The translations under genes and the position numbers were made by a program. DNA of 64,000 nt from Porphyra umbilicalis (lineage: Eukaryota; Rhodophyta; Bangiophyceae; Bangiales; Bangiaceae), in NCBI GenBank assembly GCA_002049455.2, contig KV918785.1:384975-448974 (forward strand), read 5' to 3'. Numbering within the stretch: position 1 is the stretch's first letter; every line of letters begins with the position of its first letter. The notes beneath the pieces were generated by a model. That model was not told the DNA's origin and searched no databases. It saw nothing but the letters and a program-made list of their open reading frames with translations. Positions 1 to 64,000 of the stretch are shown here, in pieces.

Positions 1-3000
1 CAGCTGGCGGGAGAGGGCTACCCCGATGGCTGGACGCGGGTACCCTGGTTGGTCCTCGGGTCCCCCACGACCGAGGCAAAGGCGGCCAACCCGACCGACG
101 CGACGCGCGTGGTCATGGCGTCAAACAAGAACACGACCACGGCGCGGACCCTGCGTATGGCGTCTGTCGACTTCTTCATGTCAATGACCTTTGTGCGGGA
201 CGACCTGGTTAGGGAAGACGACATCCCCGTCCGCAAAGTGACTCTCGCGGAGGTTCTGCGCAGCGCGGGCAGAGCTGACGGGGCCTCGACGGAGGAGGGG
301 CTCGTCAAGTGGATATCGGAGAACCGCACGTACACGTGGTACCGCCTCCTGCAGGCGATCAAGCCGTGGACTTCTGACCACCTGACTGCGGCGCGGCAAG
401 CGCGCGCTGCGCCTGTCGACACGCGGTGCTGGGAGCTGTTCCTGTTCCTGGGCCGCCGCGTCGATGATCTGGCCGACGTGCTCGTCGACGCAGACGGGCC
501 CGCCGAAACGGATGGGGCACCGGCCACGGCTGGCACACGTGCCAGTAGTGGCGGTGGCGCCAGTGCAGGGGGGCGCTCCCGGGTCGGGTTTACGGACCGC
601 CCGGCGGACCGCCTGCCCCGGGTTGCATGGAGCATGCTCCGCTGCCCTGTGCTGGTGTCCCATCAGTGGCGCAACTTTGGGGGCCCCTCTCTCCCAAAGC
701 TCGCGAAAGGACCACCCAAGCGCACCAAACGAGGGCGGCGCTCGGGTGCGGGGCCATCCCAATCCCCGTCCGACGAGGAGGAGGACGCAGACGCCGCCGA
801 GGGCAGCTCTGACGCGCCCATGGACGTCGACCGAGACGGGGTGGCGTCGGTCGCCGTGGACGGTGCGCCCGACGGTGGCGACGGCGCGCCGCCAACAAAG
901 GTGCGCCGCGTCAGTCGCGGTGCCGCGGCCGCGCGCGGTGTCGACAGCGTTGCCACGGGTACGGACAAGGCGGCCGCCGGCGCGGCATCGAGTGCGCCCC
1001 GAGACGTTGCAGACGAGGGACGTGCTGCATCGGCCGGCGCCGCGGCGATGACCGTCCAGCTGCGGGTGCCCCGTCAAAGCTCTCCGCTGCTGTTGTCGCT
1101 GCGGCGGTGGATCGCTCCCAGGCGCTGTGCGAGACTGCTGCGTATTGTGTGATCGACAAGACCACCACTACGCGCCGTGTGGCACCGTCTGGTCCCTACG
1201 CGACCCCGTGGGAGCGGCTCTGGTGGTTTACCCAACTCGCGCGCGACGTGACGGCGGCGCACCCGTTTCTCGAAGACGTCAACGACACGAGGCCCTCAAA
1301 GCCGACGCCCAAGCGTGCGGGCAAGGCCCCGTCCAAGCGCGCGGGTGCGGCGGACGGGGCGCCGGCGGCGCGCAACACCCCCGGTCGTGCTTCCCGCGTC
1401 GCTCGACAGGGGGGCACCCTAAAGACCAGGGCGGCCAAGGCGATCGTCGCCGGTGCGACACCGCGTCCGCGACGGACGCCCGACCCGGTCGGCACCGTCG
1501 ACCGCGAGCTGCGGGGCTTTCGCGTCAAGGCGCAGATCATGGCGTGCGTGCGATCGTGGGACGTGCTTGCCATCTTGTGTGGCTTCCCCGACAGTGAAAC
1601 CATGCTGTCGCCCTACCTGTTGTGGTCCGCCACGAATGTGTGTTTTGAGCCGATCACCGACGCCCGGTTGGGGTTCGCCCCCCTGGCGAGTCGCCATCGC
1701 CTGTGGCATGGGCAACGGCCCTCGGTGGACCCAGCCGTGGTCGACGCCGCTGCGTTGCGGCGGCTGGACGCTTTGCCGCGGGCGGATCGGGCGTTGCGGA
1801 CAGCGGCCGTTCGCTTTGTCGAGCACGTCGTTGCCGTTTCCAACGGCAAGGACGTTTGGTCAAACACCTACAACCCGCTGTCCATGCGCGCCGACATTGG
1901 GAGTTTGAGCGGCGCGTCCTTCCTTCGACCCCGGCGCACGCTGGTGGATGGGCTGGCGCCCGTCTTGTCGAGCTACCTGAAGCAGCTGCGTTTGCCGGTC
2001 GAGGCGGACCCCGCCGACGCTGTGCGTGCCCCCGTCGCGCCGGAAGGGGCCCTACCGACAGACACCTCTGTCGGGCTGGTGGCCGGCTTGACCGACGCGG
2101 AGCGTGACGCCTTCCAGGTGGTCGACCGCGCTCTGGCAGAGGAGTGCCGCACGTACGAGCTCGACTTTTGGAAGTTCCCCGTATCCCGCCTCCAGCTGCG
2201 CGTCCAGCTGCTGCTGACGGACATTCCGTGGAATACGCGGCGTGTCGCTGGCAATGACAACTCTGACCACGACGTCTTTACCGACTCGGACCGGGGGGTG
2301 CTGTGTGACTTTGCGACGTCCAGCGTTCGGCAGGGGGGCCACGCCATCATCATGTGTTCCTTCTCCCAGTTTTCGGACCTGTCCAAGACCCTCGAATCGT
2401 ACAAGGCCCCGACGACGAACGAGTCGCTGTGGGCGGTGGACGCGGGCCCCATGGCCTTTATTTGTTCGACGCCGACGGGCGCGCCGCGAAGCACCACCAC
2501 CCTCGCCAACCACATGTTTGTGGCCGTACACGCGACGCGGCGCGGCGCGGGGTTGGCCGGCCACCGCATGGTCAACTACCGCGTGTTTGACAGTGACGTG
2601 TCGAGTATGCCCGGCAACAGCAACGTGTACAACCATGTGACGCAGCCGACGGGTCGCGAGGTCGTCTATGCGGGCGACGGCATCCTGCGCCCCGAGCAGA
2701 AGCCGGTCAGCCTCTTGCGCGAGCTCATTCGACGCTTCACCAAACCGAGCGACGTCGTGTTGGACCTGTTTGCGGGCTCCTTTTCAACGGCGGACGCGTG
2801 CATCCAGACGCGGCGCCACAGTTGGAGCTGTGACAAGGACCCCGTGGCGGTGCGGTTTGGCAAGCGACGCGTCTTTTCGTCTTTTGTCCGCTTTTTGTCC
2901 TCGACGCACGACGGTCGAGCCATTTGCGAGCGAGATGCGGAGCTGGCATCGGCTGTCACGACCACCGTCGGTGCGCTCGACCGCAACGTGCTCTCTGACG

Positions 3001-3966
3001 ATCGCCCGCCGGCGATGCGGCCTGCGCGGCGCAGCATTTTGCAGCCGCCCGCGACGGAGATGGTGCCACACACGGTGCTGCCGAGGCACATTGTGGACCA
3101 CGTCGTGGCCGCGTACGTCCCGCTTGCTGCCGCGGACGTGGTGACACCCGTGGAGATTGGGGCGATGTACGCCACGCATCCGCGAAAGTGGCGGCGTGCC
3201 CTTCGGTTTCTTTTTGAGGATTTTCCGCTCGCGTCTCTCCGCGCCGCCGACGCGTCTGCCTGTGGCGTCCGCCTTGGCGTCTCGACCGTGCCGGATGCGG
3301 GCCTCGGCTGCTTTGTCAGCCGGCCGGATGGCTTTGGCGCCCAACACACGGTCGGGTCCTTGTGGGGTCCGGTCGTGTGGCACAACTGTCAGATGGCGCA
3401 GTACGAGCAAGTCAAGAACAGCTTCTACGGGCCGATGCGCGGAAACGCGCGTGTGACGCCCCAGCTCTGCCGCTTGAACGGGCACAAGATGTCTCACTGG
3501 GCCAAGCCGTTTTGGGTTGTGCCCCTCGGCGGGTCGGCGCTCGGGTTTGTCAACCACTGGGGACCGGTCATCGGCGCGGCGCGTGTCGCCGCCGACGCGG
3601 CGACCGGCGCGTGTGGGGGGGGGGGGGGGGAGGGGGGGGGGGGGGGGCGGCGGGGCGGCCGCGCCAGCGCATGATGCGCGTGATGCGAGTGCTGCGGGTG
3701 CTCTGGCACCGGTCGCGCCCGCGCCGGGTCCCACGCGGTCCCCATCGCCCGCGGCCGAGGGGCCCAACGCGGTGTTGAAGTGGTACACGGACATCCGTGC
3801 GGTGGAGGACCTGTCCCGGGACGACACCCTCACCCTCGTGACGACGCGGGCGGTTGCGTTTGGGGAGGAGCTGCTGGTCGACTATGGGGCCGACTTTGAG
3901 TGGAAGTTTGTGCAAAAGGCGCGCGCCGGCACGGGACGGAGCTCCCCGCAGGCGTTTGACCGATAG
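1..3966 (+). CDS. DNA amino-methyltransferase fused to a SET domain (5' partial, two frame breaks)
   Basis: The reading frame is already open at base 1, so the 5' end lies outside the window. Three frame segments join: frame 1 to about 1080, frame 3 from about 1080 to about 3620, and frame 1 from the poly-G tract to the TAG at 3964-3966. The middle segment carries beta-class methyltransferase motifs in the expected order: motif IV DIPWN (2220-2234, for DPPW/Y), a motif X-like KPVSLL (2700), then motif I DLFAGSF (2763-2783) with ACI...D after it. This order is typical of N4-cytosine/N6-adenine enzymes. The C-terminal part reads as a SET domain: GLGCFVS, a LWGPVV strand, FVNHW, PNAVL and GEELLVDYG (3862-3888). 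SET domains usually methylate protein lysines. The first ~350 residues match nothing I recognise. Frame breaks may be assembly errors at the G-runs. Methyltransferase call firm, SET call good, target unknown. Confidence 0.75.
3615..3647 (+). repeat. poly-G tract inside the SET domain
   Basis: Two runs of 16 G separated by one A. The reading frame before the tract encodes FVNHW and the frame after it encodes PNAVL and GEELLVDYG, so the tract sits inside the SET domain and is where the frame changes. The length as assembled may be wrong. Confidence 0.9.
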
Positions 3967-4682
3967 GTCGGGCGGTCCCGGCGCGGCCCCACCTCGGTCG
4001 ACCGGTCGTGCGTTTTGGGTGGGCGGGGGTAGGAACGATCGACACGCGAGATGCATCTTCTTTTTTGTAGGACAGTCAGTAGAGGTTTGGTACATTGTAT
4101 CAATACGATGTGTGCCCAATCCCAATGAGTCGACCACAGGCGACACGCCAGCGCGCCACGGTGCGACTCGGAGCGCGTCGCCCATTGACAGACGCCGTCA
4201 CCGGTGTGGGTGCGCCACTGTGCTGCGCGAGGGACCACAACACTGACGCGCCTGTTGCAACGGCGAGCGTGCGGCGCTTGGGGGCTCGCGATGCGCTGAC
4301 CTGGAAACGTGTGCGCGCAATTGCGAATTTGTCCTCTCGACAACCTCCAAAAACCATCCAAGGTCGCCCTGAACAGCCGATGTGGACCAGTGGAATGGGT
4401 GGACAGCGTCTGACATGCTTACACATTCGCCCGATGCAACTCTACATACATCCTGGAACCGCACGCCTGGGTGTCAAGGAGTCTGCAAAAGTGGGCCAAT
4501 CTCACGACAAAGCACCGGTCTGTTCCTTGAGGTCGTGTCCAAGCCCGAGTCAACAGCCCACAAGCGTGAGAAAAACGCTGATTGGTGGATGCACTGACGC
4601 CACCCAACCCGATTCTATTTTTTACGGACTAGCAATAAATACAGTGGCAGATCGTCCATCCCCCACCGTCGCGGCACCGGTG

Positions 4683-4692
4683 GTCACGTGAC
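4683..4692. promoter_or_regulatory. palindromic G-box GTCACGTGAC
   Basis: Perfect 10 bp palindrome with a CACGTG core, the usual site of bHLH and some bZIP factors. It lies about 180 bp upstream of the TATA box of the first AAA gene. The same 10-mer occurs at 11922-11931, just after the second AAA gene. Function is inferred. Confidence 0.5.
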
Positions 4693-4869
4693 GCCCAGCG
4701 CGTACGGTATGGGGGGTACAACACCGACTGCGACAGTGCACTGGACGGGTCTGCCACAGGGCCCACGAGATGGGCGGTTGTGGTTTCCGCGGTGGGGACG
4801 GCTGCATTGCTGTTGCTGAGAGGTGGCTGTCAGCCCATCGTGATTGGTCGTCCCGCCGGCGCCAGCCCC

Positions 4870-4876
4870 TATAAAA
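4870..4876 (+). promoter_or_regulatory. TATA box of the first ATAD2-like gene
   Basis: TATAAAA in a GC-rich context, 179 bp upstream of the ATG at 5055. The second AAA gene has TATAAATA 151 bp upstream of its ATG, so the paralogues share promoter layout. Confidence 0.6.
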
Positions 4877-5054
4877 CGTTGGTGGGCGCCGCGGCTCGGG
4901 GCAGAGACGGGACGGCCAGCGCGGTGGTCCAGATAGTGACACCCTCCTCTCCCACCCCACACACACCAACTGCCCCCGTGGCCGCGTCGGTCGGGCGCCC
5001 CCCCCCCCCGCCCCCCCCCCCTTGTGTGTGGCGGCGGCTCCCTTGCTTGTCAAC

Positions 5055-7395
5055 ATGGACGGCAAGCCGCGTGCCACGCGAGTGACGGTGCCGGTGGCGA
5101 CCGCGCGGGCGATGGGGTGCCCTCCCCCCCGACGCTGGTCGGCGCGGCGTGGGTGGCGCGGCCGCGCCCGCTCGGGGCAGGCGGGGCCGGCGGGCCGCCC
5201 CCGCCGGCCTTGGGCGCCCCCCGCTGTCGTCTGCCGGGGCGCGTCCGCGTGCACCCCCCCGCTGCCGGCCGAGGTGCCGGCGCTCGGGGTGGCAGGCGCA
5301 CCAAGGCCCCGCCCGAGGCCCCCCCCGAGGCCCCCCCGAGGCCCCCCCGAGGCCCCGCCCGAGGCCCCGCCCACCACCCCCCCCCCCCCCGATCACCTGC
5401 CACGGGCGGCGCCCAGAACCTCTCGGCGATGTATTATGGTTCCTTTTGTTCATTGTTGGCTGGCCCGCCCCCTCCGCGTCCACAGCACCAGGAGGAGGAG
5501 CAGCCACCGCCGCAGCGACGGCAGCGCCACCGCACCCGCACGGCCGACTCACCGCGGTCGTCGACGCCACCGCCCGAGCCGCTGCAACTGCCCGACGACA
5601 CGCCGGGATGGGACGCGCTTGCCGGCCAAGCGGCCAACGTGGACGCCCTGAAAGTCGCCCTCGCCGTCCTCCTGATGCCCGACGCGCGACGGGCGGCGGG
5701 GGCCGCGACCAAGAGTGGGGTTTTGTTGACGGGCCCCCCCGGGACGGGCAAGACGCTGGCCGTCCGCCTGCTGGCGGGCCGTGCCAAGGCGCTCAATGGG
5801 GGCACCGTGGTGCCCCTGTGGGTCCTCAATGGCGGCGAGCTCCTCTCCAAGTGCGTCGGCCACGGCAAACAGTGCGTCCGGCGTGTGATGGACGCCGCCA
5901 CCGCCGCGCAGCCGTCCATCATTTTTTTCGACGCGTTTGAGGCGCTCGCGGCCACGCGCACCGGCGGGCGCCAAGAGTCGATGCCCGTGATCGCCACGCT
6001 GTTGGCGTTCTTGGACGGGTTGGGGCGGCGGGACCGGGTGTTGGTTGTTGCGGCGACGTCCCGTGTCGACCTGATCGATCCCGCGTTTCGTCGGCCCGGC
6101 CGGTTTGGTACGGAGCTGCGCTTTGGGCTCCCCGACGCGGCCGGCCGCGCGGCCATCATGCGCGTGTCGGCCGCCGCGGTCGGCGTGCCCGTGGACGCGG
6201 CGGACGCGGCCTGGATCGCCGCCCACACCGACGACTGGTCGGGGGCCGAGCTTGCGGGCCTCTGTGACGACGCCGCCACGACCGTCTTCGCGCGGCGGTT
6301 TCCGGGTGGCCCGACTCGATTAAGGAGGTTGCCGACGATCCTGCCGACGTGCGTGTCGACTGGCAGGGTACCCTCTACCGGCGCGAACAGTTCACGCGGC
6401 TCGGGACGCCGCCGCCCCTGCGGCGGCCGCTCCCCGAACGCGTGGCGCCGCTGCTGGCACCGACGCTGGCCGACGTGCGGGGGTTTCTCACTCGCCACTT
6501 TCCCGTCCAACGGCTCGGGTCGGTGCCTGGGCGGTGCGCCGCCGCAGCGGCGGTTGGGTGCGGCGCGGACACTGGGTTCAGAGGCTTGGCCGCGGGCCTC
6601 CCCATTTTGCCCCAGCGACTGCTCATTGACGGGGACGAGGGGATGCAACAAGGCACCGTCGCAGCTGCGGTTCTGCATGCGCTGACACCAATGCCGATCT
6701 ATGACGCGGGCTTTGTGTCGCTGACACGCGGGGCTGGTGCGCGCACCCCCCAGCAGCGGCTGGCAGAGACGATTTCCGCCGCCACGCGCGCCGCGCCGGC
6801 CGTGCTCTTCATCCCCCACGCACACTTGTGGGTGGACGACCCGTCGGCGGGGGACTCGACGGGCCTGCGCTTTTTTGAGGCGGCGCTCCGGGACGTACCC
6901 GTCGGCACGCCGCTCCTGGTTTTGGCCACAACGGATGGGCGCGCCCGCCCTGCGTTGCTGGCCAGTTTCCCCTCCACCTTTTCTGTCGAATGCGCCACAG
7001 ATGCGCAGCGCACCGACTACTGGGCCCACATCGTCGGGGCGTGGCAGGACAAGTTTGCCGTGCAGCTCGAGCAAGGTGTACGCCTACCAGTCGCCATGAC
7101 GGCCGTACGCGCACGGCTGGAGGCGTTGCAGACACAGTCGGCGGATTGGAGCGTCGACGCGATGGAGCAGGTGTTTGAGGGCCTCCGCGCCCTCCTGTCC
7201 ATGGAGGTCCGGACGGGGGTGGACCTGTGGGGGAGCTTTTTGGGGGCCACCGTCGCGCTCGACGGCGAAATGCCGAGTGTCGGCGCAAACACAGCAGACG
7301 GTGTCGCCAATGACGACACGTACGATGGTGGCGGCGGTGACGGCGCCGCTGACGGCTCTTGTGGACGGGCGGCAAAGCGCACGCGATGTGTCTAG
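5055..7395 (+). CDS. ATAD2/Yta7-like AAA+ protein, catalytically degenerate paralogue (frame breaks)
   Basis: Family: ATAD2/Yta7/Abo1 AAA+ ATPases, nuclear histone chaperones with an active first AAA module and a degenerate second one. AAA1 shows an intact Walker A GPPGTGKT (5732-5755) and the arginine-bearing FRRPGRF. Walker B reads IIFFDAFEAL, so the catalytic Glu is Ala (codon 5933-5935). Sensor 1 is ATSR instead of ATNR, and the pore-loop region is SKCVGHG instead of the neighbour's SKYVGEG. AAA2 (frame 1 from about 6300) has LIDGDEGMQQG and VLFIPHAHLWV, matching the ATAD2 second module. No bromodomain is visible. The likely ATG (5055) is in frame 3; the frame changes to 2 in the C-rich 5300-5390 stretch and to 1 near 6300, the latter not in a homopolymer. 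It is a pseudoenzyme or a decaying duplicate of the gene at 9495. Confidence 0.7.
5303..5372 (+). repeat. six 11-13 bp AGGCCCC(n)CG microrepeats
   Basis: Six imperfect units of AGGCCCC followed by C or GCCCG, in the N-terminal linker of the first AAA gene. They encode a PPEA/PRPP-like stretch and probably host one of the frame changes. Confidence 0.75.
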
Positions 7396-7439
7396 ACGCA
7401 AGCACCGACCGGCGGGGGGGGCTTTGCGCAGGTGGACGC

Positions 7440-8521
7440 GAGTGGGCACCCCCAGGGCACCCCACCCCGGATGGGGTGATGTACCGTTGGTTTTATGGTA
7501 GCCTGGTGGGCTACAAAAAAATATTTTGCAAAAACAACCACCCCGTCGCGGCTACCGCGGTTCGGCCCGGCGGGACCCCTGCGCGTCGCTGGGCACCCAA
7601 GCCCACCACCACGACGCCTGCGGGGTACCCCCAGGGCACCCCCAGGACACCCCCCCCCAGATGGGGTGATGTACCACAATCCAATGGAAAACCTACGAGA
7701 GTTGACTCTAGCAATACCGGTGGAGATATGGTAGCCTGGTGGGCTACAAAAAAATATTTTGCAAAATCAACCACCTACCGGGGTGCGGCCCGGCGGGACC
7801 CCTGCGCGTCGCTGGGCACCCAAGCCCACCACCACGACGCCTGCGGGGTACCCCCAGGGCACCCCCAGGACACCCCCCCCAGATGGGGTGATGTACCACA
7901 ATCCAATGGAAAACCTACGAGAGTTGACTCTAGCAATACCGTTGGTTTATGGTAGCCTGGTGGGCTACAAAAAACATATTTTGCAAAATCAACCACCTAC
8001 CGGGGTGCGGCCCGGCGGGACCCCTGCGCGTCGCTGGGCACCCAAGCCCACCACCACGACGCCTGCGGGGTACCCCCAGGGCACCCCCAGGACACCCCCC
8101 CCCAGATGGGGTGATGTACCACAATCCAATGGAAAACCTACGAGAGTTGACTCTAGCAATACCGTTGGTTTTATGGTAGCCTGGTGGGCTACAAAAAACA
8201 TATTTTGCAAAATCAACCACCTACCGGGGTGCGGCTCGGGGGGACCCCGGCGCGTCGCTGGGCACCCAAGCCCACCACCACGACGCCTGCGGGACCCCCA
8301 GGGCACCCCCAGGACACCCCCCCCAGATGGGGTGATGTACCACAATCCAATGGAAAACCTACGAGAGTTGACTCTAGCAATACCGTTGGTTTTATGGTAG
8401 CCTGGTGGGCTACAAAAAACATATTTTGCAAAATCAACCACCTACCGGGGTGCGGCTCGGGGGGACCCCGGCGCGTCGCTGGGCACCCAAGCCCACCCCC
8501 CACGACGCCTGTGGGGTACAC
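7440..8521 (+). repeat. ~222 bp tandem repeat array, about five copies
   Basis: The landmark CTGGTGGGCTAC occurs at 7503, 7736, 7957, 8181 and 8402, giving periods of 233, 221, 224 and 221 bp. Each unit holds TAGCCTGGTGGGCTA (a TAGCC/GGCTA hairpin), an A-run, TATTTTGCAAAA, a GC-rich half with CCCAGGGCACCCCCAGGACA, and GATGGGGTGATGTACC. Copies 2 to 5 are nearly identical and copy 1 is the most diverged. The array begins about 45 bp after the stop of the first AAA gene. It is open in several frames on both strands, but none resembles a protein. Confidence 0.92.
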
Positions 8522-8596
8522 AGCCAAGGGAGCGCGTGAGCTGTGGACGCTTCGCAGAGGAGGCCTATGACACGGGCGGTGATGAGGAACCTCTAG

Positions 8597-8894
8597 TGTC
8601 TATTCTACCGCAGCATCATTTGATGCGAATGGCATCAAATGATGCCCATTTTCGGAGCGCTCGTTTTCGTACTTCCCGACCTCTGACGCTCTTTTCGACT
8701 GCAGAAACGGACTCAGCGATGCCTTGTTATTCTTGGGGGAGATCCCAGCCAATATGCTGTAGATACAAACGGGGGGTGCTCCAGTTGCCTCACAGGGGGG
8801 GTAGAACCGTCGTTTTCTGGCCCTGGGAGAGGGTGCATCATTTGATGCCCAAACGGGCATCATTTGATGCTGCCCGATTGCGGTAGAATAGACA
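8597..8894. mobile_element. MITE, 298 bp, CTAG target-site duplication
   Basis: Perfect 16 bp terminal inverted repeats TGTCTATTCTACCGCA (8597-8612, inverted at 8879-8894) are flanked on both sides by CTAG (8593-8596, 8895-8898). Just inside the ends are four copies of the 14 bp palindrome GCATCAAATGATGC or its complement form, at 8613-8626, 8632-8645, 8834-8847 and 8857-8870. No ORF. CTAG could be a 4 bp target duplication or part of a longer TIR. Confidence 0.75.
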
Positions 8895-8985
8895 CTAGGG
8901 ATATGAGACACGGGGGGTTGCTAAACAAAAGACATTGGGCGGGCGTCGAGGGTGGAGCAGGGGGGAGGGAGGGGGGGAGGCGGGC

Positions 8986-9045
8986 GGGGAAGGCTGCAGC
9001 CAAGGACAGAGACGTGGGGAAGGCTGCAGCAAAGGACAGAGACGT
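8986..9045 (+). repeat. 30 bp tandem repeat, two copies
   Basis: Two copies of a 30 bp unit beginning GGGGAAGGCTGCAGC and ending GGACAGAGACGT, differing at one base. They lie in a G-rich, purine-biased stretch (about 8940-9110) upstream of the second AAA gene. Confidence 0.8.
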
Positions 9046-9336
9046 GGGGACGGGGGCGCACGGGTGGGGGAGGCAGGGGGGGGCGGGCGGACGGGCAGGG
9101 GGCGGGTGTGTTACTGTGCTTCTCACAAAACTCGGACCTAGGTGCGTCAGCAAACTCACTGTTTCATTGGCTCGGGGCTCAGGGGGCGGGTCATGATGCC
9201 AAAGCGGATGTTGGGACGGGACCGTCTGCAACCAGCATCTGCCACCACACGTGCCACTGCCAGATTCGCAGGCTACCGTATGAATACAAACCTCCGTGAT
9301 TAAAAATTAGCCGCTGCCCCCCCTGTCGACAGCGGG

Positions 9337-9344
9337 TATAAATA
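9337..9344 (+). promoter_or_regulatory. TATA box of the second ATAD2-like gene
   Basis: TATAAATA, 151 bp upstream of the ATG at 9495, which has a good CACCATG context. Confidence 0.6.
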
Positions 9345-9494
9345 CGGTCCGGTCGATGTGACTACTGCGACCGCCGCCGACGGGCGTCGACGTCACACCG
9401 AGGCGCCCTCGTGCGAGACCGCGCGGCTCGCTCGGCGGCGCGCGGGGTGCGCGCGGTGCCGCCGCCCTGTCGTTTGCCCCCCGTCTGCAGCACC

Positions 9495-11675
9495 ATGTGC
9501 CCGCCGTCGCCCTCGCCGCGCGGCATGCCTCGGGGTGGTTGTTCCGCACGGGACCGCGCGGCGCGTGCCGCCGTGCGAGACGTGGCGTCGCGCTTGGACG
9601 GGCGCCTCCACACCCTGCCGCCGGCGAGTGCCGCGAGCGCCGCCAACCGCGTGCCCCCCCCCCCGCCCGTCGACGCAGGCGGCTCGCCGGTGCGCCCCGT
9701 CGGGGCCAAGCGCGCCCGCACCGACCGGTCAGTGTCGGGCGGGGCGACCAAGCGCCGCCGGCGGGGCGAGACCGGCGACATTGTGCCCGAGCCCGAGCCC
9801 CCCGCCTCGCTCCCGTGGGAAACGGTGGCGGGCCACGACGCGCACGTGTCGCGGCTGCGCGAGGTGCTGGCGCTGCTCACCACCACGCCGCGCGGGGGAG
9901 GTGTCGGGCGGCCCCTGCCCTTTCCCCGGGGTGTGCTGCTGACCGGTCCGCCCGGGACGGGCAAGACGCTGAGCGTGCGGGTGCTCGCCTCGCACGCGCG
10001 GGCGGCCAATGGTGGCGTCCCCGTGCCTCTGTACCTCATCCGCGGCGGCGAAATCCTCTCCAAGTACGTCGGCGAGGGCGAGCGCCGCCTGCGCCGCCTG
10101 TTTGACACTGCGACCGCGGCGGCCCCGTCCATCTTGTTTTTCGACGAAGTCGACGCCCTCGCGGCGACGCGGGACGACAACCGCGACCACTCGCGGGTCG
10201 TCAACACCTTTCTCGCCTTGCTCGACGGCTTTCGCTCGCGCGGTCGCGTGTTGGTCCTCGCCGCGACCAACCGGGCGGACCTGTTGGACTCGGCGTTTCG
10301 GCGTCCGGGCCGGTTTGACTTGGAGCTCGACTTTCAGCTGCCCGACGCGTCCGACCGCCGGCGGCTGATGGCGTTGCACGCAGGCACGTCGGCAGACGAG
10401 ACGGCGGTCTCGTACGTCGTCCGACGCACAGACGGCTGGTCGGGAGCGGAAATCCGGGGCCTCGCCACCGAAGCCGTGTGCTGCGCGTGGCGCCGGACCG
10501 ACCCGCAGTGGCTCGAGGCGGTGGCGACCGCCGCCACAGACCCGGCGACAGTCGGGGGTGGTGCGGGGGGGGGGGGGGGGGGGGGGGGGGGCGCGCCGCC
10601 GCCGCCGCTCCCAGACGTGACGCACGCGGACTGGGACGTGGCGCTGGCCTCCCGAGCGCAGACCGCCCGGGCGGGGGTATCCCCGGCGCTGCACCGGCCG
10701 CTGCCGTTGCGCCTGAGCGCGCTCCTCGAGCCGACCGTGTCGGGGGTGGTGGGGGTCCTCAACACGCGCTTTCCGTTGGACAAGCTGACCACCCCCGGCG
10801 CCGAGTGGGCCACCCAGGCCGTGGGCGGGCCGACGTCAGTGCGTCTGCCGCCGCCATGCTCGCCGCGTGGCCGGTCCTCCCGCACCGCCTCTGCATTGCG
10901 GGGCGTGCGGGCATGGGGCAGTCGCTGGTTGGGGCTGCGGTGCTGTGCCACCTGCAGTCCCTGCCCGTGTTTGACGTCGGCTTCCTCTCCCTCACTGCGA
11001 GTGGCACCGACGGGCAGCTGCCGCTGCTGCTGTCCACGGTGGCGGCGGCCGTCCGCGTCGCGCCGTCGGTCCTGTACATGCCCGACGCCGAAATGTGGAT
11101 GGCCGAGTCTGCCGCCGCCGCCGACGGGTCGCCCACCGCGCTGCTGCGCAGCGTGCTGGCCCGCATCCCCGTCGACACGCCCGTGTTGGTGCTCGGCGTT
11201 GCCAACGCGGCCGAGGACGTGACAAACGCGTGGGCGCCGACGTGGTCGACGGTCGTGCGCATGGACGGGGCGTCGGAGCAGCAGCGGCGGCAGTACTGGT
11301 GCCCGGTCGTCGACGCGCTCAAAGCGGTCGTGCGCAAGCGTAAGACCGGCGTCGCGCGTGCCCAGCGTCACCGAGTTGCACGTTGCGTTGGACGGCGTGC
11401 ACCTCACGCACGCACCCGTGGACGAGATGGAGCGCGTTTTTCAGCAGCTCCTCGACGCCCTCGCGAGCGTACACGAGGCAGCAGCACCTGTGCCGCACGG
11501 GATCGACACGTGGGTGGTGACGGTGTTGGCGGCCATCGACCAGCTGTCTGGCAGCGGCGGCCGCACGTCCCTCGGTGGCGCACGTGCCGCTCGGTCGGCC
11601 TCGCACGCACCGGACGGTGTGGCTGCTGCCGCATCTGTGGGGCACCGCGCCGGTAGCCGCGGCACAAGCGACTGA
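9495..11675 (+). CDS. ATAD2/Yta7-like AAA+ ATPase, active-looking paralogue (two frame breaks)
   Basis: A nuclear role is suggested by two basic clusters near residues 75-95 (AKRARTD and TKRRRRG), by family a histone-handling ATPase. AAA1 is complete: GPPGTGKT, SKYVGEGERRLRR, Walker B ILFFDEVDAL (Glu codon 10146-10148), sensor ATNRAD, FRRPGRFDLEL, then GWSGAEIRGL. A 27-base G-run (10565-10591) interrupts the linker without changing frame. AAA2 is degenerate, as in ATAD2: CIAGRAGMGQS and SVLYMPDAEMWM. Frame 3 changes to frame 2 near 10840 and back to frame 3 near 11340, ending in a helical tail (VDEMERVFQQLLDAL) that aligns with the tail of the gene at 5055. No bromodomain seen. The breaks could be assembly errors or tiny introns; I found no short GT-AG intron that restores frame. 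Confidence 0.75.
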
Positions 11676-12557
11676 CGCGACGCCTGTCCCACCGTCGGAC
11701 GAGGCGTCGACCGCGCCGCCACCCCGAGCGGAGCGGGGCAAGCGCAACACCCGTCCCGTTCGCCGCTGCCACATCATGCTGTAGGGTGGGGGGGGGGTGT
11801 GGCAGCCACAAACCGCCGCAGCCGAGCGGCGTGCGTCGACCGTCCATTGTTCCTGCGAGTGGGGTGGTCCGTGCGCGTGGCACGGCGTGCCGACGTAGCG
11901 TGGATGCGATTGGCCGAGGTCGTCACGTGACAGTTTGCCGGTACTGTACGGATCCCCGCGTATGTTTACACCACTGTATACCGTCTGTGCAGGGAGATTT
12001 TCCACGTCTTGGGTGTTTAAAATCCCTCTTTTGCAACAACTGTCAAACGAGATGTCGACAATCCGGCAACGCCTCGCCCGGTGTGGCGACACACGCCGCT
12101 GCCAACGGTCGCGTGGTCTGTCCCGCTTGGCTGCACGCGTCTCGGCCCGCGCCAGGGGGATTGCACAGGCGTCGCCGCTCCATCGCGTCGGCTGCCGCGC
12201 CAACGCGCCCATCCGCACGTGCGTGGCGTGCGGGCGCGCACGGGTGAGACCCCCTTGCTCCCGTAATAATTTGGACGGCACAGGGCGAAGTGAATCACGG
12301 CTGTCAACCCCGTGCGGCCGATGCGGACAGACCACACGAGCACTACATACGCGAGGCGGGCTACAAGCTTCTCACAGAGACCTCGGGCTGACGCTGCCCT
12401 TTCCCCGGCTCAGTGGCGCTGCACTGGGGGTGGGACGCAAATGTCATTGCCGGCAATGGGGACCCACATTGGAATCTGAAATCGGCCTGTGCGTGGTCAC
12501 CAGGGCCGATTTTTTCTTCGAGCCCATGTGGATTACAGTCATTATTCGAATATGTCC
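11676..12557. other. intergenic region downstream of the second AAA gene
   Basis: No convincing gene. Contains GTCACGTGAC at 11922-11931, a twin of the G-box at 4683, and moderately GC-rich unique sequence. Confidence 0.6.
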
Positions 12558-12600
12558 GGCTTGGTTATATCCACAGTGGATATAACCAAGCCGTATAAAT
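12558..12600. promoter_or_regulatory. 35 bp perfect inverted repeat abutting a TATA box
   Basis: Arms GGCTTGGTTATATCCAC (12558-12574) and its exact complement (12576-12592) are separated by a single A. TATAAAT (12594-12600) follows immediately. The nearest ATG on the + strand is at 12635. This could be a dimer-binding operator, a cruciform or a remnant of a hairpin element. Whether it drives a gene is unknown, since the reading frame after 12635 becomes antisense-like within about 40 codons. Confidence 0.65.
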
Positions 12601-12780
12601 CGTGGAAAGTTGCATTGCTGAAGGACTGGATGCGATGGACTCGACGCCGTCAGCCGATGCACCCCTTGCACCAGCGCGCCTCGGTCCTGTTGTCGCCCTC
12701 ATCATCGCACGCAACGCTTCTCGCATGCAAGCATTGCCCGCAGCCACCGCATCCAACCATCGTCATCCACAACGAGCCGT

Positions 12781-13110
12781 TTATTGGTCCCCATCCTCCC
12801 CCGCCAAAACCAAGTCCACCGTTTCAGCAACAGCCCCACAGTCGTCCTCGGCCGCCAACCACCGTCGCACAGCGTCCTCGCGGTCCGCCGTGCTCATACC
12901 TCCAAACTCCTCCGACAACGTGGTGTTGGCCATCAGGGCCACGAGGTCGGAAACGTCGGTGTGTGCGTTGTCGGTCACGGGCTGCACCCCATGCACCTGC
13001 CGCCGCACCTCCGCCACCGCCTCTCTCGGTAGGACGTCAGCTTGTAGCCAGCAATTGTCCTTCAACAGCGGGCAAATATGCAGTAAACTCTTGGTGGTGA
13101 GGACTCGCAC
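12781..13110 (-). CDS. hypothetical acidic protein fragment
   Basis: About 95 residues read like protein (for example PREAVAEVRRQVHGVQ, VSDLVALMANTTL, STADREDAVRRWLAAEDD) with an acidic C-terminus; the opposite strand is Ser/Arg/Thr-rich like an antisense shadow. The stop TAA overlaps an AATAAA. There is no in-frame ATG at the 5' side (the first usable codon is GTG), so it would need an upstream exon or is a remnant. Family not recognised. Confidence 0.3.
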   Translation of the reverse strand: MRVLTTKSLLHICPLLKDNCWLQADVLPREAVAEVRRQVHGVQPVTDNAHTDVSDLVALMANTTLSEEFGGMSTADREDAVRRWLAAEDDCGAVAETVDLVLAGEDGDQ

Positions 13111-13258
13111 ACCAACCGAATACTTCTCGGTTTGTTAAATACACCTGTGAAACGCAGGCTACTTCTGCAACGACCCCCTGACATAATCGGATATTGACTG
13201 TAACTTTCCGGGCCGACGAAGATGTATTGCTTTACAGCGTTAGAAGCGTCTCAACGCG

Positions 13259-14433
13259 ATGAAGAATGCCCCGCCGTGGCCGTCGAGCTCACCGCACCGG
13301 AAGTGTGCTGCACATGACCTGGTGGAACGCGGCCGCAGCGCACTCCACATCGGCATGTGGGGGATGGAAGCCAGTCCTCCTCTGCGACCATGGCATCGTT
13401 TGCACCCCCCCCCCCCCCCCCGGCCACCGCCACCGCCACCGCCCCCGCCCCCGCCGCCGCCGCCGGCCTTGGCGCTGCCGCTCGCCGCGGCACCTCCCAC
13501 TGAAAGGCAACCCTTCTTCGTGTTCTCTGGATCGGTTTTCCCCTCCCGCGCTTTGTTTTCAACAACCAGTCCGCCGCGCCATCGACGACAACACCGCCAG
13601 GGAGCTGCTTTGGGCCGCCAATCTCGTCGTCAGCTGCTGCTCGACGGGCGGATGGGCTCAGTAGCCTTTGTTGCGAATGCAACTGACGACCTGGACGCCC
13701 TCCATGTGGCGGCTGAGCTCGGCATCAAGGGGGTGGCGACCTACGGCGGCATCTCGGAGGCTGCCGTTTCCGGAAAGTTGCGCGCTCACGTGCCTTTCGT
13801 CAGGCGGCTCCGTAAGCGCGTCACCTCTGTCGCCGAAATGCAAATGAGGTTGACCCAGAGGTTGCGGCGGGACACCTCGTCGCTCAAAAGAAAGACCGAC
13901 GCGTTGGCGGCGGGTGGCGGGGACACCTTCCGGCTCCGCACGGGCATCAGCCGCGTAAAGGCTCGCATCCTCCAGCTGAATTCCGACCTCAAGACGATTC
14001 GTCAAGTCACCGACAAGGCCATTGTGGAGCTGGGTCAACGTGAGCACATCCTCAACCACCTCTGCGCGACTGCCCGTAACGCTTTCTGCCGCACCCAGTG
14101 GCGCATGGGTTTCGCCCAAGGGATGCGGGAGCTGATGGCGGCGAGCGTCATGTCGAGTGGATCGACGGGCCAGGACGCGACTGCCGAGCCGCCGGTGCTG
14201 CCATCGCCGTCTGCACCCTGGCGCCGACGGAGGTGCCCTCCCTCGGCCAGCACGTGCGACACAAGATGCTCGTGTCGCGAGCCGCCGCCGAGGCGACGCG
14301 GTCGGATGCGATCGAGCTGCTGCCCGCGTCGGAGACGCAGTACCAGACACTGGAGGACTGTGCGAGGCCGGGGCAACAGGCTGCCGTATGTTATATTTCC
14401 TGGTCTTTACGACAGGGTACTCTCAAAGTGTAG
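13259..14433 (+). pseudogene. broken gene encoding a helical/coiled-coil protein, three frames
   Basis: Coding character moves between frames. Frame 3 to about 13660 includes CFQQPVRRAIDDNTARELLW. Frame 2 from about 13650 to 14200 includes LHVAAELGIKGVATYGG, VPFVRRLRKRVTSVAEMQ and ARILQLNSDLKTIRQVTD. Frame 1 from about 14190 includes TLAPTEVPSLGQHVRHKM. The centre is Leu/Arg/Lys-rich and probably alpha-helical. A long (CCG)n/poly-C stretch at 13398-13470 lies near the start. Possible ATGs are at 13259 and 13266. I do not recognise the family. The frame changes are not confined to homopolymers, so decay is more likely than assembly error; a spliced gene is the alternative. Confidence 0.4.
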
Positions 14434-14689
14434 TGCTGCACACATATGCTTAGATCGTGGGACTTGCTCTCCGTTTCAGAGGTGACAGTCTGCATTCATA
14501 TTCTCGGCCTGTTGTGCTCTGCTGTTTCGTGTCGGACATACGGAAAACACTCACCGCCTGTCAGGCAAAGCACTGGTCCCGGCCGAGGTGGGAGTGAGCT
14601 GGACAGTGTCCGCACCACGGCCGGAGCGCCACCCCCCACAAGCTGGAATGCAGGAACGTTTGTGATTGGCCAAGAGGAGCAACAGCAGT
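14434..14689. other. intergenic, no feature seen
   Basis: Between the broken gene and the truncated MITE relative. No reading frame with protein character. Confidence 0.5.
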
Positions 14690-15025
14690 GCATGTTGGGT
14701 CCCATCTGTACAGAATGTGCCCGTACGGCCCGCACACGCACGATCGGCGCACTCGTTTTTCTCAGAATAATTGAGAATCCTGAAGAAAATCTCGATAACT
14801 CACTGCTCTGGGCTACTTTACCACATGAGACGACTGAGAACGGAAGAATATCTCAAGAAAACCGAAAATCTCGATTCTCCACGAACCTGGCGGTTGGAGA
14901 GCCAATGGCCCGTCGAAGATACGCACTCAGCAGCTGTTTGATGCTGTTCTAGACCAATGGTTGGCCTGTTTTACAAAGCAGTCCCGGTCTTGGCCGATGA
15001 GGACAAAATGGGGGGATCAGCAATA
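14690..15025 (-). mobile_element. truncated relative of the 21895-22339 MITE, inverted
   Basis: The reverse complement of this stretch aligns over about 330 bp with the element at 21895. Shared blocks are TATTGCTGATCCC at its outer end, TTTTGTCCTCATCG, AACAGCTGCTGAG, TCGAGATTTTC, GGCCGTACGGGCACATTCTG and ACATGCACTGCTG. Only the end at 15025 carries the TIR; the end near 14690 lacks it. Confidence 0.65.
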
Positions 15026-16275
15026 CATTGAGGGAGAATGTCTTTTCGATGCTGTCATAGAATTCCGAGCTTCGTCACTGTAATGGCGGCTAGTCGTCCT
15101 GTCCCTTTGCTCTTGTGACCACCATGGCGTTGGGTCCCTTTTTTTTTACCCCGTTGTCGCTGTGTCTTTTTCTCTTCTCCAGTTGTCGCGTCCCCATTGT
15201 CGGTCCCCATTTGATATCTTCATCTTTGTCGTATGGTTCTCAGTATAAAACAATGGTCAGCAAAGCAAACAAGCACAGCTCCCGGCGCGCCGCCACACGC
15301 AGGGGGAGGTCGACAGCGGAGGCCGCCAGATGCCTCAAGAAATGAACAAGAGATGAGTAAACACTCCGGCAGGGACCGGGGGGGGGAACGGGGAAGGACG
15401 TGAAACGCATGGAGGAAAAAAACGAACGTCAGTACAGCTCGACTTGCATGGCGTGCGGATGGGGGGAGGGAGGGGGGCAAAGAATGGGGCAGATGCGGCG
15501 CGCGGGCGCAAAGAAAGGGGGAGGGGGGGGGGCAAAAAAAGGGGCGGCCTTGGTGTGGAGTGTATACTGTACAGTGGGGGTTCCCCGAAGGTATCTGTAA
15601 ACGCTTTTGGCGGAATCTGTAATCGCTTGCGTGTGTAATCCATCTGGACCAGAGCGATCGTGAGCCATCGAATGCTGAAACGTGGATATTCTTGATTGGG
15701 CGTGTAGATGGGACCATCCAATCAAATGGCCTAGAGGGTGACCATCAAATCGACTAGGGCCATCCATTCTATGCAACGTGGCTGCCTGAGCGTTGAGAAC
15801 ACGAATGGATCCCTACTAGAAGCTTCGCTAATTATCATCCACAGCGGTTCTTCTACCGAGCAGAATGGGAAGGAGGCAGCAGTGGGTCGGGGACGCACGC
15901 TGGGCTCCGCACCTGCAGCAGACGCCGGAGGTACACAGTGGTTCAAGCGGAACACCTGTGGCAATGCGCGTGATATCGCGATGGCCTACTGGCATTGCTC
16001 AAAGGAGCACAACTGGATCAGGTCTAATCTGCTGCGGCGTGCCTGTGAAAGCGGCCATGACTGCTCGTGGCGGACGAGGCGGGAAGATTAGATGCAGCGA
16101 TGCATCCGTGATGGGCCACCGATCCGTGTCAACAATCTGGCCAAGATCCGCACGCGTTCGTGCGACGTGTCAACCTCGTTTTCGATGTGACAAGCGCGCC
16201 ATCCGCACAGCGTCCCCGACCACCTCTGCTCTCCGTCCCCCCGCCTCCCCCCCACCCCGCTCCCTCCCCCTGCCG
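15026..16275. other. intergenic, pyrimidine- and G-rich stretches
   Basis: No supported gene. Holds a T-run near 15135, TATAAAA at 15244, G-rich low-complexity DNA at 15460-15545, and a lower-GC stretch at 15590-15850. Pyrimidine-rich sequence at 16230-16270 runs into the helicase leader. Confidence 0.55.
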
Positions 16276-16305
16276 ATGAGCACCCCGCACCTCGCCCACG
16301 TATGA
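16276..16305 (+). promoter_or_regulatory. 9-codon uORF overlapping the helicase start (ATGA)
   Basis: ATG at 16276 encodes MSTPHLAHV and stops at TGA 16303-16305. The helicase ATG is 16302-16304, so stop and start share ATGA. If the transcript starts upstream, helicase translation would need leaky scanning or termination-reinitiation. Confidence 0.5.
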
Positions 16306-19300
16306 AGCGTCTTACAACCGCTCAGGCGTTGGCGGTCGGCAGCCCTTCTAGCCGCCCGCTGGCCATCGTCGCTGGCGCCGGCGCCGGCAAGACGCTCGTC
16401 CTTCTCCGACGGGCGCTTGCCCTTCCCCCCACCCACTCACCTGGCGGCGGGCCACCCCTGCCGGTGCTCATCTTAACATTTAGCCGCGCGGCGGCGGCTG
16501 AGGTGCGTAGTCGCCTCGCCGCAGCCGCGCCGACAACCACGACGGCGCCACTTCCGGGCGCGCATGTAACAACCTTTCACGCGCTTGGACTAGCGGTTCT
16601 CCGCTCCGCCACGGACGCAGAGCTGGAGCCCCTCAGTCGAAAGCGGGGTTTTTCGCTGTACCCCACCCGCCAGCAGCGGCAGGTTGTCGAGGAGGCACTT
16701 GCGGCGGCTGCGGGAGGTGGCGGTGGCAGTGACGCTGCGGTTGTTGCCGGCGTGCACAAGCGCATTCAAGCTCGCAAGGTGCTCTCGTCAGCCGTGGCGC
16801 TGCAGCGCTCGCTGGTGCGTGGAAGCAGAGATGGAGTGCAGGGGGGGGATGGAGCGATGCGTGGGCGTGCGGAGGAGGGGCAAGTCGTCGGCGGCGATTT
16901 TGTGAACAACGGCGCTATCGGCGGTGCCATTGTCGGAAGCAGCCATCATCAAGTCCACAGCGGCAATGTCAGCCGTAGCGACGCCTCGGAAGAGCTGCCC
17001 TTGTTTGTCTCTGATGCCTTCGACGCCGCCGCTCGTACTGACGCAGACATTGCGGGTGTCGGCGACGCGTATGAAACGCGGATGGCGCGGTACAATGCGC
17101 TCGATTTCGGGGACTTGCTGACGCTCGCCGTCGCCCTCCTGGCTGGCTGCGGGCCGCTGCGGCGGCGGTGGCGGCGGCGCTTTGGCCACATCCTCGTCGA
17201 CGAGTGGCAAGACGTGAGCGCCGCCAATGTGCACCTCCTCAAGCTACTCGCTGGACACGACCCAGCGTGCGGCGAGGACGCGATCGACCGGAGCACTGGC
17301 GGCGGTGTCACCGACGGTGACGCTGGCCCGCCGCTGTCGCCCACCGGTGTCACGGTCGTTGGGTGTGACGATCAGGCCATCTATGGATTCCGGGGCGCCT
17401 CCCCCGCTGCCTTCTCCCACTTTAACGACCACTTTGCCGGCCTCCCGCACCGGCCTGTGCGGACGCTCGTGCTCGGCGAAAACCACCGAAGCAGCGGCGC
17501 CATTGTGCGCGCCTGTGCGTCATTGATTGGCGCCGCGGGGCCGGGTCGGTTGGCCAAGCGTCTCAGCACCCGCAACGCGGTCGGTGCGGACGTGGCCATC
17601 GCTCGTTGCCGCATCGCCGCCGTGGAGGTGGGATGGATCCACTCCCAGGTGCTCGCCGCAGCCAACGACGTGGACGACCCGGTGCCGCTAGGGGACATGG
17701 CCGTCCTCCTCCGCACGCGGGCGCTCGTTGCGGAATTTGCTGGTGCGCTCCGCGAGCGTGGCCTGGAAGTCGTCGCGTTTTCGCCTGCGGGGGGGACGGG
17801 GGACGTGGGGGGTGGGGCGGCGAAGACAAGCGGAAGTGATGGGGCGGGGCGCGGGCAGGCGACAGGGAGGGGGGGGCTCCCAGGGGCGGCGGCGGCAGCC
17901 GCACGGTCGCATCGGCGCCGCCGGGCAGCGCCATGCACTCAATTGTGGCGCTGCTGCGGTTGGCGGCGAACGCGGCCGACGATGGGGCGTTTGAGGTCGT
18001 TGCGCGGGCGTTTGCACCAACTCTAACGCCGGCGACTGGGGCGCTGCTGGCTGACGCTGCCGCCGCCGCCGCGACCACCGCCGCCGGAAGGTCCGCGCCG
18101 TCTCACCCCATCCCCCTCCTGACCGCCGCCCGCCGGGTGCATGCGGCTGGAGCGGCTGACGCGCACCCTCCCGCCCCCCCCACCCCCCTCCCACCCGACC
18201 AGCGGGGAGCCTTGCGGCGCCTACTCCTCGCCGTTGACGCCATCCACGGAGCGGCCAAGCGCGACGGCGGGGGCGTCCGACTCGGCCCGCTCGTTGACGC
18301 GGCGCTCGCTGCCGCGTCGGCCGCTGCGGCCGCGTGCCCGGAACTCCCCTCCCAATCCCAGTCAGAGGGGGCGGTAGCGGGCGCGTTGCGGACCGACTGG
18401 ACGGTGCGGCTATTAACGGGGCTCGCACGGGCGGTGGACGGGGCGGCGGTGGCAACGGCGGCGGCCGCCATGGCGTCGGGGGGGCGCCCCGGCCGTGGTC
18501 CGCCGTCGCCGGCTGACGATATCATTGGCGGGTTGCTCGCCGCCGCCGCGCCGGCGGCGGCCGTGGCGGCGCCACGCCAGCCGGCGCGGTCGGGGCGGCG
18601 TCCGCTATCGTCGAGCGGCGGTGGGGGCACCAAGCGGCGACGGCGGCCGCGGTCGGCTGGCACCTCCCCCGCCGGCTCGGCCGGCAGCAGCAACGAAGAC
18701 GACGGCGGGTCGGTTGACTTTATCGCCGCCCTCACCGCCGACGCGGTGGCGAAAATGCGGGCACCCGCCAAGCGCCGGCCCGGTAGCGGTGGTGGGTGGG
18801 GCGGAGGGGGGGGCGGCGGCCGCGGCGGCGGCCGCGGGGGAGCGGGGGGTGGAATGGCGGCGGGTCGTCGGGCGCCGCCATCAGCGGGGGCTCTCGCCCC
18901 GACACCTCGCTCTCACGGTCCTTTGAGGTGGATGTCGCGCGGCGGTTAGCCGCCTCCCAAGGCGGCGCTGGGCTCGAGGCGGGCCTCCGCCGCCTCAGGG
19001 GGCTCCTGGACGAACTCGCGGCTCGCGAGTGGGAGGCGACAGAGGGGCTGCCGCCACCCCCTAGCGACGAGGCCGACGGCGGCGGCGGTGGCGCTGCCGC
19101 TGCTCCCCCTTTGGCGTTGACCGTGACGACCATCCACGCGGCCAAGGGCCGCGAGTGGGCCATCGTCTTTGTCCCGCGCCTCAACATGGACGTACTGCCA
19201 CTGCCGCCCCCGGGCGCCGGCGATGCGGCCGCCGCGGAGCAGCAGTTGGACGAAGAGCGCCGGCTGGCGTACGTTGCCTGCTCCCGCGCGCGCCGCCGCC

Positions 19301-19776
19301 TGTGCGTCAGCTGGGCCGAGGCGACGCCGAGCGGGGGGGCGGGCGCTCCGTCCCCCTTTTTGGACGAGCTGACCGCCGCCGCCAAGGGCAAGGATGGGGG
19401 CGGGGGGGTTACGTGGGAGGAAATCAATGAGGTGTGGGCGCCGCCCCCGCCGGCGGGGGACGCACACCGCGGTGCTTCCCCCGCAGTGAGGGGAAAGGGC
19501 ACGGCGACCGCAACGGTCGCCGCCGCCGGCGGGGGCGGCGGCATGGCCGCCCGCACCGTGACGATCGTGCGCGGGCGGGCGGGGGCGAGGTCAGGAGTGG
19601 GGGGGCGGCAGGGCCGCCTCGCTTTTGCCCCAGCTGGCGGCGGCGCCCGTGGGCGCCCGGCGAGCGGCGTCGGTGGCGCTGCCTCGTCACCCGCACCGCA
19701 AGCGAGGAAACGAGGCGGCCGTGGGGACGTTGGGGGTGCGAGGGGCGGCGACGCCAGCAGTGACGAGTATACGTGA
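16302..19776 (+). CDS. UvrD/PcrA/Rep-type superfamily 1 DNA helicase (two frame breaks)
   Basis: An SF1A 3'-5' DNA helicase that unwinds DNA in repair or fork restart, by family. All diagnostic motifs are visible in order: motif I VAGAGAGKT (residues 23-31), LTFSRAAAAEVRSRL (Ia), TTFHALGLAVLR, Walker B ILVDEWQDVS, motif III VVGCDDQAIYGFRGA, motif IV LGENHRSSGAIVRA, motif V TVTTIHAAKGREWAIVF and motif VI ERRLAYVACSRARRRL. Motif II has DEWQD where most relatives have DEFQD. Long Ala/Gly-rich insertions lie between motifs IV and V. Frame 3 passes to frame 2 near 17830-17935 and to frame 1 in the G-rich 18800-18890 stretch, both beside G-runs. The C-terminus (after about 19480) is low complexity. 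It ends 170 bp from the convergent gene at 19947. Confidence 0.85.
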
Positions 19777-19946
19777 GCCGGCGGCGGTCGGCGGCGACGC
19801 GCGCGGCGCGTCCCTGGGAAACTGTGCAGCAAAGCCCGTCACTCCCTACCCCACAACGACCCACGCGGGGCAGGGGGCCAAGCCCCAACCCATCGACGGC
19901 GGGGGCCATGGAACAAAACGCGACGCACGCGCCCCTCCGACCCCCG

Positions 19947-21865
19947 TCACGGCAGGCACACGCGCAGCGCGACCTCGTCCAAAAACAGCTTGAAGGCGTT
20001 GCCCGACAGCCCCGGCCCGACGCCGGGCGACCCCCCGCTGCCGAGCGTGACCGTTGACGGGAATTGGACGCGGCCGGCGAGCCGCAGGGCGGTGCGCCCT
20101 TCCAGAGGGATGTGGCGGCGAAAGGCAAACCCGGGGGGGGCCCCGTGCGACGTGACGCCCTGGGCGAGTAACGAAAGGAGCACAAGGAGCGGGGGCAGAG
20201 GCACAGGGGAGCGGGCAGTCGTCGACAAGAGAAACAGCGACAAGGCCGGATGGGGAGCGCGGGGACGATAAAGCGTCAATCACGGCGCCGCGTGCCTCGC
20301 CAGAAACTGATTCAGCGGCGGGCGCGTGCCGCCACGGCACTGCGGGGAGCTGCGGGGCGGGGTTGCAAGCACGCGTGGACCGCCGACGGCGAGGCTCCAA
20401 GACGGGCAGCACGCAGGCGGCAATGGCGTGGCAGCCGCCCGCAGCCATCCGCGGCATGGGCGCGTGCCGGCGCCGACGCGCAGCCTCCGCACCGGTTGGC
20501 CCCATGCTCCCGCACCCGCACCTGCACCCCCACCCCCCTGTGCCCACCCCCGTCCGTCGCCCATTCCCACCACACCTCGCCAGTCCAAAAACGCACCTCC
20601 AGCGGCACAATCGCCACGGCCAGCGCCCGCCGCCCCGACGCCACGTCGACGGATCCCCGCACGCTGAGCGCCCCCCCCCCCCCCCCAGCGGGAAGCGTTT
20701 GGTCAGCGCCACCTCCCCCGCAGACCACGAGAGGCGGCCGCCGACGAGGCGGTCCTTCCACGACCAGCGAAAGGCCAGCCCGCCCGTGCGCGCATCCACG
20801 TCGACGCCGAGGGAGAGGCGCGTGACCGCAAAGGGGTGAAAGATTTTGCGCAGTTGCAAGCGCGTCGCCGGCCGCACGTGCCACTCGATGGGCTGGGGGG
20901 GGGGGCGCACCGAGGCGCGGCCGGGGGCCAGGAGAGAGGCGGGGAAGGGGGGGGACAGGAAAGAAAACGCGCGACGCACGAGACGCGGCCCCAAGAAAAA
21001 GAGTCGGGCGGTTAGCCAGAGCACAGCGGCTGCGCAACGCGGAGTAGACCCACACAGCGACATGGAGACAACCGCAAGCGCCAAAGAGCAGCAGCGCTCG
21101 GCTTGCGCAGCCGCAGCGAGACCCCCCGCGCCCAAAACGTACTGGCATGTGGAGGCCGGCTCCGCTCCACCCCCCCTCCCCCCCCACCCCCCCAACCGCC
21201 CCGAGCGTCCCCCACACGTCCTCAAACGGGGGTGGCACCGCCACCGCCCCCCGCCCGTCGGTGCGCGGTGCGCCAGCGCCGGGCCCCCACCCGCTGTCTG
21301 CCTCGGCGGCCGCCGCCGCGCCGTCCCCCTCCTTGCGACGCGTCGCTTCGACGGCGGCCGGCGGCAGGGGCAGGGGCGTCGGCCCGGTGACGACTTCGGC
21401 GCGGGAGAGGGCGTCGCCCTCGTCGCTACTCCACCCATCATCGTCGCCGGGCCACGGGCGGGCGGGGCGGGGCGCCGGCGCCGGCGCCCCCCGGGGGGGG
21501 GGCGCCCAAACGGGCCGAGGGGGGGGAGCTGCCACCCGAGGAAGCGCGCCCCGCCGGGCGGCATGGCGGGGGGTGAGGCACGGGCGGCAGCGGTGCGTGG
21601 AAGGAGGGAGGGGACGGCGCGGGGGCAGGTGCCCGCTGCCGAGGGGCGCGGACGGGGGGACGAGCGGAGCGCGGTGCGTGAAGGAGGAGCCGCACGGAGT
21701 GGGAAACGGCAAGGACGACACCGTCGCGAGGGGGAACGCGGCAAGCGTCCCAGCCCGCACGGCGCGGGAGGTGCGGCCAAGATGGCTGGGACGACGAAAG
21801 CAGTGCCGACGGAGAACCAGGGCGGCGGCTCTAGCGAGGCACGAGAGTGCGCGCCCGCGCGGCAC
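19947..21865 (-). CDS. three-exon protein of unknown function, probably beta-strand rich
   Basis: Predicted splicing: exon 1 ends at 21218 (...PPPFED), intron 21217-20893, exon 2 20892-20576, intron 20575-20160, exon 3 20159-19947. Both donors read GTGTGG and the acceptors are CCCCAG and GCCCAG; both introns join at codon boundaries and restore frame. Exon 1 is acidic (WPGDDDGWSSDEGDAL). Exon 2 holds IEWHVRPATRLQLRKIFHPF, VTRLSLGVDVDARTGGLAFR and VALTKRFPL, then after a C-run frame break SVRGSVDVASGRRALAVAIV and EVRFWTGE. Exon 3 has GFAFRRHIPLEGRTALRL and KLFLDEVALRV. Alternating hydrophobic strands suggest a beta-barrel or lipid-binding fold, possibly plastidial. Start not fixed: an ATG at about 21564 would need another frame break. 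Family not recognised. Confidence 0.55.
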
Positions 21866-21894
21866 TAGTAGCTACTGTAGGATACTGTATCCTA

Positions 21895-22339
21895 TATTGC
21901 TGATCCCACAATTCTGTCCTCATCGACCAGGAACGGTTCCCTGCGGTACGGTTCTTGTGGAACTGGCCATCTATTGGTTAAACGCAGCCGTAAACAGCTG
22001 CTCAGCACGAATCTGAGACGTCCTATTGGCTCTCCCACCGCCACCTCCGTGCAGAACCGAGATCCTTCTTTTTCTTGAGATTTTCTTCTGATCCCTTCCG
22101 TGTCAAGGGAGCAACCGGCCCGCAATCGTTAGGATATCGAGATTTTCTGGAAGATACGCACAAAAGTGCAGAAAAACGAAGGCGTCGATTGTGCGATTGG
22201 GGGCCGTACGGACACATTCTGTAAAGATCGGGCCGGACATGCACTGCTGTCGGACTGCTCGACCAATGAGAGATCTGCATTCATTGCCGTTCCACTACCG
22301 TTCCGAGGCGATGAGGACAGAATTGGGGGATCAGCAATA
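21895..22339. mobile_element. MITE, 445 bp, mariner-like TA target
   Basis: 31 bp terminal inverted repeats (21895-21925 and 22309-22339) begin TATTGCTGATCCC and match with one mismatch. If the element proper starts TTGCTG, it is bounded by TA on both sides, as for Tc1/mariner-type insertions. No transposase frame. A truncated, inverted relative lies at 14690-15025. Confidence 0.75.
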
Positions 22340-22459
22340 GCGAGCCCAGGCCGCAGGTCGCCGAGGGGCCGCTCACTCGCCGAGCACGGTGGACCGAGTC
22401 CTTCTGGCGGCACGTTGGAAGTGGCACATTTGGATGTGAGAGTTCAAAGTGGGCTGTAC

Positions 22460-22885
22460 GTGTGGCTCCCTACGATAGAATCGTCATTCTAACCGAGTAG
22501 CGCGAAACATATATATTGTATTTTAAATTTTACGTATACCAAAGCGATCGCTCCGATGGATGAAAGGTGTTCTTCAGTTTTCCTGTGACTGATGGCATGC
22601 AACAGGATTCTCCTTGATTGCGTCACGCACATGCTGGGAGGTTTACGGCTGAGGGCCCCGAGGCCTGGCCTGTGGAGGTATTGGGAACTTGTAGCCGACC
22701 CGCCTGAAGCAGCCATGTCGAAAGTAGCGAAAATGTGCAGAATATGTTCATCTTAAAGCTCGGTGGTTGAAAGTTGGGCCATGTTGATGAACTCAGCTGC
22801 GTTGGAAAGATCTCACAGTGGCAGACATGCAACTCTGAAATGTACAATCTGCTAAATATTGCAATTCTATCGTAGGGAGCCACAC
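22460..22885. mobile_element. MITE-like element, 426 bp, 22 bp perfect TIRs
   Basis: The left end (22460-22481) starts GTGTGGCTCCCTACGATAG and its perfect complement occupies 22864-22885. TGTA occurs at 22455-22458 (with one extra C before the TIR) and at 22886-22889, a possible target duplication. The interior is AT-richer than its surroundings and non-coding. Confidence 0.7.
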
Positions 22886-23195
22886 TGTATGCACTCACAG
22901 GCCGAAAAGAAAGTACGCCATTGATGCGTGAACTGCAGAAAGTAACACCCTTGTGCTGGATGAACATAATGGCGGAACTGTGCCCGAGAGAAGACGGGGA
23001 CTGCTCCCCGACGCCTTCGTCACGCCGGCGCAACGTCCTTGCCGATGCTGCTGACGGTCACCGCCGCTGTGGTCGCCCTCGACTGTTTCGAACGCCGCCC
23101 CAACGTTGCGCAAGTCCTGTTGCGTCTTGCGTCCCTGCATCGGTGTTGCACCTACCTACCCCCAACTCCGTTCTCCCCACCGCCGCTGGCTGATC

Positions 23196-23944
23196 ATGGG
23201 GTTCGCACACCGGCTGGACGCGGGCCGCCGGCGGCGGGCGCGAGGACGGGCGAGCGGCTGGCCCCCCTCTCCCCCCCCCCCTTCCTGCTGGTCACCCTCG
23301 CCCTGGCCGCCGTCGTTGCGGCTCTCGCCTCCTCCCCCACCGCCGCCTTGCAGTTGGTCGTCCCCTTTGCCGCCCGCAAGTGCGTGTCGGAGGACCTCCC
23401 CCCCGCCACCCACGTGCGCGGGGACGTGCGCGTCGCTGCCGGCAATGGGGACATGCCCCTCGACCTGATTGTCACCGACACACGCGGCGTCGTGGTGTAT
23501 CACGCGTCCAACGTGGCAACGTCCGCCTTCTCCTTTGTCACCTCCCCGCCGTCGGCGCACAGCCCGCGGATGGCGCTCGCGGCCTACCGCTTTTGTTTCC
23601 ACCACCAGGCGCACCTGCACGAGGCACACCAGCCGGGGTGGGAGCGCCGCGTCACCGTCGCCGTCACGCGGCAGCGCCCGGAGACGCAGGTGGCGGGTGT
23701 CGCCCGCACCGCGCACGTGTCGGCGGTCGAGGCGCGGATGCGGGAGGTGGAGGACCTCGTCGAGGGGCTCGTCGGGGGGTTGGACGCGGCGTCAGAGGCC
23801 GCCTCGGAGGTCGAGGAGGTGCAAGCCAAGGTGCGGCAGTGGGTGTGGGTGATGGCCGTCCTCGGGTGCGTGGTGATTATCGGTGGGGGGGCGGCGCAGG
23901 TGTGGTACTTGCGGCGGCTGTTTACAAAAAAGCGCTTGATGTAG
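23196..23944 (+). CDS. p24/emp24 family cargo receptor (TMED)
   Basis: Type I membrane protein of the early secretory pathway that sorts cargo into COPI/COPII vesicles. Visible in order: signal peptide FLLVTLALAAVVAALASS; a GOLD domain from LQLVVPFAARKCVSEDL to YRFCFHHQ with the two expected cysteines; a coiled-coil EARMREVEDLVEGLVGGL; a transmembrane helix WVWVMAVLGCVVIIGGGAA; and a cytosolic tail YLRRLFTKKRLM with a dibasic COPI-type ending. The start is decided by a C-run (about 23271-23281). ATG 23196 gives MGFAHRLDAG leading into the signal peptide if the run is off by one or two bases; the in-frame alternative is ATG 23045 with a longer leader. Convergent with the hydrolase at 24217. 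Confidence 0.85.
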
Positions 23945-24216
23945 AGGGGTGAGGGGACGAGGGGGGGAGGGGGGGGGGCAGCGAGCTAGCCGCCAAAATC
24001 GGTGGCTTGGGCTGTTTACCTCACTGTCTAGTTGCTTGTTTTTGTTTAGAAGGGGGGCCGCCGGCCGCGGCGTACGCGTTGACCTGTCGCCCACGCCCCG
24101 CGGCACCCCGTGCGCCCGGTGCTTTGCCTCGCGGCGCCCTGCTATGACTCCTGTCGCGCATCCCGAGAGGTTGTATGTGCCCCACGTGGGCGTCACCTTG
24201 GAGGTGGCTGTACCGC

Positions 24217-25092
24217 TCACGTCTGCGGCATCTGCGACGACGGCGGCGGTGGCGTCGGCCACTGCTCCCCCAACAACTGCCTGCACTTGTCCATGACCGC
24301 CGCCCACGCCGGACCCCCCCCCTCCACCATCTGGTAGTGGTCCACCCCCGGCAGCAGAAGCGTGTGTACCCCGCCCCCAACCGTCGCCACGTACCGGTCG
24401 ACGTACCGCGGCGGCACGTCCACGTCGTCCGCCCCCGCCACGAGCAGCGTCCGGGCCGGGTCGTAGCACCCCCCCGCCCCCCACGCCACGGGGCTGGACG
24501 CGGCCACCACCGCCGTCCACCCCGGTCCCCCGCGGCGGGCGCCGAGGTACCGCTCCGCCTCATCACCCCCGTCGCCGAGGCCGTCGGCGGCGGCGGCATC
24601 CAAGTCGGTGACCGCCGCCAAGCCGACGGCCAGCGGCGTCACGCCGAGGCGACCCGCCACGTTGGCGGCGGCAGACAGCACGAGCGTACCCCCCGCCGAG
24701 TGGCCAAACCACAGCGCGTGCGGCACGCCGGGGAAGAGCGTCGTCGCCAGCAGCGTCACCGCCGCGGCCGCGTCTTTGGCGGGGCCGGGGGCGACGCCGC
24801 CGGTATCGTCCCGGCGCCGATACTCAACCTCCACGGGGGTGAATCCAGCAGCAGCCAAGGGAGCAGGTAGGGTGGTCGCGGGCGTGTTATCGATGGTCCA
24901 CTTGTTTTTCCACCAACCACCGTGAAAGATGAGCGCCAGTGGTCGCGCAGGAGTACCGGACGGGGGGGCTGGCAGTACCGTGTGAACCCGCAGGAATTGG
25001 TGTGGGTGCGGTCCATAAGCGTGATCAGCGGTAGTCGTGATGGTTGAAGGGCAATGTGTGAACGCAGGTAGGGTCGTCGGAGGAGCCGCCAT
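24217..25092 (-). CDS. alpha/beta hydrolase, kynurenine formamidase-like
   Basis: 291 residues in one frame, starting at an ATG with context GCCATGGC. Oxyanion-hole motif HGGWW (57-61), nucleophile elbow GHSAGG (Ser132), probable Asp in VAGADDVDVP (about 221-225) and catalytic His in PGVDHYQM (His252). HGGWW plus GHSAGG is the pattern of arylformamidase/BNA7-type enzymes, which hydrolyse N-formylkynurenine in tryptophan breakdown; other small carboxylesterases share it. No targeting signal is obvious. A CACGTG lies at 25141-25146, about 50 bp upstream of the start. Confidence 0.75.
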   Translation of the reverse strand: MAAPPTTLPAFTHCPSTITTTADHAYGPHPHQFLRVHTVLPAPPSGTPARPLALIFHGGWWKNKWTIDNTPATTLPAPLAAAGFTPVEVEYRRRDDTGGVAPGPAKDAAAAVTLLATTLFPGVPHALWFGHSAGGTLVLSAAANVAGRLGVTPLAVGLAAVTDLDAAAADGLGDGGDEAERYLGARRGGPGWTAVVAASSPVAWGAGGCYDPARTLLVAGADDVDVPPRYVDRYVATVGGGVHTLLLPGVDHYQMVEGGGPAWAAVMDKCRQLLGEQWPTPPPPSSQMPQT

Positions 25093-25724
25093 GATGAAGT
25101 GTTCGGGTGCACCGCTGCTGAAGTGCCGTGCCCGTCACGTCACGTGTGGTGGTGTGTGTCCAGCTGGCGAGAAGACGCTGCGCGGTGACCATCGCCTATG
25201 GCTGTTTTCTCTGATTTTGGGCTTTCTGGAACCGAAACAAGTCCAAATCGGGACGTGATCTGGTTGGAGCACGTCCATTTCTGTCGCGTTCATTGGCTGA
25301 GGTTGCTGGTTCCGCCGCTGCTGTTGTTCCTGTGCACACATTGGCCAAAATTAGAAAACAGCCATTCTCGATTACTTAGTATAGACTTCAACGCTGACCA
25401 GTGCGGTCCCAGATCCACTTTTTCCAACCATCACTGAATGGAAGGCAGAGACCCGAGGGCTCGCGGATGAAGTTGCTGAGCTCTCGGCCATGCGCAGGAC
25501 CCACTGTCGTACTGATTTATGGCACGTGCGTCTGGCGGATGCGCCTCTCGGATGGCCTTTGTCTCTCACGGGTCCGCCTCTTTGATGGTCGCTGTTCCCC
25601 TTTGCGTTGGACCCACCCCGTTGCACGCGACACTGCCGGTGGGGCGCGACCTTTCAAAGGACGACCAACGCGCGCCCGTCGACCCACGCGCCAGACCGAT
25701 GACCGCCCCCCCCCAGGCCCGCCA
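25093..25724. other. divergent intergenic region
   Basis: 630 bp between the divergent hydrolase (-) and transglutaminase-fold (+) genes, so it probably holds both promoters. CACGTG at 25141; two ATTGG (reverse CCAAT) motifs near 25290 and 25340. No other gene seen. Confidence 0.55.
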
Positions 25725-26563
25725 ATGCCCTCCCTTTCGTCCGGCCGCGTGCTCGCCGCCGCCGCCGTTGCCGCCGTCGCCGCCGTCGCCGCCGTCGCCG
25801 CCCGCCCTCGCTGCCACGAGCGCCCCCCCCCCCCCCCCCCAATGGCCGCGGCGGCCATCACCACCCGCCTCAGCGCGCCGTCCCCCACCCTCCGCGCCGC
25901 CGCGTCGCGCGTCACCGCCGCCGCGGGCGCGACGGGCACCCGCGACGCGGCCGTGGCGCTCTACCGCCACGTCCGCGACGCGGTCGCCTTTGGCTTCACC
26001 GGCGCCTTTGACGGCGCGTCGCCCGAGGCGACGCTGGCGGCGGGGCGGGGCCACTGCACGCCCAAGGCGGCGCTGCTCGCGGGTCTGCTCAACATCCTCG
26101 ACGGCGTGTCGGCGGCGACGCGCTTCGTGCGCCTCGACGGGGGGGTGCTGCGTGGCGTCCTCGGCGACGGGGCGCCGCCGACCGTCGTGCACGCGTACGT
26201 GGAGGTGCGGGGGGTGAACGGGGGGGGGGGGGGGGGGGGGAACCCCTCCGCCTCGACGGGTTTGTGGTGGACGCGCCACTGGCGGCGGCGGCGGCCGCCC
26301 GCCTCGCCGCCGAAGGCGCGTTGGCTGGCTATGGCGTGCACGCGGGCGGGCGTTCCGACTGGGACGGCCGCACCGACTGCTTCATCCAAATGGCCGACGA
26401 GGTGGCGCAGGTCAGTCGGGATTGGGGGTTGTGGGACGAGCCGGCCAAGTTCCTCGACAGCGACGCCAACCCGCAGCGGCTGCCGCTGCTCGTGCGGCCC
26501 CTCTTTTGGGTGCCCGCGTCATTGATCAATCGCCGCATCGACCGCCTGCGTCGGGGGGTCTAA
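25725..26563 (+). CDS. transglutaminase-like (papain fold) protein, one frame break
   Basis: The N-terminus (MPSLSSGRVLAAAAVAAVAA) is an Ala-rich leader, probably a targeting peptide. The core matches the transglutaminase-core fold: ALYRHVRDAVAFGF, then the catalytic Cys in GRGHCTPKAALLAGLL (Cys111), VVHAYVEV (His156) and, after a G-run, FVVDAPL for the Asp. The last part reads WDGRTDCFIQMADEVAQVSR. The frame changes from 3 to 2 across the G-run at 26220-26240, between the His and the Asp. Family members include bacterial and eukaryotic cysteine peptidases and amide hydrolases; the substrate cannot be read from sequence. Confidence 0.7.
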
Positions 26564-29470
26564 CAAACTGCGGGGGAGGGCGAGGGAGGGAGGGAGAGGG
26601 GCAGTGGGGAGCGTGTGGGGTGAAAAGAGGGTGGCGCCCCTGGACGATGCCAGCCAGCACCGTGCGCGCCACGCGTCAGTGACGGGATCCCCCATCCCAC
26701 TCTTGCTGACGGCCGTGCCGCTCAATTGTAGACTCTACGGGCGCCCGCAAGACCCGTGTCGACGGCGCCCGCTGCCGGGTTCTCGTCGGCTGCCGACACC
26801 GCGTCGCCGTTTTTTTGCAGCCGCCCCCACGTACAGCTTTGTGCGCAGCCATCCACCCCGCTGAAAGGGGCTCCCGGCGCCTGCGCCTCAATCCTTGCCG
26901 CCAAGGGCGCAGTGGGTTCACTCTTGCGGCATGGAAACACATCACGAGACGGGCTGGACGGACGGCGCTCACTGGGTCGTTCGACCTCTTCTGCCCGTCA
27001 CACACCCCCACAACCGGTTGTCCCGCCGCCAGCAGCGGCGACAGCCCGCAGTGGAGGGACGGATCGGCTGACTGCGATCAGCGGGACGCGGCGGGGGGCG
27101 CTTCCCAGATCAGCATATGGCCGCTATGGCGTGCACCACGTGCAGGCGCGTTGCGCGCATCGTCAAAAAAAAACGACGTTCCGAACGGGAGCCTGGGCGG
27201 GAGTCCTGTTCGCGGACCGGCTGGACGGGAGCCGATTCTGTTCACCCTTCCGTTCGAGAACGGGAGACCAAACGGGAGGAAATCCCGTTCAGGATAATCT
27301 GTGCCAGGCTCTGGCCGCCTCGCAGACCAAACACGAGGTCCTTTGTTAGGCCATTCTTACAAGGGGCCAATAGGCGCACTATATTCCGTTCAACACCTTA
27401 TCTCCCGCTAATTATCAGATATCTGCGGCCCGCTGCCATGAGGACAATGCAATTGCGTCTCGTAGAGGTCCGAAGGCCGGGGCATTGGTCGCGCTGAGAG
27501 AGCCAATTCCCAAGTTGGCGACTGCACGTCTTAGCCGCGTTGTCCCGTCATCGACGAACAGATCTGCTCCGAACCGCGGTTGCCTTCGTCGTGGTCGTGA
27601 GTCGTGTGTGAGGCTGTTTGAGTTGCCTGCCCACGTCAGGTATATCTTCATGCCGCATTTTGGGGGGGGGGGGGGGTGAGGTGCGGATTCTTACGGCAGT
27701 CGGCGGCCGCGCCTCCAGTGCCACGTCCTCCTCGTGTAGGTCCCGTCTTCACCCGCACCTCACCCCCGTCCGTTCCCTTTCATCACCTTATGCGCTTGGC
27801 TGCTTCCTCTTTTCCATGTTAATTCGCCCACCTGTGTCTGACTGTTGACCTTCTTCGGGGGTGCAGGATGTGGGAGGGCAGGTGGCGTCCCTTTGTAAGA
27901 GGGTGGGGGGGCGGTTGCTTGGAGCATCTTGTGTTGCTCGGGTGGCTTGCAGTGGACATGAGGGTTGACGCCGGCCGCCATATGTGGCGCAGGGTCGTGC
28001 AGTGATTTCTTGCCTCAAGCCAGACGTCTTCTGACCGTTTTCCTTTTGCTCTGTTGTTCCGCGTTGCTGTTTCCTTGTTTCTTTTCATTCTTTATTTCTT
28101 GTGCTCGACTGGGCTTGTCTTCCCAGTACGTGGGGTGGGGGGGGAGAGATGAGGATGGCGATATTCTGTGAGGGGAGAGGGGGGGATGTGTCGGCTCATA
28201 GTCAGTTTGTCTGGGCCAGGTGCTTGTTGGTTGGGGTGCCAGTGGTGCTGGGTGACGGGCTTGGCTCTGTCTTCGCTTGCGACAGTGCGTATGAGGGTGA
28301 TAGTGGCGGTGGGTGACCGTGGCCGTGGCCGTGGTCACCGTCTTCCGCCCTCCGTGAGGGCGATTGTGAGCCTATCGATCCGGGTTTTTTTCCCGGTTCC
28401 GATCGCGGCCTAATGGATCTGTGACTGCGCCGTCGGTCCAGGTTTTACCGGAGGGCAGAGTAAATGCAGGTGTGTAGCAATTTCATCACGAGCCATTGGT
28501 CCTTAGGGCTTGCTTCTTAGCAGATTCAAGCCCAAAGATGCCTGGCAAGTGTAGGAGTCCCGTGACCCAGAGCCATGCACCGGAACATGTATGGAACCGG
28601 AGTCCTGCCCGTTCGCGAACAGCTGCCTGGACAGAAGGCTGAACGGGAGGAGCCCTCGTCCAGGGCGTCGACCAATATGACGATTGGCGGGCGTCCCCGA
28701 TTTCAATCGATGTACTTGTCCCATGGGTGGGCCACGGGCCCCCATCCGCCGCCACCCGCAATCCGCCTCCCGCTTCCGTTCGCCGCCCGTCGGGCACGCC
28801 ACTCGGCGACCTGCGGTCGCCTCGCCCCTCGGGCGAGCGCCGGCCGAGCACCACAGAATTGTCGGCTGCGGCCTCAGGGCCCGCAGGCCTCCAGCTGGAC
28901 ACCGTCGACCCCGCCGCTTTTGCACGGCGCTGCCCGTCACGGGGGCGGGCGGTCGGCCCCCGCCACGCGCCGCAACCGTCGTGCACGTGCGGCCCGCAGC
29001 CGCCTCGCTGCTGCAGTCCCCCCTTGCCCTGCGCGGCGCCGCGCACATTGCTGTCCCGCCTGTGTTTCGTTTGCTTCCACCTGCGGCGGCGGTCTGGTTT
29101 TGCGCCTGCCTACCCCCCCCTCCCCCTGACTCCCCCCTCTTGGGGACACCCCCGGGAGACGCCCCCCTGCACGACTGCCGCCGATTCCCGCGGCGTTACT
29201 TTGCCTGCGCGCCCGCGACCGTGAGCCGCTGTGCGCCCCCGTCTCGTCTGACGGGCGCCCTGCGGGCGACGGTCAAGAGCGGTGCCACGCAGCCGCCGCT
29301 ACCTTTTTCTGCACTACCGGCCACGTCACCCACCCACCGTCGTCGCGCCCCCCCTCCGCCCCCACCCTCGCCCCCACCCTCATCCCCGCATCTCGGCTGT
29401 CGACCACACGTCTCTCCCTCCCACCCTACTCGCCTCGCTGATCCACCCCGGCTTGCCCCGGCCCGCCACC
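26564..29470. other. 2.9 kb gene-poor region
   Basis: No supported gene. Related short blocks (ACGGGAGnnGATTC, CCGTTCGAGAACGGGAG, GTTCGCGAACAGCTGCCTGG) around 27180-27290 and 28590-28660 suggest a degraded dispersed repeat. A 14-base G-run lies at 27662-27675. Pyrimidine-rich, lower-GC DNA covers 27700-28130. 28700-29470 is very GC-rich and open in several frames but without protein character until the ATG at 29471. Confidence 0.5.
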
Positions 29471-30416
29471 ATGGCCTTTGTACCGGTGGCGCCCATAGGC
29501 ACCCACACGCGCCCGCCGCGCCTGACGATGCGCCGGCCGGCCATGCGGGTCTCGTCGCCCCCCCCAACCCCACCACCGCCTCCCCGGCGGCCGCGACGCC
29601 GACGACGCCCGCGGCGACGCCCGCCGCCCTCCCCCCCCCGCCCGGCGGCAGCCGCCGCTCCCCGCCGACGGGGCGCTCCCGCCCCTCACCCCTGAGCTCA
29701 TTGCCGCCGCCAGCCGGCGGTCGACCGTCGAGTTCCCCGACGCGGGGGCGCCCCCCCCCGCCGACGGCCCCGTGGCCAAGGCGGCCATCACCCTCTTCCG
29801 CCGCGCCATGCGCCCGCACGTGGGGTGGAAGTCCCCCGAGGCCGGCTACCCCGGCCTCGTGGCCGAGTGCCGCATGGCCCTCCTCCGCCTCAGCCCCGCC
29901 GCCCAATCGCGGATGGTGCGGTCGGTGCTCGGCGCGACGTTTGCCAAACCGTGGGGCACCTGGTTCTACGCCACCTTTTGTGGGGACCCGACGCTCTCCG
30001 CGGGCTTCACCCCGGTGGCGTTTGAGTGGCTCGTCGGCCCCGCCCGTGTCGTCTCCCCGGCGGAAGCGGCGGGGGACCCGCCCGTCGGCGGCGGCGGCGC
30101 CGCGACGACGGCCGCCCCGGGCACGGTCGTCAAGATTGACCGGTGCCGGCTGCTCGCCGAGGGCGGCTGCAAGGGGATGTGCGTCAACTTGTGTCAGCAG
30201 CCGACGCAGCAGTGGTTTGAGGGCCTCGGCATGGACGTGACGCTGACGCCCGATTGGGAGACGGGCGGGTGCGAAATGGCGTGGGGCGTCAAGGCACCGG
30301 CGACGCAGGAGGACGAGGCGGTGGGGGCGCCCTGCTTTGGGGGGTGCGGCGTGGCCATGCACTGTGGCCGCGCGCGGGCGGGCCCCAAGGAGGAGGGCTG
30401 CACCTTGGCGAGGTGA
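29471..30416 (+). CDS. D27-like carotenoid isomerase family protein (DUF4033), plastid
   Basis: D27-family proteins are plastid iron enzymes; land-plant D27 isomerises all-trans to 9-cis beta-carotene in strigolactone synthesis. The start has an ideal context (GCCACCATGGC) and gives MAFVPVAPIG, a transit-peptide-like N-terminus with early Phe, followed by a Pro/Arg linker. Frame 2 passes to frame 3 at the C-run near 29633. The mature part runs ELIAAASRRSTVEF, AITLFRRAM, WGTWFYATFCGD and then the family signature CRLLAEGGCKGMCVNLCQQP, followed by PTQQWFEGLG and CEMAWGVKAP. It ends in a Cys/Gly-rich tail. Substrate in an alga is unknown; strigolactone synthesis should not be assumed. Convergent with the MYB gene, 500 bp apart. 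Confidence 0.8.
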
Positions 30417-30916
30417 GGGGGCCCGCGCCTCCTAGGTCCTGCTCGTCGGTTGTCGTAGGAGGGCAGTTTTGTACAGGCTTGCAGTCTTCACTTTTTGTTG
30501 ACGCAGAGTCACTTCTTTGAAACGTCACGCCTCGCTCTCTGAACAGTCGCTGCATACACGCTCGCGGCGGCTCAAGACGAGTGGCCGACACAACGAACAA
30601 AAAACGAGTCAATGAAAGATAAGACCAAGGTCAAGCACACCGGACGCGCCGGCTCGGACCTGCAACAAAGGCTCCCCCCGCCGCCCACCACCGTATGCCA
30701 ACAATGGCACAACACAGCAGGAAAAACAGCACGCACTACTGAAGAGCAACCACACCATGGGGCAACAGCAGCAATCGCGCCCAACACACGAGCAGTCGCA
30801 GGAAAAACACACACGAGAAAGACACCCGATCCCATGCGAAAAACAGAAGAGCAAGAAGAAAATAGCTAAACTCAGGGTGCCCCCCACCCCAAAGGACACC
30901 CCGCCCCCCCAGAGCG
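30417..30916. other. convergent 3' region
   Basis: 500 bp between the stops of the D27-like and MYB genes, A-rich on the + strand (30590-30870). No gene seen; probably 3' untranslated sequence of both. Confidence 0.6.
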
Positions 30917-33826
30917 TCACCGACCCACTGGCGCGTTGACGCTCGCCATGTAATTTTGGAGCAGTCGTCGGCACACGCCCACGTTGCCGAGGTTGACTTC
31001 CAAGTTCTTGACGAGCAGCTTGACAATCTCCTTGTCGAGCGCCGACAGGACGCCGACGCCCTCCACGGCGGCGCCCGCGTCAAACGGGCGCTGCGGGTCA
31101 AACAGGCCGGCAAAGAGCTTGTAGATGGCACCAAAATTGGGGGAGCCGGGGGAGGGGGATGGCGCGCCGCCGCCGCCGCTGCCGCCGACGGTGCCGGCGC
31201 TCGCGCCGGGCACGGGGGGGGTCGCCGCCGTGAGGGGGGCCGCCGCGGCGGGCAAGGCGCCGATCCCCGCCGTCGGCGCCGGCGCCGGCGCGGGGACGAC
31301 CCCGTTCATGCCCACCGTGCCAGTGGCGGACGCACCTCCAGGGCCGGGGGCGGCCCACGAGCCGCCGGCACCGACGCCTGGCATGCCACCACCGGCACCA
31401 ACGGGCATTCCCGGCGGTGCTTGTCCAGGAGCGCCGACGCCCCAGCCGCCCCACCCGCCCGCGTAGGGCCCCGGTCCGGGCACAAAGGGCGCTCCCCCAG
31501 CGCCGCCGTACGTATAGGCACCGGGCGGAAAGCCACCGGGCATGCCCGGCGCCGGCGCCATGGCGCCGGCGTTTGCGGCCGCGGCCGCGGCGGCGGCAGC
31601 GACACTGCCAGCGGGGCCGCCACGCCCGCCGGCAAGGCGGCGGGCTTTGCCAGCCGCCGCCGCCGCCGCGGCAGAGCTGCCCCCACCGGCGCCTGCGCCC
31701 GTGCCGCCGCGCCGTTTCTCCCCCCGCACCCGCGCGTACGGGGACGCGCCCGGATCCGACGGTATCGGAGTGCCGCCGCCCCCCCCACCGGCGCCGACGG
31801 GCGGCAAAAAGAGTGGCGGCGGTGCCGGTGCTGCGCCCGGCGCAACCGAGTAGGGGCTCGCTACGGCCGTCCCGCCCGCTCCCGCAAACAGCGGCGTCGG
31901 TGGCGGCGGCGGCGGGATGCCGGCCCCTGCTCCGGCCGGCAGCCCCGCGCCTCCCGCTGGGGCCATTACCGGACCAAGCGGCATGTGCGGGACCAGGTGC
32001 GGGGAGGCGAGGTGTTGAGGGAGGAGCATGGCCGCCGCTGCTGGTCCCACTGCCGCACCCCCCTGGCCGCTGCCGGGCGTGCCTGAAGGTGGTGGGTGGC
32101 GCCCCCGCCCACCCCCATGGGCGGCGTGTGGGTGGGGGGACCCCGCCCCGTGGATGTGGCGCACCCCACCGCCGCCGGCCGCAGCCTGCACCGCCGCCAG
32201 CTGCGCTTGAGCCGCGCGGAGCTGCTGCAGCTGGGACGCTTGAGCGTTTTGGAGGGCGACCGCCGCGGCCGCGGCGGCGGGCGACATGGCGCGGCCGCCC
32301 ATGCCCGGCGGCAACGGTCCGCCAACCGCAAGGGGCGTGCCAGGGGCAGCGGGGGCGCCCCCACCCTGGGCCGCCGCCAACGCTGCTGCGGCGGTCGCCT
32401 GCTGCACGCCCGCCGCAGCCGAGGCGGCGGATTGCATCGCCGCAGCCGCCGCCACGGCCCGCTGTTGGGTCACGCGCGCGGCGGCAGCCACCGCCGGCGA
32501 CATGGCCGCGCGGGCGCCTGCGGATCCGGCAGCGTTACCGTCGGCAGGAGGGCGAGGGGAGGCGGCCGCAGCCGCGGCAGCAGCAGACGCTGCCGCTGCC
32601 GCAGCGGCGGCTCCGCCATCGGGCGCACTCCCCCCCCCCCCACCGGGACCCGTCGCCGCCGCCGCGGCTCGGTTGAGTGCCGCCGCGCTCGACGCGGCGG
32701 CCACCTGCTGCGCGGCGGCCAGCTCTGCCCGCTCCCCAGCCTGGGCGGCGGCCAACGCGGCGGCTTGCTGCGCTTGCGCGCGCACGAGCGCCTGGTTGGC
32801 CGCCGCCGCCTCGACGGTCGTCCGCGCGTGCACCGCCATCAGGGCGTCGAGGGGTTGACCCCCCGCAACGCCCGCCGCGCCCACGGGTACGCCCCCGACG
32901 ACGGAGGCGCCAGGGGCACCGACACCCGCAGCAGCCGCAGCGGCAGCGGCCGCCGCGGCGGCGGCGGACCCGGCGCCGTCATTGTCATCAGTCACACCAG
33001 CGGTGCCACGGCTGCCCGCCCCGGTCGTGGTGCCGCCGCAGCCGCTCGTTGCACCGCCGCCCCACGACATGCCCGCGCTCCCGCTTGCCGACCCGCCTGT
33101 GCCGCCACCGGCACTGGCCGACCCCCCCGCGGGGGTGCCCGCTGAAGCCGACGGCGCCGCTGCCGAAGCGGCGGCTGCGGCGGCTGCTGCTGCAGCCGCC
33201 GCCGCTGCCGCCGTGCCGGCGCTGCTCGCGGCGCTCCCTGCCGCACTCCCATTGCCCCGCCGCTTTGGCCGCGGTGGGGGCACGTGCTCCCCCGTCTTGT
33301 TTTTGGCCACCTTGATGAAGTACTTCTGGGCGTGGCTCCGGATCTGCACCACGTTCTTGGTCCGTACCGCCGCCTCAATGTCCTTCCAGGACCGCCCAAA
33401 CCGCTTGAGGGCGTCGAGAAAGAGCCCGTGCTCCCCCTCCGTCCAGTTCTCCCGGTGTTTGGTGATGACATACGGTTTGCGGGGCTTCTTCCCGGGGGGC
33501 GGCGGCGCGGTCGTCGTGGTCGTCGACGATGCGGCCGTATCCGACGGCCGCCCAGCGGCAGCCGCGGGGGACGCAGCGGCCATGGCCGCCGCCACGGGCG
33601 CCGCCGCCGCGGGTGCCGCCGCCGTTGCCGCAGGCGCAAGCGAAATAGGGGTAGCGACAGCGGCGGCTCCGCCGGCGGGTAGTCCCGCCGCCCCTGCGCG
33701 TGGCCCGCCGCCCCCATCCGCTCGAGCGGCGGCGGGGCCGCCCCCCGCCGTCGGCGCCAGCGCCCCCGCGGGCACAGAGGTGTGCCAAGGTGGTGGGGGA
33801 GGGCCGGGGCCAGAGCGGTCGCCCAT
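30917..33826 (-). CDS. REVEILLE/LCL-type SHAQKYF MYB transcription factor
   Basis: 969 residues from ATG 33826 in one uninterrupted frame. A single MYB repeat (about residues 124-174) has [30 protein letters not shown] and the SHAQKYF helix (164-170), preceded by the conserved KPYVITK. About 700 residues of Ala/Gly/Pro-rich low complexity with Gln-containing stretches follow. The last 75 residues hold an LCL-type domain: [14 protein letters not shown] and [22 protein letters not shown] plus LCL is the architecture of the plant REVEILLE 4/6/8 clade, circadian and stress regulators of evening-element genes. A clock role here is inference. A palindromic TGCGTCA site lies about 290 bp upstream. 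Length far exceeds plant RVE proteins because of the linker. Confidence 0.85.
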
Positions 33827-34742
33827 CGGAGCCAACCGGCAGGTCGTCGGCGGTGCCGCCGACAAGGAGTCGGGTTGGAATGGAGCCGCGGGGGGGAAGA
33901 CGAGGGGGTCGGGTGGGTAAGGTACACGGACGGCGACGGGGAACGAACGTGCGTGTGGGGGGGGAGAGGACGTGCAAGTGCGTACAAGGAAGCGATGGTG
34001 CGGGGGATGCGTCGCGAAACGGGGATGTGGAGGAATGGGAGAGGGGCCAGGGTGGGGGAGCGCGACCCCGCGGGAAAACTTACGTATGAGCCGCACCCGT
34101 CTGGCGAGTGGCGTGCGTCATGTGACGCACGGGCACCACGCTCCGTAGTACGCGACACGCTCGGGGGGTGGTGGAGGCGCCGCGGCGGTGCGCAGCGTGC
34201 GGCCCCCGTGAATGGGAGGCGCGCGCGGGGGGGGGGGGGGTGGGAGGGAATGCAATTGCCGCCGCCGTCGCGGCCCCCTGTGCGCGCAGTGGTGTGGGGG
34301 GATGCGCCACGGCCGACCCACGCACCGGCGAGCAGGAGTCGGGCGGCGGAGGGGCGGGTGGGTGGCGCGCGCGGAGAACGGGCGTCGCTCCCACCGACAA
34401 GTGGGCACTACCTACCAGGTCGACGACGATTGGGGCGAGGCGGCGCCGCCCCGGTGGTCTCCTGTGGGGGCCGGGTGGTCGCGACGCCGGCGGTGTGCAT
34501 GTGGGGCAGTCGCAGCGCCAGCAGGGTCCTCTGAGTCCCCACTGCCGACGCGTTGACCGGGTGGCCCGGCAGGGAATTATTGGGCTTCGATTCGAGCCGT
34601 CTCAGAGGGGGTGGACCCTCCGCCGACGATGTTGGCCCGCTCCCTCGGCTGCTCACGTGTTGAGGGCCCCCCACCCCTGTCGGACGCGCTGGTAACTGTC
34701 CCATCGCGTGCGTGTGTGGCTCTCGTGAAGGAAACGGACGCT
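33827..34742. other. MYB gene upstream region
   Basis: No gene seen. G-rich low complexity at 33950-34070 and 34228-34242. The palindrome at 34113 is listed separately. The right end meets the inverted-repeat-bounded element. Confidence 0.55.
34113..34130. promoter_or_regulatory. palindromic GTGCGTCA-TG-TGACGCAC
   Basis: Perfect 8 bp arms with a 2 bp spacer, centred about 295 bp upstream of the MYB ATG. The TGACG core is typical for bZIP dimers; a bZIP gene is present at 60957, but no link is shown. Confidence 0.45.
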
Positions 34743-35205
34743 GCAGCTTTCACATCATATTCGCGTGAACTTGCTGCGTGAAAGCAAACCGGCCAATCAG
34801 ATCACTGCCTGCCGAGCTCGAGCGATGAGCTGCCGACCTGACCGGCCCGCCTGCACGACCCTTGAGAGGGTGTACAGAACCGGATACGTGCCAGACATGA
34901 ACAGGGCCGCCAGACATCAGCGACGAGGAAAGGCCCGAGCGGGGCCACAGACACCAAAGCCTGTCCTGATCAGTCGTCGTGTCTGGGGCCGACGACACAT
35001 GTCAGCACCCTGGAGCACCCAAGAAAGGGGCTGCCAGATCGACAGCAAAATGAGATACCGTTGTGTCTGCGGCCCTCAGCAGCCCTGTCTGGCGAGATAC
35101 AGGCCTCCAGGACCCCTGGGCGCCCCCACAGTGGCGAGATAGTATCAGCACTTGCGGTCAACAAAGCGACCAGGGAACCACCTACGGACTGGCGCCTGTT
35201 TCATT

Positions 35206-35561
35206 GGCCAGGATGACACCTTCGTTTCCGCCACCTGGCCAATCAGCAGGCTGAAATGTTTGTGCGCGCTTTGTGGCCACTTTGGGGCACCCCCTGCACG
35301 GTACCTCTGGCGGGGGGGGGCGCTGGCGAATCTCGAGGGCCGTGCACGGGGTCGCTGGGGGCCCCTGGCGCGCCGGTAGAAATTTCATGCGGCCAGGATG
35401 CCGCCTTCGTTTCCGCCACCTGGCCAATCAGCAGGCTGAAATGTTTGTGCGCGGTTTGTGGCCCCTTTGGGGCACCCCCTGCACGGTACCTCTGGCGGGG
35501 GTGGGCGCTGGCGAATCTCGGGGGCCGTGCACGGGGTTGCTGGGGCCCCCTGGCGCGCCGG
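35206..35561 (+). repeat. 171 bp direct duplication, two copies
   Basis: Copies 35206-35376 and 35391-35561 are nearly identical, beginning GGCCAGGATG and ending GCGCGCCGG, with a 14 bp spacer. Each holds CCTGGCCAATCAGC, which with the preceding ATTGGCCAGG forms an inverted pair in copy 1. Confidence 0.9.
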
Positions 35562-36069
35562 GATTACAGCGCTGCCAAGCGTCATCCGCAACTGTACGCA
35601 AATCAACGAACAGATCCACCGACAATACAGAAACACGTTCCGCTGGCTGTCGTAAAAATATTTTGATACATCAAATCGGGCTCGACTTTTTCTTCTCTCA
35701 GAGAATACTTTGAATCCGTCCACTTCGTTTCAAGATCAGGCGATTCCGAGGTTTCCATGTGCCGACTGGGTCTGACACGGTGGACGACCTGCCCCGCGCG
35801 TCGCATCAGGCGGCAAGCACCAGAACGCCGCCCGTTTTAGCAACTTATCAAAAACCTGTTAATTCACTCTCTTTGCCTTGTTCGGCTGAAATTGCAGGAC
35901 AATCCAAAGTCTGTTCCATGAACGGGGCGCAGTGCCTACTGGTAGATATTTTTAAGCCTCTGGAAGGGCCCTGGAGAGGCTCACTGATGTGTAATATGCT
36001 TGTGTGGATCGAAAATGATTCACAAGGGGTCCATATTATGTTTTCGATCACCTGTGTCTGATCCAGATG

Positions 36070-37450
36070 GGTCAGGGTTACGGGTTTGTGGGCCAGAGTT
36101 TTACCCCTGTGCGTAGGTCAATGCCGGCGATGCAGGCTCCTCAGCAGCCGATTCCAGGCCCTACGGCAGGGCATGCTCCTCATTCCTGTTTGCTTCCCAC
36201 CTCTGACCGAGGTGGCGTCCTGCTGGCGACTGGTCCTCTTGCTAGCAACTGCAGTGGCTGGCAAGAGGACCAGTCGCCAGCAGGACGCCATGGTGGAGCC
36301 AGCAGCTGCTGGCTCCACCAGCCGGCAACAGCCTCGCAGCCGCACTGGTCTGTCACCAGTGGCCGCGTTCTTACCCATCCAGCCCCGCTGTCGGAGCTGA
36401 CTCAGCAGCTGCCCGACTGACGCTGCATTCGTTTTGGTTGCTGCGCACAGTCCCGTAGCCGGCCCCACCGACCGCTGCCCTGGCCGCACCCGCAGCCCCA
36501 AGCATACAGAAGAACAGAAACAGTACCTTGGCTGTTTACGTAAGAGCGGACCTCCAGCAAACGGCAGCAGACACGCATGGTCAGAAAGACTGGAAGAGAG
36601 AGAAAGCGAAAGTAGGTTCTGGTTACACAGCGATGATGCCCACGAGCCGCACTCCAGTCACCCACGCCTTTTACCCATACCAGCTCATGTCTCCCCAGTA
36701 CACAGTGGGGGCGTCGGTGGGCGATTATCGGGGAGCACGTCACTCGGCAATCCGCGAACATACTCACTGTCCCCCATCCGAGAGATAGACTGGTCAAGCA
36801 GCCAGCGTGGTGCTGGGCCGTGAGCGGTCACAGGATTCTGGGAGACCCAGCCACGTCGGGATAGTCCCTCGTTGAGGAGCAGTCGGTCACCTGCGGAATG
36901 GTATCTGCTGATGGCTCCCAGTAGAACCCAAACGCCATCTGCCTGGTCACCTGTCGCCTCGGTTTCCAAAGTGGGGTCCCACGGTCGACCGCGATACGCG
37001 CATGGCCCCACCAGCAGCAGAGCTGGACGAGATGGAAAGAGCGCCGCACGCTGAATTGGCCTGCCACCAGTGGCCGAGCTCCCACCCGTCCCGCCTCCCT
37101 GTCGGGGGTGACCCAGAAGCCGCCCGACTGTTGCTGTTTCGTTTATACTGTCTGCGCATAGAATCGGCGTGCGCCCCGGCGGTCGCTGTGCCGGCCTCAC
37201 CCAGAGTGGCATGCAAGCTGTCCACCTGCCACCTGAGCATTGGCGCCTGAAGGGGTACATGTAGCAGCACACTCGGTACACCAGCCCGCTGTACTGAAGT
37301 GTCTTCGTTGTTTGCGTACGAGCGGACCGCACTCATGCTTCAGTGGACAAGTAGGGTCAGACAGAATGGAGCTGAGAGAGAGCAAAAGAAGGTATTGACT
37401 ACGATGTGATCGTGCAGGCGCGCCACTCTCCAGTCACCCACACTGCAGCC
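36070..37450 (+). repeat. two diverged copies of a 450-650 bp repeat
   Basis: Blocks at about 36340-36640 recur in order at about 37055-37400: ACCAGTGGCCG, CTGTCGG, TGACnCAG, CCCGACTG, GAGCGGACC, GGTCAGA and GAGAGAG followed by an A-rich stretch. Divergence is substantial, so limits are approximate. Confidence 0.55.
36213..36320. repeat. 30 bp-arm hairpin abutting a 30 bp perfect palindrome
   Basis: Arms 36213-36242 and 36261-36290 are exact complements (outer end TGGCGTCCTGCTGGCG) around an 18 bp loop. The next base starts a perfect 30 bp palindrome, 36291-36320, beginning TGGTGGAGCCAGCAG. No mismatches in either structure. Confidence 0.92.
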
Positions 37451-37486
37451 ACCCACGCCCGCTACCCGCGCTAGCTTGTGCCTCCC

Positions 37487-38066
37487 CTAGTCCTCTGCAG
37501 CTACATCGGCCAACGAAGAAACAGGGAGGCGGGCGCAGGCGTCGGCCGCGGTCAAGCTGTCCACATATAGAGCAACACCCATACGCTGCCGGAGGACTGG
37601 CATGTCAGGTTGGGCAAAGCATAGCGGTGCTCCAAGCCGGGTGCACGGGAACCGCACGTACGGGTGCCCGATGCCGGTCCGCCCGAAGGAGACGCACGCC
37701 TGGTAAAAGCGGCGCCATGGTGGCGGGCGCGACGACGATGGCGTCAACCGCGACGGCATCAGCGTCCACGCGCACATCGTGGCGGCGGATTCGGTACGGC
37801 GGCGGGGGGACCGATCCGTCGGGTCCTGTGTCGCCGTGCTGTCCTCGACGACAGTGGGGACCGATTCGCCACCCCGATCCGGAGATCTTTGTGGTCGGGC
37901 CCCAGTTCTGGGTGGCCCCAATCGGTCCTGATTGCTGCACCGATGTCGAGGATGCGCCCGAAGTTGATGGAATCTCACTGTTGATTTCGTCAATCGACGA
38001 GCGCATCCGGCCCCCCCCCGAGGCGCGCGGAGCGCGCGCGCCCCCCCCCCCCCCCCGCGTTTTCAC
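37487..38066 (-). pseudogene. broken ORF near the right TIR, possible element-encoded protein
   Basis: Frame one (from 38066) includes MRSSIDEINSEIPSTSGASS and RRHDVRVDADAVAVDAIVVA. After about 37720 the protein-like frame changes to RRFYQACVSFGRTGIG, PYVRFPCTRLGAPLCFAQP and MGVALYVDSLTAADACARLP, ending at 37487. No known transposase motif is visible. It may be a relic of an element gene. Confidence 0.35.
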
Positions 38067-38101
38067 ATCGCATATTCACGCGAATGTCATGTGAAAGCTG
38101 C

Positions 38102-39348
38102 ACGGCGCATTTCCTACCTCGTGGCTCTGCTCGACCAGGCTGGGGCTCTTCTTGGCGGGCCGAGGTGTCGCGAAACGTCACGGACGCTTTGACCGAAAGG
38201 ATATTTTGGCAGACGAGTGCATCCGCGCGATTCGACTGACCATATCAACACGACTTAATACGACAACAAGTACTGTACCACGAACTGGAGGTGAGGTAAG
38301 CGTGCATCACAACAAGAGTCAAAACCTGAAAATCACAAACTTCAGCAGACATTCAGAAAACACACATCGAGATACGGTCGGTCGCCCGTACGAGTCTCGG
38401 CCCCATCTGTATCCCCACTGCCGACCCCCATAAAGGCGGCTGACGCCCGTTCCCGGATTGCAAGCGCCGCGCCGTCCCCCCCGTCAGACCGGCCGGAACC
38501 TCCACCCCTCCCGCCCCGTCGCCACCGTCGCCGGCAGTCGCGTCGCCCGCCACGAGCGGCGGCGGCGGCGCTCCGCGATCAGGCGGGGCGCCCGGCGGGC
38601 CACCAACGGCGCGCGGCGGTCGAGGCACGCCCCCGCCGGCGGCGGCGCGCCCAGCCTTGTTGATGAAAACAGGCTGCGCATGCCGTGACGGAGCCGCCGA
38701 CGCTGCAACCTCCGTCACCGCCACCGCCGTCGCGTGGGTGCACGGCAGGCGCGCGCGCGAGGCGGCCGGGCTACTGTTTCTGCAACGGCTGGGCGGCGGG
38801 CGGCGATGCCCAAGGGGAGAAAAACAAACTTGAAAACACGCACAGCCAGCACCCGTGCTTCGCCTCTCTCGGAACCTGCTGCGCCTCGTGCCGCTACACT
38901 CGCGTGGCCGGCTGGACGTCGAGACGCACTGTCCGCAGTACTCTATTGGGGCGTGGCGTCTTCCCCGAGGCGGGGCAGCGCGGCTTGAAGCAGCGGGCGT
39001 GGCGGTCACAGGTGGCCGACCAGATACCTGACCGTGGCGACGGGATGGGTACCACGCGAGCGACAGTCCACCAATAGCATTTGATCGCTGCGGTCCGAGC
39101 TCGGTGGGACCCCGCCGACGGCAATAGGTCGCGCTTAAATTGCGGTCTTCGGATTTCGGCACTCGTGGTTCGTCAAGGGGGGACCGTCCTCCCCAGCCAC
39201 GCCTCATCGTTGGTCACTCTCTCGCCTCGCTCGCCTCTCCTCCCCTCCCATCTGGCTCTCTCCGAGTCCGGTATCCCTCCCCTCCCCTCTAACTCCTTTG
39301 TGTTTTCCATGCGCACGCATACGCGCGTACGCTGTGCCGCTGTCAGCG
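38102..39348. other. intergenic region upstream of PrmA
   Basis: No supported gene. 38180-38430 is lower in GC. A long C/G-rich stretch (38430-39070) is open on both strands but I could not assign it. TTAAATT at 39136 lies 210 bp upstream of the PrmA ATG. Confidence 0.45.
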
Positions 39349-40430
39349 ATGCAAAGTGTGTCCATCTCATTGAGCTCTCCCTCGGTGCTGGCCGGTGCGC
39401 CAGGTGCCCAGCCCCCCCACCACGTCGACGCAGCTGCCCTGTCCGACGCGCTGTTTGAGGGGGGTGCCCTGTCGGTCTCCATCACCCCCCCAGCGGCGGC
39501 GGAATCCATCTTCCATGAGGTCCCCCCTGGGGCGGTCACGTGGGAGCCCCCCTCCCGCACCGTCTGGGCTGGCGCCACGGTCACTGCCACGTTTGCCGCG
39601 GGCATTGACGTCGATGACGTGCTGCTGCGCCTGGCGGCCACGGCGGGCCTTTCCGAACTGCCGCCCTACCATGTGCAGCCGGTGGATGCGGAGCGGGATT
39701 GGGTGTCAGAGGTGCAGGCGGGGTTCCCGCCCGTTCGGGTCGGCCGCCTCCTCATCCAGTACCCGTGGCACGGCGCGGAGGCGGGGGCGCGGGAGCAGCG
39801 GGGGGGGGGAACGGCCCGCCGTCTGGAGGGGCGACCGCGGCCGACAGCGGCACGACCGTCGTGATTCCCATTGAGCCCGGCTGCGCCTTTGGCACCGGCG
39901 AGCACCCGACGACGCGGCTGGTGCTTGGCTTCCTGCAGTCCCCCACCGCCGCCGTCGCCGGCGCGCGGGTGTTGGACTATGGGTGTGGGTCGGGGGTGTT
40001 GGCGCTGGCTGCCGCCGCGCTCGGCGCCGCCTCCGTCGTCGGCGTGGACATTGACCCAGACGCGGTCGCGGTCGCTGCCAGCAACGCGGTGGGGGGGGGA
40101 CGTGGGGTCGCGGTGGCGGCGGTTGGTGACGCCCCCCCCGCCCCTCCCCCACCCTTGTGTGCCGCCGACTTGACCTTCCTGACGAATAGGGAGGAACCCG
40201 ACGCGGTCGGCGCCTATGATGTGGTCGTTGCCAACATCCTCGCCAAACCCCTCGTCGCCCTCGCGCCGCTCCTCCGCCGGCGGGCGACGCGGGGCGGGCG
40301 GCTGGCGCTGGCGGGGGTGCTGGCCGAGCAGGGGTTGGCCGTGCGGGATGCGTATGAGGCGGCGGGGTGGGCGATGGGCGACGGGGAGGTGCTCGACGGG
40401 TGGGTGTTGCTGACGGGGGTGGCGCGGTGA
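39349..40430 (+). CDS. PrmA-type ribosomal protein L11 methyltransferase (one frame break)
   Basis: PrmA trimethylates ribosomal protein L11; in algae an organellar ribosome is the likely target. The first in-frame ATG gives MQSVSISLSSPSVLAG. The N-terminal substrate-recognition part is present (DALFEGGALSVSITPPA, WVSEVQAGFPPVRVGRLLIQ), which favours PrmA over the ETFB lysine methyltransferase lineage. After a G-run frame change (1 to 3 near 39800) the catalytic part follows: EPGCAFGTGEHPTTRLVLGF, SAM-binding motif LDYGCGSGVLALAAAALGA, acidic VVGVDIDPDAV, and motif IV VVANILAKPL. It ends LAEQGLAVRDAYEAAGW...GWVLLTGVAR, a normal PrmA C-terminus. Targeting cannot be decided because the start depends on one ATG. 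Confidence 0.8.
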
Positions 40431-42314
40431 CGCTGTTGGAGTGGGCCTGCGATTTTTGTGCTCGAAGAGGAGGAGGACTCTCGTGCATGCCGCTTGGGGC
40501 CGTTGCTAGTGCGCTATTCGCGCGCTCTTGGGCAAGGTCGTGCGGACCGCTCCCGTGGCGCCCGGTTTGTGGCTGTTCGGATGGTGGCGACGGAGATGGC
40601 GGCCACGCTCTCAAAAACCTGCACAAAAATGGACTCGCTGGCTCCTCGTAGTCGAGCTGATGAATACGGACGAGAGTGCCTTCGATCTATCGACGTAGCC
40701 CCATCTGATACTTGGCCGCGGGGACAGCTCGTTGCCCTGCCTTCTGATTGCCCAAACACTGTACGTAGCTCAACGCAGCGCGGTGGACTGTGACCGTACT
40801 CTACAACACGCAACCAGACGGTGCTTCTAACCTTGCGTGAAACTCCCTTTGGAGGTAGCTTTCGACCTCTCTGTCTTGATGGGATGGAGGTGTCGGGGTG
40901 GTGGTACAACCACCCTTGAACGACACGGACCACGGTTGAATAGGTCTGGAGACCTGTCGTTGGCACGTCGTCGTTCACAGCAAAGTCGCGGGCTGAACGG
41001 TGTCGGAGACGCTTCCGGTTGGCAATCTATCCTTGTCTTTCTATCTTCTTAGGTTTGGTTGATTACGGTCTCTCTCCATGCTGTCCACCCTTTTGGGCGG
41101 CTGACGGACCGTATCCTCGAGCGGACGAGTGGTGCCGTGCCCCAACGTGAGACCAGACCGCTCGTTTCTCGAAAGTCTAATTTAATTGCTTCGTAAACCG
41201 GATCACCTTAGTGGTGGGGACTTCTCGTGCACTGCAGAAAGTTGGGCAGTACAACAATGAGGGGTGCTTCTTCGTCGGATTGCACTGCAACGAGGTGAAA
41301 GCCACTCCCGGCCCCCCTCTGGCTCGCTCCTGTTCAGTGTGCGATGGTGCCCCAGTTCGCTGTTATTCCTTCACAGCCATTGGTGGCCCAACCGAACTCT
41401 TGACCGGACCAAGCAACAGCCCGCCAAGGGAACCCGCTGCAACCGCCCCTTGCAAGCTGGCAGCGCGACGGCGGTCCTGTCAGTCGACGACAGTAGACGA
41501 GCAGGCCTTGGCTGCGGTGCCTTCTTGGTCAACCCTCGTTGCGTGGCGCGCCGCAGTCGTTTCTTCGCCCGCCCGCCCGACCACCCGCCCGCCCGCCGGC
41601 CCGCCGGCCCGCCTGCGACCATCGACCTGCCCCCCGCCTCATAGTGGCCCGGTGGGCCGACTGGTGGCGGGTGGGTGGCTCCCCGCGCCCACTTTATCCC
41701 CATTCCGTGGAAACCGGAAGGGGCACAAGCTTCCCATCGGTGTTGACGTTTCGCAGTGCACCCCTCCCCTGCTTGCGATTCTGTGCTGTCGCATTTATTG
41801 GCGGTGAGGGCTTGGCGGCCTCCTCTCGTTTCTTCCCACCCCCTTTACGCTGCTCTTTGGGGCTCCGGTTCTTTGGTCGACCCGCCGCCTGCCCGGCCTC
41901 TCGCCGTTGCATGAGGCATCCGGGCTGACGCTCCTGGGGGCCGTCGCACGCGTCTTGACCATCGTCACCCCCGCCTCTGGTGGTGACGGCCGGCCTCCCA
42001 CCCTTTTTGGCACGCACCGAGTTTGCTGTGCCTGGATATTGGTGTATTTTCGCCTCGCGCGTGCGTCGTGGTATCGGCCCTCACCCCGGTCGTGCTCCGT
42101 GGGCCTTCTGGCAGCCGATCTACGACCGATCCGCTCGCGATCGTCTTAGGTCGCGCGCCCGCTACCACCTGCTTGTAGTCCGTGCTGCAACAACCTCCCG
42201 ACTGTTGGTCTTTCCTCCTCCGCCTCTCGCTTCCTCCTCTTTTTGGGTGGCTACGACTCCGAATATCGGCCTCGTCGCAGCCCCCCACCCTCGTCCGCCC
42301 CTGTAGAGACCAAA
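40431..42314. other. 1.9 kb intergenic region
   Basis: No supported gene. Sequence is unique-looking and somewhat lower in GC. CCCGCC/GCCGGC microsatellite-like DNA occurs at 41570-41615. No inverted-repeat element noticed. Confidence 0.5.
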
Positions 42315-43247
42315 ATGCCTCCACCACCCCCACCCCCACCCCCGCCCCCATCTGCCACGGCCCCCACGGCCGGCCTCTATTCCCACCCTGCTCATGGCCC
42401 GCCGCCGACGGCGGCAGGGGTGGTGACCTCCCCCGCACCTCCCGCCGTTGCGGTTGCTGACGGAAACAATGCAGCTGAGGGGGCACAGGCGATTGTGACG
42501 GCACCTGGGGAGTACTTGACGGGACGCCTACCCGCCGGCGTGGGCTTTGCTGCTCTCCCCGGACGGGCGGCGACGCCACTGCCGACCGCATCGTCCAAAG
42601 GCGCGGAGCGCTTGCGGCAGTTGCAGATATGGAACGAGGCGGCCACGGCTGGGGAGGAGGAGCGGCGAAGGAATACCGTGGCTGGAAGCGGTGCGGCCGC
42701 GGCTGCCGGCGGTGCCGGGCGCCGCACTGACGACTTTCACGGCGTTCACGCGCGGCAAGCGTCGGCGGCGCGGAGTGAAGGTAGCGGCGGCTTGAGCGGA
42801 CGGGGGGCAAGCGGCGGAGTGGACTCGCGGGAGGCCATGTTTGCGGACGCAGACCGGAGTAGCGACGAGGAGGATGGCGTGGAGAGCGGCGATGAGGTGG
42901 AAGAGGAAGCGCAGTTTGTCGGCCGGGCGGACACCACCACCACCACTCCGCCTCCGCCGCCTCCGCCTCCCCAGTCGGCAGCACCGCCGCCACCACCACC
43001 GCCGGCCCTGGGGGTGGCGGCACCGGTCGTGACGCCGGCTGTCGCGACGCCGGTCGTGCCGGTGGCGCCTGTTACCCCCGCGCAAGCGCCGGCTGCATCG
43101 CCGGCTCCTGCGACCGCCGCGGTGTCCGTGGCGGCACCGGCAACGGCTGCCAAATCTGCATCAGCGGCGACCACGGGTGGGACCACCGAGGCCGAGGCCG
43201 CCGCGGCCGGCCGGCGAGAGAAGTCGGCTTGCTGTATCGTACAGTAG
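42315..43247 (+). CDS. Pro/Ala-rich protein with C-terminal CaaX box
   Basis: 310 residues from ATG in context CCAAAATGCC. It opens with a Pro run (MPPPPPPPPPP), has a central charged part (RLRQLQIWNEAATAGEEERR; DADRSSDEEDGVESGDEVEE) and a Pro/Ala/Thr-rich half. It ends KSACCIVQ. CIVQ fits a CaaX prenylation signal (Gln at X favours farnesyltransferase), and the Cys before it could be palmitoylated, as in small GTPases. No GTPase motif is present, so this is a lipid-anchored, largely disordered protein. RLRQLQIWNEAA hints at a short SNARE-like or coiled segment, but I cannot assign a family. Confidence 0.65.
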   Translation: MPPPPPPPPPPPSATAPTAGLYSHPAHGPPPTAAGVVTSPAPPAVAVADGNNAAEGAQAIVTAPGEYLTGRLPAGVGFAALPGRAATPLPTASSKGAERLRQLQIWNEAATAGEEERRRNTVAGSGAAAAAGGAGRRTDDFHGVHARQASAARSEGSGGLSGRGASGGVDSREAMFADADRSSDEEDGVESGDEVEEEAQFVGRADTTTTTPPPPPPPPQSAAPPPPPPPALGVAAPVVTPAVATPVVPVAPVTPAQAPAASPAPATAAVSVAAPATAAKSASAATTGGTTEAEAAAAGRREKSACCIVQ

Positions 43248-44504
43248 GCGGCCTCGTCAGTCGCTGTCGTTGTTGGAGCACCCGTCGTGCATTGAACTGA
43301 CGGAGGGGCGGCGTGTGCGCATGCCTCTGGGCGTGCGTCTGATGCGGGGGCTCGGACAGGCCATCGCTTTACCCCGCTTTGCAGCAATACCGGGACGGTG
43401 GTTCCTTGAACGGATGTGAGCACCGACGCGTGAGGTGGTCAATGCAGGTGCTTCTGTTCTCTTTGTTTGTGTGTGTGCGACATAGGCGTCGGATTGTGCG
43501 ATACCGCTCCCACTTGTTCACGAGCGACACCCATCGTTGTCACTTGTTACCTTGTCTGTCTCGTTCCTTTTTTGTTGTCTCTTGTGTTGTCCGTGTCATT
43601 TTTGGGTCGTCTGTATCGTTCTGTCTCTTTTTCGGCCGAGGTGGAGCCCTCTCTACTGCGACGCCTCCCTGTGTTCCGACCCCTCGCACTACCAGTCACT
43701 GATTGTCCTGGCCGAGCTATATACTCGGTATCGGTGCTCCCTGCCGTCGGTAAGCGAGCATTCTCCTCAAGCCGCTCGGGGCCTCCCGTTCCTTGGAGAT
43801 AGAAGCTGTGGGAACAACGGTCTAGATGCTCTCGCCAGTGCGCGCGCGACAACGATCACGAGGACTGCGACTTGTAGATGCTCGGGCAGTCGCGAGCAGG
43901 ATCGGCACATGCTTCAGCGCGGCGCCGAACTCAGGGTGTCCCGAGGAGCATGGAGATGCAGCTAGGTACCTCATACGTAGACCGAAAAAATCGGTCTATC
44001 CCAGCGCTCCCTCGTGTATTCGTCACCCCACTGCGACGAGACAGGTGGACAAAAATCACATAAAAGACACAACGCAGGAGGACACAACAAAACAAAACAG
44101 CAGCACACACGAAGAAAAGTCGTAGCGAAACCCACCCCACCACGCGCCCATGCACTGGACCCTCGACCGTCGCGAGGGCTTTGCACACCCAACAGGTCCC
44201 TGCCGGCTACACAGAGCGGGACGTGACAACCCTGGCGCGTGGCTCAGCGACAAACAGGGACGTGAGCGCAGGCGCCCCTCGAGGCGATCGCTGCACCACC
44301 CCGCTCCGCCATGCCGCGGCCCCGCCACCCAACCCCGCCGTGCCGCGGCCCCGCCACCAAGCCCACCCTCCACGTGCTGCGCAACTGCATCACGATCCCA
44401 GAGCGCCCAGTCCAGAAAAGCGACCCCCCCCCCGCCAGCACCCACGGTTGGCAGCGTGCGACACTGGCGGTCGCACGCGCAGCCCACCGCCGAGGGGCGG
44501 CGCC
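43248..44504. other. intergenic region, T-rich then GC-rich
   Basis: No gene seen. 43430-43640 is T-rich on the + strand; 44040-44110 is A-rich. A short tandem GCCGCGGCCCCGCCACC occurs around 44313-44360 (two copies). Confidence 0.5.
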
Positions 44505-44837
44505 CTACTTCTTCACCTCCGTCACGACCACCGCCGCTTGCGGGTCACCCACCGCCGGGGCCTCCCCCGTCTTGCCCTCCTTCTTCCCGCCGCGCATCGA
44601 CACCCCAATCAGCGCGCCAATCGTGCCGAGCGTGACGAGCGAGACGATGTGGCGGTTGGCCTCGACCCACTCTTGGAAGGTTGCCGATCCCGACCGGTAC
44701 TGCGACCAGGACACCTCGGGCTCCGCGTGAGACGCCATCGAGCGGGTGCCGGCGGGGGCGGCAGGCCGCGGCGCCGCCGCCGCCCGCGCCAGACCCCGCC
44801 GCGCCGACGCGGCGGCGGTGGTGAGGATGGCGGACAT
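44505..44837 (-). CDS. small mitochondrial single-pass membrane protein
   Basis: 110 residues in one frame. N-terminus MSAILTTAAASARRGLARAA with Arg and no acids to about residue 38 is a typical mitochondrial presequence. The core reads VSWSQYRSGSATFQEWVEAN followed by one transmembrane helix HIVSLVTLGTIGALIGVSM and a basic RGGKKEGK stop-transfer. The C-terminus is soluble (DPQAAVVVTEVKK). Size and layout resemble accessory subunits of respiratory complexes, but I do not recognise the family. Divergent from the gene at 45390. Confidence 0.6.
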   Translation of the reverse strand: MSAILTTAAASARRGLARAAAAPRPAAPAGTRSMASHAEPEVSWSQYRSGSATFQEWVEANRHIVSLVTLGTIGALIGVSMRGGKKEGKTGEAPAVGDPQAAVVVTEVKK

Positions 44838-45389
44838 GCTGCACCAAGAGGGGAAAGAGGGGAGGAGGGAATAAATGAAGAGACGCAGTGTTGGGGTATC
44901 AAGACGAGCAGGGGAATGGGTGAAGATGATGACAGCACGGCAAGGGTCGGAGGATGGGAGGGGGAAGAGAGCAGAGTCTGAAGGTGGTGGTCAAGGGCGT
45001 CAGCCGCGTTGACGGGCGAAGGCGAAGGGATCGCCGACTCTGCGGGGCCAAGCGATCGCACTTGATGAATGGGCTCTGCAAATCCACAGTAGCATCGATA
45101 ACTAACGAATTAAATATATTCTTAGCGTACACAGTAGTCACAGTCACAGATGTGATACGGCAGGCCACCAGATCGCCCCCGCCCCAGCGATCCAACGGGC
45201 GAGGGCCATGATGGCTCGCCAGAGACCTCCGCCGCGTGGAAGGGCCCCTTGCGTGCGGGCCCTGCGCGCTCCTCGACGGCGCCTCTGCGGGCTCCACCGG
45301 TCGAGTGTTGCTCTCAACCGCGTATTCCCCCCCCCCCCCCCCCCCCCCCCGCACCCCCCAACCCCCCCCCACCCCCGCTGCCCCCCGCC
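44838..45389. promoter_or_regulatory. 552 bp divergent promoter region
   Basis: Lies between two genes for organellar proteins on opposite strands. It holds an AT-rich island (45085-45125, with TTAAATATATTC) and a 24-base C-run (45327-45350) immediately upstream of the + strand gene. No other reading frame. Confidence 0.5.
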
Positions 45390-45872
45390 ATGGTGGCCTT
45401 CGTACCAACAGTGGCGCACCCGCTCGCACCCTCCCCGGGCGCCCGCCGACGGCGACCCGCCGCCGCCCGGCGGCCGCTGCCGGCGGCGGCGGCGGCAGTG
45501 GCGGCGGGGGCGGCGGGGGTCACGGCCATGGCGTCCCCCCCCGCCCCAGCCGCCAATGCCGACGACGACGCTGCCGACGCGTCTGACGCGGCGGCGGCGG
45601 CCGCCGCCGCGGCGCGTGCGGCGGACCCCCGCTGCCGCACGTGCGGCCGCGCGACCGTGGCGCGCGGCTGCGACGGCGCCGGCCGCGTGACGGGCGGCCT
45701 CGGGGCGGTGCTCCCATTTTGGCCGATCAAGGCGTACCGGCCGTGCCCCGACTTTGTCGCCGTCGGTGGCAAGTACACGCGCAAGGGGCAGAGCCTCGAC
45801 GAGATTGCGTTTGGCCGCAAGGGCGACGGCGACGACGTGTCGATTGGGGATCGGCTCAAGGGGAAAAAGTGA
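45390..45872 (+). CDS. plastid-targeted Cys-motif protein, unknown function
   Basis: 160 residues from an ATG in good context (CGCCATGG). MVAFVPTVAH then an Arg/Ala-rich stretch reads as a plastid transit peptide with early Phe; a hydrophobic Ala stretch around residues 30-45 could be a thylakoid or second targeting signal. The mature C-terminal half has CRTCGRATVARGCDGAGRVT, similar to half of a DnaJ-type CxxC...C zinc motif. A conserved-looking tail follows: LGAVLPFWPIKAYRPCPDF, YTRKGQSLDEIAFGRKGDG and SIGDRLKGKK. Its fourth possible ligand is the Cys in RPCPDF. Function not known to me. Confidence 0.65.
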   Translation: MVAFVPTVAHPLAPSPGARRRRPAAARRPLPAAAAAVAAGAAGVTAMASPPAPAANADDDAADASDAAAAAAAAARAADPRCRTCGRATVARGCDGAGRVTGGLGAVLPFWPIKAYRPCPDFVAVGGKYTRKGQSLDEIAFGRKGDGDDVSIGDRLKGKK

Positions 45873-46659
45873 GGCCGTGGGGGGGGGGGGGGCGGGGGGG
45901 GGCTGCTGTAGGGGGGGCTACGGGGGAGGTGAAGGTTAGAGGAGCAGGGGGGGGTGGGGGAGAGGGGCGGCAGAACGCCGTCGGAATGCACGCTCCTTGC
46001 CTGCCCTTTGCCCTTGTGGATTCGTACTCTCTTTTTTTCTCTCACGCGCTGGAGGGGAGAGTATCATGCTCCTATTTTGTGGGGGTGGATGGCTTACGGT
46101 CGCTGGTGACGGCGGGCGGTAGCGGGCGCCCACGCGCCCCAGGGTAACACGCCACCCGCGCCGTCGCTCGGCGGGCTGATGGCCGCCGCCCATGGGGCGG
46201 GCGACCGCCACCCGCGCGTGGCCGGGGCAGGCGGCGAGGGGCAGGCGCGTGGCACGCCACCCCGCGCCAAGGCGTCGCTGGCGACCGTGGGGTGCACCGC
46301 CGTCGCGGGGGGCCGACGCCAAGGCAGCGTCGGCCCCGGCCGGTCCGTCGACCACAGGCGACGCTGCGGCGGCAGGGGGCCACACCGAGCGGTCGGTCAC
46401 GGTGGCAGGCGAGCCTCGCTGCGTCTACGGCGCCGCACGTTGCACCTCTCCGAGTGCCACAGGCCTCTGCCTTGCGCTGCCCGCGTGGGTCGTCCGCCTC
46501 ACGAGGAATGAGGGGCCATCTGCCCCAACAATACCAACACAATCCAGCGCGGGCGCGGCAGCAACCCCCCCCCCCCCCACCTGCTCTGTACACAGTCACC
46601 TTGCACCACGCTGTAGACGTTCCACCCCCCCCCCCGCCCCCCTCCCCCTCCCTCCCACC
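45873..46659. other. intergenic region, G-rich 5' part
   Basis: G-runs at 45879-45903 and 45940-45960, then mixed sequence. No supported gene. Confidence 0.5.
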
Positions 46660-46870
46660 TCAGCGGCGGTCGTTGACCCCCCCCCCCCAGCCGCCGACGC
46701 GGAACACGCGGCGCCCCCCTCCCGCCGACCGCACGCTCCCCGTCGACCCGTCGCGGCCCGTCGGGGAGGCGCCCCGCCCGCTGCCTACGCCGCCCGCTGT
46801 CGGACCCCGGCGCGGCGACGGCAACGGCGGCGGGCGGGCGGGCCCGGGCGCGGCGCCCGCCGGCGCCCCC

Positions 46871-46913
<43 letters not shown>

Positions 46914-47421
46914 TGCCGCCGCGGCCACTCGCGCCGGCAGCGCCGACCCCCCCGGCGACACCCGCGCGGGAGGAGGCGCCGAGGGCGCTTTGAAAGGCGG
47001 CGAGGAGGTCCGCATCCTCCCCGCCCAAGCCGTGGTGCGGCGGCGGCACGCCATACGCAGACGCGGGCGCCGGGGCGCCGGCGGCGGTGCCACCACTGCC
47101 GGCGCCGCCACCGGCGACGGCGACGCCAGCGCCTGGCGGCGGAGCCGTCGTTGCGGCGGCGGCGCCCCCACCGCCACTGGCGTGGGGTGGGCGCCCGCGG
47201 CGGCGGCGCGGCGGCCACGCCGCCCGCGCCGGCGCGGGGTGGGGCGCCCACGGCGGCGGCGGCGGCGCCGCCGGCGCGGCCGCGCCCGGCGCCCCCCCGT
47301 ACCCGCCGCCCCCCACCGACGCGGCGGCGGCCGCCGACGCCACCGCCGCGGCCGCGGACGCGCCGCGGCCGAGGTCGTCGGCGGACCTCCCCGGGGGCCG
47401 CGGCGGGTCGGGGTGCCAAAA

Positions 47422-47457
<36 letters not shown>

Positions 47458-47701
47458 CACACTCCCGCCGACGCGGGCGCCGTCGCGCTCCCCGCGCGCC
47501 ACGTCCCAGTCGGGCCACCCGGCGGGCGCCGAGGGAGGGAGGGGGTGGCCCCACCGGGGCGTCAACGCGGAGGCGGCGCCGCCACTGGCGGCGGCCCCCG
47601 CCGTGGGGCCGCCGCCGGCCATGGACGCGCGGCTGCCAACTCGGCGGACGCCGCCCAAAAAGGGGGGCACGTCCCCACCTCCGCCGCCGCCGCACCCGCT
47701 G

Positions 47702-47732
<31 letters not shown>

Positions 47733-49505
47733 TGACGGTGGCGGTGGCGGCGGCCGCCCACCCCGCGCCGAGCGCGGCCGCCGTCAGCGGGTGCACGCCC
47801 GCCGCCGCCGCCGCTGCCGCAGCCGTGGCGCCGTCACCGCCGACGCGCGCTGGTGACGCGAGCGGCGGCGGCGCCACGGCCACGACCGCCGGACCACGTC
47901 TGGGCGACACCCCCACCCGCCCGTTCGCCGAGTCGCCGCCCCAGCTGCTCGGCGTGGATGGCGTGGAGGGGCCACAGGACGGGGACCCACTGGAGGAGGA
48001 CGGCGGCGGCGGCGGCGGGACGCCCCGCCGCCCGCCGCCGCGACCGCTGCCACCCACCGCCGGCGGCGCGCGGGGCGGGGGAGGGACACCCGCCGACTGG
48101 TGGGACCGGCTGCGGGCGGGCCGGCCCGCGGCGGTCGGCCCGCCGAGCAGAGACACGCGCGGGCGGGCGGTCGCACTGAGGCCAGGCGGCGCGCCTGGCG
48201 GCGGCGGCGGGGGTGGATCCCCCCCACCCCTCCCCCTCCCCCGCCCGTCGCCGGCGTCGCCGCCAGGGCCGCCTCCATCACCCCGAGGCGGGTGCCCAAG
48301 GAGGTGATGAGGCGCCCCATCCCCGCCGCGTTGGCGGCGGCCGTCGCCGCCGCGTCGGCCGACGAGCGGCGCAGCGCGTCCAAGTCGGACGCCGTCGACG
48401 CGAGCGCCGCCTCGGCCGCCGCCAAGCGGGTCGTCAAACCCGCCACCCGCGCGTCGGCAGCGGCGGCGCCCACCGCCGCCGCGTGGGGGGAGGACGATGA
48501 GGACGGAGAGGACGAAGCCGGGGGGCAGGGGGGCGCCCCGTGGTGGGGGGCCCCCGTGCTACCGCCCGCGCCGCCGCCAGCCGCGCTGTGGGCGCCGCCC
48601 TCGCCGTCGCCCGACAGCGTCACGCCGCCATCGTTGCCATGGCGGCGCCCACCGCCCGTGGCGCCGCCACCGCCGCCACCCGTCGCCTCGGCCGCTGCCG
48701 CTACCACCGCCGCCGGCGAGCGACCGGCGCCAGGCGACGGGGGAGCCGCATCCGCCGACGGCGCCGGCGGCGGCGCCGCCCCGTCGGCGGCGAGCGGCAG
48801 ACACCCCGCCCGACCGTCGGCGGCGGCCGAGCGGGGCGGCACGTCCACCCGGTCGACCGCCGCCACGGCGACACAGACGCACGGAGCGACTGGCGCATTG
48901 ACCGGCGGGTCGCCCACGCCGACGCACCGCGTCTGGCTCTGGCAGTAGCGGACGCCGACGGCCGAGCCGACGGCATCGCCCGCCACGTCGGTGACGCGCC
49001 CATCCCCCGCGCTCGCCGCGGCAGCGTCAGCGCCCGCGCCGCCATGCAGCGACGGCAGCGGCGGCGGCGGCGGCGGCGCGGTCGTCTGGGGCGCCGCCGC
49101 GGCCACGGCGGCGGCGGCGGCAACAACCACCGACGCCGGGTCCCCCCCCCCCCACCCCCCCCGGCGCACCCGCCGGCCGTTTGGCACCCGTCGTGCCCCC
49201 CCCCCCCCGCCCCGCCACTCCCCCGCCCCCAGACGCTCCCGGTCCGTCGTCAGCGCGGCGAGCGCGGCGGCGAGGCGGTCGGGCGACACAAAGGTCGGCG
49301 GCGGGGAGCGCCCACGCCGCGGGCGTGGCCCCGTTGCGGCGCCCCCGCCGCCGCCGCCGCCACGTCGCCGTCGCCGCGCCGCCGCCACCGACGGGCGGTC
49401 GGGCGGGGGCGCAAAGCACCCGGCGGGCGCCGACGCGGCTCCGCTGGTCGGGCGCCACGGCGCGAGGGGCGGGGGCGGGAGGGAGGTGGAGGGCGGCGCC
49501 GCCAT
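46660..49505 (-). CDS. hypothetical Gly/Ala/Pro-rich protein with a coiled-coil segment (one frame break)
   Basis: Tentative. From ATG 49505 one frame runs MAAPPSTSLPPPPLAPW, SPDRLAAALAALTTDRERLG and, near 48500-48310, a heptad-like region VAGLTTRLAAAEAALASTAS and SLGTRLGVMEAALAATPA. At the G-run near 48212 the protein-like frame changes to one reading GAPPGLSATARPRVSLLGGP and continues, low in complexity, to 46660, with ADLLAAFQSALGASSRA as its best ordered piece. Both strands are extremely GC-rich and open, so composition alone could explain much of it. The coiled-coil stretch is the main reason for keeping it. No domain recognised. Confidence 0.35.
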
Positions 49506-51259
49506 GGGAGCGCCCCAGACCCCGCCAGCGTCCCCCAACAGCGGGGGGGGGACGCCTAGTGGGGGGGGGCAAGCCGCGGTGGGGGGGGAAGCCGCTGGGG
49601 GGGGACCGCGCCCCCCTCGGCAGTGACCGAGAGAGAGGCACGTGCGTCCGCGCGTCAGCGGCAAGCAGGCGTCGGTAGTCGGGGGGGATGGGGGAGGCGC
49701 GTGGCGGCGATGGGTCGAGCGCGCAAGCGTGCCGCACCGACGCGCGTCGCCCTTTGGCGCGACGGCCGCGCGTCGCCGGCCGACGGTCGTGTCGCGCCCG
49801 CGACGTCGCGGGTCGCCAATGGCAGCAACCTATCGCCCCACCCCCCCCTCCCCGGGGGGCCCCGCGCGTCCCCCCCCAGCCACCGAGACGCACGAGTGGC
49901 GGGTGGCTCGCGCGGTGCCGGGCGGCTGCGCGGCTGGCGGTCAGTGCATGCGGGAGAGGGAGGGGGAGGGGGTGCGCGCGCACGCGCGCGCGGCAGGGGC
50001 CCAGCTGGGCCGTCTGGCCAGACGCGCCGCCCCCGCGGCCGCCCGCCGCGGCGCCACGACTGTGCGGGCGTGCACACAACTGTACGATCGAGGGGGGAGG
50101 GGGCGGCGCCACGCCGCTCGCCGGTGGGTGCTGAGTGTGGATGGCACGAGCCACCGGGCGGGCGGGTGGGGGGGGGTGGCGTCGAGCTCCGCGGCGCCGC
50201 TGCCCGCGGCGGCGGGAGATGCGGCACCCCCCCCGAGGGGTGTGCGCGCGGCGGAATATTCCGCCGCAACCCTAATCCCATTAATGGGATTAGGGTTTGG
50301 CTGCGCCCGACCAGCGCCTCGCGCCGGGGGGGGTCGTGGGACCGGCGCTCGGGCCGCCGGCGCGCCGCGCCAGCTGTCACAGCTGTGAGCTGTGGCGGCT
50401 GCAGCGGCGCCGCTGCGGCCCGTGCGGGTGCCACCAGCGCCGCGGTCGACCCCGCTGGCGGGGGGGCTGCGCCCCCGCACGGGTGCTGCAAGACCGTCGG
50501 CGGGGGCGGCCCGACACCAATGGTCGTGGCCCCGCGACGTGGCCATGGCGGGCGCCTGCCCGACGCCGATTGGAGGGGGCGAGCGTGCTGTCGACGGGCG
50601 GCCGACGGCGGGCGGGTCCGCCCCCCCGCCGTCCCGCACCTGTGCGCGACGCGGCGCCCAATGGGGGCTGTGGTGGGCCCTTGACAGCCGTGCCGGTCGG
50701 GCAAGTTCCACTCAACCCCGCCGCGGCGCCGCGGGTCGTCGACGCGCTGTCCGCGGCTGGCGTCGGCGGCGGGGCTGGCGGCGGCCGGCCCCGCTTGGGC
50801 GGGGGGCAACGGTCGACGCGCCGGCTGCGGGTGGGGGCTATTGGGTCTTGTTTGCGGGACGGCATGCAAGCGGACCCCCTACGCACGTCAAGCGCCGCTC
50901 TCTCTTGTTCCGCGCCGACCGCCGGACCACCCGCCGGTTGCTCCTGCAGAATTCCCTGCCGGTCGTACGACTTTTCTGCATCCAGGGAGACCGAGTGACG
51001 CCACTTGCAATGCGGCGTGGCTGAATATCATTTGATCCTATTGTGCACTTGAGTCTGGTGCGCTGTCAAACATTTACAGGAAAAGTACATATCAGTCCCA
51101 ACACCAAAGAGAATTTCTGTCGACATGTGACTTTTGCCCTCGACGTGGACGCCGCGGTCGGCGCGACGCCGTGCGCCATGCCACCGCCCTGCGCGCCGTG
51201 GCGCCGCTGCTCGTCGGCCGCACCGGCGCGTTTTCGCGCTCGCGCGCCCCGTACGCCTC
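49506..51259. other. 1.75 kb GC-rich intergenic region with paired palindromes
   Basis: Open in several frames because of composition, but nothing protein-like. Contains the palindrome pair at 50248-50297. 51000-51120 is lower in GC and may hold the SEN54 promoter. Confidence 0.5.
50248..50297. repeat. two abutting perfect palindromes, 20 bp and 30 bp
   Basis: 50248-50267 is GCGGCGGAATATTCCGCCGC. The very next base starts a 30 bp palindrome (50268-50297), half-site AACCCTAATCCCATT. The half-site contains AACCCTAA, the plant-type telobox/telomere-repeat sequence, in both orientations. No mismatches. Confidence 0.93.
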
Positions 51260-52490
51260 ATGGTCAAGCAGCGGAAGAATGGGGGCAAGCCCCGAAATGG
51301 AGTGCCCTGGTGGCGGAAGCTGGTTCTGCCTCGGCGGGGCGTGAAGGAATCCCGCTTGCGCCCCGGGGCGGACACGCCCGAGCAGGTTGCCAAACTCGAA
51401 AAGTACGTTGCGAGCACCCCTGCCAGGCGCGTATGTTGCCGGTCATCGTGCCCTGTGCGCTGGTCATTTCTCCGTAGCCTGGTTGGGATGCGCGCCATGC
51501 ATATTGTTCCAGGTCGGGAGACGGAGGAGTGGCTGGCAGGCTCGTCCCTGCGAACGATGCGGGCGCGGGGACTGACAGCGTTTCCGGTGGCTCTTATGGC
51601 TTGTTGCTGTCTCGTCTCTTTGCGCCCCCCGCCCTGCTTTCCCGCCTTGTCAGACGCCGCTCTACCCTCTGGGCTGCCATCAGCGTCCCAAAGGCCTCCA
51701 AGGTCACCAACCTGGCCGTCGCCGCGTGGCACGCCGCCACTGCCCGCGCCGCCCTGGTCATCACCAAGGGCAAAGGTCCCGCGAGTATGGGCGACCACAT
51801 TGCTGGGGTGCAGTACTTGCAACCAGAGGAGGCGGCTTTCCTCGTCGACCGGGGGGCGCTCGACTTGCTCGTCGACGGCGTGCCGGCGTCCCAGCAGCGC
51901 GTCATGGCGCTGCTGCTGTGTCCGCCACCAGTGTCGGTCGCGGGGGGCGCCACCGTCGGACCACCGCCGCCGCCGCCCATGTCCCACGACGTCTACGCGG
52001 CGTACGGGCACCTGCGGCGGGTCGGGTACGTCGTCCGTCGGGCGGCGCCCGACATTGTGGCTGCCGCCGCGACCGCGACGGCGGGGGCGGCGGGGGGCGG
52101 CGCCCGCGGCCTCGGCGTTGCGCTGACCGTGTGGAAGGCCGGCGCCTTTCGACGGCGGACGCCGTCGCCCCCCTACTTCCACGTGGCCGTGTTGCCGTAC
52201 GAGGCGGCGGGGGCGGTGGGCTCCCGTCGCACGCCGCGCTCGCCGCGCTCGTCGGTGCGGTCGCGCCGATCAAGGTGCGGTTGGCGCTCGTCGAGCGGGC
52301 GACGGTGAGCTTGGTCGACGTCGGCGTACACTCCTCCGTGCCGCGGCGGCGGCTGGATGGCGGGGGGGGACAGACGGCTCGGAAGGGGGGGGGGGTGGGG
52401 GCACCCCGACTGGGGGTGTGCAAGGCGCGCGGGGGGAGGGCGGCCAGGCCAAGGAGCAGCCAGTGGCAGAGCGGGAGGTGGAGGAAGTGA
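51260..52490 (+). CDS. SEN54: tRNA-splicing endonuclease subunit SEN54 (one intron, one frame break)
   Basis: Structural subunit of the nuclear tRNA-splicing endonuclease. Exon 1 (51260-51402) gives LVLPRRGVKESRLRPG and PEQVAKLEK, matching the family N-terminus. An intron 51403-51653 (GTACGT ... pyrimidine tract ... TTGTCAG, 251 bp) joins AA|A to restore frame and yields KLEK-RRSTLWAAISVPKA, then AVAAWHAATARAALVITKGK and ASMGDHI. The hallmark Sen54 block follows: YLQPEEAAFLVDRGALDLLV, GVPASQQ, then YGHLRRVGYVVRR and VWKAGAFRRRTPSPPYFHVA. Near 52210 the frame changes from 1 to 3 in a G-rich stretch, giving HAALAALVGAVAPIKVRLAL and ATVSLVDVG. The C-terminus after that is low complexity. The start could lie further upstream. 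Convergent with ATP synthase alpha. Confidence 0.82.
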
Positions 52491-53087
52491 ATGACGAGGA
52501 GAATGGAGAGGAGGGTGACTCGGACGCCGACGCAGAGGGTGTCGAGCCGTGCACGGCAGCAGTCGCTTGAGGTGCTCGGGTCTTGGTGCTTAAGAGTTCT
52601 GGGACTTGCGCTCGTGGAGGCGTTCGGTCAATGCAGTGGGTGTGCTGGGCGCTGGGACGAGGAGTGCCGAACCTGCATTGGGTGGCTTGGAAGACGTCAG
52701 TCGTCTCCGAACCAATCGGTGCCACGAGCCGAGGACGGCTTATGGCAACTGTGGCACCAGCCATAATCGGCGGTGCGCAGCCAGTGTGAGAACATGCACG
52801 TAGATGGAAGAACAAAGAAAAAGTGGCAGGAAAAAAAGAACCAAAAGAAAGAGTACTACCGGCTATAGCCCTAGTCTACCTGCTACCGCGAGCGTACTCC
52901 TTTCGAGGCACACATCCGAGGATCACGTGGGACAGCCATGACGGCGTACCATACACGGCTGCCCAGCAGCAACAGCAACACGCGGGCTCCCTCACCGGAC
53001 AAGCACACACACGCGGCCGGGCGGATCAACAGGTGCAAGCGGCAGACGCGGTCTGGGGGGACGCAACATACAAAAAGCCCCACACGC
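52491..53087. other. convergent 3' region
   Basis: 600 bp between the SEN54 and ATP synthase alpha stops; moderate GC, with an A-rich patch at 52805-52860 and CAG/CAACAG repeats at 52960-52980. No gene seen. Confidence 0.55.
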
Positions 53088-54704
53088 TTACACGGCTGGG
53101 GTCCACGACGCCATGAAGCTCTTGAGCGTCTCCTTGAGTGCTGCGTCAGACGACTCAGAGAGCTGGCCCTCCGTCCGGATGGCTTCCAGTAGGGCGCCCT
53201 TGGTCGACTTCACGTGCTTCAGGAAGTCCTGCTCGAACTTCTCAATGTGCGCGACCGGCGTCTTGTCCAGGAAGCCGCGGACGCCCGCGTACAGGGTCAC
53301 TACCTGGTCCTCGGGCGTCATCGGGGACAGCTCCCGCTGCTTGAGGAGCTCGTTCAGCCGGTCGCCACGGTTCAGCTGCTGCTGCGTCGCGGCGTCGAGG
53401 TCGGAACCGAACTGGGCAAAGGCTGCCACCTCACGGTGCTGGGCCAGCTCTAGCTTCATCGACCCAGCCACCTGCTTCATCGCCTTCATCTGTGCAGCAG
53501 ACCCGACACGAGACACGGACAGACCGACGTTAATGGCCGGGCGCTGGCCCTTAAAGAAGAGCTCCGACTCGAGGAAGATCTGGCCGTCCGTAATCGAGAT
53601 AACGTTGGTCGGAATGTACGCCGACACGTCACCGGCCTGCGTCTCAATGACCGGCAGGGCCGTCAGGGAGCCGCCGCCCTCCGACTTCGCCATCTTAGCC
53701 GCGCGCTCCAGCAGACGAGAATGCAGGTAGAACACATCGCCAGGGTAGGCCTCACGACCGGGGGGGCGACGAAGCAACAGGGACATCTGGCGGTATGCGA
53801 CAGCCTGCTTCGAGAGATCGTCGAACACAATGAGAGCGTGCTTGCCGTTGTCGCGGAAGTACTCGCCAATGGCCGTGCCCGAGTACGGGGCCAGGAACTG
53901 CAGTGGTGCCGCGTCCGACGCCGTCGCCGCCACAACGATGGAGTACTTGAGCGCACCCGCCTTCTCCAAACTCTTCACAATCTGCGCGACTGTCGACCGC
54001 TTCTGCCCAACGGCGACGTAGATGCAGTACAGCTGCTTGTCCGTGTCGCCCGATTCGAAGTTAACCTTCTGGTTCAGAATGGCGTCAAGCGCCACGGCCG
54101 TCTTGCCGGTCTGGCGATCGCCGATGATCAGCTCACGCTGGCCACGGCCAATGGGCACCAACGCGTCGACGGCCTTGAGGCCCGTCTGCATCGGCTCGTG
54201 CACACCGGTCCGGGGCATGATGCCCGGCGCCTTGACCTCCACACGCATCCGCGTAGCGTCCGTGATGGGGCCCTTGCCGTCAATAGGGTTACCCAGCGCG
54301 TCGACCACACGGCCAAGCATGCCCATCCCGACGGGCACGTCCACAATGGACCCCGTGCGCTTCACAAGGTCGCCCTCAGCAATGTCGCGATCGTTACCAA
54401 ACACCACTACGCCAACGTTGTCTGACTCGAGGTTGAGCGCCATGCCGCGAAGGCCAGATGCAAACTCCACCATTTCGCCGGCCTTGCAGTTGTTGAGCCC
54501 GAAAACGCGCGCGATACCGTCACCAACCGAGAGCACGCGGCCGACCTCGTCCACGTCCACCTTTTGGTAGTAGGACGTGACACGCTCCTCGATGATCGAG
54601 GACAGCTCAGCGGGGTCGATCGAGGCAGCCGGGGCGACAGTGGCATGGAGGCCACGGCGGGTCACGACAGAGCCATGGCGCTGTGGATGCAGAAGCAGAG
54701 ACAT
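53088..54704 (-). CDS. ATP1: mitochondrial F1 ATP synthase subunit alpha
   Basis: 538 residues, full length, no break. F1 alpha forms the catalytic hexamer with beta in the mitochondrial matrix. Presequence [20 protein letters not shown] (Arg-rich, no acids). P-loop GDRQTGKT (195-202), Walker B-like LIVFDD (291-296), catalytic-site Arg in [12 protein letters not shown] (Arg399), and the family signature [15 protein letters not shown]. The C-terminal helical domain is complete. Codon use is even and lower in GC than neighbouring linker-rich genes, as expected of a highly expressed gene. The gene is nuclear with a presequence, whereas land plants keep it in the mitochondrion. Convergent with SEN54. 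Confidence 0.97.
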
Positions 54705-57700
54705 AGAGAGGTGTCGGCGAGTATAGCAAGCGGACCGCAGAAGACGTTAAAAACTGGATACACCCAGGTCATGAAACACACGGTGATCGAGGCCGACGGA
54801 ACCTTGATGAGATCCATGTGGATCTTGGAAGAATCCCCTGATCCACATCCGAGAGGGCGCCAGGGGACATCATCACCTGGCCGCTAAGCGAGTACCAGCC
54901 GAAGCGACCATATCCACCGTTGCGGGGGATGAACAATAAACGAAGATCGGAGAAGCCACATTGGAAGGACTACCAATGCCAATGACGCGGCCGGACCGAT
55001 GGGCCGAGGATGCACCACCTGCCATCCACCCGCCATTCAAAGCGCCTTCCGAAAGAGAAGGACCGCGATCCAGTTCCATCGACGAACTGGTGCACACGGC
55101 CCGTCGCACACCAGGACGCGGTTGTCGTAAGGTTCACGGGCCAAACGTACCTGGGCAATGCCAGACGCGGCGGATCGCGACAGGGTACGGGCACCAAACA
55201 CCAGACCGGCGCGCAGCATGATGACGATGCTCAAGAAACAACCCTGACACTGCGATGCCGATGACCGGGGGGGGATGCGCTCCCGGCGAACGCGGTGGCG
55301 ACGACGATGGCAATGCGACGCGGGTCTGCCGGAAGAGAGGCGCCCGAGAGACCCCGACGACAGAGGTCAGAAACAGCCGAGGGTGAGGAGGGCGAATCGC
55401 GGGCATCAAAGGTCAGGTCGACCGACTAATGATCCAATACAGTTCATAATTCCAAAACGCAGACAGCAGAAAATCTGGACTTCGGAGTACTGGTCATTAA
55501 AACAGTCTGTCGATCTGGACAGCGAACTACAACGAAGTAATCACCAAAACCCTGTGAAAAAGGTACATGACGCATTATATCTGTGCGAAGTGGCCCGGGA
55601 AAAACTGCACAACGGAGGCCACATTGAAATTGATTCAATAAGACCCAGTAATTATGAAATGATGATCTAAATGTGAATTCAAAGGAGGCTACTATAAAGT
55701 GGCCCCGCGTCGCTTAGTCGATTACACACTGCAGCCGGACACCAACACACCTCCTCCCACTCGTTCGCGACCCCCTCCCCCCTCGCGTTGGAGGCGATTG
55801 GCCGGGTCGAGGGGTCGTCTACGAATCCATACTGGCCCGTTGCGACTGCGATCCTGTTCGGGAGATCGATGGCGAGCCGCAAAGCGCGCTGGAACGACCC
55901 CCAGACTGCCGGTGTCCACGCCATCCCGCAGTGGGTGAGGCACGCCTCTCTCGTACGTCACAGGCAAGTGCATGCTGTTCATTCCACCGCTGCCTGGCTC
56001 TTCGAGAGTAGATCTGAACGCAAAGGGGCGCGGGGATGGCAGCGTCGACCGGCGGCGGCGGTGCTAGCAATCGCCCTGCTGCCACAGATGTGAATGGTTT
56101 TCGTCGGCGGACCCGTATCACGGGGACTTGCATGCTCATCTGTCCTGAGAGTCACATGCAGGAGTGCCACCTCGAGGACGCGCCTGGTGACCCTCCAGCG
56201 CAAACGTTCCAAAGCCGTCGTGACAACCGAAGCAGTCTTGACCTCGCCTGGACGCCAAGTGCTTTATGTGTGCTGAAATCCTCTGAAAAAGTATCAAATA
56301 TCACGGAGAGTGCCTTATAGATTGTTGTTTTCTGGGTGGACATCATCGGTCACAACCAGGTCCTGGTTCAGGGAATTCAATACCTTTGATCAACAAACAG
56401 CTAATGAGCAGCTTCGCGTGCACTCGTTTGCAAGGAATCACGGTATTTGGGAAGTCAGGAAACGCTCTCGCTTCAAGGCGAAGGCCGGCTTTGTTGGCGA
56501 CCCAATCCTCCGCTTCTACAGCAGCTCTCAAGGGCACTCCTCACTGTGTGTGCGATAAAGACTTGCGAGGGGGGAGGTCATCCAGGACAGGAGTCGGCTG
56601 ACACCCGCGGAAGCCGTCCTCATCCTCGCGTCGGACGGGATGTGGGAATGGGCGTTTAAGCACCGGGTACCCTGGTGCGGGATTCCGTGACCCACCCGCG
56701 AGATGAGCACAGGTCGGGGGGAGTACCCCCGCCACCCGTGCGGCCCGAACTCTTCGCGGCGGCGACGGCGACGGCGGCCGCCGGCGGCCCCGTTGCGGTC
56801 AAACCCTGATGCAGCTTCTGCCGATATCTCCCTCTCCGCCCAGCGCCACCGAGAGAGTGAATGTTATGAGTGGGGTATCAAACGGCGATGCGACCGTCGT
56901 CCACAGCAGCAGCGAGTAGCATAGCTTTGTGAAGCGCAGTGGCGCATTCAATCTGCACAAGGGTTACCCGCTCTGTTTTCCGCGCAAGCCCGGAGCGCCA
57001 CCCGACGGTATTCAGCGACCGGCTGGATAGAATGAGCAAGCATTCAATGCGAATATATATTTTACGCCAACGTTCCTTCACACCTTTTCAGACTGTGTTC
57101 TACACCATTCTGTAGGTTCCGATAGGTTGAAAACGGATCTACCTTATCCTCACAGATTTGGGAAGAAAATGCGGAGGAAGCAGGTTTCAAGACAGCTCCA
57201 CTGGGCCCCCACAGATGACCTGACGCCACCCGGAGCAGGAACGCATGCGGGGTCTCCCACACTGTCGTGTGAGAGGCGCGCAGCAAACACTTGTTCCCAC
57301 CCCTCGCTGGCCGGTATCGTTTCCAACGCGCGTTCCCCTTCACAGCCTCTACAGGGTACACGGTCATTAATGTGTGAGCCGGGCGCTTCAGGCCTCAGGG
57401 AGGTCCCAGACGGACGCGACTTTCAACTTTAAGACTTCGCCGCTGCGTGTCCTCCGTACCCCACGGTACATCGAGCTGTGCTGCCACGAGCCTGCCGCAA
57501 CCGCGGCGGCGGCCGGCAGGGAATCACGTGGGTGCTTCAAGCCATCCCGAGCCCTATGCCCCCCTGTGCACTCGGGCCGCCACTGACGCCAAATCGCGTG
57601 GTGCTGTTGGCTGTTCTCCTATTTGCGCTGAGCTGCAACTGCCGCAGACGACGTGTCCTGTCGCAGCATGGAATGTAAGCGCGTGACGACTGAGACGAGG

Positions 57701-59414
57701 TGTAACTTGGCCAATCAAAACCTGTACATGGTCAATGTGACCAGTAGCGATCCGTCGTGGTGCTCTCGCCGCACAAGCGGGCATCCCAGGGCTGTGCCGG
57801 AAACGCTGTAATGTTCGGCCCCAGCTCTGACCTTGGGCCGCAGCATTCGGGCCAGATCCGTCCGTAGGTCAGGCACCTGTCAAACACCCTCACTTCTGAC
57901 GTCTGATGGGGAGTGCTCACGCAAAACTGGGCGGCTCCGCACAGCCTCGCTGTCATGCTCCAAGTCCCGAGGCTTGGAAACGAAGACGCCGCTTGGGCCA
58001 AACAACACCAGCCGCGGCGTCTCCCTCGAGCTCGTCGGCGAGCCGCTGCCCGCCAACTCGCTCGCGCTGGGCTGGCTCGCGGCCCCGAGTCCACCCGGGG
58101 CCCCCTCTGGCAAAATAAGCGCAACTGCCGCCAAACGCGCACACGGCAGCGGTGTACGCGGCAGCAGATGCGGAGGCGGCCCGAACAAAACGCTCGCGGC
58201 GGGCCCAACCGCGCGGACGGGGAAACGGCCCCGAGGCCGCACCCCTTCCCCCACGCCTTTCCATTCGACAATTGGCCGTGCAGGGTCCGTGCACGGCCGG
58301 ATTGGCCTCGACTCGCTGGCCCGGCCGGGCAGTCCGGACTGCTGAGAGCGACCCCGGCGTGTGTGGTGCTCTGCGGCGCCGGGTGCCCCGCTGGCCCAGG
58401 GCGCTGGCGGCCGCCACCGTCGCGGCCTCAGCGCCAACCCCGCGAAGTTGGGCGACCTGGCCCGCCCAGCATCCGCGACTGTCACCACCCTGCAGGCTGC
58501 AGGCCTGCAGGGTCAACAGTGGCGGCTGTCGGAGCACCTTCCCACCAACAAACTGGCAGGGAGGCCGCTGGCGACCGAGATCGGGCCCGAGGCGGCCAGG
58601 AGGTGTGGGAGTGGAAAGGGCGGGCTGGACGGCGTCTGGGTGGGGGGCACTGGGAGTGACTGGGAATGCGACCGCACCCGTCGTCCAGGAGGAGGGGGGC
58701 GCCGGGCCCTGCGCCCGGGCCCGTCGGCAGACGCCTTTCTGAAACACACTGCGCGGGTTTGGAGCCCACGCGTCCGGTTAACTGGCTCGGGGAGCCAGCC
58801 AGCCCTGCTCGCACGTGCGTGCTGTGGGGGTGGGAGGGCACAACCCGCGCGGGGCCGGTGCTGCCGCCGCCGCTGCTTTCTCCCTGCAGCCGCCGCCGCC
58901 GCCGACGCCGGTGCCAACGCCGCCGAGCAATCTGCCGCCGGACCGCTTGCTGCGGCCCCCTCCTCCTGGGGGTCCCTAGACGGTTGCCGGGGGCAAGGGC
59001 AGCGCCAGCGCAACCCGCCGCCGCCGCGTTTTAACCGCCCGGCCACTGCCAGTCGTCTCGCCGCCGACACCGCCGCCACACACACCCAGCCCCAGACGCA
59101 CGAGCCGCCCGACTTCCGACCCACCCCCCCTTCACAAGAGCCCGACCCACCGCCCATCGGCGTGACGCTCCTTTCGTCTCATTTTCCTCTGCTCTCTCCC
59201 CCGCGTTCGTCTGCCTCCCCTGCTGGTGCCACATCGCTGTTCCAGGTCGTCTACCTGCCGGCCCGGCGACCCCCATGCCCGTGTGTCTGCCGTTGTGCTT
59301 GTCGTTGCCTGCCGTTTCCTTTCCCAGTCGGGCATCTCTCTTCCCCGGCGCAGTCTTTCTCCACCTCCCCCGTCTGTCGTTTCCCCGGCCGTCTCGTTCC
59401 CTGGTGGAGTCGTC
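54705..59414. other. 4.7 kb gene-poor region
   Basis: Presumed 5' region of the ATP synthase gene followed by long non-coding DNA. 55420-55700 and 56230-56500 are distinctly AT-richer. Small inverted repeats: GATCCA-TG-TGGATC (about 54810), GGCCGTGCA/TGCACGGCC (about 58275-58300), and CCCTGCAGGC/GCCTGCAGGG (about 58490-58515). 57900-58500 is open on both strands and the minus strand has a protein-like end (LVLFGPSGVFVSKPRDLEHD), but I cannot support a gene. 59100-59410 is pyrimidine-rich, a likely leader of the zinc-finger gene. Confidence 0.5.
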
Positions 59415-60449
59415 ATGCAGGATAGCAACCCCCCACCGACGGATGAGCGCCAAGACGGTGGCAGGTCGCGCCTCACCCGTGGCATGAACACTCTCCTGCG
59501 GGCGGCGTCCACCCGAGGCGAGGCGGCGGACAGCCCCCTGCACTCGGCCATCACCTTCTTCTCCCAAGTGTGCGAAGATGTGACCACGACCCCGCACCAC
59601 CCGCTGGGTTTGTTTGTCACGGCTGCACCGCCGCAGCAAAACGGCATCCCTTCGAGCCTGTCGCTGGGGCCGGCTGCGGGTCACGGGCACGCGGCGGCGT
59701 GGACCAAGCTCACCGACGACCAGCCGACGCGCACGCCCGAGCGGCCAGACAATCTCCTGGGCACCGAAATGCCCCCAACCTCACCGGTCTCCCCCCCCGT
59801 CGCCGCCAAGTTCCCGCTCTTGCCGGCGCCCATTGGACCACAGCTCGGGGTGGCACCTCTCCCCTCGCCGGAGCCGGCTGCCGCTCTTCAAGACGCGGCG
59901 ACTTCCCCACCTACACCCCCCCGGCGGCGGCCTCGCCGGCCCGCGGGTGGCGTAACCAAAGCGCGCAAGCCCCGTTCAACCATCAAGCCATCGCCTGGCT
60001 CGTCTACCTTGGGCGCGGAGCAGCCGTCAGCGTTGACGCCCGCTGCAACGGCGTCGGCGGCGCGGCGGAAACGGTCGGCTGGCAGCGGCGCAACAACCCA
60101 CATGTGCCAGGTGCCCAAGTGCAACCGCTCGTTTGCGCGCACGTACAACCTGCACACCCACATGCGCACCCACACCGGCGACTGCCCGTACGCGTGCCAG
60201 TACGACTCGTGCACTAAGCGCTTCAAGTGGAAGAGCAGCCTGACCAGCCATCGCAAGTACCACGAGAAGCGGGACGCGGAGAAGCAGGCTGCGACTGCTG
60301 CCGCGGCGGCTGCCGCCGCCGCTGTCAAATCAAAGTTGTCCGTAACCGGGAGCACCGAGGCCACGCCGACGGCACCTGATGCGGGGAAGCCAGAGGACTC
60401 GCTCATGGCGGTTGCGTCGCTGGCCTCACTGCGCGCTATGCCGGTGTGA
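59415..60449 (+). CDS. C2H2 zinc-finger transcription factor, two fingers
   Basis: 344 residues from ATG in context CGTCATGC. The N-terminal 220 residues are Pro/Thr/Ala-rich with a basic patch (PPRRRPRRPAGGVTKARKPR), a likely nuclear signal. Two adjacent classical fingers follow: CQVPKCNRSFARTYNLHTH.MRTH (about 231-253), with a TGDCPYA linker close to TGEKPY, and CQYDSCTKRFKWKSSLTSH.RKYH (about 261-283). The CxxxxC spacing resembles fungal and algal GLI/Zap1-type fingers. An Ala run and a short tail end the protein. With two fingers it probably binds a short site or acts as a dimer. Followed by the bZIP gene 500 bp downstream on the same strand. Confidence 0.82.
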   Translation: MQDSNPPPTDERQDGGRSRLTRGMNTLLRAASTRGEAADSPLHSAITFFSQVCEDVTTTPHHPLGLFVTAAPPQQNGIPSSLSLGPAAGHGHAAAWTKLTDDQPTRTPERPDNLLGTEMPPTSPVSPPVAAKFPLLPAPIGPQLGVAPLPSPEPAAALQDAATSPPTPPRRRPRRPAGGVTKARKPRSTIKPSPGSSTLGAEQPSALTPAATASAARRKRSAGSGATTHMCQVPKCNRSFARTYNLHTHMRTHTGDCPYACQYDSCTKRFKWKSSLTSHRKYHEKRDAEKQAATAAAAAAAAAVKSKLSVTGSTEATPTAPDAGKPEDSLMAVASLASLRAMPV

Positions 60450-60956
60450 GTGCGTGTGTACTGCGTGTTCGTCTTCGTTCCCTATTTTCGTCTGCTCCCC
60501 TCTCGGCGCATCGTCTGAAAAGTTTGAATGCCAAAACCAATTGTAGACCCTCTCTTGGCTTCCTTCTCCTGGAGAACACAGTGTATTTATGGAAGACGAC
60601 GCGCACGCAGCAGGTCTTTAGAGAACCAAAAGACTGCATTGATACACCAATTATGCACTGTAGCCCTCCTTTATTGTTCCATATATTCAAGTAGAAGTCG
60701 TGATGTTGGGGGGCTATATCTTATAATCATTTTTCAATCCAGAGCCCTGAAATTTGTGATCACGCCACTAGCGCAAGGCCCAAGCCTGCACAGAAAGCGA
60801 GACGTTCGGTACCTCACCTTCGGCGGCGGATGGTTCTCGCCAGCACGGCATCCATGCGGGTCTTGCAGTGTGTCGCCTCGCGCTCGCGACACGCCTCATC
60901 GTCAGCCATCGTTGGTTCTTTTTCTGTGTTTCCGTACACGTGCCCGACCCTCGACC
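60450..60956. other. intergenic region between zinc-finger and bZIP genes
   Basis: AT-richer 3' region of the zinc-finger gene (60480-60760) then a pyrimidine-rich leader up to the bZIP ATG. TATATCTTATAATC at 60714-60727 could be core promoter. Confidence 0.5.
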
Positions 60957-62153
60957 ATGGCTGCTGGCGGTTCCACCCCCATCAGCGCTCCCGCTACGGA
61001 CCCTACCGAGGCGTCGACGCCTGCGGCACTCCCTGCTGGCGGCGGGGGTGTCCCGCCCTCGACAATCCCCGTTGCCCCGGCCCCGGTCTCGGCCACCCTC
61101 ACCCCTAGTGGCAGCCGATGGGGGCTCTCCCGCAAGCACCACTCGGAGGCGAGTGCCTACCTCCGCCGTATCTTTGAGTCTCCCCACCACGCGTGTGGCA
61201 AGTCGAAGGCCGCCGCGCCCGCCGCCCCCATCGCCGCCAGCGGTGCTGGTCCTGCACGTGTCGCTGCCGCCCCTGCCGCCTCCACCGCCCTGCCTGTCGC
61301 GGCGGTCCCCGATGGCGCCGCCTCCACGGCCACCCCCACCGGGGTTGTCACAAGCCAAAACCCCCCTTCCTGCGGCGTTGCGCGCGCCAAGCGCCGCGCC
61401 GAATCCGCCCGCCAAGACTTTAAGCGGTCGGTCGTCGCCCGCCTGGCGCCACCCCTGTGCAAGCACGGTATGGCGTGCGTGTCGGGCAGTAGCATGAACA
61501 ACGGGTCCGGGGGCGCGTCCAACGATGACGGCACGGGCGACGGCGACGGCAACGGTACCATGTCGTGCGCGCAGGAGCGGTGGCGACGGAAGGAGCTCAA
61601 CCGCACGTCCGCCGCCGGCTGCCGCGTCTACCGAGAGGTGTACGTGCGGGAGCTCGAGTCAGTGGTGCGGGAGGGGGAGGCGGAGCGCGACCGCCTCGTC
61701 GCCGCCCTGTGCGAGCTTCAGCACCTGTTTGACGCCCGCGCTTGTGGGGGGTCCATGGTGCCCACGGCGGTTGAGGGGGCGGGCGCAGCAGCACCAGCGG
61801 TCCAGGCGGCGGGGGAGGTCGCCCCGGGAGTCGCTGGTGGTGGCGGCGCTGCGGGTGAGGGCGGGGCTGCCGCCGCTGCCGCCGCTGGCGACACCCTACT
61901 CGACGCCCTCCCCGCGCCGCACCACGAGTGCGCGTGCCCGTGGGAAGCCTGGGCGGCGGCTGGGGCGGGCTTTAGCGCGTCCGACGAGGCCGTGCAGGGC
62001 GTGCTTCAGGGGCCGGGGGGGGTGCTTCCGCCGCTGCCGCCTGAGCTGAGCGACGTGCACGACCTGCTGCCCGGGTTGGGGTCGGGCGCTGGGGCGGGGT
62101 CGGTGCCCAATAGCTTGGCCGAGCCGGCGAGCGGGTCGCCTAGCCTCCTTTGA
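60957..62153 (+). CDS. bZIP transcription factor
   Basis: 398 residues from ATG in context CGACCATGG. The basic region is ERWRRKELNRTSAAGCRVYR, with the bZIP invariant spacing N-x7-R (Asn215 to Arg223) and, nine residues on, the first zipper Leu in YVRELE. Heptad positions then read Leu, Gly, Leu, Leu (VREGEAERDRLVAALCELQH), a short zipper with one weak position. Upstream are Ala/Pro-rich sequence and a basic stretch RAKRRAESARQDFKRSVVAR; downstream are an Ala/Gly linker and an acidic LPPLPPELSDVHDLLPGLG, which looks like an activation segment. Target unknown; TGACG-type palindromes such as the one at 34113 are the usual sites. Confidence 0.78.
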   Translation: MAAGGSTPISAPATDPTEASTPAALPAGGGGVPPSTIPVAPAPVSATLTPSGSRWGLSRKHHSEASAYLRRIFESPHHACGKSKAAAPAAPIAASGAGPARVAAAPAASTALPVAAVPDGAASTATPTGVVTSQNPPSCGVARAKRRAESARQDFKRSVVARLAPPLCKHGMACVSGSSMNNGSGGASNDDGTGDGDGNGTMSCAQERWRRKELNRTSAAGCRVYREVYVRELESVVREGEAERDRLVAALCELQHLFDARACGGSMVPTAVEGAGAAAPAVQAAGEVAPGVAGGGGAAGEGGAAAAAAAGDTLLDALPAPHHECACPWEAWAAAGAGFSASDEAVQGVLQGPGGVLPPLPPELSDVHDLLPGLGSGAGAGSVPNSLAEPASGSPSLL

Positions 62154-64000
62154 CGGATGTCGGCCAGGGAGTAGACGGCCGTGCCATCCGGATGCCATCT
62201 GCCATGCGCCCGTTCGACTGTCGGGGGCTGCGTTTCATCCTGCAGGACGGCTATCTTGAGGCTCGCATGTTTTTGCTTGGCCGGCGCCATAGTCCAAGGG
62301 TACACCCTGCGGGCGGGCGGCGGCGTCGACGTGTTGCCCACTACCTCTGCGGACACTCATGCATCGAGGATCGGTCCGTGACGCGCTGTTGGCGCCCGTG
62401 TAGGAGTTGGTTGTGGGGTCGGGGGTGCGGCTGTTGCTCGCCGATGGGGAGAGTGAGACCTGTGAGTGTACTCGGTCGTCGTGCGTCCCAGACCGCCGTC
62501 GCTGCCGGAATTGCTGTAGAGGCTGTCACCACTGACGAGGGCGTGTTGGCCTTGGCGTGACGGCTACCAGCAAGGTGCAGCGGGTTACACGAGGCTGACG
62601 CTTTGCGATACGGCGTGTTGTCATCCGAGCTGCTGCTGTGGCAGTCGTCGGCGCGCCGAGGCAGGTATTGGTTCTTCTTTCTCCATTCTTCCTGCTGTGG
62701 GCGGCACTCACGTTGGCATCCACGTCCTGTACGTTGCGTTTTGCTCTTCTATCTATGTTTTTTGCACTTGGTCTGGCATGAGCTTGAGCCGGAGACGTCT
62801 CCATTTGTTTTACGCTACGACGACGCTTCAACGTTTGTCTCGCCCTCCATGAGCGCAGGCGCTACCGCCCGAGCGTGCCGCCCCAGTAGTACTCGTCGCG
62901 TATGGCAGCCTTTGCGTCGTGGCTTTTTTTTTTGCGCTCGCAAACCTGTTTTTTTGTTGGCGGTCGCAAGCCCCGGGAGTGGACGTGCATCTCCACACGG
63001 CACGTCTTGGGTGTGACCACCCGGGACGTAGCCGTCTGTGTGCCGCCTCGCTCGTCACCCACGCACCCGCTTGCGCGCCGGCGGTGCTTCTGGCGGTCCG
63101 CCTCTGGCGACGTCTGCCGCCACCCAACCTCGACCGCGGGGCCACGGTTGACGACTCGCCCCTCGCTGTGACGCGGCGGGCGTCGCAGCGGTGGGCCCCC
63201 GCGCAACCGCCGCCGCCGGCACCGGCCGCTACGCCCGCCACAGCGCGCCCGCCGGCGGCACGCGGTGGCGGAACGGTAAGGGAGCGACCTGGCGCACCGG
63301 CGCCGCCACGGGAGGCGGGGCGCCGCCGCGGTGTGGGGCTCGTGCGGGGCAAGCAGCCAAATGGCAGCCAATGGCTGGCGGGCGAGGGAGGGGCGCGGGG
63401 GCATTCACGGACGACCGTGCATCCACGGTAAGCGGGGCGTCGGCGAGTGGCGAAAAGTTCGCTTCACACGTGCGTCGACTCTTTGCCGGCTGAAAACGGG
63501 TGGTCGGATGTGGATCACGGTCGGACCACCGAGGGTGTAAGAACCAATTCATTACACATGAATTTCTCTGGACTACAGTTTAGCGTGCTTTCCCACACCC
63601 ACACGTCGAAAAAAATCATTTTTTCTAGTGCAAGTTGTGGGAGTACTTAAAAGACGTTTTTGGCCTCCGTTTGGCTCCCTACGCCGTTGGCGGACGTCCC
63701 CCGGCACTTCCTTCACTATGGGAACATGCGCTGGGGCTGCCCGCATCTTTCTGTGAAGTTGCTAGAGAGGTGGCGACGTCTTCATCGCGCGTACGGTCTG
63801 CGGAAGCATAATCGTGGTTAAGAAAGTACGTGAGGGCAGGTGCGGCGTTTACGGGGACGTGGGGGCAGGTGGAAGAGGCCACGAAAGGCCATGACGTCAC
63901 AACTCCGCGGTACACGGTGTCGTCAACGGCATGCGGCGGCGGTTTTGGCGGTCTGGGCACGGGTGCGAGCGTGTGGGCGTATCCTACGTCGACCACATGT
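62154..64000. other. 1.8 kb region at the window end
   Basis: No supported gene. A possible short plus-strand frame from ATG about 62902 begins MAAFASWLF, transit-peptide-like, but it crosses T-runs and loses protein character. 63540-63660 is AT-rich. Both strands after 63200 are open only because of composition. Confidence 0.45.

Follow-up and report, generated by a model that had tools for sequence, protein, structure and literature searches.

A DNA methyltransferase–SET fusion gene resident in a giant transposable element family of the red alga Porphyra umbilicalis

Introduction

At the left edge of a 64,000-nucleotide stretch of the Porphyra umbilicalis genome (contig KV918785.1; herein the window), a coding region appears to join a DNA amino-methyltransferase (MTase) to a SET domain. 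Is this a single gene, to what does it belong, and what might its product do? The original prediction read β-class motifs IV, X, and I followed by SET motifs, and suggested either that one protein couples a DNA mark to a histone mark or that it is the cargo gene of a mobile element. Mobile elements coding for DNA methyltransferases are already known (PMC5890265), and in one animal lineage a DNA methyltransferase of bacterial type is fused with a histone reader (PMC8885841). A search of open-licence papers found no protein combining a DNA amino-methyltransferase with a SET writer and kept by a giant element.

Results

The MTase-SET gene occupies positions 1 through 3966 of the window on the forward strand, with its 5′ end lying to the left, and is read in frames 1, 3, and 1. 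Frame 1 (1 through 1149) holds the opening stretch, frame 3 (813 through 3671) the methyltransferase and the first half of the SET domain, and frame 1 again (3478 through 3963) the last half of SET, closed by a stop codon at 3964 through 3966. One of the two frame breaks lies between ∼444 and 1515; the other is at a forward-strand poly-G run (3615 through 3647), within a SET loop of varying length among relatives. All of the predicted motifs were located in the window sequence: motif IV (DIPWN, 2220 through 2234), motif X (RPEQK, 2688 through 2702), and motif I (DLFAGSF, 2763 through 2783), then the SET motifs GLGCFV (3300 through 3317), FVNHW (3546 through 3560), PNAVL (3763 through 3777), and GEELLVDYG (3862 through 3888). 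Alignments place the pieces in collinear order along single relative proteins, and a gene-model or adjacency artefact is ruled out because these relatives have both domains; the presence of MTase and SET in one gene, as originally proposed, is confirmed as real and more than chance. The deposited protein BU14_0070s0059 omits 81, 21, and 109 bases of window DNA, and residues conserved in relatives fall in the omitted 21 and 109 bases. Judging from complete relatives, the full-length protein probably has ∼1,000 to 1,200 residues and comprises a conserved N-terminal region, a β-class MTase, and SET.

The N-terminal region is represented in both frames. A frame-1 stretch (79 through 444, forward strand) matches approximately residues 103 through 223 of the relatives P0003, P0004, and P0006 by blastp and alignment (E = 2.6e-5 to 2.4e-4 against these three close relatives; ten control rows were listed at 0.27 or weaker) and has no match at E ≤ 10 to the family's N-terminal profile. 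The frame-3 part (1515 through 1868, forward strand) is the conserved helical N-terminal domain of the family and matches that profile with E = 9.5e-16; the domain block, residues 241 through 340, was modelled at pLDDT 83 to 96. A DGAHR motif is seen by eye in P0003, P0004, and P0006, and the corresponding Porphyra region lies left of the window. A ParB-like N terminus was considered on this basis but found no support in profiles: Pfam gave nothing, the PDB nothing meaningful, and hhalign a probability of only 16% (E = 0.0016).

The methyltransferase domain (2133 through 2897, forward strand; model residues 441 through 695) scores well above the Pfam cut-off for N6_N4_Mtase (E = 1e-12, 49 bits; cut-off 26.7), in line with the original prediction. 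The motif order IV–X–I, with the target recognition domain (TRD) between, matches a β-class DNA amino-methyltransferase, and the model has the β-class fold, matching M1.HpyAVI, CcrM, and the bdelloid N4CMT. Where the catalytic motif of such enzymes is [DNS]PP[YWF], motif IV reads DPP[YF] in 38 of 39 rows, the DIPW of Porphyra being the sole row without DPP; a DPPY motif is typical of N6-adenine enzymes.

The SET domain is more divergent and is split by the second frame break into a first half (3273 through 3560, frame 3) and a last half (3763 through 3903, frame 1), both on the forward strand. The expected Pfam SET match holds for relatives (6 of 10 above cut-off in one scan set) but fails at the window itself, where the last half alone matches weakly and below cut-off (E = 0.041, 14.7 bits; cut-off 22.4) and the first half has no match. 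Against a SET profile built from seven relatives, each half was recognized by hhalign in a single comparison (last half, E = 2.7e-6, probability 88.6%; first half, E = 5e-4, probability 31.7%). The window structure model ends ahead of the last half, and the SET fold is known from the relative P0004, whose model matches SET7/9 (Foldseek E = 1.1e-5, TMt 0.35); this model and the profile matches of both window halves set aside the possibility that no SET fold lies after position 3300. Porphyra retains NH and GEELLVDYG. Most relatives have ND in place of the NH pair and an insertion inside the NHSxxPN motif; G-x-G and the final E..Y are retained in most full-length family members.

Besides the Porphyra protein, 38 relatives have the methyltransferase and most also match SET. 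Among 15 proteins scanned (14 relatives and Porphyra), N6_N4_Mtase was found in 15 and SET in 10 at E ≤ 0.1; among 24 further relatives, 19 bear both precomputed domain labels. In a tree, 36 family rows form one clade with support 100 against 37 prokaryotic and viral rows. These 37 were retained from the 70 best of 143 loci, and rows without a motif pair recognized by regular expression were dropped, among them P0018, P0019, P0035, and the ParB-MTase P0016; the window row represents P0001. Pairwise identities of the MTase and SET domains correlate (Mantel r = 0.78, a value that none of 5000 permutations reached; computed on 32 of the 39 proteins). Judged by these comparisons, the fusion is old and its two domains co-diverge.

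The same fusion was sought in phages, plasmids, IMG/VR, and prokaryote genomes and was not found by these pattern-based scans, in which absence is no proof. The window protein had no phage match; P0005 returned 217 phage and 169 plasmid records, 0 covering 80%; and P0001 had no match in IMG/VR. Two further IMG/VR scans gave 74 and 42 loci with alignments and prokaryote genomes at least 69 loci; these matches are confined to or beside the MTase region, and none reaches SET. Across the 143 loci of the first of these two IMG/VR scans and the prokaryote scan, no ORF of at least 120 residues matched the SET profile at E ≤ 1.

The gene lies in the right part of a giant element (C25:335791-400806) that covers positions 1 through 15831 of the window and extends for its remaining 49 kb to the left. 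The right terminus (15793 through 15831, forward strand; ...GGATCCCTACTAGAAGCTTCGCTAA) was defined from genomic matches to the last 200 bases, of which 41 were listed, its own included (best 40 scored of 171 candidates). Right ends were read at 22 distinct sites, and CTAA closes most of them. At the left, 49 matches were listed (best 40 scored of 1499 candidates), 31 of them sharing one starting point, and the shared end opens with ACCAGTAG. The ends are thus sharp and repeated, and the flanks differ between sites; no target-site duplication is visible by eye. Predicted hairpins have −17.8 kcal/mol at the left end and only −4.8 kcal/mol at the right.

The MTase-SET gene is multicopy, with 48 matches in the P. 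umbilicalis genome, and all 21 N6_N4_Mtase matches at E ≤ 0.001 in that genome fall at its copies or diverged subfamilies. For counting bounded copies, 24 places from the 48 matches were entered (same-copy fragments and contig C30 left out), with 38 of the 41 right-end rows (omitting C407, C84, and C116, whose matches break off before the terminus) and part of the listed left ends. On this basis 12 of the 24 places are enclosed by a left and a right end of matching orientation, which gives nine elements spanning 33 to 84 kb; that on C5 measures 75 or 84 kb, since a second left end at 525,424, starting 24 bases further in, was not among the ends entered for this count. Eight of the 24 places (C22, C7, C62, C113, C82, C40, C39, and C345) have no downstream right end in the same orientation among the matches listed. 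Conversely, of the 41 right ends listed only 13 are preceded by an upstream MTase-SET place of matching orientation, and C55 (19.7 kb) and C56 (14.2 kb) have both ends and no MTase-SET match; the gene is therefore not needed in every copy. Some contigs with element ends but no MTase-SET match end close by.

On C5, C8, and C33 these termini enclose diverged MTase-SET subfamilies that are ∼35 to 37% alike, and residence of the gene in the element is therefore old. Amplification is also recent, since over 2,121 coding bases two other copies show 0 and 1 differences from the window copy, so that three are practically identical. Of seven other copies compared, five are interrupted by one or two stops; relative to the window copy, these five have few changes and a dN/dS of 0.43 to 0.79, and constraint is therefore only weakly measured by it. 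Termini, copies, and flanks together strongly support the MTase-SET as a gene that resides in a family of giant transposable elements in P. umbilicalis, which bears out the suggested cargo gene of a mobile element and sharpens it.

Further genes of the element lie on the forward strand to the right of MTase-SET. A CDC48-type AAA ATPase in two frames (4940 through 7392; PF00004, E = 5.6e-29 in the first frame) belongs to a block shared with C60; its PDB matches are AFG2 and p97, and with these closest an ATAD2/Yta7-type identity was ruled out. After a 222-bp minisatellite array (7482 through 8519) comes a second AAA ATPase, also in two frames (9342 through 11650; PF00004, E = 1.1e-36 in the first frame), with a poly-G run (10565 through 10591) in the frame overlap. 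A 412-residue ORF near the right end (13244 through 14479) has no confident domain and lies in the C60-shared block only from ∼13500. The element also contains minisatellites, ORFs of zinc-knuckle and LRR type, and a weak Ulp1-like protease, on account of which a KDZ transposon was considered and set aside.

A Fanzor/TnpB-like gene is present at the left end. Its ORF has the PF07282 zinc domain (27.5 bits; cut-off 26.3) and the [TS][TS]xx-C4-RD motif of Fanzor/TnpB (PMC3627910), read as VDEHNTSQTCAECG...CTNVACPATYVGRD; it has no meaningful match among solved structures. Genome-wide, 27 of 32 PF07282 matches are found on the opposite strand at 0.85 to 0.97 kb inward of a listed left end, and seven of the nine bounded MTase-SET elements have one, C363 and C33 being without. 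The part of the element's ORFs scanned yielded no identified transposase or replicase, and no capsid, DNA polymerase, or packaging gene.

Discussion

How does this protein compare with known systems? SETMAR/Metnase joins a SET gene of the host with a transposase and is not known to carry a DNA methyltransferase; like the Porphyra protein, it ties a SET domain to transposon history. Phage and bacterial β-class enzymes such as CcrM and M1.HpyAVI share the fold and motifs of the Porphyra MTase but have no SET. The bdelloid rotifer N4CMT carries a chromodomain reader rather than a SET writer, and is described as a bdelloid gene gained by horizontal transfer, its introns conserved, rather than as a repeated element (PMC8885841); Pfam scans found no chromodomain in the Porphyra protein or the scanned relatives. 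DNMT-bearing retrotransposons of dinoflagellates and charophytes resemble the Porphyra element in being mobile with their own DNA methyltransferase, but theirs are C5-cytosine enzymes, and the term "SET domain" does not occur in the main text of that report (PMC5890265). Fanzor-bearing transposons, including Helitron2 (PMC3627910), have a Fanzor-like gene in common with it and may resemble it in showing no target-site duplication, a left-end hairpin, and a 3′ CTAA, which the Porphyra element has at most sites; the Porphyra element differs in its 33- to 84-kb size, MTase-SET, AAA ATPases, and arrays, and in having no RepHel on the contigs of bounded copies. The genome has 28 Helitron_like_N matches, none of them on a contig that carries one of the nine bounded copies, and the left end begins with ACCAGTAG rather than the Helitron 5′ T or TC; Helitron 3′ ends read CTRR. 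The termini fit in part, and a classical Helitron was set aside for the different 5′ end and the lack of RepHel on these contigs; a non-autonomous Helitron-type element is possible.

We favour, at a probability of about 0.55, the reading that the element encodes a putative dual writer that marks its own DNA or chromatin. The methyltransferase would mark the DNA of the element itself with N6-methyladenine or, less likely, N4-methylcytosine, and the SET domain would methylate a lysine either in nearby nucleosomes or in a protein of the element. Both marks might counter host silencing, so that the element stays expressed and readable; alternatively, they might tag ends or new copies for transposition. 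Coupling of a DNA mark to a histone mark by one putative dual enzyme, as first suggested, is possible on this reading.

Only one of the two domains might instead be active, with SET a degenerate scaffold or reader beside a working MTase, or the reverse. The modest Pfam SET scores across the family, the ND in place of NH, and the insertion within NHSxxPN fit such decay; the retained G-x-G and final E..Y, the co-divergence with MTase, and the SET7/9-like model of P0004 speak against it, and we consider it unlikely. Large elements do capture host genes, and the many listed ends without an MTase-SET match would suit a host chromatin regulator captured or duplicated by chance, with no role for the element. 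The genome search rejects a plain host chromatin gene, however: no N6_N4_Mtase match at E ≤ 0.001 lies outside MTase-SET loci, and the diverged subfamilies within shared termini point to old residence; we consider chance capture very unlikely.

The Fanzor-like gene raises another option, in which the MTase, in the manner of a restriction-modification partner, shields the DNA or the ends of the element against the RNA-guided nuclease that it encodes, with SET an accessory. The regular position of PF07282 beside the left end agrees with this, as do viral Mariner elements that code for a transposase, an endonuclease, and a methyltransferase (PMC3627910). Against it, two bounded elements show no PF07282 match, known Fanzors are RNA-guided and would have to be blocked by methylation, and the conserved SET domain is left without a role; we regard it as distinctly unlikely. 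An endogenous large virus would account for the size, the several genes, the AAA ATPases, the weak Ulp1-like protease, and the Fanzor-like gene, Fanzors occurring in large viruses too (PMC3627910). With no capsid, DNA polymerase, or packaging gene among the ORFs scanned, and no MTase-SET relative in the IMG/VR scans, that origin is very improbable.

The preferred reading of a self-marking dual writer has a wider form, which we advance only tentatively: a giant Fanzor-bearing transposon lineage would carry, in a single chain, a putative writer of both DNA amino-methyl and histone lysine marks, giving it an epigenome of its own that separates self from host, and the relatives hint that other eukaryotes, probably microbial ones, have this device as well. 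What the locus offers is an MTase-SET kept by a giant element through deep divergence. It provides a natural system for asking whether red algae have 6mA or 4mC and whether such marks act there, and a testable case for elements writing their own chromatin state, and it suggests that the Porphyra element may write its own epigenetic marks.

A single gene with two domains

The MTase-SET gene, which joins a β-class DNA amino-methyltransferase to a SET domain, runs along the forward strand of the window in three overlapping stretches, 1 through 1149 (frame 1), 813 through 3671 (frame 3), and 3478 through 3963 (frame 1 again). The frame 3 stretch matches Pfam N6_N4_Mtase (E = 1e-12) and solved β-class enzymes, e.g., RsrI and CcrM. 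The frame changes in this assembly at a poly-G run (3615 through 3647), past which the SET half gives on its own a weak Pfam match below the cut-off (E = 0.041). AAA gene 2 of the window likewise lies in two frames, whose overlap contains a poly-G run (10565 through 10591). Long poly-G/C runs are common in the window; these two sit at frame changes of element coding regions.

The deposited Porphyra protein, BU14_0070s0059, maps onto the window as four exact blocks, except for one junction residue, and omits 81, 21, and 109 bases. The 21-base gap (2304 through 2324) removes CDFATSS, where an aligned relative has CDFAKS, and the 109-base gap (3399 through 3507) removes a segment of the SET core matching that of relatives; we read both gaps as probable gene-prediction artefacts.

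Searching public genome and metagenome collections with the methyltransferase part returned 14 relatives (excluding the ParB-MTase P0016), and an alignment of nine sequences as query returned 24 more, giving a family of 38 relatives. N6_N4_Mtase was found in all 15 proteins scanned (the 14 relatives and the Porphyra protein) and SET, at E ≤ 0.1, in 10; in another scan 6 of 10 proteins exceeded the SET cut-off (best E = 6e-9). Both labels fall on 19 of the 24 later relatives. The frame 1 N-terminal piece matches residues 103 through 223 of three relatives, P0003, P0004, and P0006 (blastp, best E = 2.6e-5), with no match to the family's N-terminal profile; the frame 3 piece matches that profile at E = 9.5e-16 (control ORFs, 4.8 or weaker; no shuffled control at E ≤ 10). 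Since both N-terminal pieces of the window lead back to this family, they are parts of one gene, and collinear relatives support the original prediction of one gene with both domains. By eye, a DGAHR motif and its surroundings in residues 1 through 110 of P0003, P0004, and P0006 look ParB-like; profile searches gave this N terminus no support.

The SET domain and the age of the fusion

A SET profile built from seven relatives retrieved KMT5A (E = 3.2e-8), KMT2C, KMT2A, EZH2, and viral vSET (1.3e-4) from the PDB. Both SET halves of the window match the relatives' profile (first, E = 5e-4; last, E = 2.7e-6; single comparisons), which supports a SET fold after position 3300; the resemblance to SET7/9 (Foldseek E = 1.1e-5) is that of a model of the relative P0004.

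The fusion is old: in a 73-row tree, a branch with support of 100 separates the 36 family rows, including the window, from all the others. Methyltransferase and SET identities among members are correlated (r = 0.78, using 32 of 39 proteins; 0 of 5000 permutations as high). Motif IV is DPP[YF] in 38 of 39 proteins and DIPW in Porphyra alone. No SET-bearing relative was found in IMG/VR, among phages and plasmids, or among the matches listed from one genome per prokaryote species, and the SET profile had no match in ORFs of 143 loci drawn from IMG/VR and the prokaryote matches listed. One family protein, P0039, is labelled as from a Bacteroidota metagenome-assembled genome; because its tail is N/S-rich, a misbinned eukaryotic contig is the more likely source.

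A giant mobile element

Searching the Porphyra umbilicalis genome with MTase-SET gave 48 matches, among them copies with 90 to 98% identity, spread over ten contigs, and a more diverged group in which most show 33 to 43%. N6_N4_Mtase matches 21 places in the whole genome, every one of them at MTase-SET. The window aligns with the copies on contigs C60 and C31 up to 15,836, at 93 to 100% over most of the length (one 310-base block reaches only 89%), and the alignment then ends; stretches at ∼10.8 to 11.5 kb in C31 and at ∼12.5 to 13.5 kb are absent or different. The C88 copy aligns similarly over its fetched extent, its right end having been read separately. ORFs beyond 15831 are host-nuclear-like (UvrD-type helicase, emp24, Myb, mitochondrial ATP synthase alpha).

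The last 200 bases of the element have at least 41 genomic matches, its own included. At 22 distinct right-end sites the common sequence terminates in CTTCGCTAA, with small variants at two, and the DNA beyond differs, although 19 of the 22 have T as the first base after the terminus. At C293:12445-12837 a second right end, in inverted orientation, faces the first across only a few bases. For the left end, 31 of 49 listed matches start at query position 3788 through 3791 (C25:335,791, on the window's own contig) and four at 3815, and the preceding DNA differs between copies. The MTase-SET element is thus mobile. No target-site duplication was seen by eye at nine copies with both flanks (C25, C60, C88, C31, C272, C363, C56, C8, and C5, where the pairing of ends is uncertain).

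In nine copies a single contig holds both ends with MTase-SET enclosed, and these measure 33,269 to 84,461 bases; the C5 copy is the largest, but with its two left ends it could instead be 75 kb long. End pairs at C55:24181-43887 (19.7 kb) and C56:4161-18331 (14.2 kb), which have no MTase-SET match, are shorter or deleted versions. The window copy (65,016 bases) is enlarged by minisatellite arrays and by an apparent internal duplication that holds MTase-SET a second time. The arrays (units of roughly 195 to 220 bp, up to 14 kb) lie at C25:370292-384333 and similarly on C60 and C88; their lengths vary greatly, which probably explains much of the difference in copy size.

From left to right, the element carries a Fanzor/TnpB-like gene antisense to MTase-SET (minus strand, C25:336032-337951, L237:4032-5951 in the sub-sequence analysed; PF07282, 27.5 bits, cut-off 26.3), a zinc-knuckle ORF and an LRR ORF, a 679-residue minus-strand ORF with a weak Ulp1-like protease match (C25:346337-348373, L202:1337-3373; E = 5.8e-4, 20.2 vs. 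20.7 bits), the arrays, MTase-SET, AAA gene 1, a 222-bp array, AAA gene 2, and a 412-residue ORF. PF07282 has 32 genomic matches, 27 of them 0.85 to 0.97 kb inside a listed left end, and is present in seven of the nine bounded copies, the exceptions being C363 and C33. The C31 copy contains a nested Ty1/copia retrotransposon (L236:356-3718; RVT_2, 2.1e-54). None of the element ORFs scanned was recognisable as a transposase or replicase. The Helitron Rep domain (Helitron_like_N) has 28 genomic matches (e.g., C18:44473-45018), several in open frames of >1,000 residues; the contigs that hold the nine bounded copies have none.

Residence and possible function of MTase-SET

Left and right ends of matching orientation enclose 12 of 24 MTase-SET places analysed, distributed over nine elements and including the diverged subfamily (C5, C8, and C33). 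A right end follows downstream in the same orientation at 16 of the 24 and is missing, among the ends listed, at 8; 28 of 41 listed right ends have no same-orientation MTase-SET place upstream, some of these ends being near contig ends. The proposal that this is the cargo gene of a mobile element is strongly supported in a sharper form: MTase-SET is a resident of the element rather than passing cargo. The element has been active recently: across the 2,121 coding bases ahead of the poly-G run, the window copy shows 0 differences from C60 and 1 from C88. The other five copies compared have one or two stops each (dN/dS 0.43 to 0.79 vs. the window copy), and some genomic copies have longer open frames than the window's.

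A DPPY motif as a rule denotes adenine specificity, and the methyltransferase is predicted to act on adenine; the SET domain, judged by its fold, would methylate lysine. A serious rival to self-marking is that the methyltransferase serves as the modification partner of an element nuclease, a reading favoured by the Fanzor-like gene and by viral Mariner elements that carry a methyltransferase (PMC3627910). The open-licence literature searched yielded no description of a DNA amino-methyltransferase–SET fusion. We favour self-marking as the purpose of MTase-SET: the element would mark both its own DNA and its own chromatin, and these marks may keep it readable or control its transposition.
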